DNA of 64,000 nt from Opisthorchis felineus. Lineage: Eukaryota > Platyhelminthes > Trematoda > Opisthorchiida > Opisthorchiidae. A program made the translations under genes and the position numbers. Under the pieces are notes generated by a model. The model made no database searches. It was given only the letters and a program-made list of their open reading frames with translations, and was not told the DNA's origin. The DNA lies in the NCBI GenBank assembly GCA_004794785.1, contig SJOL01008837.1, positions 45,982 through 109,981 on the forward strand, read 5' to 3'. This document shows, one piece after another, positions 1 through 64,000 of this stretch; position 1 is the stretch's first letter; each line of letters begins with the position of its first letter.

Positions 1-85
1 ACGAAGTGTGAAGATTTGGTCAACGCAACCCCTACCAGGCCGGAATCCCGCTTGCTTCTCTCGAGTCAGTCTTTCACGAGCCACC
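1..85 (+). CDS. Zinc-finger gene, candidate upstream exon (partial)
   Basis: Reading from base 1 in frame 1 gives an open stretch (begins TKCEDLVNATPT, ends SQSFTSH) that stops being open just after a good splice donor, GTAAGG at 86-91. The exon leaves one base over (C at 85). Joining to an acceptor AG at 780-781 completes a Gln codon and continues in an open serine-rich frame. I infer it is an internal exon of the same plus-strand gene that ends at 7023. It is Ser/Thr-rich and has no recognisable domain. The 5' end lies outside the window. Support is only splice signals, phase and composition, so the call is tentative. Confidence 0.4.
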
Positions 86-781
86 GTAAGGCAACGAAGC
101 ACGAGTGACGCCAACAGTCTCGTTACGACCGGGGTCAAGCTGATCCCCCTGTGGTTGCCACACTCACTACGAGCCCCGAGGCACATGTAACCCACTAATG
201 CGAATATTTTGCCCCTAGTGTCAGATGTCCATTGTTTTTACTTATTTTACTACGACTGAATTCTACGAAGGGCTGAGACGACTTCATGAATGTCTTTGTT
301 TGCAGCTTTTGGATCGGCGGCGTGCTTGTCATAGAATTGCCTTCAGCGGTGGATACCGCAGGCTCATTGGATTCAGTGAATTCCCATATCTTTGAGCAAG
401 TACACACTCCACAAAACTCTGGCTGCAAAGACCAATGAGCAATGAAATACGTCAGGAAACAATAACAGTATCTTATGAGCCTTTTGATATATATTTCTAA
501 ATAAAATACCTAGATGAAGGGTCGCGTTGCATCACCAAGCGTCGTGAACGGACTTCTGTAAGAGAGGGGCAGTTTTAGGCGTTCCAAGTGGGTGTCATTT
601 GAGGGGATTACATACTTGCTCACATGGATCCCAAAACTTGAGTATTTTTCGAGGAGGACGCCCTCAGTCATGGGTTTCTGAAACGTTACCTTTACCGGCG
701 TACTCACTGAAGGAATGCTGATGTTTTTTAAGGTTGCGACCGTTGTCGTACCATCCACTTGGCATCACATTGTTCAGCCAG

Positions 782-1008
782 AAATCGGAAGCTTATCAGA
801 CTTGCGATTCATTCTGTTTTCCCAGAACTTGCATCCTGCTTCACCCGAAGATCAGATAACTACCCAGAAGGTTGAAAAATCTTTCAACAGCATTGCAAAA
901 CTTTCGGATATTCCCAAAGAGTCGCTCCCGAGTAATGGTCCCAACAGGATCCTAGAGTCTGACGTGGATGCCCGCAGTCGTTCAAAGTTGCCCAAACCTG
1001 AGAGTAGC
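782..1008 (+). CDS. Zinc-finger gene, candidate internal exon
   Basis: An open plus-strand frame runs through this stretch and is followed by a consensus donor GTAAGT at 1009-1014. It encodes a hydrophilic, Ser/Pro/Lys-rich segment (for example RSRSKLPKPESS at its end) with no recognised domain. The 3' end falls on a codon boundary, which matches the start phase of the exon at 5023. Two acceptors are possible: AG at 780-781, which is in phase with the exon ending at 85, or AG at 731-732 after a T-rich tract, which would begin at 733 on a codon boundary and need a different upstream exon. I chose 782 because it joins both neighbours without a frame break. The linker character fits a low-complexity region upstream of the zinc fingers. 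Confidence 0.42.
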
Positions 1009-4000
1009 GTAAGTTCATCGTCAGGCTTTTGTGGGGACGTTGTTTTACTTGGCCTTTACTAGTTAGCTCCGTCACTAAAAGTTGTCCTGTACATGGTCTA
1101 CCTGTCGGGGCAGCATACTCTAGTACAGTTGTATCCCTCTAAAGAGACTACATCTTACGGTATATAATATTAATCGACCTCTAAATTGGTCCCTCTATCA
1201 GGGGACAAGTGTGTGTGAACTTTATAGTGCTGTATTCCCCGGAATTTGATCACCAAAAGGAACTAATCACAGCTAGGTCCTTAAGCAGACAACAGTTTTC
1301 CATAAATCCAGCTGAACACTCGTTTGCAAATTAAGATTGTGTCTGCAGCATACAGTTAAGTCTCAGCTGAATCCCAAGCTTATGCTATTTCTCCCAGAGT
1401 TTCCGTCAACTATGCTGGTTGTCGTCTCAAGCTTGACGCACACTTTCGTTTCGGAAAAAGTGGCGATGGGTAGGCCTGTTGGCGTCTTGGGTTAAATATC
1501 AGAATAAATTCCGTATATTATATAATTTTGTTAAATATTCTCATAAAGAGGAAGATTTTCAATTGGACGCCAATAATACTCTACCATAGGAAAGAGTCCT
1601 CCGCCGGGAGGTCGTTTTCTAGAAAAGTTCAAAACTAGCGTCTACCGCCAGTTTCCCATGGGATTTTCTGTCCCGCAACTCACTTAAATTTTAGCTGTTT
1701 TCTTCCCTGGAGGGTGATTCTACCTCCAAATAAAGGCTATGGACACAATCCTATATTGCATCCATAATTTACCTTCATCGTTTTTATGCCCCTTGTGCTC
1801 ACCACGGGTGAGCCTTAGGTGGAAAAATAACATTGCGGGAAGTCCGTAGGTGAAGGGAGGTGGCAGTAGCGTTGAAGCAAGTGATGCTCTGACGAAGCTA
1901 GGCTATCGCGAATAACGGGTTAATTTGAAAGGTTGATTTAGGTGCTAAGCCATTCCCTCATGTATGTAGTTCGTTAGAGATCCACATGATTTCGAATATC
2001 TAGGTGGTTGTTTCTGACTTTCTTATGATCCTCATGGAGGATGGGATGGGACCTTCGCTGTTGGGTTCATGCGTTTAAAAGTGATAATTACAAAGCTGAA
2101 TAACGCAATACGCATCGTGTGCTCATCGACTGGTGTAATAGCACGAAGTGTTCGACTTCTGTGTTCACACTTCATACTTTTAATCTGGACACCAAGCCAC
2201 CCACCTCATTGTTTTTCATGCGCTCATATGGCTTCAACGAGCTGGTGCTGCCTAGTTTGTGTGTTTCTTGAAGCTTAGTTTCGGACTATTGTTACTTCTG
2301 CATCTAGCCGAAGGGTCCAATGTGGAGGAATCTCTCAGCGGATCGTTTAATTCAAAACTTTTCTCTCAGCATGAGGTCATTCTAAAATAGAGGCGCTTCA
2401 CTCGCGCTTTGCCCCTTTATGAAGTCTGTCAGCAGTACAAATCGTCAGTTGTGGCCCAAAGTGAGATAAGCCAATTTTAGAAGTTATTCTTCCTTATGTG
2501 CTCAGTGAAATCACCCTATCCTCTTTTCTAATACTCCAGCAGAATCTTTATAGTCTGTTCAGTATTTGCACTTAACGTGCCACATTGGTGTCGTCAGCAG
2601 CTGCATTGGGACAGCAGTTTCACTACTCACTGCGACAGAGTAGTACAAAACGTTTGTATATTACCTGTCCCGATGTACTCCATGGGTAGCTGTTGTTGTC
2701 CTATCCACGAACGCCAAATTTTCCTGTTGATACCAACGCACCGAATTGAATAACCTCATTTGTAGTTGTAACTCCCAAAAATTGGGTGCATTTGGCTGCT
2801 TGCAGTTGTCTTTCTGGCGTGAAATGTCGCCCTCCGAATTTCCCTCTGTTGAAATTTTGTTAGAGCCCACGGAACAAAATATGTGGGCGGGGCGAAATTT
2901 GTGCTATACGTCAGCAGCCAAAGTCATCGCTCATATTAAGCAGCTAGTGAAAGATCTGAAAAAGTTCATTATGTGACGAGACAGGTTTGATCATATCAGT
3001 AAGCGCCAGAGTACATCGCACACTAGCGAAAACCATATTCACAGCAGTTGTTATGCAATGCTGGAATTAGTGTCAGATGGCACTTCAATTAGCCATTGAC
3101 TATAAACTTCTGTGAAGCCTTATTCCACTCCCATCTCGTTCTTTGCGGGCAGACACGGCCCACATGGCCATTTATTGTCGTTATCTCCTCAATGCTGCCC
3201 ACCAACGACATACCCAGTTGATGTATGATGAACGCTCAAGTGTCGACTTGGATATTTTTAGTCAGTTGTTCGATCTTTTTCTTCAGTCTCATGGTCTAAC
3301 AACGCAGATATACTGTTTCGGAGAACATCACCCAGTATCTCGCATTAGGAATGTTGTTTTGCTCTCGTGCCAAGTTGAGAAGATATGATATCACAATTAG
3401 TTTATCGGTTGGACAATTTTGTTAGCGTAAGCAACTGGTGATGATCCGGCGCCCAAAGTTGTGCGGTGAATTGAAGATCGACTGTTTTGTGATCCTATGG
3501 AATCAAAACATCAATAATGTAGTGAATCGATTGGATTTTGATGTCCCATCCTTAGGCGACGAAGCCTGTTTTCGGATCCATATCGCTACACAAAACGATT
3601 CCTATGATGGAGAACACGAATATCGCGAATCTCTTCTTTCTTCCGTTCGAGCAACTGCATTCGATAATATGTGTTCGGCAGGATGTTGTTATTTAAACGT
3701 ACAGGAACGTATTGGTAACAACAAATGACACCAAAGACCTCTAACGTTTGTCGGTCCCCTAGTTAAGTGTAGATATTTCCGGTAGATGATGGTACTGATT
3801 TTTTCCAGAGGCACCGACTAGAGTGGAAATCAATCGGCATCTCTGGGGCAGAAAGTGAAGATTGAGGTGCAGACACCTTGTTTTGGGCGATGAATTAATG
3901 GAGCAAGTTTTGCGCTTGTTTTCTAAGGTTTAAGGCTCCACTTATGTTCTCATCCATTGTAGAACGACAGATTTCACGGGGTAAATGATTTTCAGTTTTA

Positions 4001-5022
4001 TGAGTAGGTGGATTTAGTTCTCCCATCTCTCGCCTCCATACCTGTCATGTTTTTGAAAACAGCCATCACAAATGAGGTGAATGTGTAGCCCTTTTAATCC
4101 GCAACTTGCACTGTAACAGTAAGGTTACTTCCCATTACTTTTGAAACCGAGGATACCCTTTTTATGCTACTGTGGCTATGACTGAGGGATGATCACAATG
4201 AAGCCTTTTAAGAAGGTGGTTGAATGTGGGTTGTCATTTTTGATTGATGTTTGGTTGCTTGACGTGATCTTGATTAGGATTGATCAATTCCACAGCTTGT
4301 TGTAACGGGGAAGTCGAAAACAGGAATGCTAGAGAGTCTAGATAGATGAAGAGCTTGTCAACATTCTACCGATAATCTGACATGAGTGTGAACTATGCAC
4401 TAGAGTTCATGGATTAGCTAAATGATACTAGTTTTCGTACGACCTTATGTTCTCTTCCTTAGATGATGTTAAGTATCAAAGACAAATTACTTAGAGAACC
4501 CGGACAAACTCACTGGTGTGAACTCAAGTGTTTTATGTGCTGAATGTGGTGTTCTCCGTGACATACCCATTAAACACGTAAAAGCTTGCATTGGTTTTTG
4601 TAGATAAGGTCTGAACTCTGAATTCACGTTCATATTACACTCGTTTGAACAGTCCTCCTACTGTTCTATCGCAATCGTTCTGGTCAGTCTTTGGGCTCAA
4701 CGAACGACAAGATGTTTAGAAAGAGACTGACCACGAACCAGTAGTGTATCCATCCCCTGTAGTCAAGTGTTTCATAACTGTCTACCGTTGGCGTTATTGT
4801 TTCGCCCGGCCCTTTTCCATGTGAATTTCGCTTCGTGAGACTTAGTTGTATACTGATTGGTTTGTCCACCGAGTTAGACATTTTAATAGCCTAGCTCATT
4901 GCCCAGTTCACCTCAGGAACCAACGACCACCTATGCCACCGGAGTACCAACGTCCCCCTCAGTAGCACCGTAGATGTGTATTGTGACCTAAGCTACACGA
5001 TTCCACACGTCCCCTCTCACAG
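1009..5022 (+). other. Inferred intron of the zinc-finger gene
   Basis: This 4-kb stretch is bounded by GTAAGT at 1009 and a pyrimidine-rich acceptor ending CTCTCACAG at 5022. I see no conserved domain in it. The only notable content is three exon-like plus-strand frames near 2806-3728, listed separately. No tRNA, rRNA or clear mobile element was recognised. Confidence 0.35.
2806..3728 (+). other. Cluster of three unidentified exon-like open frames
   Basis: Three short plus-strand frames follow one another, each preceded by an AG that could act as an acceptor: 2806-2976 (after TGCTTGCAG), 3153-3388 (after CTTTGCGGGCAG) and 3426-3728 (after TTTTGTTAG). Their composition looks protein-like, for example LVKDLKKFIM at the end of the first and RLDFDVPSLGDEACFRIH in the third. 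They sit in three different frames, donors are weak, and I recognise no family. They could be exons of a nested gene, a frameshifted pseudogene, or chance frames. Low confidence. Confidence 0.2.
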
Positions 5023-5300
5023 GCTGCGTCGAAAGCCTCATCCCCAAGCACGCGTCTGCGTTCCCGTTCTTCCACTCCATCTTCACAACACCGTGCGTCA
5101 CCAAACGGCCAAACGACCAATCATCGACAAGCTGAATATACATGTGACCCCGAGGAACACTTTCCTCGCATGCGATTGCGACTTCGCCTATCTCCAAGAG
5201 AACCGAGTAGTCAACCTTCTTCTCTCAAAGCGGAATCCCCTTCCTCTGAAGCAACTACTCTTCCAGCACTTCCGCCACCAACAACCAGATGGAGCAAGAA
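5023..5300 (+). CDS. Zinc-finger gene, Ser/Arg/Pro-rich exon
   Basis: This exon is bounded by a strong acceptor (CCCCTCTCACAG ending at 5022) and a donor GTAGGT at 5301. It starts on a codon boundary (Ala-Ala-Ser-Lys) and leaves two bases (AA) at the 3' end. The encoded 92 residues are low-complexity: SSPSTRLRSRSSTPSS near the start, an Arg/Leu run in the middle, and an acidic then Pro-rich end (ATTLPALPPPTTRWSK). The two leftover bases plus the first base of the exon at 6276 make a Lys codon, so the reading frame passes directly into the zinc-finger exon as K-K-R-R-S-S. That phase match, with matching Ser/Arg style on both sides, is the main evidence. It is probably a disordered, possibly nuclear-localising segment of a DNA- or RNA-binding protein. 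Confidence 0.6.
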
Positions 5301-6275
5301 GTAGGTAGAGCTCAACGGTGTACTTTTACATTAGTGGTTTGGTGTGATTACCACAGGCCATTCATACTGCTCTTCCTTGTTCACACGTGCTACTACCTTC
5401 GTCATCCATTTGTGATGGACAGTTCCATTGTTAACTTTTCACCGCAAAACTTGTTCTGAGCAGCCGGGAAGCACTGTTCAGTTGTTTCATTTTTACTAGA
5501 ATTTGTTGCTGATGGACGTGTAACCTTTGACCGCGGTATTAAAGCTTTACTTGTTTGGAGCCACCCGTCTACAATTTTTTCTTTGAGCGCATATCTCATT
5601 CATGGTTGGGACGCTTCAGTTGGACCTGACGTTAACGTGTTTGTCTCCATGCCCGTCTTCCCAACACACCATATGCCACTTTTTTGGGAAGTTACATTTA
5701 AGTTTGGTAGCCGTCGTTCCGTTTTTTTGGAGAACCGCATCCTATTTCTCGACTGGATACAATTGAGTTCTTTTGATTTTTAGGGTTACTGTGCCACGTC
5801 GGATAGCCAAATAACTCGTTGACGTGAGCCAATGCTGCCTGTGTAAGGCTTCACATGAACAACCGTCGTGCCGTTTTCCAAAACTCTTGCTTCTTGTTTT
5901 ATCATTGGTATGCCCCCTCGAGCTAGTGTGTTACTCATCAGGAACGCATTGTTGAATGTTCTATGCTTTTATGTGAGTTCGCCTCTCCGAGTGCAAATGT
6001 AATTTGCAATAGTCGTACCTCCATCTAAGATTCAAGCGTTACTCGTAATCAAGGTCATGCTTTCTTGATGGTTGATAGCGATTTTACCTGGGTGAACATG
6101 TAAAAAAAGTTCCACTTTATTCCTGTGATTTGTTTGTCCACTCTCCCTCTTTCGAGAATTGCGTTTTTGCTTTGATCAATGTGTCCATTATCAACCATAA
6201 CTTCTATCTTTCGTCACGCTATGCAATCCATTACGTGCATTGTCTCATAAACGTCCATCATCTTTTTTATCGTAG
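5301..6275 (+). other. Intron of the zinc-finger gene
   Basis: Bounded by GTAGGT at 5301 and TTTTTTATCGTAG ending at 6275. Near 5450-5495 it carries a short stretch related to the SINE-like repeat seen at 20.5, 35.0 and 44.6 kb (shared words around AGCCGGGAAGCACTGTTCAG). Nothing else was recognised. Confidence 0.5.
5450..5495 (+). repeat. Short SINE-like repeat fragment
   Basis: The sequence around 5459-5490 shares the core words of the dispersed repeat at 20488-20625 (gagaagcGCTGTACAGTTGTTTCAT there, a slightly changed version here). It is a small relic lying in an intron. Identified only by eye. Confidence 0.3.
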
Positions 6276-7023
6276 ACGACGCAGTTCAATTCTCTCTCAC
6301 CTTTCAACTGACAGTCGAACAAGTTCGATGGACGACTTGCATTCGACAGTTTCGGACGCTACAACAATGCCTGCTCTACAAGAAAACAGACCATCCACCC
6401 GAACTGTCACGATTACACGGAGTCTTTCATGCACTTGGTGTAGCCAGTCCGGTTTCCCTTCTGTCCGACTTCTATCGCTCCATCTGACGAAGTGTCCTAT
6501 GCGTCCAAGAGCACTGACAACCCATTCTCGTTCGACGACATTCAGTCAAATCGCCACAAGAAACAAACTGGGGTTGTCAATCAAGCTATGGCCTTGTGGT
6601 ACTTGTGGACTGAAGTTTCGCTCGAAACCCGTTCTGCGTTCCCACATGACTGTCGGTTGTCAACGTGGTCGTAAAGCCGCAACTGATCCGGCGAATGAAT
6701 CACGTGCCGATAAGCTAATCGGTTGTCCCGGTTGCCCGAAAACTGCCATGCCTTTCGACTCGACCGAGGCTGTATTAACCCATCTTCTATCTTTGAAGCC
6801 TGGCGCAGGACATCCATACGGCAACCATGGTTCACTATCCACTCCTCAGTTATGGCCTGCGCTTCTCTCTATACCCAACCTTGGGTTTGGGTGTCATATT
6901 TGTGGACTACTGTTGGCATCTGAGTCCAGACTAGACAAACATAAGCGTGCGGTGCACGAAGCCTGGCTCCAGAATGAACATCAGAAAGCACTGAGTCCGC
7001 AAAAGCGGGGTTCAACAGTGTAG
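6276..7023 (+). CDS. C2H2/C2HC zinc-finger protein, 3' terminal exon
   Basis: This is the last coding exon of a plus-strand gene, entered through the acceptor TTTATCGTAG at 6275 and ending at TAG (7021-7023). It encodes about 249 residues. Four zinc-finger-like modules are visible in order: CTWC-X13-H-X3-C, CGTC-X12-H-X4-C, a degenerate CPGC-X15-H module, and a canonical CHIC-X12-H-X4-H near the C-terminus (RLDKHKRAVH). Two of the modules use Cys as the last ligand, which is unusual but known in C2HC fingers. A Ser/Thr-rich stretch precedes them. C2H2 modules usually bind nucleic acid, so a nuclear regulator is the likely role, but I cannot place it in a named family. An open frame extends upstream to 6130, yet the phase match with the exon ending at 5300 favours splicing at 6276. 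Confidence 0.75.
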
Positions 7024-9170
7024 CCGCGTCCTGGGAATTCGTTATCAGATTTAAAAGAAAATGAAAATTCTAGATTTCGCAATTTTTATTTTCATTTATA
7101 TATACTTCAGAGTTGGGTGAAATTTCTACGCATTTATGTGTGGATTTCGTGTTGATGTACTTTTTATCGATCGTATGCATAGATGAAATACTAACTTATG
7201 AAGTTTTTATTATGTCAATAGGGTGTGATCAATTTACGTTTTCTGTTATGCTCTTGGGGCATAAATTTTGGGTTTGGGTGTTCATTTTGTACATTAACCC
7301 CTTGCTCTACATAGTCTTCTGCGCTCAATTCACCGCACTCGTAATACGGTGCAGTCAACGCTCAGTACATAACTAAATAATCTCCGTTTGGCTGAGCAGG
7401 ATTAAAAAAGAACCCTCGGACAACGTCACTTGATGCAGCGGATGGAGCAAGAAATCAACTTCTGTGTTACTTGGGAAGTGTGCTTCTTTCATCTTGTATA
7501 CTGTTTCTAGGCGTGCACTATACGGTTACATATTTTGAGGTAGATATCTTCTAGGAGCTGTCGTTAGAGTTTTGTTTAAATTCTAAAATTTCTTTGGTAA
7601 GCGTTACGGTTTGTACATTCAGTAGTTCCTTGGAAGAGAGAGAGAGTGACTAAAAACCAAAACCTCTTCACTTCGGTCGCTCATGAGCCAGCTTAAAACG
7701 TTGACTTCTTGATCGCTCTCAGCATTTCTACAATCGTTTGTAATTTGAGGCGATCTGTACAGTCAGCTGATACCTTAATAGCGTTAACTGAGTCGCGTGG
7801 TGCCAGTTTACATTGTTTCCTACCACTATCTCAATAAGCCAGCTACCATATTTGCTATATCTTTTTACAGATTTCCGACTTTCTATACCCGAGTGAGAAA
7901 ATCACGAATGTTTGGTTTGCATACATTTTAGTTGCGCATCAATTTCGCGCTTTTCCAGCTGTCAGCATCCAACTGACACGGACTTCTGTCACCAGGTGCA
8001 CTAGATTTGATACATGCTGACCAGTTTGACTGGTAATAGTATCTGCATTCTGAACAGGTGTGAATTAATCCATGACATTTGAAAACGAAGTCAGGTGACA
8101 TCCAGGTTTAATTCTCACTAAAGCAACAAATGCCTCTCCTGATTTATGAAAAAGTCGTCGGCTCAAGTGACTTTTTAGGATAATCAGTACAATTGCGTTA
8201 TGAACTTTGCGTGTGCACAGCTATTGGACTTCGGTAGCATAGACTACTCCAGATGGTGAGAATTACGTGATAGCAAACAAGCACTGTCTTCTGTGTGTGG
8301 TCCTCAGGCAATTTACAACAAGGTATATACGAACGCAGTGACTAAAAGAAAAGAAAATCTAATAATAGAAAAATAAGAGCTCATTGTTGCACGGTGAATT
8401 GTGTACTAATCACCACGCAAAAACTGAGGAACGGACGGTAGTCTCAATCTTTACAAAATCGGATGTGGGCCTCGGTTCATGCTTGTTGCCACTCAGTATA
8501 GCGCGTGTCCATATGCATTATTTTGCGCACAGGGGTCAGGTTTGTTCAGTCCGGTAGATGTCGCCTCGGCAGTGACAAGCAGTCGTATTCACGCAAGAGT
8601 GATTAGCTAGGACTCGGTACACCATCTGAAAGTAGGCACAATACGGCTAGAACCAATCAGTTGCATGGCCAAGGAACTTGTATTTGGCATTCTAATTCCT
8701 GACGTTAACCAAACTGGCGATTCCATTAGAAAACCTCTATGTACGACCAGTGCTTGATGCGTGCATGTACGTCCTGGTGGCCATACATCGAGTGAGATCT
8801 ATCAGCCCAAATGAATTGAATGTTTTCAACCATCTTTGCCTGAGGTTACGGCAACTGGCTGCTGTGGCAGGATGTCAGTTTCACAGACACCCTGTACTGT
8901 CGTTGCTTTGGAAAGGCGGTCACAAGCTAGGGCCGAACAGACTGAGTTCCAAATCGGATTCTAGCAACTTACGCCACATTCTAGGTTGTGACCGAACTCA
9001 TTCAAATCTGACTTGAAGATGTCAGCTATCCTCCAATACGGTAGCTTCACCCCGGCTATTGAGGAACCAGTACAAGTTTGCCATGCTCGCTTTCGGGTTT
9101 TCGGTCAAGTGATCAAATGATTGATGTAGTCGCTACTTAAGTAGGTGCCGTAAAGGTTATGTAAAAGTTG
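7024..9170. other. 3' flank and intergenic stretch, no gene recognised
   Basis: Downstream of the zinc-finger stop there is no AATAAA close by; an ATTAAA at 7401-7406 is the nearest poly(A)-like signal I see. Open frames at 7113-7376 and 8750-9016 lack recognisable domains or splice context. A short (GA)n run lies near 7637. I see nothing else to name. Confidence 0.4.
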
Positions 9171-9179
9171 GTTACTTTG

Positions 9180-9910
9180 TTGACTTTTTCATCGCCTTTT
9201 CAAGATGCTTTTTTTGTACTCCATTGACCAAAAACACCGAGTTTGTGGATATCTTACACGTAAAGTGGCCAAGTTTCACAACCGTAGATAGGGCCGGCGG
9301 ATCACCGTTCCGAATACACCAACCCCAAGCTGATTTCACTTCTCTTGAATAGAGTCTTCTTCAGTTGTATAAAGACATATCATTGGGTGTAGATACGAAG
9401 AGCAGTCTGCCTGTTAAGTAAAATGCTAGAACCAAAATACTGAAAAGCAGGGCTCAACTCCTCCATCTAGGCCAAAGGTCGCCCGTTGATCACTTGTTTG
9501 CGTGGAGAAGAATTGTGTTGATCACCAGTCTACTAAATTCCGCAAGGTAGCTGACTCGATCCAAAACAGCTTTCAATTTGACGTTTGCCGACTAAGACAA
9601 TGTCATCGGTATATTCGACGTCAATAGTCTAGACTCTTGTGCTCATTTGGACGCCGGAGTATCCCTCGAGCGCCTGTTGCATCACCCAGCCACCTACAGA
9701 GTTTAATGGCTCTGGTTATAAAACGCATCACTGTTTCACACAGGGATCGAGATCAAACTCAGGATCTCTTCGGTATAAACTCGAACTCGAGCCTTCGTCG
9801 ACAATAAGGAATTTTTCATGAGACAGTGAGTTTGCTGGTATATCCTCAGCAAGTGGGATAATCCATAGTGATTCACAGTGGCTTGGGTCGAAAGCGGTGC
9901 GGCAGTACAC
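9180..9910 (-). mobile_element. Decayed non-LTR retrotransposon (RTE-like) reverse transcriptase fragment
   Basis: Read on the minus strand, this stretch carries conserved blocks of a non-LTR reverse transcriptase in the right order. They are KARVRVYTEEIL (about 9800-9765), VMQQALEGYSGVQ (about 9688-9650), and VEYTDDIVLVGK (about 9620-9585), a variant of the catalytic YADD box. The following LDRVSYLAEFSRLVIN-like block (about 9560-9510) matches the thumb-side region after the catalytic box. The blocks are interrupted by stops and frame changes, so the copy is dead. Order, spacing and wording are those of RTE-clade LINEs. No 5' endonuclease part or 3' end could be defined; the element may extend toward 9040 and 10200. 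Confidence 0.6.
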
Positions 9911-11560
9911 AATGGTTTACTGCTGAAATTCTACCCAATATTCCAGAAATCGACTTGTGGTGAATACACAAGCCACAGCTTTTCCTGGAACGGAAATTTT
10001 CTGGATTGGATCGTGACTGAGTATCTCGTATCTGTGAAAATCTTTCGAGATTTACAGAAGTAACATCTAGGAGATTGACTTTCTGAATATTTTCTTGCAC
10101 CCGTTTGTTACTTTTCCTAGGGTTTGGGAGCAAAACGGAGATGCCCCGTTCAAAACGGACAGACTTCACCTCCAATCCTTTTTCAGTGCTTTCCATTTTC
10201 TTTAAAGGTGATTGATGATTGAACTCGTCTGAATCTGACTAGGCTGTTCGCAGTTAATGCTGTAAGTTTCCAATATCGATATTTGTAGGCTTCTTTTCTG
10301 AAGACCGGAATGATGTAGCGGTTGACTGAAACATCCCACCCAAGCTTTCTTCTCCAAATCGTTAGCTCTCAGCTCTGTTTTTGTGCGAAAGTGCTTTTAG
10401 GGGTTAATTTTCACGAGCTAACACGAAACATACGCAAAAGACCAACAGGGTCACAAGCGTTGGAGACTTTCCCCGTACATTCGGCAGCCAGTATGTGATA
10501 TGGCCGTTTCTAGCAGACCTAGCGGCTTCGAGACTTCGGAAGTTAGTAGCCTTGTTGAGGCTTGATTATAATGCCAGCGCGAAGTGTGGAGTTCTATCTG
10601 TAATCCAGACATGGTATCGTTGGGTGGTGTAACCAATGCAGGCCTTCAAAGTCTGTTGCATACCCGAAGTATGGCTCACTGATTATTCAGAGGCCAGGTG
10701 ATTTGCAGAGTGACAGGTAATTGGCTGTTGTTATGGCTGCGTTGTTGTACTCATAGGGGCTGGTTTGTGTCCGTTTACACTCGAGTGGGAGGACGGATGC
10801 GTTTCAAGGATCAATGTTTTTGTCTCGTTGCAAAACGGGCTTTGATCTTCGTTCGCCTGAGGTTACGTTTCTGGTCTTAACTCCTCAATATTGCCGGCAA
10901 TTCTACCGCTCTTAATTAGTGAGGACGTAGTCGATTTAAGGGGCAATGTGACCATAATTCGACTACCTTGTTAGTAAATACCGTTTAGGTTGTCGGAAGC
11001 GCGCATTGATGATGATTAGGGAGGGAGTTTGACAACTCTTACTGTTTTCACGTCGTTTTCCTTAGCCGAACTTTCCCAGGATGTGGCGAGTGGAAACGTT
11101 TTATCAACCTATACGAGCACTAGTCGTCTGTAACTCGTATTAGTTCGTACCCAGATATCTCGTTGACCATGATTTACAGCCCACTGTAAAGAAATTCCAT
11201 TGGTGGTGAAATTCGCTGGAGAGTTTCGTGGACACGCGGAAATTACATTTAAATTCAACAGGGTAGTCATAAGAACAAGATGAGTGCACTATGGGCATGG
11301 TCACTCAAGGCAAAGGCAGCCCCGTGGAGACCCGAGTTTTCCGCTGGATCACCGTAGTGATGTCAATGGTAGGCGTGCATTGCCGCTTCAGGGATTAGTG
11401 TGATGCTTGAGTTGAGTAGCCTGGTCTCACACATGTGACACCTAGGTGGTAATCGTGGAGATTATGCAAAGTTCATATTTTTAACCGCCAGAGGCATGGA
11501 TCATGAACAGTAAGTCGTACTTATTGATTTGCAACATATTCAGATCGTTATTCGCTGCGA
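9911..11560. other. Intergenic, possible extension of the LINE relic, otherwise nothing
   Basis: The minus-strand open frame at 9873-10196 abuts the LINE fragment on its 5' side but shows no block I can assign. From 10200 to 11560 I see no gene, RNA or clear repeat. Confidence 0.35.
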
Positions 11561-11582
11561 AATGAGATATATTGCTTTTCAG

Positions 11583-11710
11583 GAAATACACTCATTTGCA
11601 AATCAATTTGGTTTTACGAGGAAACATGGAAACATCACAAACGAGCGATTCAGCTGGGTTCCAGGTGAGTCTCTCGTAAAACCAAACTGATTTGCAAATG
11701 AGTGTATTTC
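11583..11710. repeat. 38-bp near-perfect inverted repeat (hairpin)
   Basis: Arm 11583-11620 and arm 11673-11710 are reverse complements with one mismatch over 38 bp, separated by 52 bp. Each arm contains the 10-bp palindrome ATTTGCAAAT. The opposite-strand relative at 21.5-21.8 kb has diverged versions of both arms with a longer spacer. Confidence 0.85.
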
Positions 11711-11770
11711 TTGAAAACAGTCCAATTTGGGTTCAAGTAGAACATAAGGTTGACGAAAACTCGGGGACTG

Positions 11771-11816
11771 CACCTGCCTGATGAGCCCCAAAAAGAGCGA
11801 AACCGGTCGTGGGCTG
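11771..11816 (+). ncRNA. Hammerhead ribozyme motif, core intact
   Basis: The three conserved parts of a hammerhead core are present in order: CTGATGAG at 11778-11785, GAAAC at 11799-11803, and the cleavage triplet GTC at 11806-11808. Stem II would be GCCC/GAGC closing a CAAAAA loop, with one C-A mismatch. Stem III is a minimal ACCGGT palindrome, as in minimal hammerheads that act as dimers. Stem I can pair CCTGC with GTGGG through G-U wobbles. Self-cleavage is predicted after C11808 on the plus strand. All pairing was done by eye. Confidence 0.65.
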
Positions 11817-11875
11817 TCGAAGAATTTTCAGCAACCTTATGAGCAGTACATAGCGCGAGATATATTGCTCTTCAA

Positions 11876-12735
11876 CCTTGGGATAAATGAATTTCTGAGA
11901 TAAACTTCCTTAAGCCAATCGCAGTCCGCATGAAACGCTAAGGACTCGTGAATCATCGTTACCTGCCTGATTTCGTTACGAGGGCCATGAGAAGAATTCG
12001 ACATGGCCGGCCGTATATACGGTGACTGCCGTAGGGGAAACCCCACACGGGAGTTAATATGTGTAGACCTGGGACAAGGTAGGGCTTATCCAGCATAGTG
12101 AGTATTTGCAATCGAGGAACTCTCAAATCATTTTGCCATACTGGCCCCCCTGGAGCCAGCCGCAATCGTTCATTTCTTAGAGACTCTTTTTCTGGAAGTG
12201 GTCGGGCGGGGGTGTCGAGGTAGAGTTTGAGAACGGAAAACTGTTAGGATAGATAACCAGATTGGAGATACATAGTAGAAAATAAGGCTGAAACGGTTAG
12301 CTCTGTCATCTACTGCGCATTTTACATAGTTACCTTGAACCAACTACCTGGGGATGACAGGCAACGGCCTCAAATTTCCTTCACCATGGGGAATATATTC
12401 TGTTTTAAGAAGCGTGAAGTTTTCATTCCCTGTACAAGTTAATGGGCTTTCAATTGAGGTAAATCAGTGGGGATTAGTTAGCCAAGGCTGTGTTGGTCGT
12501 ACCTCTACACTGAGACAGGTACCCAAACTGACATTGATTTCGGTGGCCCACATTGACTGGTTTTTAGCGGAATAGTGCATTTATCTCTGTGGTTCGCTAG
12601 AAATCACGGCCTCGTCTGGCAAACATAGATACCCCGGTCGTATTCTCGTCAGCTGAAGGTTTTGAAGCCAACTACCACTTTAAGGAATTCGTGCTACTTC
12701 AAATTCGTTTTATGTCGAAAGGGCATGACATTAAG
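11876..12735. other. Intergenic, nothing recognised
   Basis: No domain-bearing frame, RNA gene or repeat boundary was seen here on either strand. Confidence 0.4.
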
Positions 12736-12739
12736 TCCC

Positions 12740-13190
12740 AATTTTCGCGTTTACCACGCTGCGGCATGGGCTGTCTTATTTTATGGTTGTGAAGGGCGGA
12801 GGATTTGATATCCTGGATGTCTCCGAAACGCTACCATTGTCGGATGGCATCAGCTTTACAAATAAAAACGGACATCAGTTTGTGAATCAGGTACTTCGGT
12901 CGCGGACAAATTCCAGCATTATAAACTGCGTTGGTGCGGTCATGCATGCCGAATCGTGATCTGCAGGGGCTAATTTCGTCTCTAATAACTCCTGTAGAGT
13001 GACACGAATTGCGAATTAGACAACTTGTTACCAGAACGGTATGAAAAAGACTAGGACAAGTTCGAACGCTTTTTGTGTGGCGTCCACGTGATCAACCATG
13101 CGCTTGACTGGAGGTGTAAGATATGTTGGCTAGCAAGTCTCAACGACGTTCATGCTACCAGTTGTTTTTCGAATATCTGAGTGAACGTTT
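12740..13190 (+). mobile_element. LINE (RTE-like) C-terminal tail fragment
   Basis: Plus-strand translation gives VLFYGCE (about 12775-12795) and, 130 bp on, HYKLRWCGHACRI (about 12918-12955). These resemble the two landmark blocks after the reverse transcriptase of RTE-type LINEs, a YGCETW-like block and an H-LRWLGHV-RM-like block. Frames are broken between them. The copy is on the opposite strand to the reverse transcriptase fragment at 9.2-9.9 kb, so the two are probably from separate insertions. Confidence 0.5.
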
Positions 13191-15010
13191 GGAAATGTGA
13201 TAGTAATAATAATATACCATATAATAACTGTGGTAGGCTACAACGGTTCCCTTCTCTGTCCACTTCTTTTTTCCATCTTAGATTTTCTTAAAACAGGCTT
13301 TATGGTTGGACTTAATCAGTGATACTGTCTACAACAATGATGAGAGTGATGAAAATGAAAAAATGAAAAAATGCTTAGATGACGTTTGGACTCTCCTGAG
13401 TGTTTTTGTGCCTCGGTATTATTTGAGTGCAATAGTTAATTATTAATTGTTTCAAGAGTTTCGAGTCTAGTATACGATAGAAGTGCCTTTAGTGAATCGT
13501 CACTATGATTAGTGCGTCCAATCAACATCTGGCTTTCGAACTGGAATTTCCGTCCAACAGTGGTCAAACGCTGGACACCTGCACAAAGTCAGTGAACTCT
13601 AGAAGCTTACTTCAAAGCCTAATGCGGCACTGCATATAAGACTTTGGCGCTGATATAGAACGTAGCGAGTAAGATCGGTGGGTTAATATACAGAGACCTG
13701 CTGCTGGTCCTGTATATGATGGTATAACCCCGAACAATCACCAGCTGCTCGTTTATCATAGAGGTCCCGGTTGATGGTTTCCTATAGCTTTTATTCCCAT
13801 TGGCTCCTAGCGGGTGGGTTGGCTCTGTTTATGTAATCCTAATGATCTCAAGGGCACCTGACCATGGATGCCACAAGCTAAAGTGATCAATCAAAATAGC
13901 TCACAATTAGTTCAGCTGATTTCTTCGGATTGCTTGGTAACCACGTACTTGTTTTGAATTAGATACGCGGTAATAATTACGCTCTGACGCATGACGTACC
14001 GCACAGTTCAGATTATTGAGGCAACCAGCAATAGCATCATTTTAGCCTCATTTCTTCTGTCAGTTGCTCGTGTTTGTCTGGACAACAACTCTCCGATTAA
14101 GTTGTTTGAGCTCTCTCTGCATGACCGCTGCAACACGACACTGACCACGACTTTGTGAAATTAAGCTGACAGATGAATCAGCTACGGCCATGCACCTCTA
14201 AATTCGATGTCGGTGAGCTTGCTTGTTGGCTCAGCTGATCATTACGTCGGCTGGGTTGTGTACGCGGTTCTATTCCTTCACCCGGCAAAAAGTGGTTTGA
14301 TGTGTAAATAACTTACGACCCACATAAGACATTAACCCCCCTACTTTTCATTCATCTTGAGTTTCTTTCGTTCAATGGAGTGCCCTCTGCTGTACAGCGG
14401 AGAATGAGTTACGACGTCGTATCATGAAATAACCACATCGGTGATCCGTTGAGGTTTAATGAATCATGCTGCTGGATACATTGATTAGCGTCAAAGTTAA
14501 AGTAACTGCACAGATATGTGTCGGCGGTGGCCAAGTGCGTGTTTTGTATTTTATTGAGAATTTGTGTGAAGTATCCAGCAACAAGCATGATTTCTCACAC
14601 TGATTCCCATTTGTCTCCTGATTCTCATCCCTTTCAACACGAGTCATGAAAATATTATCCTCGTTGTATGGAAAGTTTTTGAAGCTTTCACCAAGTAGGG
14701 ATTTCGTCAAAAGTACACAAGATGAACACATGGTAAACACAAAGTACATGTTAATTTATTGTGGGCGTAGAGGAAAGCAGAGAGACGCCTTACCCATATC
14801 CGACCGCACAATTTACGGAACCGCGCGCGGGCGTCTTATTGCCCCACCACAAGTTAATTTAATTTTATGCAGTGGCTAAAAGATGGTTAAGCTAACAAAA
14901 AGTATTTTCCTGATACTTTTTTCCTTCGAATACTGTTCTTGATGTATACCTCATTTCATCAGGTTGTCACTGAAGTTTCCCTACACTTTTTCGGATTGCT
15001 TCGAAATGTG
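13191..15010. other. Intergenic, nothing recognised
   Basis: Apart from short AAT-rich runs near 13202-13225 I see no structure in this stretch. Confidence 0.4.
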
Positions 15011-15014
15011 CTGG

Positions 15015-15313
15015 TGTAACGACGGATACTACTGATAAGGCATGTCAGTAGTATGTGGTTTTCTCGTAGCTCCGCCTCCCGTCTAACGGAAGGTGGGGTT
15101 TATTATGGAACTTGTGGGACTGCTTTGCAGCGTTCGTTTACAATTGCGTGATAGTCAGTGAATGTCCACGAAAGTTCAAGAAGACGCGTGAGGGTGTTCG
15201 GTTTTTAAAAACAAGGTGCATATGAGAGGTTTTCTTTGCTGTCCAATAGTTTGTAACTGTTTAGTTGGTGTTTTCTAATAAACAACTCCGCGGTGAGGGC
15301 TTTCCTTCTTACG
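15015..15313 (+). repeat. 5' LTR of the Gypsy element
   Basis: Starts TGTAAC at 15015 just after the CTGG duplication and ends TTCTTACG at 15313, where the 3' remnant reads CCTTACA. It holds an AATAAA at 15277-15282, consistent with a poly(A) signal in the R region. The end is set by alignment with the 3' remnant and by the primer binding site that follows. Confidence 0.75.
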
Positions 15314-15316
15314 TTT

Positions 15317-15332
15317 TGGTGCCGTGTCAAGG
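15317..15332 (+). promoter_or_regulatory. Candidate primer binding site
   Basis: TGGTGCCGTGTCAAGG lies three bases after the 5' LTR, the expected position for the tRNA-complementary primer site, and begins TGG, matching a CCA tRNA end. The tRNA identity is not determined. Confidence 0.5.
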
Positions 15333-15338
15333 ATACGG

Positions 15339-16067
15339 ATGAGGATCACGTGGGCACAACCCTTTGAGGATGGGGATGTGCGGAGCTTCCTGGAGGATTT
15401 CAAGGTTGTTGAGGAGGCGGATGGACTGGAGCGGGGTAAGTTGGTGGCACTGAAGACCCTCCTCAGAGAACAGGCGAAGGCGGCTTTGGATGCGGCTAGA
15501 ATGAGCCCTTGGAAGATGGACTGGGCCGCCGCGAACGGAGCTCTGGCAGCGAAGTTCGACACACCGGCCGACCGCCAGGGGGCTATGAGGCGGTTCAAGG
15601 CGGCCAGGATGGGACCTGGATGCGACCCGATGATGTTCTTCGCCAGCCTACAGCAGCCGTTGGGTCGGGCTTTGCCGGGACTAGACGGAGTGTCGCGCCA
15701 GCAGTTGCTGTCTGATCAGTCCGCTGAAGGTGTACAGCCTACGCTTGGTGCGCAGTTGCGGTTGGCAAGAGCAGCTGGCCAATTGAGCGTGGAACAGCTG
15801 GTGCATCTGGCACGGGAATTGGCCGAGGCGCCACTGGCCACGTTGCAGTCGCAGGAGAAGAGGGATGGTTCACCAGTGGAGGACATGCAGACTAAAGTGG
15901 ACCAACTAGGCAAACAGCTTGCAGCCATCAAGACGGAATCGCGGAGGCACGCTCGAACGAGCCGATGCTACAAGTGTGGCATGCCTGGCCACTGCTGTCG
16001 TACCCGACCGCTTGTAAATAATAAAACTTTGGATTGCTCCTCTTTTTACCGGGTGGGTTGCAATTAG
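15339..16067 (+). pseudogene. Gypsy gag protein
   Basis: A 242-residue open frame beginning at the first ATG after the primer site (an open frame extends to 15324 but lacks an earlier ATG). It is rich in Ala, Arg, Leu and Gln, consistent with a capsid, and ends with a zinc knuckle start CYKCGMPGH. The fourth ligand of the CCHC knuckle is absent: the position expected to be Cys is Arg, after which the frame runs into unrelated sequence and stops at 16067. Gag proteins form the particle and bind element RNA. The loss of the last zinc ligand suggests a point change followed by decay, so the product is probably not fully functional. Confidence 0.8.
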
Positions 16068-17600
16068 TGCAGTGACACAAGCTACCATACAGGCCGTTAT
16101 CGAGATAGACGGGAAGAGGGAGCCGTGCCTAACTGATACAGGAGCAGGGTATCGCTGAGACGGGGAGGGAACGAGGCTGAACGCAAACCGTGCGCGCTAG
16201 CCGTGAGAGTAATGGGCGGATACCGACTGAAAATTGATGGATTGTCAATGCAGTGAATGCGCCTAGGCAACAGGTCCGTGCAACACGAGTTCCTGATCAG
16301 CCCAGAAATAAAGCATACAATCTTGGGAGCAGATTTTCTCAAGAGCGCAGAATCCGTGGTTGATCTCAAGCGGGGAAAACTGGTGACAAAGTATGGTGGA
16401 GTCAAGCTTGAAGGTTGTCCAAGCACTGCCGTGAGCGAACTGCAGGTCCGAAAGCTTCCGTCTTGTAATGTGCCGTCAGTACAGTCCGTGGTGGAGGAAT
16501 TCTCCGAATTGTTCACAGGCGATGAAGATCCTTTTGGCTTCTGCCCGTTTATTGAACATGAAATTCCCCTCCCGTCCGAATGCTTTCGAACTTACGGCCC
16601 CCTTCCGCTGCCACCCCATCTACGGGAGGAGGTCCATAAGCACGTTCAAGAGATGTTGAAAAATGGCATAATCGAGGAAGCGAACAGTGCGTACAACTCC
16701 TCGGTTGTGCTTGTAAAGAAGGCGAACGGGAAGTCCCGGTTTTGCGTGGATTTCCGGCGTTTGAATGAACTGACCGTAAATCGGGTTTTAGCTGTCCCTT
16801 CGGTTGCGGAGATTTTCGATTCCCTTCAGCATTCCCGATATTTCACGGTGTTCGACTTGCGTTCCGGATACTGGCAACTATCTGTCAAGGAGGAGGACCA
16901 GGAGAAAACGGCGTTCACGGTTTGTAACACCCAAAATCAATTTAGAAGGATGCCGTTTGGTTTGTCGGGGGCTCCACTCACATTCCGGCCCTTGATGCTT
17001 CGTCTAACGAAGGGTCTACAGAATGTTGCCGTGTACTGGGATGATATCGTTGTGTACAGCAATTCGGAACCAGAGCACGCAGTTCATTTGAAGGCCGTAT
17101 TGAAGCGCATCCGGGAGGCGGGCCTGCGGATAAATGAAGCCGAGACACAGCTCGCTCGGTGTTCGGTGACACTGCTGGGGCATAAATCGGGTCACGGAAA
17201 GGTTAGCCCACTGCCAGAAAAACTGGCGAAGATCCAGGACCGTACTGTTCCCAATTCAAAGCGGTCCCTACGACAGCTTCTTGGACGAGCAGCATACTAC
17301 AGCCGATTTGTCAAGGATTTCAACACGATTGCTGCTCCGCTGTACGACTTGCTTGGGAAAAATAGGAAACTCGAATGGACCAGGGAAGCACATGAGACTT
17401 CCGAACATGTCAAAGCGCGGATGCTGGATCAGCAACTGACCCTCAAGCTGCTCAGGGTAGGGGAGATGTTTACTATTGCAACGGACGCTAGTGAACGCGG
17501 TGTTGGCGCAGTCCTTAAGAAGAGGACTGGAGTCATCGAATATGCCAGTCGTGTCCTGACTAACGCTGAGCAGAAGTACTCAACTATAGAGAATGTTTAG
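16068..17600 (+). pseudogene. Gypsy pol: protease, reverse transcriptase, start of RNase H
   Basis: The protease active-site motif LTDTGAG lies at 16129-16149 in frame 1 and is soon followed by a stop. Frame 0 then continues with an in-frame TGA at 16254 and, from 16257, a long open frame of 447 codons. This begins with the protease C-terminal motif ILGADFL. It then carries the reverse transcriptase blocks VDFRRLN, FDLRSGYWQL, MPFGLSGAP and the catalytic YWDD (around 17033-17046), and ends in RNase H with the TDAS motif (around 17481). The reverse transcriptase catalytic residues look intact. Breaks are a frameshift in the protease, the TGA, and a frame loss near 17595 within RNase H, where the expected acidic YSTIE continuation shifts frame. 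Confidence 0.88.
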
Positions 17601-18179
17601 CGGTCGTCTGGGCCCTGGATAAGTGGAGGCCATACTTTTTGGGACAAAGATTTCATGTCGAGACCGATCACAAACCCCTGGAGTGGATCAGGACCACCAG
17701 AGATCCTCGCGGAAAGCTCGCACGCTGGTGTGTCCGGTTGCAAGAATACGACTCCATGATCCGACACGTGCCAAGGCAGGAGGACCACCTGGCTGATTGG
17801 ATGTCAAGACCAGAGGCTGAAGATGAGGCCCCCAGGATCATGATTGGTGCCAATAGCCTCGTCGTCGAACTGGATCCCAGAAGGTTGGTGCAAGTCCAAC
17901 GGCAGGATCATGTGTTACGGAAGGTTGCAACCGCCTTGTTGGATAAAAGGAGCATTGAGAACGGGGGGAGATAAGGAATTGGAAACGTTCCAGAGTCACC
18001 TCAATAAGCTGAGTCTGAGTGAAGCTGGCATCATTTCCTGAAACGTCACCGACTCTGATGTTGTGCTGCCCGTGATACCTCGTATCTTGAGAAGGAAGCT
18101 GATGGTCGAATGCCACGAGGTAGCACACACAGGGTGCACCAAGACGTACAACTTACATCGACAGAGGGCCTACTGGCCC
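17601..18179 (+). pseudogene. Gypsy pol: end of RNase H and truncated integrase zinc-binding region
   Basis: After the frame break near 17595 the RNase H continues in another frame, with HVETDHKPLEWI (about 17652-17687) and the C-terminal RHVPRQEDHLADWMSR block. That frame ends at 17974 in a G-rich run. A further frame change leads to the integrase N-terminal zinc-binding region, with the His pair visible in CHEVAHTG (about 18108-18131) followed by LHRQRAYWPG. The CxxC half of the zinc site, the DDE catalytic core and the C-terminal domain are missing because of a deletion that ends in the 3' LTR. The element cannot supply its own integrase. Confidence 0.8.
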
Positions 18180-18202
18180 GGCGAAGGGCTTTCCTCCTTA
18201 CA
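18180..18202 (+). repeat. 3' LTR remnant (last ~22 bp)
   Basis: GGCGAAGGGCTTTCCTCCTTACA closely matches the end of the 5' LTR (GGTGAGGGCTTTCCTTCTTAC) and is followed by the CTGG duplication. Only the extreme end of the LTR survives. The right part of the deletion junction lies at or just before 18180. Confidence 0.75.
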
Positions 18203-18206
18203 CTGG

Positions 18207-20485
18207 TAGTGTGAATTCTGTTAAGATAGTAAATAAAGACGGCCTTCACTTGATAACGTGGATTTGTGAGCTCAGTTGGGTTTCTGTTGGGACTCTGGTG
18301 CATTTTTATGCCAATGAGAGCGTGTCCTTCTTGATCCACTGGCTACTGCGGATCCCGTTGATGGCCGTTGCAGAGGCTTGTCACCGCTCTACACGTTTTT
18401 CCGACATTAGTGAAAATATGAATCCTGAGATAAAACAACCGGATTTCACACATGAAGTGCGCTAGTTAGTGATCGAGTCTTTCGGCATGGATAAACTTCA
18501 GTTTTCTGCCTGTCATCATGAACCGTAACTCGATATTTTTCTAACGGAACCCCGTTGAACGGAACTCCGTTCTCTTGAACTAAATGTGTAGTGCAAGTTG
18601 ATAACTTTGTCAGGATGTTTTTGGTTAGAATGAAATTAAAATCATAGTCAAGTGGGATTTCGGACATTCGCCACTTGAATGTCGGTTTTGAAATAACCTG
18701 GTTTCAGTGATATTTGCTCAGCTGTTTTCAAGTGGTTCATCCGTCCGTCATGATATACAGATGCGAACACACGTTATCGAAAAACCTTTCTATTCACATA
18801 ATATTTTGGAACGCTTGACACTCGACAACCGCCTCATAAAATTAGGCGTTACCGAATATTCTGAGCGCCATGCGGGTTGCCATACGAGTTTTGTCTAAAT
18901 AAAATTCTTTCCGTATCTCATAAAATATTGGTGAATCTCTGTTAACTTGGAGTGACGACTTGCATGACCTGATCGTTCTTCCCAAATTGTCATGGAACCC
19001 GATAGGTTGTAGTTTCACTCGTTGTGAAGTAAACTTGCACGATTACTTCTAATGGGGGCGATATACCTTTCGGATCAATGGATAGTTCGTACAAACGATC
19101 CGACTGGTCGGATGCTATGTATACTTCGGTCCTAATCAGGAGCTGTCTGCATTAGGGACAGCATATTTGGCCTTGCCATCGTTCAAGGGCAAGTCCTATT
19201 GTAGCAGTGCAGAATATGAATCATGGCTTTTCGGCCAGCAGAGCCTATGCATGAAAATCATCTCCTGGGGATTACCATCGCTCAGTTAGTTGAACTCACT
19301 TGAAGACATTTTTTACCGATATGTGAGAATTTTTCGTTGGTCTCCAGAACGTTATCTTGCAACGTAAAAGCTAACTTGACCTTGGAAGAGCTTAAGAGCT
19401 TGGTAAGATGGCAGGTCAGTGCTGAGTGGCCAAACTTCGCAGACAACCCACGGTTACTCCTACATCGAATGAAGCTGGTCAGATATGTCAGGTTTTCGGA
19501 TATCCAATCGGTTATTCTGACATGACAGCCTCAATAAATGTCTAAATGTCGCTATGAAATGCTATTAAGACCACAGCTAACCATATGTATACTCATCTAG
19601 CAGACAGAAGCAGGACTTGGGCGAAGTGTAGGGACAGGTCCTACCCGGCGGCATGTAATCGAGGGAATTAAGTCGTGCTGTCAGTGAATCTTTGTTGTTT
19701 TCAGATGTTTGAACTTTTCAGCCAACTTTCCTCTCTTTCAGTTACTGGAACCAGCGTGTTGGAATCACCGGTTTACTTCCTGCTTAACTTCACCTCTTTG
19801 GCTGGCACCGTCAGTACTCAAATAGTTTGTAGGTCAAAAGCCTAGGTAGCCTCACCGTTAGGTATATTTCACACAACCAGAAAATTCCTAAAAAGGCGGT
19901 GGCATCATGTCTTCCGAAAGTTGAAAGCTGACTAAAAATGGGCACCAGGAATGATAGTTTTTTACTAGCATATTGTGCGCAGCGGGGTTGTGTGGAAGTC
20001 CGCTGTGAAGAAATTACTGTTCTCTAAAGTTTGCTGGAACGGACTGTTCTTAGCTTAACTCGAACAACGCTGCTTGTTATTCGAGACAATTCTGTCGTAA
20101 GAGGAGAACACTATTTGGGCTTAGATTAAAACAGCATTCCAAATGTTAGACCGTTTACTGGTTCGGAGGTGGTACATCAATTCGTGCAGCATAATAGAAT
20201 GAAGCGACGTTAGAACGTCTGTATTATGAGTTGAATGAGAGGATAAAATCCTAAATTGTTCGTGATAACCGGTCAGAAATTGGCGTTATGGTACAATAAT
20301 GTATATTCATAAAATATAATATTGTGGTATTCACAACGAAGAGGCCAGTATTCAGTTAGCTATTACCGCTGCATGGCTTTGTGTAGCGTTGTTACGCGTG
20401 CGATAGCTTCCACTGATAAACATGGATTTTTGCACTTATAAATACGTGTTCCCGAAAGGTTGTGTACTTTCTGGCAGAAAGGGAT
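18207..20485. other. Intergenic, one palindrome pair
   Basis: No gene was recognised. The only structured piece is the pair of tandem palindromes at 18543-18571, listed separately. Confidence 0.4.
18543..18571. repeat. Two tandem AACGG-N4-CCGTT palindromes
   Basis: AACGG-AACC-CCGTT (18543-18556) and AACGG-AACT-CCGTT (18558-18571) lie one base apart. Each is a perfect 5-bp inverted repeat around a 4-bp centre. AACGG is the core recognised by MYB-type DNA-binding domains, but any regulatory role is speculation. Confidence 0.7.
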
Positions 20486-20487
20486 TA

Positions 20488-20625
20488 ATATTGTGAGAAT
20501 TTTTCAATGGACATTTCGTCCGGTCTTTGAAGCCGTTTTAGGCTGAAAAGCCGAGAAGCGCTGTACAGTTGTTTCATCCCCAGTGGGAATCATCAGTAGT
20601 ACGCTTCTCGCCCGAGAAGCCAATC
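20488..20625 (+). repeat. SINE-like dispersed repeat, plus orientation
   Basis: This stretch (GTGAGAATTTTTCAATGGAC..., GCTGAAAAGCCGAGAAGCGC) is shared in diverged form with 34936-35070, 44586-44700, 54261-54390 and, reversed, 54450-54560 and the right arm at 48130-48260. It is an interspersed repeat of roughly 150-250 bp. Confidence 0.5.
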
Positions 20626-20689
20626 GACAAATGGCCACGTGATGTGCATTCCGTGACTGAAGGATTATTGGTACTGTATCCTGTCTAAG

Positions 20690-20780
20690 GGCGAAATACT
20701 CAAACTGCTGATTGGAGGTTTGGTTGTCAACTACTAATCGGGAGGTCACGGGTTAAAAACTCCCGGAAGTTTCGTGAGCT
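20690..20780 (-). repeat. SINE-like repeat tail with tRNA-like box, minus orientation
   Basis: The plus-strand text GGAGGTCACGGGTTAAAAAC followed by TCCC resembles a tRNA T-arm (B box plus closing stem). The same block occurs reversed at 44715-44760 (GAACCCATGACCTCTTAACT). I infer a tRNA-derived SINE family. Its orientation is opposite to the adjacent piece at 20488-20625, so this is a composite or two insertions. Confidence 0.4.
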
Positions 20781-21369
20781 GCGCACAGCTGGTTATGATG
20801 TAACAGCTTTAGAGTCGTTCTCGACTTGTCAGCATAGATGGGATGCAACTGCTGGACGGAATATTCATCGAAACGCATACACACCGTACTATTGTACACA
20901 GACTGGTCGTTGCCTTAGTCGGACAGCCTAAAAGGTGGGGAAGGTATCGTTAACTGTGGTTTTTACGGGTATTAAATCTAGTGACTCATAATCAGCGCAA
21001 TTATTTTCAGTCTATTTTCATTTTGCATGAGTCAAACATGACGGAGTTTGTTAAGAATGTTTTGTCTAGTAACACAAATAGGTGGGTTTACATAAACCAC
21101 GGGAGAGTACTCATTTTTCGCAAAGTGAAATTTTATTCCAAAATTTGGAACCGAATAACTGTGGCTGACTCAAAGTGCAACCTTCTAGTTCAAGGACAAA
21201 GCTAACTGACTTTCACAAACCTTCATTTTGTCCTCAGTGTGCGAAAAAGTTCTTCAACTTCGCACAACTACAGCTTCAAAACCTGATATCTTTAACTCGC
21301 TTTCACGCAAGTGCTCCGTAGCACATTGAATAAATTTTTATAGGCTCTACACGCTAGCTTAGTCTACAT
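20781..21369. other. Intergenic, nothing recognised
   Basis: No structure recognised on either strand. Confidence 0.4.
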
Positions 21370-21830
21370 TGTGGCCGGCAGTCAGAACGAGCAACCTTTA
21401 TAGGTTTAATACACTACTCATAAGGTTGCTGAACACTTTTCAGCAGATTACGACCGGTTTTGCCCTTCTTGGGGCTCATCAGGTAGGCACAGATCCCGAG
21501 TTTCCGTCAACCTTATGTTTTGCTTTAACCCAAATTACACGAAATCCGACCTATAAACTAATCTACATGTCAACCTGGTTTTGTCGAGAGACTCACCTGG
21601 AACCCTTCTGAAGCTCTCGTTTATGAGGTTTTTAAGCACTCGAATGTGCCGCACCAGACCGCCTCGTGTTTCAGTTGGTGCGGTATTTTCGATATCGCGA
21701 TACTGTGTATGGACGTAATACGCATCATAAATGAGAGATTCAGCTGGGTTGCAGGTGAGTCTCCCGTCAAAACAAAATTGGTACGCAGATGAGTGTATAA
21801 GACAAAGCAATATTTATGGTTTGGATTCGG
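21370..21830 (-). repeat. Hammerhead-family repeat, second copy
   Basis: In minus orientation this matches the repeat at 11561-11875. It has the same hammerhead flank, the same AGGTGAGTCTC(T/C)CG word, and the long inverted repeat, here with arms around 21545-21625 and 21735-21800 separated by about 110 bp of sequence absent from the first copy. It is more diverged than the first copy in its stem arms. Confidence 0.55.
21446..21492 (-). ncRNA. Hammerhead ribozyme motif, core mutated
   Basis: On the minus strand, CTGATGAG (21482-21475) is followed by a perfect stem II GCCC-CAAGAA-GGGC and ACCGGTC with a GTC cleavage triplet. The essential GAAA box reads AAAA, so the core G is lost and cleavage is not expected. 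It has a better stem II but worse core than the copy at 11.8 kb. Confidence 0.6.
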
Positions 21831-23290
21831 CAGTTATATGGGTTTGTCTGGTATATAGTACTCAGTTGCCAGCACTCAGCTTTTGAAAGCGTTTCGCGCG
21901 TAATTACAAGCTCGTTATAACTAAGAGCTCAGCAGCTTCTACTGTCTAAATACCAAGCGAACGGCCTTGTTGTTTTACCTGTTACATGTAGTTTGACAGT
22001 CTCGCGGAGGTTGTTTTCAATCCTCCTGCCGAACTGGTTCAAACATCTAGGTAATCGTCCTGTCTGAAATTTATTATGTCCCAGATTCGGCAAAACTTGC
22101 GGTTTCAAATGAGTTCCAGGGGAGCCAGGTTTGATGTTAACGTAATTGGTTCAAATATTGCAAGTCAGTTTTCCGATCTGATACCATCAACCATCAGTCT
22201 AGTTCATTTGTGTCATTTATTTCTAAAACAAACTATTTTGTGAAAAAGTCTGTCGACACACAGAAACTACATTTTTCGCCTGTAGGACCAAATTAACTCC
22301 AAAACATTTATGTATATTCCATCCCGCGGTTTTTAATGGACATTTTTGAAATGCCTTCCTGATACTAGTCTCCAGGCTAGGTCTAAATTTTGGGACCAAA
22401 ATAGCCTAAGCTCCACCGGTTACTGAATTCTTTATTGTCATCAAGTTTTCAAAAGGGATTGTGATGAACAGTATCCAGAAGGGTGCAATTGGTCTTGAAC
22501 GAAAATTACGTTCTTCGAAGGCTTCACGCATGCATTCAAGTTAAATCATCAGAAGCGATTTTGGGGCGAATTACTGATTCAGCTGTGGACTGCTGATAGC
22601 CGTACTAACGAAACTGAACGAGATTGCCTATTTTATCATACTTATGTGCAGAGTATTTCCTAATCGTCGAGTTGTGTGAGAGAGAGAGATAAACAAATAC
22701 ATTAGGTTTGTTGCTCCACGGTCCTTTAGAGGACACAATCACAGGTGATTTGCCATAGTCTGGCTTGACGTGGACGATAACTGCAATCGACGACTTCAAA
22801 CAATCTAGTAACTTAATAGAATGAGGTAATCAGAACCACGTGTATAGAACCACTAGCTATTGTGAGACTTCCTGTTTGAACGATGAAGATGTGCACAGTA
22901 ATGAAGCATGGTAATGAAGCTCACTTTTGAAGTTCGCGGGTCTATCCTAAATTTACGTATACACGGAAATAAATAAGGCACAATACACAATACACAAAAT
23001 TGGTGAATGCATCTGAAGCAGCGCTACATATCTGTATGAATACTTTGTCTAGCAAAAGGGCGCTCGAAACCAAGTGCTAATACAAAGTGGGTGTTGTGTC
23101 GCGGTTTCCCTTTTTGTTTTTATCGCTATTTCTGGGGCAGTTTAGCTGACATCGTTCTGGTGGGTCGTGTAAAACATTTTCAGAGGAAGGAGGGAACCTG
23201 TTAACAATGTAAGTCCTAACGTCGATGTCTGGTAGACTGAAAGAAAAAGCTTAATGCCTTCATATTTCCGTCGCAGAGCGTAGTCAGACC
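21831..23290. other. Intergenic, nothing recognised
   Basis: Contains only a short GA run near 22680 and small ACAATAC repeats near 22982. No gene seen. Confidence 0.4.
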
Positions 23291-23294
23291 TTAC

Positions 23295-23387
23295 CTCCAG
23301 ACCACCTCATAATTGGACTTCTTGCAGTATGGAGACCCTTTGTTCTTCGTCTGGCACGCCCCACTTGCTTCCGGGCATGGTTGAACC
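23295..23387 (-). CDS. Candidate small exon, Cys-containing, unidentified
   Basis: On the minus strand an acceptor CCCTGCTTCTTAG and a strong donor GAG|GTAAGG bound a 93-bp open piece that enters one base into a codon and leaves two, so it is a phase-symmetric exon. It encodes about 30 residues with three cysteines (PCPEASGACQ and SPYCKKSNYEVVW). I recognise no domain. Splice-site quality and symmetric phase are the only support. The strand of any gene in this region is unresolved. Confidence 0.3.
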
Positions 23388-24100
23388 CTAAGAAGCAGGG
23401 TTTTCGCCACTGCAGCCCTCAGGGGTTTTGCAGCACTACATGAGTGAACAAGTCGATACAAAGGAGCGATGAACGAGCAAACATTACTGACCGATATGCG
23501 TAAGCGCATCACGAAGCCTGGCTGTTGGTGAACATTACACTGGAAAACGAAAATTGCCACTCCGTTTTTTTCACATATGAATCTGAAGATTGGAAGTGGC
23601 ACCAAATAGCCCTAGGTCATGGTCGGACGTTTAGGTGCCCTTCACAAAACCGGTGATCGCTTCCTGATCTTCCGAGCACTTGGGTTTGCATAATTAGTTA
23701 TAAAAGGGTGGAGCATCCCAAAGCCTGGTTGAAACAACTTAGTGCTGCTGTAAATGAATAGAAAAACCTGAAGGGCCAACAAGCATCATGGATAACCAAG
23801 TTTATGACAAATGCTTTACCGACTCACTAACAAGGTTGATGCTAATAATACCATAAAAAAGCGCGACAATTTTTAGGCTAATTCCACTAGCTGCACTCCT
23901 CTTTGTCCAAGCGTTCATTATGCTTTTGTGGCTCAACTCACCTTTTACATGGATAGTTCTAGCGTCATCCGAATTTTGAATAATTCACTGGGTGGATACG
24001 CGGTCGCTGTCTGCGTTCCCTTGGGATTCCGCATATCCTTTTGGTGTCCTGTTCACTTAATGGGACATACTGACAATGATCTTTGTCGTTCCACCCACAG

Positions 24101-24264
24101 TGTCCCATGTATTTATTCCAACTGCACCTCTAAATTTCACCTGCTGGACTGACCATGAAGTTTCCACACTAAACCGCTCAGTGCATTGGATCTCAAACAA
24201 GCAAATAAATATGACTTCTGAAGAATACCTTTTGCAATGCATAAGGCATGTTACTGATAATTAG
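24101..24264 (+). CDS. Candidate exon with an Ig-like strand pattern
   Basis: A strong acceptor (TTTGTCGTTCCACCCACAG ending at 24100) opens a plus-strand frame of about 54 residues. It reads PTAPLNFTCWTDHE ... RSVHWISNKQ ... EYLLQC, and the Cys, then Trp, then Cys spacing could fit an immunoglobulin-like fold. The frame ends in TAG at 24262, or earlier at a weak donor. No neighbour confirms it, and it may be a chance frame. Confidence 0.28.
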
Positions 24265-24692
24265 TTCATGAGAAACGTTCAGCGTTTGGTACATCAGTGA
24301 GGATGGAATAGTGCACCATGTTTTGAAAGTCATTGTGTGAACATAGTCCGACCGTTAAAGAGTATCCAAGATTTTTTTGACATACAACAATCAAAATTGT
24401 GATTGAGAAGATCGAAATCCATGAACATGAAGTAGTCTGAAAACAGTTAAACAAAAAATGTCACCAGTAAAGTACACGCTCCAATTCTATTGGTTTATCC
24501 AGGTCCCAGCTATAAGACCGAAGGGGTAGTCGGCATTTATTTCAAGTGGAAAACCCGGACATACAAGCCCAAAGTTACGGATTGATCACTTAAGATGTCC
24601 AGCTAGTCTGCGGGAAACAGACATATATCTGCCAATATGTGGGGTGTTGTTGTCAATGTGTTCGTCTCTGTTCGATCGTTGTTCACCTGTAG

Positions 24693-24977
24693 CAACCAAA
24701 GGTGGGTTTACTTTCGCCCGTTAGGAGAAATCACACGAACCTTAGTCGTCCGACCATCCAGAAACAGTTGTTGTCTTTACAAAGTCGCGATAATAGTTTG
24801 AATGTGAATCATGGCTATCTCAGGCCGTTTCCAACTGAAAGTGGAGCGAATCGTCTTTTTGTCTCCAGGCCTCTGAATCACACTTTTTATGATCAATCCA
24901 ACTCAGCTGATGTAGCGTTCTCGAGAAAGATCCGGAAATGCTGTGCTTGGCGAAGGCTTTTTATTCAATCTGGTTAA
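24693..24977 (+). CDS. Candidate exon, unidentified basic protein
   Basis: Preceded by a good acceptor (TTGTTCACCTGTAG ending at 24692), this plus-strand frame starts on a codon boundary and is open for 94 residues to TAA at 24975. It is Arg/Asn/Ser-rich (VRRNHTNLSRPTIQKQ near the start, FSRKIRKCCAWRRLFIQSG at the end). I recognise no family. It could join the exon-like frame at 24101 if the weak GTTACT donor there were used. Low confidence. Confidence 0.3.
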   Translation, partial: QPKVGLLSPVRRNHTNLSRPTIQKQLLSLQSRDNSLNVNHGYLRPFPTESGANRLFVSRPLNHTFYDQSNSADVAFSRKIRKCCAWRRLFIQSG

Positions 24978-25347
24978 CTTTCAAAGTGCAAACGTTCAAC
25001 GTTTCATCGTGCAACGTTCAAGTCCAAATAAGAGCTGTAGTGGCCTTGACAAAACATAAAACGTCCAACGTTGAACTTAATAAACAAGTTACAGACTGTG
25101 TTAATAGGTGGATGAATTAAGGTTATCGCTTTTCTAGATGCTGTCTGTGAAAACTTAATTTTTCCGGAAGTTTCCGTGAATGCAGAGGAATACACTTGAA
25201 GGAGACAGCGTGAATCACAATTAAATGCATCTCTCCGGTGAACGGTGTTTATAGTTTGATTGTACTTTGACCAACTAAAGCACAAATATCATCGTTAGGT
25301 AGAACTTTGACAATGCACTTGCTGGCTTGGTAAGTTTCATTTCAGTG

Positions 25348-25584
25348 TTATCTGCTTATTTCCGAAGGCAAGTAAATCTTCAATGACTCGACAATAATGG
25401 CTTTTACGGTATCCTTTAATGCCAGGCTTTTTTTGCTGTAGTTAAACATCTCTACATCCTCCCAAAAATCAAATACACAATCGTCGTGGCTTTTGGAAAT
25501 TCTTATGCATTGACGAAGGTGATCGTACAAAGTTGCAGGCCAACCTTTGATTGAAAGCTGAAGCTTTCTGCACACCAGTCTTGC
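25348..25584 (-). CDS. Candidate exon resembling part of an RGS domain
   Basis: On the minus strand the acceptor GGATTTCTTACGTAG leads, on a codon boundary, into 78 residues and a stop at 25348. The core DDCVFDFWEDVEMFN resembles the E-N-L-x-FW-x-x-VE-x-F helix of RGS (regulator of G-protein signalling) folds. The following ALKDTVKAIIVESL and YLPSEIS pieces fit the next helix and the loop before the final helices. RGS domains speed GTP hydrolysis on G-alpha subunits, and related folds also occur in GPCR kinases and sorting nexins. The N-terminal helices would have to be in an upstream exon; the frame at 25786-26031 is phase-compatible but its donor is weak. Similarity was judged by eye only. 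Confidence 0.4.
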   Translation of the reverse strand, partial: ARLVCRKLQLSIKGWPATLYDHLRQCIRISKSHDDCVFDFWEDVEMFNYSKKSLALKDTVKAIIVESLKIYLPSEISR

Positions 25585-25785
25585 CTACGTAAGAAATCCT
25601 TATCAGCAATATGATCCAAAGTCTAAAGCAAGATATCTGAAGTGGAAAATGTCTGAACAGAGCTTGAGAATTTTATCTTTTCACCCATTGTGGCTGACAT
25701 GAAGTGGGTTGTATTTGTAATTATACAGGATAAAGCAGCACCCATTTTTTGACAGCATAGAGCCATTCCACATGCTCTGGTATGG

Positions 25786-26031
25786 TCACTCGAGCAGCCA
25801 ACAAGGAGCAACAGTAGATTCGATTGTAACTGGCTGTTTGTCAGTAAGTTTCTGATGAAGTTGTACAAGTGGAGATAGGTTATTGTCAGAGAAAGAAGTA
25901 TAATTCCTATTTTGATCTGCAGTGGAATAAATTGTAAAGCGTTTCATGTAATCCAGATGCTGTAATTTTCTATGCCCATTTCGTCCACCATGGGATATAT
26001 CTGTGTACTCAGACAAACTATGAGTAACGAA
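25786..26031 (-). CDS. Candidate exon, unidentified
   Basis: A good minus-strand acceptor (TAATCATTCTTTGTAG) opens a codon-aligned frame of 81 residues ending at TGA (25786). It is hydrophilic, for example GGRNGHRKLQHLDYMKRF and SFSDNNLSPLVQLHQK, and lies upstream of the RGS-like frame on the same strand. Possible donors inside it (GTTACA, GTTGCT) are weak but in phase with that frame. Unidentified. Confidence 0.3.
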   Translation of the reverse strand, partial: FVTHSLSEYTDISHGGRNGHRKLQHLDYMKRFTIYSTADQNRNYTSFSDNNLSPLVQLHQKLTDKQPVTIESTVAPCWLLE

Positions 26032-27514
26032 CTACAAAGAATGATTAGAACCTCACGAGAGATTAGCACTCCACCTCGGTATTTTTGGAATGTAGTGTTT
26101 CTTGTTACTGCGTAGCCGGCCATAAACATGATTCATCTGCCATTCCAACGGGTTTGAGAACAGACTTCCAATAAATCAGGTTAATCTTGGTGTCTTCATA
26201 GGATAAAGTGCCAAACAGCTTCTATTTTTATGGAACTCCTTCGATCTATAAAGTGCCTACCAGATCACTGCATGATAAAATTTGGGGGAGGTATCAAGAG
26301 GAACATCATCTACAAAAAACGCATTGTTGCGTAATGAAACTTTCTGTCTGAGCTCCATGTACTGCCCAATACACATATGCAGAGAGGTTGATAAAACCTG
26401 CGTGACGCTATACCAATGTCATCAGAACGGTTGGTACATTCACCTTGTTGGCAGATTGTCACCTAAATGCAATGATATAGTTTAGGAAACACGGATGCAT
26501 AGCTTCGTCAATTAGAATAACCATCATTCCTTTTTTAAGGAGAGTATATTTATCTGGCCCTCAAAGCTAAACTGTTTAGGTAGTTTAAGTGGTCCGTCTT
26601 TGTGAAGTACACCAGATCCATGACACAAGCAGTGAAGTGTCACATAGCTTTGCAGTTCCTGTGGTCTAGATAACTTTTTGCCTAGTCACCGCACTAAGCC
26701 CACTGCATCCAGCTCACTTGAAACACTAATTAGAATAAATTATTGAACCTCAGCCTGGAAGGTTGCTTTCCATGTGTTACTTCTTAATAATGGATTCAAC
26801 AGCTTGATTTTACACGTGCTAAGTCCATCGTAACGAGGCGCTTACAGAAATAAAAATAAACCAGTATACACAGAGAGGTAGAAAAAATGATATCATTTAG
26901 CTACTGTATGTTTCTTTTACTGATTCCAAAGCATCTCTTTTCGCTTGCCTTTCAGGTAGTAAATAAATCACCGATGGCTATGATTAAAATTTAGATGAAA
27001 ATTTAGTTGTAGAAAATTTTTTACAGATAATAGATTCATAGAACAATACGAAAAAATTCACCCAATGCTCAGCTATTTCAGGATGGATTATTCGTCGTAC
27101 AGTTTTACAAATGCACGAGATTGCGGTAAAAGTTCTGGAGAATCAAAAAAGTCATGTTTTTAACCGGATTTTGTGAAGCAAAAGCACTAGTCAACCAAAA
27201 ATTTGTGAGAGCAGGTGGAAACCTACTGCTATAAAATCCACACGGAATACCGCCTGTACGAGCGCGTTTGATGTTTAGTTCACAAAAAATAAGTTAGACA
27301 GCTTTCTAACCCAATGCAACTGCTGTGTAAATGCTCCTGTAAAATCTGCACATTCTATCTTTTCAAATAAAAAAATGAAAACTACTGTGTTGAAGGAATA
27401 TGTTTAAGGTGTTTCCAGGGTAAGCCTTAACTTTTTTGTGGGGAGGAGGGTGATACACTAAGTGTTAATGCAGGTGAACGCTTCTCTTGGGCAATTATTC
27501 TAGTGAGCCAACAC

Positions 27515-27575
27515 CAGCGATGGAAGCACTTTACTCTAGTTTTGCCCTTATTAGAGCTCGTCAGCGCTGCATATA
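27515..27575 (-). ncRNA. Hammerhead-like motif of a different subfamily, core mutated
   Basis: Minus strand: CTGACGAG (27564-27557), stem II GCTC-TAATAA-GGGC (pairs with one G-U), then AAAAC where GAAAC is required, then a 3-bp stem III ACT-AG-AGT and a GTA cleavage triplet. The upstream CAGCG can pair with downstream CGCTG as part of stem I. Sequence around the core differs from the 11.8 and 21.4 kb copies, so it represents another subfamily. Confidence 0.5.
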
Positions 27576-27814
27576 CTTGTCCGCGCTAGATTTGACTTCC
27601 GGAGATCCAACATGCAAGGTAAGCATGTTTCCACTGCTTCACTAACTGACACGGGCGCACTTGACTTATCACAAATGAACAAAGCAAATATGACGATGTT
27701 TCTACTATCTTTGAAGTATAATTTTGTGTGGTATCAACACGACATATCACGCATCCACGGAGCATTTCGGCAAGAAAATTACGTCTAATATTTTTAACTG
27801 ATGCGTTGACGCAC

Positions 27815-27959
27815 TGGTGGATTATTGGCATTAGTATGTATATACCACCACAAATTGAAATAATTTGGAAAGTAGTGAAATATATTGCGTGGGATTTCGA
27901 GATAACTAATTAGTGTTACTCTTTTGTCGTCTCCGATTCGGGAAGAAAGTACCATGTTT
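27815..27959 (-). CDS. Candidate exon, unidentified
   Basis: A minus-strand frame from an acceptor ending AATAACAG to a donor CCA|GTGCGT encodes about 48 residues (RVTLISYLEIPRNIFHYF ... LWWYIHTNAN). It is aromatic-rich and does not match a domain I know. The opposite strand also carries an open frame (27924-28214), so strand is uncertain. Confidence 0.22.
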
Positions 27960-28640
27960 CTGTTATTACAGGATAGAAGGAGTCCCTTCAAATTCACATT
28001 CACATTCTGGAAGGTGTCGAAAATGGGGGTCTTTGAAGATAAAACTGCTTCTTTAAAGTATCTGCTAGAAAATACTAAACAAACCTCCGGAGTTTTAACT
28101 TCTTGTTATAGGTTAAGGGATCCGGTTCCTACATTTAATATTTTGTTGTTAAAAACAAAGCGCAAAACGGACGATATCAAGCGTTGCATAAGGTCTATAT
28201 TTTCTAATAAGTGAGTTGGAATGGTAAAAAACTTGCGTAAAATGAATATAAAGAAGTAGGTGCTACCAGCAAGCCATTTATTACAAATGTGTATTATGTG
28301 TGCAACATTTGAACTGACGATGAAAAACGAAAAAATGACCTACCTGTACAGACAGCCAGGTGATTTTAAGTACAAAATAGATGGTCGAATTATATGTCAT
28401 TTAAATTGTCAACTCTGTTGGTTCTAATTCAATGCAGAAAAGAAGGTTTTTTAAATATTTTTCAATTATAACGCAAACAGTTTTTCATACGTGATGTGAC
28501 GCCATGATAGAACTCTATGTAACCGAAGAACTTATGGACAGAATTAAATTACTTCTTTGAAAACCTGCCAGTGTGATATAAGTAATTCCTATCCTGTCTG
28601 GAATCAACTAATGTAAAACAAAATCACAGAACGAAGACAG

Positions 28641-28838
28641 GATTCTTATGTCAAGCGAATAGCAACCCTGTTTAGACTTTCCGAAGTGTTCACTATCGTC
28701 AGGTTGTGGTCTAACACATGGACAGTTGCACAACAACGACTGAATGAAGTTCGCGAACAAGTGAAATTTAATCTTTGTCGCTTAGTTAAATCAACATTAA
28801 AAAAGTTTCCCGCGAACCTCAGAAACCAACTACCATGA
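28641..28838 (+). CDS. Candidate helical exon, unidentified
   Basis: After an acceptor-like ACGAAGACAG the plus strand is open for 65 residues to TGA at 28836. The text alternates hydrophobic and charged residues as in amphipathic helices (LFRLSEVFTIVRLW, QRLNEVREQVKFNLCRLV). There is no ATG near the start, so it would have to be spliced. Unidentified. Confidence 0.28.
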   Translation, partial: DSYVKRIATLFRLSEVFTIVRLWSNTWTVAQQRLNEVREQVKFNLCRLVKSTLKKFPANLRNQLP

Positions 28839-30508
28839 TGTTGTGAAAAGAAAATTCTGCTGTTAATGTAAATATTACAAGTTTGTATCAACCTTTCTCA
28901 GCTGCTGCATGCATGGTGGGGGAAAAATTGCATTCATTCGTGTACTATGTTAGGTGGAAAAATTAACCTGAAATAGATAGGATTGCATTTGCATCGATTT
29001 AAACGTAGCTGCTTTGCAAGTTCTCTATCACTGAATTCGTAAACTTAGGATGTGTATGTGAATTGCCATATTATACATTTGAGTGCAGCGCATTGTACTC
29101 AGCCTACATTTTATTACCAGGAACAAATTACGAGCAGATCTGTAAGTTGATGCTTTTCCTTAGGCCATAGCATTTTGCTGGTAGAAAAAGTGATAATACC
29201 TTATGTTCGGGATGAGTCTTGACTGAGTGTTATTAACAGGTGCTATTCAATTTTGGGCGTTCAATTCAGCAAACTTTTTCAGTGCAAAATACAACCAATC
29301 TAATACATTCACTGTATGTTCAATGAGGTCTTACGATAGCAAGATTAAGATCACAGTTTTATACGTCAAACAACCAGCTTAATTAATAAAGGTGCAACTG
29401 TTAGACAGATAAACTGTAGTCTCAAAATTAATAGCACGATTTTGAGGAGAGTTTTGACATTATTCCACCCTGACTCCGGCTGTTTCAAGAAATATGTTTT
29501 CATATTTCAAAGTGGCGATCTTGGGGCATGATATCTAACTTCCAGGACTTCAGGAGGATTTGTTGTTTTTCACACACTGCAGGAAAACCAATCGATTTGA
29601 ACGGAAAAATGTGGATCATGATAATTGGACCACATTTTCGAAAAATATCAGATTCTGCAGGTTAAAAATGTGAAAAAAATGTTTTTCCATGCAGAATAAG
29701 CAGACTCAAAATGCTCCAGATAATATTGCCCCAGAAATCACCGGACAGCTGAAACGTTATTTGTGTTACTTACGAGGGAAACTAATCACACATCAGGTGG
29801 ATATTTTCCGTTATGCAAGCATCCTTCGAGAACATAATGCGTGAGATATATGCAATTTTAGGGAAATATTTTAGTAATCCGTTATTTGACGGCTAGCACG
29901 CAAGGCAAGTAGAGGAGTTTAAAGTAAATAACACTTTGCTATTTTGCGCGTTAATCGCCTCAAAAAGGCACTCATCTAATGATGCATACTCACCCCCCTG
30001 AGTTCCAAGTTTCACTGATTGATTTAATAGTCTCACCTAGATGTTAATGGTTTGTTTGAGAAAACTGATCAACAAGGCTTGGGGATAAGGTTAATTGAAA
30101 AACGTATTTTTCGATACTGTCTCTTAAAGTTAATGAGTTAGTGCTCACAAAAGTATCTTGAAAATATTACTGCATTTCTCCGGTATACCTTCTGGCGTTG
30201 TCCATAGGTACGGTCAAGGTTAAGAAAACAAGCTGCTTAAGAATAGGATTGTATTCTTGGGGGGGACGCACTCTGATACAATACATCGCAACATAGATCC
30301 TTGTTCCTCAGAAAAACAGAACAACAATCCACACAGCCAAACTTAAATAGATTGCTCCTGGGAAAAAGACTCATTTTTGCAGCCTTATTTATTAATGTAT
30401 GCAGCAGGCCGCACCAACTTTCATAATTTTGAAGTCTTTACAAGATAAAGATTTCGTGTTTCTGTTTGCGGGTCACATGAGCGACCGGAATGTATCTCAT
30501 TAACAATA

Positions 30509-30691
30509 ATGGTATCAAACAAACTCATGGAACAAATCCATTATTTGGCACCGTGTTTCGTCGATCAATATCAACGAGCGTCCCTGATCAAATTTGGTCA
30601 CTTGGTACAGGAAATTCACGAAAAAAGTGCATTTCAAATTTTTCAGGTTTGGGCGAAACTCGGTCACAAACTTGTCGATAACATCGCCTAA
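30509..30691 (+). CDS. Candidate helical exon, unidentified
   Basis: A plus-strand frame of 60 residues (KLMEQIHYLAPCFVDQYQ ... IKFGHLVQEIHEKSAFQIFQ) that is open further upstream of the ATG. It contains a possible in-phase donor CAG|GTTTGG after IFQ. It reads as amphipathic helix and resembles the style of the frame at 28641. No family recognised. Confidence 0.28.
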   Translation: MVSNKLMEQIHYLAPCFVDQYQRASLIKFGHLVQEIHEKSAFQIFQVWAKLGHKLVDNIA

Positions 30692-31765
30692 ATTTCAAAG
30701 CTTGCGCAATTATAACAATTTCCAAAAACAAGAGAGGCAGGTATTGGAGGCCCTTATGAACAGGAGAGCAAATTCTAGGGAATATTTAGCACCTATTTCA
30801 TGTTGCGTAGTAGGTTTTAGTTTGTATACAAGCATCTTAGTTTCCTTCGAACTACAGAAGGCAGAAACTTATTCGAAAACGCAAGCTCGGGTTTAATTCT
30901 AGTTGTCTGTAGTACAGTTCTAGCGCCGTCTGGTTGACAAAACGGATGAGGTGAATGTCCAGTTGTTTGATTCTTACTTGAAAATCGTTTAAAGTAAGTA
31001 AACATTTTGAAATCAAGTTCACCTGGCGACTGCCGCAGCGAAGTGTGGTATGACCATGTGCGACGGACGTTATCCTAAAATTTCCGGATGGCTGGGTTAG
31101 TTTTGTTGGACATACAACTCCCGGATGGTCACAGGTGATTCACACAACGATCTATCCATAAGGCTTTTTGGTATTTTGACGTTTAGCTCACATTTTCGAA
31201 GTCATATAATCAGCATATTGCACGTACATTTTTTCGTTTACGGTGTCGTTGCATGATGAATCACTGAAGTGCATACTGGACTTGCTTCAAAGTGCTCAGA
31301 AAATGTTTACTTAACACAATGTTTGGTGTGGAAAGTCAAGAACACGCCCCCGATGCTGAGGTAAATTAAGGCAAAGAATCAGAAACTGTTACGTATATCA
31401 TTCGGCTTTGCCGTACACCATGATGTGCTTATCAATGGTTGAACGTCCTAAAGAAACGTTTTGCTGATATGTGAATCTTTGGAGTGGCAATTAGGTAACC
31501 AAATATCTGAGAATGTCGCGCTCCGAGTTTTGGTATTTAACTGGAAGCAAAAGTTTACGTCGCGATTTTTCTCATTTATCTTTTGCATCATTTTTGCTTT
31601 GTTAGCATTTTTACAGCCTATTTTCGGAATAAAACTGATAAGATACGAGTTAGTCTGTTTCTTTCTTCCCAAGCCTGTGGAAAGGATTCCCTTAGAGAAT
31701 GTGCAACCAAACATTATGTCTTGAGAAATGAATTATTGAATCAAATATGATTTCAAGAATAGTTT

Positions 31766-31912
31766 TCACACAGTTGCTTCGTTCAGTTTGCTACTTTGAC
31801 GAGAAAGAAGCATCTTTAGATGTTGCCCACTCTGCTGAATTGCATCCACCGCTTCCTTGTGCGTCATGGTATGTGTTGGAACTCCATTAATCTCCACTAT
31901 TTCATCCCCAAT
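31766..31912 (-). CDS. MAGI: MAGI-type scaffold, last exon (second half of PDZ5 and C-terminus)
   Basis: Entered through TCTTCTCCGTTTCAG, this exon starts on a codon boundary, directly continuing the exon ending at 35539. It encodes IGDEIVEINGVPTHTMTHKE, the conserved second half of a PDZ fold, followed by helix B (AVDAIQQSG), the last strand (KMLLSRQ) and a short tail ending SKLNEATV and a TGA stop (31766-31768). The wording closely follows MAGI PDZ5 (IGDEI-EING-x-T-x-x-M-x-H-x-x-A). The protein ends about 10 residues after the domain, shorter than the tails of vertebrate MAGI proteins; an unused donor-like GTAGCA lies just before the end, so a longer isoform is possible. No clear poly(A) signal follows closely. 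Confidence 0.85.
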   Translation of the reverse strand: MGDEIVEINGVPTHTMTHKEAVDAIQQSGQHLKMLLSRQSSKLNEATV

Positions 31913-34900
31913 CTGAAACGGAGAAGAAGTTCTAAAATTTTCATGACAAACGTTTAGGGATCGGACTGTCTGTGTAAGATCCGAGAAGCTGACGCATAAG
32001 TGATAAGCTTTATTATTTGAGGGCAAGCAGCATGTAAATTAATGTAGTTAGTAGCAGTCAAGTAAGCTAGTCAAAAAAAGAAATTTGCACCGTAATCGAA
32101 GTGCTCTCCAGACTATTGGTTAAGGTGGGTTTTTTAAGCACTTTCTTCTTTCCGTACATTGTGAATTCCCTAGGCAAACGGGATAACAAATCGATTGTAA
32201 GCTGGTGTTAAATTCTAGAGATGTCTTACATTCTAAAGAATTTTGTAATGTGGACAAAAGAATATTTGTGGAAAAATAGTATATATGTACATATATATTC
32301 ACGTAAAGGGAGTAGAAATCCGGATGTCCTCGAGAGCAATCCGGGTGGACAACGTACAAGTAAAAAGAAAACTTTGAGTTCACGAAGTTTACCATTTTCT
32401 TTTACGTGCAACCATTTAGTAAAACTCCCAGGTTCATTAGATTTTGCGTGCTCGGTATTGCTGTGAAATTCCCCTATTGACTCACGGAGAAATGTCTATT
32501 TGCGAACGTTTTGCTCGCTACTGACGAATGTCCCGCTTCAATAACACACTACTTTTCCAGCTAATTTGCTGTCGTTGATGCACACAGATGAAATTCGGCT
32601 GGGATTCTCTTTTGTTTCATTTTTTGGCCAAATTTGCTTCAAAAAGGCGTTTTGGTTGCAAGGATAATAAAGATATAGACTTCCGTTGACATCAACTTAG
32701 TTTGCAAACAAACGCTAGGATGTTTGATGACCTTCCACATGCTGTGCTCAGAATAACCTTATTGCCTTCTGTGAATAGCCAACATTATTTTGAAACAATC
32801 GTACTATTCCGATACATTCGTGGTGCAGGCCACCATCGGTTGATGAAAATTCCAACTATTGAGTTGTCTCGGCTTGTATGTGCTGGCACTACCAGTAGAC
32901 CGATGTAATGCGAACTTTGGATTTGGGATTTGAAGCAAGACAACATTCTCCTGCTTTTATATCTGAGTAACCGAACTGTGTGCAGAAGTGCACACAATTT
33001 AGCTTTCAAAACGTGCGGCGCACTTTTGTCCACTGTTAGTCACAAGTAACCACAGTAACGCTGATAAATGTGTCCTATTTCTAACATGACGTGCTATTAA
33101 CCTTATTTGACAATTGAGACTGTGGGACAAAGTTTGACTGGCTTATATTTGGTGGATATGAGCTTTCATTCTAGTGTTCAGTGATTAAGTGTCCACAGTT
33201 AGTTGCAAGCTATACTCTCGTTATAGTGTCATTGGTTACGATGGTACCGCAGTTGGTAAACAGCTATCGAAGTTTTCCGTGTATGTACCACCGTACTGAC
33301 AGCTAATGGTTTGTGCTACCGGGTTGTTTGTTCATTGCTGCCCCATAACTTTTTAATGCAAGGCAATACGTCATACTGTGTTGTATTGCGAGTTAACGCA
33401 AAATTTTATCATGCCGCTTTTATTGTGCCTTTTTGTAGTTGACTCAACTTGTTTTCCCCAGCATTACATGTGTACACATACAAATTTCCTCCCGTAATAT
33501 TATCTACTTTCCAGTGTGCTAAGCCTACATTGGCGCTACCGGAGACACTCTGAGACCATCGGCCTACGAAACAAGGTGAATGCTGATCAGGACTGCGTGT
33601 CTTGAGTGCATCTCGCACGAGTGCCCTATGGATCTCGAGTGTTCGTATGTTCTTCTCTGAAGTGACAGTTAGGGGCTACCCATTGAGAGTGCTGTTGGCT
33701 TTAGAACTGCCTCCCCCGCTTCACCCTTCGGTCATGTTCCCTTGCCTTTACGCCGAGCGCAAGGCGTTCACGCAGAAGTGTGTGGTTCAGCAATGAGCGT
33801 GTGTTAGGTTATCGACTATGCATAATGGTCCACCGACGTCGTTTGATTTAACAAGCCAAAATGTATGCAGGCACATGATGGCTGTACATGTCGCCTCTCA
33901 TTAAATTATGCAAACAGTTTTTATGGCGTACCTCCTTTTTATCCACACCCCCACCCTGATATCCGTCACATGTCACCCACATCTGGTCCATTCTGATACA
34001 CAAATTCAGTGTGTTAACCTGAGGATAGGTACGTCAGCTACAGCGCGTGCACTAAGCTGGAAATTCGTTCGCTACCACTTAATCACCCCAACTGAAGCTC
34101 CAGTGGAGGGGTGTATTAGGGATGATTCGACGACTCCGGATAAGAATCTCAGGGAACACATCGATACAAGCTGGATTTGCAGCGCGGTGTGGTAACAGGA
34201 TTAATCGGAAGGGACTACGTATAAAACATGCCTATGGTTACAGTGATTTTCTTGTAACCGCGATCAATCCTATGCAAGGACAATGATTCTCGTAAGTGTA
34301 CTCATCAGTTTTCATTAACTTAAACAGTCCTAAGGCGGAAAAATTAAAAAATAGTGATATCAGATTTTATTGGTTGTACAAGTTTATCATTTGTAGCGCT
34401 TTAGAACGTAGTTTTTGAATAAGTGATGATTGTCACTTAGATAAGGAGGGGTATTCAAACAGAACATTAGGTTGAAGGGAATATGCACTTCCACGGGCTA
34501 TGGGAATGGTGGAACGGCTAGTGGGGGCTCAGTTTCATCAACCTTATTACCGACATCTTGTAAGGAACTACCTTTAAGCTATTTACCGAAATCAAGCTTC
34601 GTCAAATCCGCAGCCACAACCACAGATTTTACCGAAGATTTACACTCCAACGATCCTTAGGATTAAGTAGGAGTTCGTGCGCCTACCCGGCCTTATTAAT
34701 GAATCTCACTCGAGCTGTTTGACAACAGTGTCACGACCACAAACAGTTCCAGAATCTTATATAATTTGGCGAATTATTAACGCTCGAGGTTGGAACTGGT
34801 ACGCAAACTCCCTAGTTTGTTGTCGTTACGCAGCGGTTTCTATGATAAAAGGTAGATTAGGATCTTAAAAGCGGTTATTCCACAGAACGTATGAAGGCTC

Positions 34901-35538
34901 ACACTCCATAAAGATGAAAATTCCTGTTGGTATTATGAGGGGATTTGGAAATTTTCAATAGAGGTTTCGTCCCGTCATTCAGGCTAACCTATACTGAAAA
35001 GCCGAGGAGCACTGTAGAACTCTTTCATCCGTGTTGGGAATCATCGACAGTGCCCATCTCACAAACCTCCATGGAATCTAGAACTCTAATTCGCACCAAG
35101 TCACCGACCATCTTAAAAATGACCACGACAAAGACCCATGCTACTGGGTTTGTCTCTTTAATCCATTTGCAGATTATTTAACCACGTTTTTGAAATCAAG
35201 ACGCTGGACCAGAAAGAAAAAACGCATTTTGACATGACTTTGCAAAAGGTCTCCAGAAATGCTGGGTTATTTTGTGAATACAGCGTCTTGTTTGCCATGA
35301 TTGGAATACGTTACTACCGTGATGCTATTTCCGGGTTTGTTACGAAAAGCCCAGTTCCAAATACAACACTCTGTGGTTTCTTAGTCACCATAGACTAGCT
35401 ACCTATTATGCATTGATGTCTTCAGACATTTTCCCAAATGCTGCACTATGCTTGTCATGTGTGATCTGCCGACGTGAGTAATATTCGCAAACAGGAAGCA
35501 GTCTCATAAAATATAAATAGAGGATAACAGTTATCTAC
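31913..35538 (-). other. MAGI intron between the two PDZ5 exons
   Basis: Runs from donor GTAGAT (35538) to acceptor TTTCAG (31913). The outer end of the left inverted-repeat arm begins inside it at 34381. No other gene recognised. Confidence 0.7.
34936..35125 (+). repeat. SINE-like repeat inside the left arm
   Basis: Shows the family words GAGGGGATTTGGAAATTTTC, TTTCGTCCCGT and CTGAAAAGCCGAGGAGCACT. Its mirror copy lies at 48071-48260 in the right arm, so it was present before the duplication. Confidence 0.5.
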
Positions 35539-35736
35539 CTGGATACGACCATCTATAGATGTTGGACCACCATCAGCAATGCGGAAAACAAAGAGCGGGA
35601 TGTGTCCAAAGTCAATTCCACCGCGAATGGAAAATCCAAAACCTTCAGCCCCTTTTGTCAAGTTGACACAGTAAAGCAAAGGTATTTGGCCAACGGGAAG
35701 CCGCACAGCTGTTCCATTTGCTTTTGAGTTCGTATT
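35539..35736 (-). CDS. MAGI: MAGI-type scaffold, first half of PDZ5
   Basis: A 198-bp phase 0-0 exon between acceptor GAATTCTTCAG and donor CAG|GTAGAT. It encodes a linker, then the start of a PDZ domain: GAEGFGFSIRGGIDFGHIP contains the peptide-binding GFGF loop, followed by FVFRIADGGPTSIDGRIQ. Spliced to 31912 it completes the fold (GRIQ-IGDEIVEING). The combination closely parallels MAGI PDZ5 (KGFGFSLRGGREY ... LAEDGPA). PDZ5 of MAGI proteins binds C-terminal tails of junction and receptor proteins at cell contacts. The exon lies wholly inside the left inverted-repeat arm and has an intact antisense twin at 47460-47657. Confidence 0.88.
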
Positions 35737-37380
35737 CTGAAGAATTCATTTAAAACAGGAAATCTAAAGATGAGGACTCCCAAAAAACAGTACTAGGTGT
35801 TTTTTAAGTGAATGTGTTTAGCAAGAATTACTGTGGCGTAAGATAATGGTAATTCAACAACAGCAGCAAAAGAATCACCCTATTATGTTACTGATGATAA
35901 CAAGCAATAAGCAGCGAACAGAATGAAATACAATAACAAATGAAAGGTTTGATAATACACCATGAAGTATCGCATAACATTCGTCATAACTCATAAGTTT
36001 GAGAGTACAAAGCGGAGGCTCATCAAGAAGAATGTATCCCTTGGTTTTTTGTGGACTTTAAGTTTCTTCATCTTGGATGGAATTATTAGCTTGAAGTGTA
36101 CTACTTTAAGTTTTTGACAAAGACTGAACTCACACAAAACAAGATAGTGACTGCAGTTTCTGCGAATAAACGCAGGAAGCTCAGAGAATCTCTCTGCGTC
36201 ATTCCAGAACACTGTTCCAAACATGGAAGACCTGATCAGTGGAAAGGTAATTCTATGGCCAGGTTACTTCAGGGTCGTGGATTTTAAATATTGACGTTTT
36301 CAAAACGGCTAGGTACCACTTATTTATTTGCATTTAAGTTGCAAATGATAAACAAGTCAGAAAGGCCAAGGCGAGATTTGGTTTGTTTGCATGAAAATCC
36401 CGAACGACTAAACGTTATTAGACCGGGACCTACAAAATTCTTAAGCAAGTCTAGTTGTCCGGACGACTTGATAGGAGTTTCATGGGCTTGGAATGTTTCT
36501 CGGATAAACTTCAAAAAAGACTACGGTTGAATACCTAGCATGGCGAACAACTGCTTTCGATTGGTAAATACGGTTACGGATGCAATATGCCGTCAACATA
36601 TTTGTCCATTAGATGGTTAAGTGTACGGCAAACAAGTATTTAAGTCACCGCTGAGGTCAATTAAGATCAGTGGTTTGTCGTTCAGAGTAGGGCCACAGCT
36701 TTCGCGTAACACAAAAATGGTTGGTGTAGTTGGATGCTGGTCACTCCTAATGTTTTAAATAACCTTAAAGCAATTTGGTTGTCTCCGGTACACTACGCTG
36801 AATGAATAGGTCGGTTGGATCCGGCGATTTTTATCGATCAGGATAGGTGCATTCGCGTTCGTCATGGGTTTCGATCTCCCGGTCCCAGTGCGTGACAGGA
36901 CCTGCTCAGACATTCTTTACGGTAGGTGCCGAATAATCCAACCGACGTAGCTTGCGGAGCATCCGGAAACTTTTGAATATTTCGTTAGGAATGGTTGCTG
37001 ACCGACACCTTATTCTTGGTGCTTGCCCCGATCACTGCACAAATGGGCACTTAACAGAGCCGTATTGGACATTCTTCAGAGTACTCTCCAATTTTTTCTT
37101 GATTGTCTAAAAAGTGATACCACATGCGAACGTTTGCTTAATGCAAATGGGCAATTTCTGTTATGGTAGGCTTCCGCCTCCTGCTGTATGTTGCTATCTC
37201 AAGTATAGGTATTCAACAGGTATCTCAATTCAACTGGTATTCACTTTCGATCGGGGCCGTCGAGATATATGCCAGTTCTTCAGATAGTATCTTAACTTTG
37301 AAAACCTTGCGAGCCGTAATTACATTTCATTGAAATTCGTTTGTATTTTCTGTCTAAAAACGCTATGAAAGAGCGAGTAC

Positions 37381-37604
37381 TGGCAAGCCCAGGTTAAGTT
37401 TCAACGTACACGTCAATGAAGCATTTCGTCTGTCCTCTAAACCATTGCAGTCCAAAGAAGCTGAATGTGTTGTTGACCAATTGCTCCGCGGTGGAATGCC
37501 GGATATACCGAATAAATGGTGATCAGGATCATCTGGACTGCTGTGTATCAACTGCGGCGTCAGATATCTGTTAGTCATTGACTCATCAATGACTTGCAGC
37601 AGAC
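37381..37604 (-). CDS. MAGI: MAGI-type scaffold, linker exon between PDZ4 and PDZ5
   Basis: Needed to restore phase between the exon ending at 41233 (one base left over) and the exon at 35736 (codon boundary). A 224-bp piece from acceptor TGTGTAG (37605) to donor CCA|GTACTC does this exactly: two bases, then 74 codons. It encodes a hydrophilic linker (MTNRYLTPQLIHSSPDDPDH ... ISGIPPRSNWSTTHSAS). There is no domain, as expected between PDZ4 and PDZ5. The acceptor is short of pyrimidines and a second donor (ACGT|GTACGT) exists, so exact ends are less sure than the frame. It lies in the left arm; its antisense twin is at 45592-45815 with one Ala-to-Thr change. Confidence 0.62.
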
Positions 37605-38124
37605 CTACACACTTTCGCTCGCTGATCTAACTCTATCGGTTTACATCAACGCCAAGAGCTTGTGAGCAGCATCGCGTTCGCTTCCTCGCGATTTGCACGT
37701 GGCTTCTCATTTCGCGCTGGTGTCTAGTGCTCTAACCACGTTTTACCGATAAATCAGATTTGGATGCCATCCTTATGTATATGTGATCCCCGGCGTCACC
37801 TAAGACCTAACAACTTAGGCACAACCCATCTGCCGAGAGGTCATCCGCGGCACATTTTATTGCTGATATCCGCAATAGTTCGGTGGATATTCATCCTCCA
37901 TACGTATTATACGGTGTGCTGACCGTTATGTACATTTTTCTATCCTACTTCTGACTTTGGCGGTTAATTATATTTTGCGACCTGCAAACAATTTGTATCC
38001 ACGTTTTCGCCAACACAAATGCCTCAGAATTCAATTTTTAATCCCTTGTTATAGAAGAATTAAATTTAAATTCAAAAGTATGCATAAGTGGGCTCTTCTC
38101 TCTATGTTCAAAGTGCGTTTGTGA

Positions 38125-41100
38125 CGGATTTTTCAAATACGGCACATCACATTTATGTGACTACTAATCAGGTTGTTTTATCTCTTCCAAGTTATTTGTT
38201 CTTGATTGGGGTCTGAAATCCTGGAAACCGGCGAATAGATTTTGTCCTTTTGAACAGAGCGGGTGGAGTTGGCCAGTAGATTCGCCTTATATTATCTGCT
38301 CCCCGATGTGCAGTTGGAATAGAAAATGAGTTATTTTTTACAGGCGTTTGTCTAATTAGCCTGAGTTGTCTTTTCATATGCAGATTTGTTGTTACTTATC
38401 CTCTGATTTAAGTAGACAGGACATTGGTCAACTGTCCATCCAAGTTTGTATCTGACCGTTTGAGCTGGAAACACTTGAGGAGGTCCAAGCTTGGTCTGAA
38501 TTCTAGTACATAAACTTTACCAAATTGATGTCTTCCAGTTGGTTTTGAAATCTTAAGGAAACAGCTCTACTGATCTAAGCGATTCATACGAACAATATCA
38601 ATGTACATGGTAATAACACGCATACCAAATTTGACGTTTTGTATGAGTTCATCCTTGCGTGTTCAACCTGATCGTCTAGTGTTTTTGAACAGGAGACCCT
38701 TCCAAGGAAATCTCTTGGCAAGTCCATATTATCTGTTGGTAAAACAGATCAAGGTAAATTGGTAATAAGAAGAGACGACTATCTTCACTCACTGTGTGGG
38801 TGGTTAGGATTTCTTGATATTCAGCTTAAATTAATGTAGTCCAAATTTTGATACAGTCAAGGTTGTGCCTAGTTTATTATGACGATTTGGCCAATACATA
38901 TATGTGCACTGAATTTATTTTGTTTGTTGCCCAAGTATCCAGAAAGTTAAATACCATGGTCACAACTACGGGGATTTTGCTCATAAGTAGGACTCATTAG
39001 GTTCGTGTGCCCTCATAGTGAAGGACATAACTGCTTATCCTGAACTACTAAATGATAGTACGCAATGTCGCGCTGCGAAATGTGGATAGAAAGCCATCCT
39101 CACACGAATGTTCGGGTAAAGTGCAGTTTCAATATAGCAAAAATGATTGCTCAAATTTTGGCGAACCGCTTCTTGGCCAAACACTCCACGTAGGCTGCCG
39201 AGGAAAAGGAATTTGTACGCAAGCGCCGTGTGCCAATGCGAAGTGGCGTTTGATAATAACAAGTAGTAAACTGGAAAATATATTCAGCCTAGGTGGGTCC
39301 GGAAAGTGCCTCGAGGTATTCCACCTGTGGAACTCACAATCATGCAGAGGGAGCTCTAGTCCACCGAAATCTACATGAAGCACTGAATTAGGTCAGCTGA
39401 ATCATGCAGCTGACAGAAGCAAGAAGAGAAGAAGGTGACTTTGAGCGATGCTGAACGATGGTGCATGGAACATCCAGGCGATGCCGGCTCTCATCGATTT
39501 TTATGAGGAAACAAGTAACAAGAGAAATCAGAATGGAGGGTTTTTATAATTTGTGAGATTGTTTCTTTGGTGGACAGACATAAAAAGCTTGGAACGGAAG
39601 GGCGTACCGCGACCAGTTCCCATATAAGGACATTCCACAACCTACGTTGTTCGTTGTTCCGTGGACGATGGATGACGAGGAGAATTGTGTCTTAATAACG
39701 ATGTCATTATTTCTATCGCGTATATCAAATGCCATGTCTTAATGATGGGTAATAACCGAATATTAATACGGATGCCGATTAGAGTAGCCTCACTTGCGTT
39801 GCGCATAATTTTGAAAGACAGCATGTGACTTTAGAAGCTCCGTGAACGTTGTCCTACAGCTAATCAAAAGTTGAGTGAACAGCTGCTCCGAAAGACAGGT
39901 GTTAAAAATGTGAATATTGTATTTTTAACCGGACAAATCAAGAAAACCTTGAAATTAATGATAAGTTATAGACTACATCCGCTAGTCAACAAAGCACATA
40001 TCCTGGGCTTCCCTGTTTACATTAGGGCGAAATGAGATGTTGAAGCTAGAATGAGATCCGCTTGGTCAAGAATAGTACTGATAATGTAAACGGCCCCATG
40101 TATTTGCTTTGCTGCTGTTCTGGGTATTCTTCCATAAATAAGTGATAAATATATGTACGGCAATGTCCGCTTAGCTACGAGATTTTATGAAGGAAAATCA
40201 TGTCGCAGGAAACGTGATAACGTGATAACGTGATGATGATAACGTGCGTGTGCTAAAAACGTGTACATTGTTTAAATTTTATTCTGCTAGTCTCAGGAAA
40301 TGATTACATCTTCTTAGAAATTTACTAACCCATTTTTATGAAGACCTGAAAAAACGATTTCCACGTTATTTACTCCTAATGATGATGTTATTATATGAAT
40401 AATTTTGTTTATATATGTTCACTCACTGTTGCTGACACAGAATTGTTCATGTGCTGATGCAGCTTTTCCGGTTAGTCCAAATGGGCCTTGAATATAGCTT
40501 CTTTGTGAGCCCTCGAATAGCGCAGGCGTTAATTTCAATTCTCTTTGGCCTGATTATGCTTACTAGCTAGTAAAAATTACTAGGTGTATTGTGTGACTGA
40601 ATTTTAGATCCCGAGAGGAATTTTGTCGTTTATGACGTCTGATGGGAACAAAATATGGCACTGGCAAAAGAAATTCGACCAAAACATAGCAACCCGAAGT
40701 AAATATTGATGGTGACAACAATAATACTACCGTAAGAGATAACAGTCTATTATCCCATGCACACTGGTTGCCCCTCTGTGGCTTAGGTTTATAGTAAATC
40801 TATAGGATATTCACACCTAATCTTGAAGCCTTCTTAAAAATTGTAACTTACGTTTCCCTCAGCTTCTGGTAATCAGAAGGGACCTGCTCTATCTTCGTGA
40901 TGCAATATTTCCCCGTATTCACGTATCGTTTTTACGCTTCTACTGAGGGACCCAGCTTGCATTAAATCAGGTTGGACTTCAGCCTATTTGTTACTGCCTT
41001 AGACGTGGTTCGTTAATTTTTCCGTATTGGACTCTGCACACAAACTTGCCGGCTCGAAGCTCTGACTGAAATATTAGCTAAGAACTTTCGAGCTATTTAT

Positions 41101-41232
41101 TAGGTAACTAATTCAAGTGGCATGTGATGGGGCTCCCAGCCGTCCCATTGATATTATAAGAAACACTTGGTAATTTGTACGCATTTGTTTACGAAACCCT
41201 GGAAAAATGCGGTCACAATTTAGTTGACTTAC
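38125..41232 (-). other. MAGI intron, loop side of the inverted duplication
   Basis: Between the left arm and the exon at 41233. Contains a short tandem AACGTGAT run near 40211-40240 and open frames without support (39035-39383, 38192-38377). No gene recognised. Confidence 0.5.
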
Positions 41233-41433
41233 TATCCAGCTTGATATTTTTATTATTCGTTGGACTGGGAGGCCTCTGTACCGTAAGCACCAACTTCCGC
41301 TGGTTTTGTCTTATTATGTGAACAATCTCACTATGATGCATCCCAGCCAGACGCTCACCGTTGATAGCCAGAATGCGGTAGCCAACCTTGAGGATTCCAG
41401 ATCGATCTGCCGGGCTATTGGGGATGATTCGAC
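41233..41433 (-). CDS. MAGI: MAGI-type scaffold, second part of PDZ4
   Basis: Entered through GAATGCTTTTCAG and left through ATA|GTAAGT, this 201-bp exon brings two bases that complete a Gly codon with the exon ending at 43648. It encodes RIIPNSPADRSGILKVGYRI, then LAINGERLAGMHHSEIVHII and the last strand LVLTVQRP. This is nearly the consensus of MAGI PDZ4 ([26 protein letters not shown]). The conserved acidic residue of the KVGD turn is Tyr here (KVGY), a small departure. The open frame extends upstream to 41911, but the phase and homology show that exon coding starts at 41433. The exon lies in the loop between the inverted arms. Confidence 0.9.
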
Positions 41434-43647
41434 CTGAAAAGCATTCGTAAGTGACAACATGAACGTATTCCATCTCACCCAAAATTACGTTTGAAAGCGT
41501 GTCAAACTGAGCAGACCCAGAAACGAGGCTGTTTCTCATTTTAAACCGGACACAGTTTTTTGATGTGCTGTACTTTGCTCCCACTATAGCCATAGAAAAG
41601 CTTGTAAACCTGGTTGCCCTCAGTTGTGACAATATTTTGAAGTTGAAACAACTTTCACCCTGTAAGTTGCATTCGCAACAATAATAACTCACATGTTTAA
41701 AAGGTCCCCTGGAAGTCCCGTGCTTATTTTCAAGGATGCCATCCTCCTGGAATCCAGTGGTATTCAAAGATAGTAAGGCACATTGTTGTGGTTCGCTTCT
41801 GTTTACGGCATGCCACTGACTACCCTCAAATTTCAAGAAAATCAAAGCTAAACTTTCCGACATTGTTTTGCTGTCTTTGTATCGTGAAATGATTGACCAA
41901 TCCGTTTTCAATGCTAAGTCAAATTAGGTATGCCGATCAAATTGTTACGCGATAAAATTAAGTGATCTGCCTTACCACCATGCAGACTTATGTCGCACAG
42001 TTATCCCGTATGAGTAATTAACCCAACCTGTATGAAAAGCACATTAGTCAGCTGACCTCTTTCAGTAAAAATAATGCGCCTACAGGGAAATCATTAGGTT
42101 TTTTACCGATAATAGATTAATGAAAGCCAGTCACATTTTTTGATGTCGCTTCAATCAAATTTTATCTTCGTAACGAATCGGTACAGCCAATTTTGTAAGA
42201 AAATGTTTGATAACCATTTGCCAATTCCTTTCGGAGTTGGCCAATAGTAAACCGTAAGTTTTCTACAGACATCACAGTTGATCTGTGGTATGAAGTTCGG
42301 ATCTCCCAACCATCGCTTTAGGCGCCGTATATCTATACGATAACTTGGTAAAGCAAGTAAAATGGTGATGGCCATGCATAAGGCACAATTCGTCGAACAG
42401 GATATAACGTTTGCCTAACTATGAAAGAATGCGAGATAATTGCAAATAAAGTTGGGTTCCTTGATGCATTTGCGGATTCTGTTTCCATGCTGCACTCACC
42501 CTCCCCTATTAACATTCGTGTTACACGGGCTTTGGCATGTGAAACGTTTATCTGTGCTCTCATGTCAAACGTTTATATGAGATACAATCCTTCAAGAATT
42601 CAAATGTTACTGTTTAGCCAGTGCAGTTGTTCTGTCTGGTCAAAAAGGACTTCCCAACGTTCATAGCATAGTTGCTGTTCTGGTTAGAACTAGCGGTGCA
42701 GCGACATTCAAAACCAAAATTTCGGCAAGAGTCGCGTCTGACATGTAACACAACTAACCCCTAAACGGAGAGCCGTTATCAGTTACACAGCAACGTCTTC
42801 GAACCCAAAGATTTTTACTTTACCGAAGAATCGGATCACCAGGCTAATGAGGTGTTTTTGACGCATCCGTCTGAAACTGGGGCGTGACTTCAGTTATTCT
42901 GTCAGCTCACGCTGGGGTGGAAAATGGTCGAAAAACGTCGGTTTAGCCATCCGACATTGTTATATAAAGCATGTAAAATCTACAGTCATCATCAAAAAGA
43001 TAATTGCGTTTTTTTGGGTGAGAGGTGCATTTAAATCAATAACTCAGTGACCGACCGAACAAGGTGGCGGATTCAAAAGTAAACATTTAAATATAAAAAC
43101 CATGTTGGTCCGAAACTGGCATTAGTTCTTCAGGAGAAGTTGAAAGGCAGCCAAACCGTCGGAATTTCGACAAGTCCTACTTTAATTCGGCATTACCAAC
43201 AATAATTTCATTTATACCCCCCTATTCCCACCTGCCTGAAAACAGGAAATCCAATAAATTTTGAACCTGTATTAAAAGCTTATGGTTGTGTGTGTGGGGA
43301 ACGTAACTATGGTTCTGAGTACTCACGGAAGCACGAAATTGCCTCGAAAACATGAGATATTGCTACAATGACTCGCAGTAGTTTCGTGCTAAGAAAGGAA
43401 TGTATCCTCGATGTTTGAAAGATTTTTGTATATCTGCACGTTTTTAATACAGGAGGACGGTAAAGAAGATTTATAAATCTGAGAACGGGTTTTTAAATAA
43501 GACCGCTTTAAACAAACGCGATGGTATCACTGTGGTACTGTTAATCTGTACTTTCTGTAAGAAAGCCGCTTAGCATTTGCTTCTGTCAATTAACTCTTAC
43601 CTTGAGGCGGAGCTTTTATTGAGAATCGTGTATTCTGCAAAACGTAC
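41434..43647 (-). other. MAGI intron within PDZ4
   Basis: Bounded by GTACGT (43647) and TTTTCAG (41434). No other feature recognised; open frames at 42151-42666 have no support. Confidence 0.6.
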
Positions 43648-43740
43648 CGATTTCACTGGCTTTGTAACTGTTCAGCGGACTGACAATTACGAAACCAAAT
43701 CCTTCGTTTTCTTTTCGTTCAAGCACCACATCAAAATTAG
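43648..43740 (-). CDS. MAGI: MAGI-type scaffold, first part of PDZ4 (93-bp exon)
   Basis: A short exon that has to be read from the sequence because it is too small for an ORF list. The acceptor is CATTTCTTTTTTCAG and the donor ATCG|GTACGT. It encodes NFDVVLERKENEGFGFVIVS, matching the start of MAGI PDZ4 (DVEIRRGENEGFGFVIVSS in vertebrates), including the GFGF loop, then PLNSYKASEI. The two leading bases join the G left by the exon ending at 53317 to make Ala; the trailing G joins the next exon to make Gly, giving SEIGRIIPNSPADR. Both phase joins and the homology agree, so this exon is secure. A (TA)n tract sits about 60 bp upstream of its acceptor. Confidence 0.9.
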
Positions 43741-43798
43741 CTGAAAAAAGAAATGTGCAGCTTTATGTCCTTAACCCTGCACATGTGATTCTGCATTA

Positions 43799-43801
<3 letters not shown>

Positions 43802-43851
<50 letters not shown>
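43802..43851. repeat. (TA)n microsatellite, about 25 units
   Basis: Uninterrupted TA dinucleotides, 50 bp, starting 62 bp upstream (in transcript terms) of the acceptor of the 93-bp PDZ4 exon. Confidence 0.97.
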
Positions 43852-43852
<1 letters not shown>

Positions 43853-44585
43853 CGTAACACCTCTTAAACCATTTGCCCGAATGTGTTAGTGCGCTGTAGG
43901 AAATAGAAAAAGGAGACTTAAAATTTCCTGGTAGTGTAAAAGTCCAGCAGTAGCATCACCCAGTTTATTCCTGCGTCACATCCGCTCAAGCCATTAAAGA
44001 CAGAAAAGCACCGTCAACTAGGCCTCAGCTGGTAAGTCCAGCTGCCTCCACCAAAGTCCAACCTGGCTGGTGGCTAATTCAGGTTGTTCTTCCAAGTTCT
44101 TCTTTAACCCAGACGACTGTTCGTCCAGCCCAGCTCTTATAATTCAAACGGTGGATTGCAAACAATGGTAGTTGGTGCCCACTTCTTGAGACGTGACCTA
44201 GCCATCAAAGATTGTAATCAGAAAACATGGTGTCGAAATTCATTTTTATTAAGGCAACGGAGGAGAGGGTGACATATTTAAATGCTGCTTGCTCAATAGT
44301 CCCATGGTCTCGGCGCCTGGGTCGAGTTGGATGTGTGGATGTTTTGGATGTGTTGTAGAGTAGCAGAGAAATCGGACTTCCTTAGGGAACACCACAGGCA
44401 ATCGGGAGAGGCGATGAATTAAGCTCGCAGGCTTGGAGGTGACCCAGTGTACTGTAATAAACTGTCTAAATTGTCAGCTGACCTCGGCCTCAGACCGTTT
44501 TAGAGAAGTCGGTCTGTTGTGATTTATAAACACATCAAATCAATAGTAAATCAGACACTTAGAATAACCGTAACTCATGGTGGTG

Positions 44586-44775
44586 TGAAGACATTTGGTA
44601 ATTTTTAAATTGCAACTTTGATACGTAAGTGAAACCAGTCTATGCTGAAAAGGCAAGAAGTACTGTACAGCCGTTTCCTCCTGACTGGCAATTATGACAC
44701 GGAACCCAAGGTAGTACCGAACCCATGACCTCTTAACTGGCAGTTTTAATTTACCAGTCGGCCAGGAAGGGCTGA
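44586..44775 (+). repeat. SINE-like repeat with tRNA-like tail
   Basis: Carries the family core (CTATGCTGAAAAGGCAAGAA, CTGTACAGCCGTTTCC) and the tail GAACCCATGACCTCTTAACT, whose reverse complement has a B-box-like TGGGTTC. Same family as 20488-20780. More family-like text (GAAGTTTCGTCCCGTGATTT) follows at 44981-45000. Confidence 0.45.
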
Positions 44776-45591
44776 TCAACATCGCGATCAGCTCGCATTT
44801 AGAGAGGACATGGCGCCGCCTGTCCTCTAATCACGGACACCTCATGGCGTGTTCCTGTATTGAATGGCTTCTCGAGTGACAACCTCTTAGATGGAAGTTT
44901 CACTCAGCTCGTGAAATTATTTGTCCTCTGAGCTACTTATAGAGTGATGGTAGTATGTTGATTTTCGGTAAAATCCAATTGAAGTTTCGTCCCGTGATTT
45001 TCGGTCGATCAGGCCCGATCAAGCTACGCTCCAATAGCTGTATACATGGAGAACCTGATGACTGAGTACTATCACAAACGCACTTTGAACATAGAGAGAA
45101 GAGCCTACTTATGCATACTTTTGAATTTAAATTTAATTCTTCTATAACAAGGGATTAAAAATTGAATTCTGAGGCATTTGTGTTGGCGAAAACGTGGATA
45201 CAAATTGTTTGCAGGTCGCAAAATATAATTAACCGCCAAAGTCAGAAGTAGGATAGAAAAATGTACATAACGGTCAGCACACCGTATAATACGTATGGAG
45301 GATGAATATCCACCGAACTATTGCGGATATCAGCAATAAAATGTGCCGCGGATGACCTCTCGGCAGATGGGTTGTGCCTAAGTTGTTAGGTCTTAGGTGA
45401 CGCCGGGGATCACATATACATAAGGATGGCATCCAAATCTGATTTATCGGTAAAACGTGGTTAGAGCACTAGACACCAGCGCGAAATGAGAAGCCACGTG
45501 CAAATCGCGAGGAAGCGAACGCGATGCTGCTCACAAGCTCTTGGCGTTGATGTAAACCGATAGAGTTAGATCAGCGAGCGAAAGTGTGTAG

Positions 45592-45815
45592 GTCTGCTGC
45601 AAGTCATTGATGAGTCAATGACTAACAGATATCTGACGCCGCAGTTGATACACAGCAGTCCAGATGATCCTGATCACCATTTATTCGGTATATCCGGCAT
45701 TCCACCGCGGAGCAATTGGTCAACAACACATTCAGCTTCTTTGGACTGCAATGGTTTAGAGGACAGACGAAATACTTCATTGACGTGTACGTTGAAACTT
45801 AACCTGGGCTTGCCA
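45592..45815 (+). pseudogene. Antisense duplicate of the MAGI linker exon
   Basis: Mirror of 37381-37604. The frame is intact; the one residue change seen is Ala to Thr (RRNAS to RRNTS). Lying on the strand opposite to the host gene and inside its intron, it cannot be spliced into the MAGI mRNA in sense. Confidence 0.7.
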
Positions 45816-47459
45816 GTACTCGCTCTTTCATAGCGTTTTTAGACAGAAAATACAAACGAATTTCAATGAAATGTAATTACGGCTTGCAAGGTTTTCAAAG
45901 TTAAGATACTATCTGAAGAACTGGCATATATCTCGACGGCCCCGATCGAAAGTGAATACCAGTTGAATTGAGATACCTGTTGAATACCTATACTTGAGAT
46001 AGCAACATACAGCAGGAGGCGGAAGCCTACCATAACAGAAATTGCCCATTTGCATTAAGCAAACGTTCGCATGTGGTATCACTTTTTAGACAATCAAGAA
46101 AAAATTGGAGAGTACTCTGAAGAATGTCCAATACGGCTCTGTTAAGTGCCCATTTGTGCAGTGATCGGGGCAAGCATCAAGAATAAGGTGTCGGTCAGCA
46201 ACCATTCCTAACGAAATATTCAAAAGTTTCCGGATGCTCCGCAAGCTACGTCGGTTGGATTATTCGGCACCTACCGTAAAGAATGTCTGAGCAGGTCCTG
46301 TCACGCACTGGGACCGGGAGATCGAAACCCATGACGAACGCGAATGCACCTATCCTGATCGATAAAAATCGCCGGATCCAACCGACCTATTCATTCAGCG
46401 TAGTGTACCGGAGACAACCAAATTGCTTTAAGGTTATTTAAAACATTAGGAGTGACCAGCATCCAACTACACCAACCATTTTTGTGTTACGCGAAAGCTG
46501 TGGCCCTACTCTGAACGACAAACCACTGATCTTAATTGACCTCAGTGGTGACTTAAATACTTGTTTGCCGTACACTTAACCATCTAATGGACAAATATGT
46601 TGACGGCATATTGCATCCGTAACCGTATTTACCAATCGAAAGCAGTTGTTCGCCATGCTAGGTATTCAACCGTAGTCTTTTTTGAAGTTTATCCGAGAAA
46701 CATTCCAAGCCCATGAAACTCCTATCAAGTCGTCCGGACAACTAGACTTGCTTAAGAATTTTGTAGGTCCCGGTCTAATAACGTTTAGTCGTTCGGGATT
46801 TTCATGCAAACAAACCAAATCTCGCCTTGGCCTTTCTGACTTGTTTATCATTTGCAACTTAAATGCAAATAAATAAGTGGTACCTAGCCGTTTTGAAAAC
46901 GTCAATATTTAAAATCCACGACCCTGAAGTAACCTGGCCATAGAATTACCTTTCCACTGATCAGGTTTTCCATGTTTGGAACAGTGTTCTGGAATGACGC
47001 AGAGAGATTCTCTGAGCTTCCTGCGTTTATTCGCAGAAACTGCAGTCACTATCTTGTTTTGTGTGAGTTCAGTCTTTGTCAAAAACTTAAAGTAGTACAC
47101 TTCAAGCTAATAATTCCATCCAAGATGAAGAAACTTAAAGTCCACAAAAAACCAAGGGATACATTCTTCTTGATGAGCCTCCGCTTTGTACTCTCAAACT
47201 TATGAGTTATGACGAATGTTATGCGATACTTCATGGTGTATTATCAAACCTTTCATTTGTTATTGTATTTCATTCTGTTCGCTGCTTATTGCTTGTTATC
47301 ATCAGTAACATAATAGGGTGATTCTTTTGCTGCTGTTGTTGAATTACCATTATCTTACGCCACAGTAATTCTTGCTAAACACATTCACTTAAAAAACACC
47401 TAGTACTGTTTTTTGGGAGTCCTCATCTTTAGATTTCCTGTTTTAAATGAATTCTTCAG

Positions 47460-47657
47460 AATACGAACTCAAAAGCAAATGGAACAGCTGTGCGGCTTCC
47501 CGTTGGCCAAATACCTTTGCTTTACTGTGTCAACTTGACAAAAGGGGCTGAAGGTTTTGGATTTTCCATTCGCGGTGGAATTGACTTTGGACACATCCCG
47601 CTCTTTGTTTTCCGCATTGCTGATGGTGGTCCAACATCTATAGATGGTCGTATCCAG
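47460..47657 (+). pseudogene. Antisense duplicate of the first PDZ5 exon
   Basis: Mirror of 35539-35736, with acceptor, donor (CAG|GTAGAT) and frame unchanged, including GFGFSIRGG. It has no downstream partner on the plus strand that would complete the PDZ fold within the window, so it is a duplicated exon without a gene. Its transcript-strand complement would be antisense to the working exon. Confidence 0.85.
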
Positions 47658-48367
47658 GTAGATAACTGTTATCCTCTATTTATATTTTATGAGACTGCTT
47701 CCTGTTTGCGAATATTACTCACGTCGGCAGATCACACATGACAAGCATAGTGCAGCATTTGGGAAAATGTCTGAAGACATCAATGCATAATAGGTAGCTA
47801 GTCTATGGTGACTAAGAAACCACAGAGTGTTGTATTTGGAACTGGGCTTTTCGTAACAAACCCGGAAATAGCATCACGGTAGTAACGTATTCCAATCATG
47901 GCAAACAAGACGCTGTATTCACAAAATAACCCAGCATTTCTGGAGACCTTTTGCAAAGTCATGTCAAAATGCGTTTTTTCTTTCTGGTCCAGCGTCTTGA
48001 TTTCAAAAACGTGGTTAAATAATCTGCAAATGGATTAAAGAGACAAACCCAGTAGCATGGGTCTTTGTCGTGGTCATTTTTAAGATGGTCGGTGACTTGG
48101 TGCGAATTAGAGTTCTAGATTCCATGGAGGTTTGTGAGATGGGCACTGTCGATGATTCCCAACACGGATGAAAGAGTTCTACAGTGCTCCTCGGCTTTTC
48201 AGTATAGGTTAGCCTGAATGACGGGACGAAACCTCTATTGAAAATTTCCAAATCCCCTCATAATACCAACAGGAATTTTCATCTTTATGGAGTGTGAGCC
48301 TTCATACGTTCTGTGGAATAACCGCTTTTAAGATCCTAATCTACCTTTTATCATAGAAACCGCTGCG

Positions 48368-48850
48368 TAACGACAACAAACTAGGGAGTTTGCGTACCAG
48401 TTCCAACCTCGAGCGTTAATAATTCGCCAAATTATATAAGATTCTTGAACTGTTTGTGGTCGTGACACTGTTGTCAAACAGCTCGAGTGAGATTCATTAA
48501 TAAGGCCGGGTAGGCGCACGAACTCCTACTTAATCTTAAGGATCGTTGGAGTGTAAATCTTCGGTAAAATCTGTGGTTGTGGCTGCGGATTTGACGAAGC
48601 TTGATTTCGGTAAATAGCTTAAAGGTAGTTCCTTACAAGATGTCGGTAATAAGGTTGATGAAACTGAGCCCCCACTAGCCGTTCCACCATTCCCATAGCC
48701 CGTGGAAGTGCATATTCCCTTCAACCTAATGTTCTGTTTGAATACCCCTCCTTATCTAAGTGACAATCATCACTTATTCAAAAACTACGTTCTAAAGCGC
48801 TACAAATGATAAACTGAGACAACCGATGAAATAACGACAACAAACTAGGG
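48368..48850 (+). repeat. 19-bp direct repeat spanning the outer junction of the right arm
   Basis: TAACGACAACAAACTAGGG occurs at 48368-48386 inside the arm and again at 48832-48850, 16 bp outside the arm end. Upstream bases (AACCG, TG) also match loosely. The same word, reversed, is at 34810-34828 in the left arm. Confidence 0.9.
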
Positions 48851-51800
48851 CCTACGATAGCCTCGGTTTCAACAAAGTTTGATGACAGGATTTATGCTAT
48901 CCGGTTTATCTTGACTCACGTACACCTTTGTGGTTTTGTACTAGTCACCGATCACCCACAAAACTCTCTCTAATCTGTTTCCACTTCCTCGTTTTCTGCC
49001 TATTTACCAGGCCTTCATAATCACAGTCCAAATCGTATCGAGAGACCTTCTTGTATCTTCCGCCTCCTCAACAGCCCAGTTCAGCTACGATCATCTTTTG
49101 ATTTTCTAAAGTCCTATTCTTGTATCTGCCATCCTTCGTGGCACTCGGAGAAAACATCTGGTTTGATGTGCTGGTCTTGCCTGAGTTTGTATAGGTAGGG
49201 TGGGACGGTTAGCTAACTGTCTTGCAGTTTCAGACTATATTATGTTGGATACGTGCATCGGTCGTTGCAAACACGCAAAAATTCGCGCAAATAGTGACAA
49301 ATAAAACCCGAAATTTAGGTTGAAAGGCGCAAGAATGAGGAGTATATTAGTGAAATGTGAACGGTATATTTAGCACGAAGCTTTGGGCAGAGGCATAGAT
49401 CATTCCCCAACATACGGGCACGAAGGATAACAAGTGCAGTTGCTCACAGGGTAGTATTTTACAATCGAATCTAGATGAAAGGTTTTCCGTAACTCAGTAG
49501 TTTTGTGCCGATGCAAAATAAGGGTGGCCTGGCCAAAATATTTAAACATCGAGTCTGACGCAACAACTTAGGTGATATCCACTAACCTGAGACGTGCCGT
49601 CAAGCCTAACTGCCATCACCGAGTATTGTCTAATGAACAAAGCGTGCGGACATTCTTGCTAGAGTGCACCAGCAGTTGTCTTGTCTGCGCTTGTCTGCAT
49701 CCGTCTGCAACTGTCTCATCCTCTGTGCTTTGACTTTTATCGGGCAGACTATAAATTCACTTTTACAGCATGATCCAATTTGTTCAAAAACTTAAGTAAA
49801 CTTAAGTTTCGTCTGGTCTACTTGAAACAGTAACCTGATTAATGCAAACAAACTTTGTCCAATTCCAGACATTCGGACAGATGCAACGGTTCGTAACTAT
49901 TGTGCCGTGACTATACATTCTGATTATGGTTGACATTTAGAGAATTCTACTAGGACCAAATCCAGCTATGTGTAGGCCTCCATACACGTCCTGGCTTGAT
50001 TCACATGTATTTTATTCTAGTGAGCAAGCGCTTAGAGGAATGTAGATTATCACCCGTTTGGTTTTCACTAACGCCATTCTGCTGCGCTTTGTCGAAAATA
50101 CTCGACACTCATATAGCCCCAGAGATACCTATCAAGGATCCTAAGGGAGTATTTTTAGTGGTTGCGGTGAGTGTGCAATTTCAATCCAGTGGTAACCATA
50201 TGACCATAAAATGAGGTGTCTGTTAGCTGGCTGACTGCTCCATTTCTTTCGACCTTTTCCATCACTGAAATGGAAAACATCGTGCCAGGTATTTCTATCC
50301 ACAAGCGTGTCATATATTACGATTATGCAGAAGGCATACTCTGTGTCAGATACCGGCTAGAAAGAGTACAGAACGCTCGGCGGTTTCAAAACTGCACACT
50401 TACAAATAATGTCCGGGCTGGAAAGCTGAACATTTCTGTCCTTATTCTGGTTACTAGCCGATCAGCTTTATCCGGGAGAACAGAAGTGTTACATATGGCA
50501 TGAAATTTTTAGTGTATTCATTCTTTTGGTTTCTTTCCTCCCACAGAAGTAAAACGAACTCATGCGAATTGCTAAGCAGACAGCGAGGAAGATCCGCATT
50601 CTAGACACCATTTAAACGAACTTAACTTATTAGCTGACATATTTCTTAAAAATAGTTACCCTCATAGACATAGCACTGTAAACATTCAGCGAGAAACAGA
50701 CGACTGAAGCAGTAATCTGTACAGAAGCATGAAAGTCATTTATATTTGACTTTTGAAAAAGAAGTTATCGCCGAAGTAATTACCCGCTATCTCACGTCAT
50801 TATTTTGTACTGTACTGAATTAAGTTCAGAAAGGCTGAAAACAAAATAATTTGTTCTCCGACCCTTCTACAATTTCTGTCGTTTGGGCTTGGAACTTTCT
50901 GCACCAATTCGAAAATTAAGCAGTCTGAACAAGAACACTCCGAACAGCTGTGACAACCCAAATCCTTTTCCACAGATGCTAAAAAAATGTTTGCTTCTAT
51001 GAACAGCCCAAGTTTTGTCCAGTAAAATTTTTTGTTAACTTTGAGCTCGCAGTTCTAATGAGGTCGTTTGCATAAATTCACTCTCATTTGCTCACCTCCT
51101 TGATCTTATGTCGACCGTCTAAATGTGTGTAAAACTTCCACCGACTGATTTTTGATTGGAACCGGCACTCGGTGTGTACCACCTTGAAACTTAGGTTCCA
51201 AATTTTATGCAGAGATTTCAACGAAGGCTTACTAATCCATCCTTAGTGGAAATTCATTTGTACAATTTACTTCCATTACTTATTGCATAATTCCGAGTGA
51301 ATGTGCACAAGACTTGAACTCAAAAATAATCACTATTATTTTGCAACACAGGCTGGTCACAGGGATTGATCGAAAGTTTGAGCGCATAGTGGGACACCGT
51401 ACAAAAATTTATTTTGGCTACCATCTTTAGGGCCTGCTTTTCCCGTAAAGATTTTATTACAGCCTTTGTTTGCCACTTTCCTCAGTTCCCCCTCCCCACG
51501 AAATCAGCACCCACGGTGGTCAAAACGTTAAGCAACGAAAGTCCCTTCATTATGCTGTGTTATTACCTCGGATAGCACACTGAAACTTCTAGATTCTACC
51601 TATCCTTCATAGACACCTGGAAGTTGAATAATCTTGTATTCCTTATATCTTTCAGATCACTGTGGAGTATCTATCATTTACTTGGACTTTTATCCGAATA
51701 ATATCTACAAACCAGCCCGAAAACTTTGTGTCCGTTATCAGTCAAAGCCAACCGCACACGAACCTTTCCCTCACACCTTCGAAATCCCGGTTATAATAAA

Positions 51801-53316
51801 TCCGATATAATAGGCCACTATATACATGTATATACAGATACCGGTCTGTTGTGAACATAATTTTTTATTTCATTAGGTCCTATATTGAAGCTTTCCTTGG
51901 ATAATTTACCCTTCTGGGTGTGACCTCTTTAGTTTTACAAAATTATTTAATTCTTGATGCGTCACAAGAACTACATGAATACAGACGTTGTGATAACTTT
52001 CCAGACAAAATCTGGAATCTTAATACGTGTGGAATTATACTCATGGACTATTGTAAACAACTTCACCGATAAGTGCGTTTGGAATAAACCTTGGCTTCTA
52101 CGGAAGCACGCTGCGCTGTTTTCTGTCGACAAGTTCTTTATCTATTTGCGCTGTCTGACAATGTCTGCTATGGGAGTAATGTTTTGGCAAGTGGACACTT
52201 GTCGGTAAAGGAAGCACCCTGAACTTTTGCAGAATCGGGGGACTATATTTGGCGAACTAATGTGTGTAGGGAGACAATTATTCAGTGACTTGAGAATCAG
52301 AAGCAGAAAGAAGTGTCTGGCACATCAAGTTGACAACAACATTCCGCCCATGGTAGTATGCCGTAATACTCATCGGTCGGAACAGTTTGAACCGGAAACT
52401 GCCAACTATCATTTATGTATTGATCACTGCCAAACAGATCAAGTGTCACCTGATCAATATCCACCAATATTCCTGGTAAAGTTAAGACAGCAGAGCTCAC
52501 AATAAAACAATGATGAATAATGCCATCAACCTTTACATTTTCCACAGTTTCTGCAGCACTCGAATCTAGTTACAGGCCTGATGTTCCATTTTGAAAACTT
52601 CCATCGTGTACGATTTTGAGGTGCTCCACGAAAAATAGTAGTGTTATAGGACTGATTCAATCAGACTACCACCTATTAGGCCGGATTTTGGAATCAACGG
52701 ATTTTACTGCCGTTTAGTGTTATTTAGACCGAATATATTTGCTTCACTTCCTTTTTGTTTTCAAATCAGACAGACAAAATTTCACCTAATCTGTTAATTG
52801 CGATGTTATTTATGACAAATTCGGCAGTCCACCAAGAACCTCACATTTCAGTTGGTTAATTTGATACAACACGGTTTAAGTGCATCGTCAGGTCATCTGC
52901 CACTTCATTTTGAGACTAATCATGTAGCCCTGGTTTACAAATTTCCTCGGTTGTTTTTATGAGGTTGATCTTCAGGATCTTAATTGGTAGTACGGATACT
53001 TGAAGAATATCACAAACAACTGTTTTATCCTATGGCTGTTCAAACCAACCGTTTACACCTGCTTAGTCTACGGATGACTAATAAGGGCCAGTAAATAAAT
53101 ACTAAACGGGATATGGATTCTAACGGAATGTTGGCCATATTTCTCTAGCCAAAGTACCCAAGCGAATATTTAGTACTGATGAATTTTCAGCCTTTTTAAA
53201 AATTCTGAATACAATCCGGCTCACGGCCCATTGCATCATGATTGACACCGGTTTGCCGAAAGTTTTGTGTTAAGAATAACGAAATAAAAATTTTGAAGAG
53301 GAATAACAAGGCTGAC

Positions 53317-53617
53317 CTGAGGCTTCTCCGGGAAGGTTTTCTAACTGAGTGTTTGGGTTTGTCTGAAAACTTCGAAATTTTATCCTGGCCGGCATTCGGT
53401 TGGGCGGAGAGTTGCAAGCGAGTTGTGAAATTCGCCGAAGCCAGACGCGCACATATTTGGTTAGGCTTGTTTCAGTGTGATGTTGAAGAATTGCTGTGAC
53501 CTCACTTAAAGGTTTGTTGAGCACGGGACTTCCTTCAACTGCCAATAGTAGATCGCCGACTTTCGGCATTGTTGACTGAGTTGGTACGTGCCGAAGATCA
53601 ACAGATTTTACTTCAAC
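53317..53617 (-). CDS. MAGI: MAGI-type scaffold, second part of PDZ3 and linker
   Basis: Entered through ATTTTGGTCTTTCAG on a codon boundary and left through CCTCAG|GTCAGC with one base over. It encodes VEVKSVDLRHVPTQSTMPKV then GDLLLAVEGSPVLNKPLSEV, and VRVWLRR as the last strand, which is the second and larger part of a PDZ fold. A linker follows (NSPPNRMPARIKFRSFQ ... LPGEAS). It joins the exon ending at 54743 in phase 0 and the exon at 43740 in phase 1, which gives GEAS-A-NFDVVLERK. By position it is MAGI PDZ3. The donor is not the only GT in the area but is the one that satisfies the downstream phase. Confidence 0.82.
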
Positions 53618-54742
53618 CTGAAAGACCAAAATAAGCGTTAACTGCCAAGAATACTGTTAGAATTATGACCATTTCCCAAGAAGTTGAAAAATACAGATAC
53701 GTATGTCAGGCTCCATATTGTAGGAAACATATTCCAAAACCGGGTCTCCGTTTCATTCCGAAAGAATGGAAAATATTGTTACCGTCTGTTTCAGAAAAAC
53801 TTTTGCTCCGGGGCCATTCTCACGGTGTTTTTCCACTTTATTGAGATACCGAAGGCACGAGCTTACTTTAAGCCGCATGGAGGAAATTGATCTAATTTTT
53901 CTAAAGAGCTGGACAGACACGAATTCTGTATTATGTCTTACATTGCTTTATAAAAATAAAATATAAAGGCCGGGCAGTCCCTCCAAAAACCCGCCGCTTC
54001 TACTAGTTTTGTTACTGCTTCAGGTGTATCTGTGGCGTTTCCTTGAATGATCATGCGGTTCGTTACTTTGTCGCACATCTGTGAACACAATAAACGCCCA
54101 GAACATGTCAGCAGTCAACGTACGCCCATTTTCAGAGGCGTGTAAATGGGACTGATATAATGACTTCATTCTTCCAGGTTTGTGCTCGATTGTTGCTTGT
54201 CTGAGCATTCGTTTTGCATGCATGAACATGATTTGCAGTAACCATTTGATGACAACCTGTGGCACGAGTGGTATTGTGAGGAGATTTGGAAATTTTCGTT
54301 CTGCAAGTGAAGTCAGTCTATGCCTAGGCCTGTGGTGCTCTGCAATGATGTGTCAGCATCAGCTGTGCGCATCTCAGGAAACTGAAGGGTGATTCGAACT
54401 TCTGATCATTCGGATAGCAGGCTGAACATTTAAACTTTCAAAACATTTAACGAAGGTCGGGATCCCGAAACCTCCAGTAAGGATGAAGCAGCTGGACAGT
54501 GCTTTTTAGCTTTCAGCGTAGGATAACTTGACTTAAGGAAGAAATCTCTATCAAAAATCTGACACAAATGTTAGCCTGTTATGCCTGTCATGTAGTAAGA
54601 ATAAATGAACACCTAGGCAATTTCACAAAAGTAAGGCGGAATGACAACTCCAGGTTAAATTTAGGATTTAGTAGACTCGGAAACATATGCTCTTAGGTGA
54701 GTTTGAAGATAAATATGGGAATTTGATCGATCGGAAACTAAC
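53618..54742 (-). other. MAGI intron within PDZ3, with SINE-like pieces
   Basis: Bounded by GTTAGT (54742) and TCTTTCAG (53618). It contains diverged SINE-like repeats at 54261-54390 (plus) and 54450-54560 (minus). Confidence 0.7.
54261..54390 (+). repeat. SINE-like repeat, diverged
   Basis: GAGGAGATTTGGAAATTTTC and GTGAAGTCAGTCTATG match the copies at 34936 and 44611. A reversed relative lies next to it at about 54450-54560. Confidence 0.4.
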
Positions 54743-55357
54743 CATACTTCCACCGGCCATGTTTTCTCGAATTTGTAATCCGCAGTTAGCACCCATGATC
54801 GCCAACGTGACTTCAAAATCCTTATAAGATGTAGTTTTCGAGGAGCTGCACGTTCCAGAGGAGGTCGCAGTTGGGATGTCATCCCCGCGAGATAAATGGG
54901 AGTCCGCTGTGGAATATATGTTAGGGTATGATCCGAAGGAGTTGGTAGTCTCCGGAAAGGGAACGCAAGCAAGTTCAGACTGTAATATGAAACGGGAAGC
55001 TGGCACGTAGTCTGGTGTTTCACATGGGCCACTTTTACCAACACCTTGAACACCAGACTGTAATGGAACCGAAATTGGAATAGTGTCCGACATGTTGGAT
55101 GCGCTGCCATTGGTTTTGCTACCGTTTGGGTTTTTTGAATGATTGGATGCCTCACCCCTCGTACACACTAGAAGTGGCATTATGCTATATTGGGTTACAG
55201 GGAGGACCAGGTTTTGTTTTGGAACTGCGGCTGAAACCACATTCACATCTAGGGAAGTACACGGCGTCACTCCGTCTACTGAACTTGCACGAGGTTTGAC
55301 GTCTGTTCCTTTTGGCAACGTCTCATAACCTGAAGTGGGGAACAATCCGGAGGATAG
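54743..55357 (-). CDS. MAGI: MAGI-type scaffold, linker and start of PDZ3
   Basis: A 615-bp phase 0-0 exon between acceptor CTGAATTTACAG and donor AGTATG|GTTAGT. It encodes about 170 residues of Ser/Pro/Thr-rich linker and then the first strands of a PDZ domain, DFEVTLAIMGANCGLQIREN. The usual GFGF/GLGF peptide-binding loop is changed to NCGL, so this PDZ3 may bind differently or weakly. The choice of the GTTAGT donor rather than the nearby GTATGG is forced by phase: only GTTAGT keeps the next exon open, giving AGGSM-VEVKSV. The linker is longer than its vertebrate counterpart would suggest, as is common in flatworm proteins. Confidence 0.85.
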
Positions 55358-55769
55358 CTGTAAATTCAGGGAATCGATAGGCCTCTAAACACTAGAATAA
55401 ACACCCACATGGGCGTGGTATGTCGCATCGATTGGTTGGTTGTTTGTGATATGATACAAGTGGTCAACTCCCTCTGTCTTTAAATATTACTACCCCCATC
55501 TTACTCGATTACAAGCGGGAACTAGAAGACAATGAGTCATTGCAGTTGAGCTAATAAGTTGCAACGCGTCCACAGACGGTGGTTATGCACACGGGTCCAC
55601 CGTAGGCATACGGTCTATATATTTTCAACAAACAGCTAAATCCCGAAAATTGAGACGGAATATCTAACAAAACCTATATGGTGTGTAGCATTGACCACTC
55701 ATTTTCGAGGATCGTAGTGACAGTCATTTTATGAGTGATATCTGAATGGTACGTGAGTACTTGCCAACG

Positions 55770-55905
55770 GTAAATAATATAAAAATTAATTACTATTTGT
55801 ATATACTTATATTATATATGTTTTATTAATTATATTATTATTTGTTAATTCCTTCATTTATTATTATTTATATTTATATCGTATGTACAAAAATTGTAAG
55901 TAAAT
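55770..55905. repeat. AT-rich low-complexity tract
   Basis: About 135 bp made almost only of A and T (TATTATTTATATTTATATCG and similar), well above the AT content of its surroundings. Confidence 0.8.
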
Positions 55906-58900
55906 AAAATAGTAAAGATCTTGTTCCTAGACTGTTGCCTAGCATTGTTGTGTCAAACTGTGGGTTTGCTTACCATCACTATGCCACTGTCTACAGCTTC
56001 AAAAATGTCTCTGAATTGCCGGTTTTAACACTCCAAATCTGAATGCCCCATGCTAGCTCGCCAGCAGGTTACCATGCGTTGTGCTTGTTTATCCGAGTGC
56101 AAACCTTTAAGAAGATGCCATCTGCGATATTATTTAAACGAACAAATCATGTTTCCGGTTATAGGAGGTTTGGTCTTCCTGAGACTAGCGTCCTGTACAG
56201 AAATCAGCTTCTATTTCCGTAGCCAATAAAGACTCAGTCACTTGCCCGAGTGCATTCCTAGCACCCGTGTTGTTTTGGTTCAAGGTAAACTGGTGAATTA
56301 ACCGGACATCTACACCCAAAATCATTGATGCGTCTGCGCATTTGTGAGCGTCACAGTAGATTTGCATCCATTTCCGAATTCGCATATCACATCAAGGTGT
56401 GCAGATTTACCTTCGTGCGGGGTGCTTAACAAGCAAGCCGTTTGTGTTGGGTCGCTTGCTGAATTTCATCAGGGAAGTATAACGTAGAGTAGCCCCGGTG
56501 AGATAAATCTAAAGGTGGGCTTTGAGGACTCTTTCAATCTATAACGATTGTCACATACGAGGGGATGACTAAACGTTGAAATCAACATTAATTGCTGAGT
56601 GTTAGATGGCGAGCCGTACCATTTGCGGTGAGCCCCCAGAGCCCGCTGACATGTCACTAGCAGTGGTTATCATTTGGTTGGCGTGACTTCACAGGACGTT
56701 AGAAACATTAATTAGCAACAATAGGTCTGAGGCTACTGTTAATTTTTAGCCGCCAACATACAGGTTAATTCGTACTGGAAGATTGTTTGCTTACTAACAA
56801 AATTAAAATAAATAAAAGAGTTTCCAAAATTATGAAGGACCGTCTTGCTAAACTTCGGGATTAAAATTTGCGAAAGTTGCGAAATCCGACCCATCTGAGC
56901 GTCTGTCTTTCTCTGATCATCCTTAAACTTTTCAGTTCCCATCGTTTCGATCGTTCTTACCCTTCACTCTAATTCTTATATCTCACTGACATCCTGTCAC
57001 TGGACGTCAGATCTAGAACTCGCTGGTTCCCACTTTATTCCTGCTACATCACAAGCCTTAGAAGTCACATGTTCTATTGCAATCCAATTTAACTCTCTCA
57101 CGTTGCCCACCTAATTCTTGTGCACTATATTTAAAAAGAGCCTGTGACAAAGGGACTACCATTTCCCAATAAATCATGTGTTGCAAAGTATATGTACATA
57201 TAGGTTCATATGACTGTACTGGTGCTAAAAAGCTTCGGGCAGTCAAAATCCTGCCCAGCCTGCTGTGCTCTGGAGTTTACTTTCATATTGCGGCTACTAG
57301 GTAACAATTTTTCGGTAATCACCGTGACCTAACTAAACATCACTTTTGCCAGTGCTTTTTGGAACTTTGGGATTTTGGGAACTAAAAATTCCTTTCATAA
57401 AACAGCGCATAATTTATAGTTAGAACTTGATACCTATTTCCTTCAGTTGTATAAAAACTTCTGGTTGATTAATTTGTGACCATCAGGTCATACAAACAGT
57501 CAGAACTTTCTGGCACTGTCTTTCACACTTCAGTATTAAGTCATGGTTTGACACCCTTTTCTTGTTTCTACCCTATGCATGCAAAAAAGACCTTTCAAAA
57601 ATGTCAACAGATTGGCGTATGAAAAACTAAACCGAACCATGACAGACTACGGAGTATCTGAATCCCTCTGGAATTTGGGACCGGTTTCTTCCTCTATCCA
57701 TACGTTGACAAAAGGCAGTTATGAAGTTTCATGTTTACAAGGAGGTATCGCCTTTAAGTAAATTGCCGGAAGGCTACAGTTTGTCAGATGGACATTTACT
57801 GGCTCACGCAATCATACGGCGTGGCATGCATACGGTTCCTATTTGATACTGACCGGTCTTGCAGCAGCACTTGAGATAGTTCGGATATGAGACGCATCCA
57901 AACTTCAGGGTAGAGCTGTTTGAGGTATCCGCTCTTGTTTACATTTTGGTAGGGCAAACTCCACTATTAACAGAGTTGTCTGCATACCTGATATATGTAG
58001 GTTAACGCCCTGGAAGTCCTCTGACCTCATAGTTGCTAGAGGCTAGGTAAGAGTCTTCCGTTTCTGTAACGGTGACAAAGTTATAGATGGAAGGGGACTG
58101 GGGGGAGCACCGCATGACAACCGTGGATGTAGAAAATTCAGGCGAGGGTTTTCCGCAGAACTTTGCTCATCGATGGGAGTTGTCTTTAAGTAGAGTCAAC
58201 AGTACATGAAGGACACCATTCCACCACAGACACTGTCGTGCTTCCATAAATGTTAATGCTCCAAAATGTGTCGTAGATTACTTGTGCGATTAACGAACCC
58301 ACACGCACGGTTTTCACGAATGTGTGCCTCTTTGTGTTCAGTCAACCTACGAAGGATGAGACCAGATAATACTTGGTATATCATGGCTCATTTCGCAAAG
58401 TGTTAAACGGTAATGGTGATGGCCGATGAAAACCAATCTGCAGAATCTTCTTTAATCCGTAGGTTACTTGAGCTCTTCTGCCTTTGTGAACAAGTCTGAT
58501 AACTGACTATCCGACTCTATCCGCTCTCTCGTCCTTTGGAAAATATATTTGGCAACTGCCACCTTCATCTGACGGGGTTGTGCGGATTTATATCGCATTT
58601 AGTTGTGCGTGCTGGCTCTAGTAGCTGTTAAACCGCTATTGAGAGTGCCTGATTCAGTTTTTTTAGTTGGCTATTTTTGTAAATGAATCACTGAACCATG
58701 TTTTTAACCTGTTGCTTCACTGTCGATCACCCTTCTCCGGCCAGTTCATCTAACAAACTAATCCAGAAAGGCTGTTCCCAGTAAAAATAGCTGTGATCGT
58801 CTCATGAACTTTCACTGTTTACCAGAGCTCCATTGCATTTTTTAGACCATTCTTTATGTGGGGATTTAGAGATTGACGTGCACCACCATACCGATTGCCT

Positions 58901-60074
58901 ACAGGTATGGATATTCTATTGGCCTTCAAGATTTAGCGATCTGAATTTTATCCACTGGCCATTTGGTGGTATGGGGAAAATTAATCAGAGATCTCTAAAT
59001 GCCGTGAGCTGAGTCCTTTGTTACGCCCTACTCACAAGCTATTTGTTTTGTCATGTTAGTCCACCGAAGAGAGATTTGAGCTAACACAGATGGATACTAC
59101 TGGGTTTTGACAGGATCCACAAGATTGCTCATTGAAAAATGCAGCGTCAACTCAGAAGAACCCAGGATAAATCGCATTATTGGCCGTGTTTGTACTATAG
59201 CATAACCAGATTGAAGCTGCGTGCCGCTTACTTAAAATTGTAGCTCGCAAATTTGGTAGCAGGTGATAATGCACAAAAAAACGACGATACATAGTGTTTC
59301 ACAGGTATGCTGACCTCTGCACTGTTTTTGGGCACAAGCTACTAACAGTAGGCCATCTAGCTTCTTATCCTTTACTGACATGGTTTTTGATTTCACGTGG
59401 CCCTGAGTGACCTTGCTCTTCATGGACTTTGCTAAGTTTCTTTGCGTTGACCACGCAATGCACACAGTTGAGCATTAATTACGTTCCTCTCAGTATGGAA
59501 AATTTTCTTCTGACAGAGTCCACCATTAAAAAAACATTTCAAACAAAGGACGAAGCCGTGTGGTTCTCTGGTTGATCGCTATGTCCGCACCAACTTCAAA
59601 ACTAAACATCCGTTTTTTCAGCCCCTTTCTACCATAACACAATTTTAGATCCTTCTTAGTTACAGAACGTGCTATTTTTATGCAAAGTTGCACCATTCAG
59701 TCTTCTTAATCTAATCACGTTCATTTGCATGCCAAAGGATAAAAGTCCACTGGTTCTGCTGGTAAGTCAACTGAGAATAATTCTTCGGTTTATGGTGAAT
59801 TTACTAGTATTTGTTTCGAGGGCTTTTCACAAGGATGTTGGAACATTAGGTAAGAACATAAAACTCCGTTTTCTTCTAACTTCTGAGACGCCAAAAATGG
59901 AAACCGTCCAACTGCTGGTAAATAAACAATGTTTATAAATCTACTAGTTTATTGCATATAACACATATATAACACACTTACTTGAAAATGAAGCAGTCGC
60001 ATTGTTCATTGGATAGGCTTTCCTCTGATCTGGGGATGTCGTAGCCAAACAAGAAGTATTCCGATAGTATTCAC

Positions 60075-60326
60075 TTGAGCATAAGAGCTCCCCAACCGAT
60101 ACCGTTGTTAGGAACTGATCCGCTTGCGTTGCATTTATGGTTACAGAATCTTCCTGAGGAAAAAAGCAAACGTATGGCCATATTAGCTAGGTGTAAAACA
60201 GTTGTTCTGACTTTACCACACTGCAATCTTGAGTCATTTGATCATGTATTAGACCATTTCCACGTGAACATTGTCTTCGGAAGAAAGCAAAAAGTGATGG
60301 CCTTCCCGAGGGTGTTGTCAGGCTAA
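60075..60326 (+). CDS. Unidentified open frame in MAGI intron
   Basis: Plus-strand frame of about 83 residues beginning SIRAPQPIPLLGTDPLALHL and ending VMAFPRVLSG before TAA at 60324. It has a mixed, globular-looking composition (EEKSKRMAILARCKTVVLT) and no ATG context I would trust. It is antisense to the host gene. It could be a nested exon or a decayed repeat; nothing recognised. Confidence 0.22.
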   Translation: MSIRAPQPIPLLGTDPLALHLWLQNLPEEKSKRMAILARCKTVVLTLPHCNLESFDHVLDHFHVNIVFGRKQKVMAFPRVLSG

Positions 60327-61457
60327 CTTGTACATGAAATAAATCTTTATTTTTCTTTTTACTGGTCACGATGTAACCAGGTGACCGACTCCTTTTCCAC
60401 AGAATTTAATTACTTTTGTTTTCTCTTGACTGGTCATTTGATACTAGCGAGCCGATAAGAGCATTCGCATCTAACAGTTTCCGTCTTCTGACTGACTGAA
60501 GGAATACGAATGAATGGCGCCGAAATGGATTTGTCGGTCAAAGTTTGTCAATCCAATGGACGCCTGCGCGTAGTACGGAGTGTAGACGCTTTGCACGGAG
60601 AGGAATGTGGTGCCGCATGCAAGCCCTTTGTACCGATGTGGATCCGAAAGAAAAAAAATCGGAAGGCATATGCGCATAGGCTTGTTGCGAGCCCACATAC
60701 TGGTCTCAGTATGATGGCATAAAATGGGCACTAGCATCAGGTACTTGTATATCATCGAAGCACTGGCGTCACGTGCTAGTTGCCTCGGATTCTAGCGTAA
60801 CGATGTACATTTCCCAGGATAACATGCAGATGTAATCGGAAGCCGCCCGTTTACACACCGTCATGTTGGTATTGAGTGTATTCCAACAAACCGGCGCGTA
60901 AAAATGTTATTCTTGAGAAAACAATGTTGAACGAAAGTGGAACGAAATTACCTCGGTCCTAGGTGCTTGAGTTTACCAGGTGGACCGGTGACTATTATAA
61001 TGAAACACAAAACACATCCTCCCAGGCCATCTGCGTTCACATGCTGCGCGAGTCAGCATGGTCAAGAGGGCGGTCGGAGGTTTAAGCCTCATCATAATGG
61101 ATCGCTAGTTTTCCACTAGTGAAGTGCGTCGCAGCTCAAAGCTTTCTACGCCTCCTTGGTTAGCCGTTGCTCACGCCATTCTGTCAAGCCCGTGGTCAAC
61201 AATACAATTTTTAAATCTTCAGAGCTATTTAAAGACGCCTCCGGTAAAAGATCCCTAGAATTTTGGCAAGCCGCAGACGGTTTACTTTGAAGTGTGGGTC
61301 TCAACCAGTCCAACTCCAAGTGTTGACTGAGTCGAAGGCCAGGTGAAATCCACAAACAGTCTGTAGAGCGGTTGGTTTCGTTCACGAAATCAGGATTTGT
61401 CTTGCTGCAAAAATTAAGTCCCTACTAACTGGATCGCTTTAAAATCCACACTGCACC

Positions 61458-61883
61458 TCAGCAGTGTTTTCCTCCAGAATGCCACTGTTTAGTCCACTGA
61501 CGATAATACGCACCGCAATTTCGAATTATGAGCATAGGAGACTGATTCCAAGGTTGTGGTCCCTCAGAAGTTGAGTTCCTTTTCTTTACACAGGGATTAT
61601 AGATATATCCTGAAATATTGCTAAATTGCCTGTACCTCCAAAGATCATTCTGCAATGCCGGCCCTACCAGTTGAATGGACCTGCGTACAAGCCGCCTAAT
61701 TCTGCTTGTTTCCTGTTTTGCAGTTGGCTTAAGGATCTTAGCCGTTCTGCGTTCGTGGGCAATTAGGCCAAGTACTTCTTCATTGAACGGCTGAAGTTGT
61801 TGCAAAACGTTTTTGAAGTTAAAACAGCAGAATGATTTCCATACATCGCTAGTGTTTATGGCTCGAAAACCTTTGAGTCTCAT
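61458..61883 (-). CDS. Unidentified 141-residue open frame in MAGI intron
   Basis: The longest unexplained frame in this intron, on the same strand as MAGI. It reads KNVLQQLQPFNEEVLGLI, then a basic stretch HERRTAKILKPTAKQ and RIRRLVRRSIQLVG, then Trp/Tyr-rich text. A possible acceptor (GCAACAACTTCAG) and donor (TGT|GTAAAG) inside it would give a phase 0-0 cassette that fits between the flanking MAGI exons. The basic, non-linker composition argues against MAGI and for a decayed insertion or retrocopy. No family recognised. Confidence 0.3.
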   Translation of the reverse strand: MRLKGFRAINTSDVWKSFCCFNFKNVLQQLQPFNEEVLGLIAHERRTAKILKPTAKQETSRIRRLVRRSIQLVGPALQNDLWRYRQFSNISGYIYNPCVKKRNSTSEGPQPWNQSPMLIIRNCGAYYRQWTKQWHSGGKHC

Positions 61884-63427
61884 GTAGGCAGTATTCTACA
61901 TAGCATGAATGACTCATACGCGGACAATCCCAACCAGTGTAAGAAGCTTTGCGTTTCATGATCCATGGCTTCAAATGACTTCTACTGAGGGGGATTATAG
62001 CCTTGAATGCGGAAGTGGAGACAAATGATAGAATCACTGATGACCACGCACACTGCAGTGGCTTAGTCAAATGTCAAGCAACAGAATAGTAGCTTCATCG
62101 TAAAATATGGAATTACAACAGCCCCGGCACAATGAGGTCATTAAATGATGGTCGAGTGAAGAAGATAACCACCAAGCACATTTGACATGTTACCCATAAC
62201 TGGGGACAACGATAGATTCAAGACTTTGTTTAGGAACACTGGGAGATAAAATTCAGTCAGCATTCTTGCACGTAAGCTGGCAATTTTAACGCGTAAACAG
62301 TTCTTTTTTCTTCGTGAGCTGGCGAGGAATAAGACAGCGACGAATTTAGGAGCCCCTCTGGAGTTACACCGCAAATAAATGCAACGTCACTTCCAAAGTA
62401 TGGCTCAGTTTCCGGACTAATCATTCAGCGGTGGATTCTCGAACCGCAACCCAAAATGTACAGAGTATATAGCTAACGGTACTTCCAGTGGTGTTGCAGG
62501 CTCAGCAAAGTAGGCCACGCCCGTTATTTTGGTGAATGTCGCATTTGTATTCTCATAGTGCCATTCCATGTTCGGATGCTTTCTTAACTATAGCAGTTGG
62601 GTTTCCGATGTCAAAGCAAGTTTACTCAAAAATACCGCTGACTCTAGAAGCCAATATAACAACCACTTTTAATACCATTTCTTTGTTCTTTGCAATGCAA
62701 ACATAAGTCGCTCAGTAATTTTGTCAGCGGCCACACACCAAAGTAGTGCACCGTAATTCTACTTTCCCAGGTTAGAAATAAACATCTGCGTGCCTTACAT
62801 GGTACATTCTTGCACCATGATACCAATATATTTACGATGGATTCCGATGTTCATTTAACCAAAATTACAACCTTTGAAGACAGTGACCAAACCGACTGAC
62901 TTTACACAGTTGTCACAATGAAAAATGCTGCATTCTCTAGACCATGCAACTGATTTTCCAAAATATGTACTTTGGAAAATGATTTGCTGGGATTCCGCGA
63001 CTGGTGGAACAGATATAGGTAGGTAGGAACTGGTAGGACAGACATAGGCTTCCTCTGGTTCTGAATTGTACCATCCTTCAGTAAAAGTACAATTCACTAC
63101 AATATAAATACTCGTGACTATGTACTTTGTCGTTACTGGCTAAAACCTCCTTCTTCCAGTGGAAAGCTCATTGTAGCAAAAGTTCCATACAGCGGTTATG
63201 TTTGTAGCTAGATTATAACTGTATTAGGGTACATCACTATGAGCTTCTGCGTATAATTGACTCTAAGTAGAATATTCTATATCTAAACCTTGCCAAAGAG
63301 GTAACAAAGAAAGCAGATTCATTGACTTGGTACTGTCTGGTGTTCATTTTTCAAAACAAATAAAAAACATGGCTGTCATTTAATTGTTTGTAAGGCATAT
63401 ATTTGTAGACAGAGAAAAATCACTTAC

Positions 63428-64000
63428 ATTGTCTTTTTCATATTGGCCAACTTTCGTGGGAATTGGACAAGACAATTGAGTCGGAACATTGTACACTTGC
63501 GAGGTCTTATGATTAGTGGTCAATCCACAATAATTTAGACAGACCGGTTGTCTCGATGAAGAGAAAAACGTGTTTGACGGTGGACTGTGCGTTGGGGAGA
63601 AGGGGAAGCGAGATGCGAAAGGCTGAAGATCGATTGGAGCTAATGATACGCCACGAAGGAGCGTAACATTGACGGTGTCACCAACCGATACTCCGGACAG
63701 CAAACGCACAGCATATTCAGGACTACATCCAGCAAGTCGATGCTTTCCGATTGCCAACAGGATATCCCCTGGACGCACTGGAGTGGGATGCTCGGACTGA
63801 CCGCTTACGCTGTAAACCACTCGGTTTTCTGCAACGTGTCGTATTTGTAGCAGACGCTGATAGAAACCAACCCTGTCTGGGTGTAGAGATGTTGGAACAT
63901 GGAGTCCGAGCAGACGGCTCGAAATAAATGTCAAAACTTCTGCCAAGGTTATACCAAAACCGTTCTGTCCTTTGGTGATACGTGTGTCTATTAGTCGCAC
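63428..64000 (-). CDS. MAGI: MAGI-type scaffold, PDZ2 exon (5' end outside window)
   Basis: This exon runs past the window edge and ends at GACAAT|GTAAGT on a codon boundary. It starts in frame with RLIDTRITKGQNGFGITLAE, the first strands and GFGI loop of a PDZ domain. An insertion of roughly 25 residues follows, and then RHVAENRVVYSVSG, VRPGDILLAIGKHRLAGCSP and DTVNVTLLRG, the rest of the fold. The remaining ~80 residues are a Ser/Pro-rich linker. KGxxGFGITLA resembles MAGI PDZ2 (VKGPMGFGFTIAD) more than PDZ1, and the three following PDZ domains match PDZ3-5 in order. MAGI scaffolds organise cell junction and signalling complexes under the plasma membrane. Confidence 0.88.

Follow-up and report, generated by a model that had tools for sequence, protein, structure and literature searches.

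Locus and Host Gene

The window, the whole 64-kb stretch of Opisthorchis felineus DNA analyzed here, forms part of contig C1388 (716,938 bases) in an assembly of 630,098,494 bases and 1,848 contigs. Its principal feature is a pair of near-identical arms that lie in opposite orientation within a minus-strand gene containing PDZ exons (Table 1). The left arm carries a coding exon for the first half of a PDZ domain, and only in this arm does the exon lie in the sense of the gene. The donor of this exon (CAG/GTAGAT) makes a phase-0 join to the acceptor at 31912; the acceptor at the upstream edge, 35736, failed a crude splice filter. When the joined domain (left-arm exon plus the 31.9-kb exon) was compared with PDB chains, the best single-PDZ chains were those of MAGI-2 (1wfv) and MAGI-1 (2r4h); five multi-PDZ DLG4 chains outscore both by summing domains. 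For the PDZ exon of the spacer, scribble, GRIP1, and APBA1 ranked above MAGI-2. The host is therefore likely, though not proven, to be a gene for a MAGI-like scaffold protein.

Table 1. Coordinates of the repeat arms, the junction, and the neighboring exons within the window
Feature	Position	Strand	Description
Left arm	34381..38124	+	Probable donor; its PDZ exon is in sense with the gene
Spacer	38125..45071		6,947 bases; occurs once in the window
Right arm	45072..48815	-	Probable inverted copy; sits in an upstream intron, antisense; scar found at this arm alone
Degenerate junction stretch	48816..48832	-	12 of 17 bases match the outer flank of the left arm, 34364-34380
Templated scar	48832..48850	+	19 bases; exact copy of 48368-48386; reverse complement of 34810-34828
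Left-arm coding exon, MAGI-type PDZ domain, first half	about 35539..35736	-	198 bases; PDZ match; upstream edge set by eye
Exon with the second half of that PDZ domain	31805..31912	-	Strong acceptor at 31912
Antisense copy of the left-arm PDZ exon, in the right arm	47460..47657	+	No mismatch; coordinates equal 83196 minus those of the left-arm exon
PDZ exon in the spacer	about 41233..41433	-	PDZ match; edges from the crude splice filter

An earlier note on this DNA had called the host a MAGI gene, with two exons in the left arm, intact antisense copies of them in the right arm, and two further exons in the spacer. A minus-strand PDZ gene is present, and the MAGI-2 and MAGI-1 matches of its joined domain agree in part with that description. 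A regular expression for WW domains, run over 260 kb of the contig, gave no hit in the gene. As for the exons, support was found for one in the left arm and one in the spacer. The left-arm exon has its PDZ match, donor, and phase-0 join, its antisense copy is free of mismatches, and one PDZ exon in the spacer is supported. No second left-arm exon was found; here a single frame, 37366-37626, was examined, and it has neither a Pfam match nor an upstream acceptor passing the crude filter, which is a weak test. One protein search with an 82-residue piece returned no candidate homologue, an Rfam scan of the window gave no match at gathering scores, and phage records gave no match, which is uninformative for an animal gene. 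Elsewhere in the window, an open frame at 16257-17597 contains retroelement domains for reverse transcriptase and RNase H.

Structure of the Inverted Repeat

Self-comparison of the window aligned the two arms over 3,744 core bases with 8 substitutions and no indels (99.79% identity). With a 17-base extension at the outer side, the alignment pairs 34364-38124 with 45072-48832, is ungapped throughout, and keeps a constant coordinate sum of 83196. The inner edge of the core (38124/45072) is abrupt. This is the sole large inverted repeat that the self-comparison found in the window, and the remaining self-matches listed there reach at most 219 bases and at most 84.2% identity, so the arm pair is beyond chance. 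The self-alignment confirms the arms, their coordinates with the sum of 83196, the gap-free pairing, and the 6.9-kb spacer as they had first been described. The suggestion that such a spacer is unusual was not borne out, as the spacers at 21 sequenced human inverted-duplication junctions in one reported set range from 766 to 70,466 bp with a median of 3,428 bp (PMC3907307).

When the arm was searched against the 630-Mb assembly, and 40 of 1,424 candidates were scored, two full matches were found and both were the window arms themselves, with no third or allelic copy among the scored candidates. Together with a core divergence of 0.21%, this supports the earlier proposal of a recent duplication. 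The other 43 of the 45 arm matches listed in that search all fall inside query positions 548-724, which belong to a dispersed repeat. This repeat is about 180 bases long and 75-83% alike across contigs; within the window it occurs at 34904-35093, 48103-48292, 44572-44741, and 20488-20610, and it is present at other loci. Its tail bears what we take to be a resemblance to a tRNA B box. A copy of the repeat bridging the insertion was considered as a means of showing the empty site; the repeat fragment at 44927-44997 ends before the insertion, and this candidate was set aside.

A Templated Scar at One Junction

The outer edge of the right arm does not simply end. It passes first into a degenerate stretch of 17 bases and then into a 19-base scar that is an exact copy of sequence from within the arm, the source lying 464 bases inside. 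The left arm has no comparable scar, and the other three arm edges have exact matches of at most 14 bases in the window. For 60 randomly drawn 100-base pieces of the window, matches reached at most 15 bases. When 2,795 random contig positions were examined, 20 had an exact match of at least 19 bases within 4 kb, and all 20 lie in or beside a microsatellite, repeats known from the self-comparisons, or a second inverted pair that is described below. A search for the 19-mer allowing up to 3 mismatches found no fourth occurrence in 328 kb of sequence.

The degenerate stretch is set apart from the core by its mismatches, 5 in 17 bases against 8 in 3,744, a strong local excess (Fisher test, 1e-9). 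It is also more like the outer flank of the left arm than random sequence would be, with 12 or more matches in 17 occurring at random with a frequency of 1.2e-4. These 17 bases may perhaps have been present at the target site beforehand. No microhomology is visible at the inner junction (38124/45072) beyond the arm match itself. No target-site duplication adjoins the edges; the flanks of the right arm share two 6-mers and those of the left arm one, all at unequal offsets.

Other Inverted Pairs

A second inverted pair lies on the same contig outside the window, at contig positions 235128-240639 and about 249762-255273, with a spacer of about 9 kb and 11 mismatches over 5,512 ungapped bases (99.8%). 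One end of this pair is a mismatch-dense taper (9 differences in 52 bases, against 8 in the 5,472 before it) that runs into a TTA microsatellite. A search with 4,854 bases of its arm returned two full matches, both in the pair, among 40 scored of 5,559 candidates; parts of the arm are members of a dispersed family. The contig, over 260 kb, contains two near-identical inverted pairs of at least 1 kb and no direct pair.

A wider survey used exon probes and was judged by eye. The kinase probe gave 136 matches (132 of 583 candidates scored) and the PDZ probe 60 (114 of 114 scored), and no inverted pair of equal score and range was seen among these 196 matches. This lack speaks against a general fold-back process, within a survey that is insensitive because it left the PDZ exon in the left arm of the window pair unlisted. 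Two PDZ matches on another contig (C1662:503196-503339 and 517916-518059) have equal score and profile range and lie in direct orientation 14.7 kb apart. From match coordinates alone, C1276:244506-245933 and 250284-251711 form a candidate third inverted pair, with equal scores, opposite orientation, and about 6 kb between them.

One-Sided Differences between Arms

All eight core differences of the window pair have G or C in the left arm and A or T in the right (two-sided binomial, 0.008), and the right arm has T on the plus strand at 7 of these 8 sites. The second pair, before its degenerate end, behaves similarly: 5 of 5 strong/weak differences run in one direction, and one arm has T on the plus strand at 7 of 8 sites. 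Its spectrum there is odd, with transitions at 2 of the 8 sites. Such one-sidedness is not predicted by ordinary decay, because decay should affect both arms. With two such pairs on one contig, the divergence of the arms may stem from errors made during copying and not from subsequent decay. Consensus error would also account for the one-sided differences, and the T at 7 of 8 sites and the odd spectrum could hint at it.

Origin of the Right Arm

We consider it likely that the left arm was recently copied, in inverted orientation, to give the right arm, through error-prone fold-back or template-switch repair of a break in the upstream intron. The right arm is probably the copy and the left arm the donor; the sole grounds for this assignment are that the exon is in sense in the left arm and that the scar is one-sided. 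In the proposed sequence of events, the upstream intron would break, or a fork would stall there, near 45071. The 3′ end so freed would start synthesis on the opposite strand, at a distance of about 7 kb, either by folding back or by switching template at 38124. A polymerase would then copy about 3.7 kb of the left arm, as far as 34381. There it would stumble and write the 17-base imperfect stretch resembling the left flank, return to the arm's interior for a further 19 bases, and leave a new end that would be joined to the right side of the break. Three features of the locus fit fold-back or template switching: the length of the main copied segment, the short templated one taken from nearby, and the imperfect junction. 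In human cells, templated insertions are reported to start at imperfect microhomology (PMC8421209), and in yeast, mutation around breaks is described as raised by microhomology repair (PMC5413072).

The main rival, which we hold to be unlikely, is that the right arm is false, either a chimera of multiple displacement amplification (MDA) or a piece of the other haplotype laid backwards by the assembler. The geometry of the window pair, with inverted segments a few kilobases apart, would suit a chimera. Of 475 chimeras from MDA of a single E. coli cell, 85% were inverted, and the analysis reported there includes a class of inverted segments less than 10 kb apart, much like the window pair (PMC1855051). 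The presence of a second near-identical inverted pair within 260 kb that holds no direct ones can be read in the same way, as can the odd spectrum of that pair and the preponderance of T that its one arm shares with the right arm of the window pair. A lone chimera, however, makes one junction, whereas the right arm returns to other sequence on both sides, and the 19-base templated scar would require an additional switch. These two returns and the scar make a simple chimera less likely. The backward haplotype, which the earlier note had named as the chief alternative, is weakened by the templated scar at one junction and by the absence of an allelic copy among the 40 of 1,424 assembly candidates scored. 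Raw long-read error is expected to look different from indel-free substitutions, and the 16 core differences over the two pairs include no indel.

Gene conversion and transposition are less likely still than an amplification chimera. An older inverted duplication could have been kept uniform by conversion, for which the Y-chromosome palindromes are the natural comparison, and near-identity over 3.7 kb with one degenerate edge is what we might anticipate if conversion tracts leave arm ends of that kind. This reading is nevertheless highly improbable, as the core stays uniform until it stops abruptly on the inner side, the degenerate edge covers only 17 bases before a templated scar, and all 8 core differences run in one direction. 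Treating the arms as two copies of a mobile element, or as long terminal inverted repeats, finds a foothold in the 160-180 bases or so of dispersed repeat inside each arm and is scarcely credible otherwise: the arm has just two full matches (40 of 1,424 candidates scored) and no target-site duplication adjoining its edges, a host exon lies inside it, and no transposase is evident in spacer frames of at least 85 residues, where the Pfam scan covered the PDZ frame alone.

Relation to Known Systems and Significance

If the right arm arose by fold-back or template-switch repair, the copying process is of a known kind, and what is new is this case, with its scar retained and a second inverted pair on the contig. 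The human fold-back inverted duplications described in PMC3907307 are alike in having an inverted copy, a disomic, unduplicated spacer of kilobase size, and insertions at some junctions. They differ in being large and in including duplications beside terminal deletions, translocations, and rings, whereas the duplication here is 3.7 kb and interstitial. The insertions attributed to microhomology-mediated break-induced replication in PMC8421209 share the short templated stretch from nearby and the imperfect homology at the junction; those were recorded in followed cells, while here the main insert is 3.7 kb and is known from a genome assembly. Newborn gene duplicates in C. elegans are often adjacent and inverted, as PMC2728529 states in citing earlier work, and they resemble the present case in being young, close by, inverted, and partial. 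The difference from the C. elegans duplicates is that the copy here lies inside the same gene, intronic and antisense. Literature searches found no papers on inverted duplication with trematode and genome assembly, and none on circular RNA with inverted repeats in flatworms.

The inverted copy, being antisense and intronic, is most likely without function, and no sign of function was found for it. A broader proposal is that local inverted copies arise again and again in this genome through error-prone folding back, which would mutate one arm, and that the hairpin formed here could yield circular or small RNAs. We regard this as quite unlikely. If it were true, the MAGI-like pre-mRNA would gain a near-perfect 3.7-kb hairpin around a PDZ exon, and that hairpin could give rise to circular RNA or to small RNAs targeting the gene's own exon. 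If the duplication is real, it would be a natural case, still young, whose donor, copy, spacer, and repair scar are all readable, and it would offer a clean test of whether a long intronic hairpin changes the splicing of its own gene.
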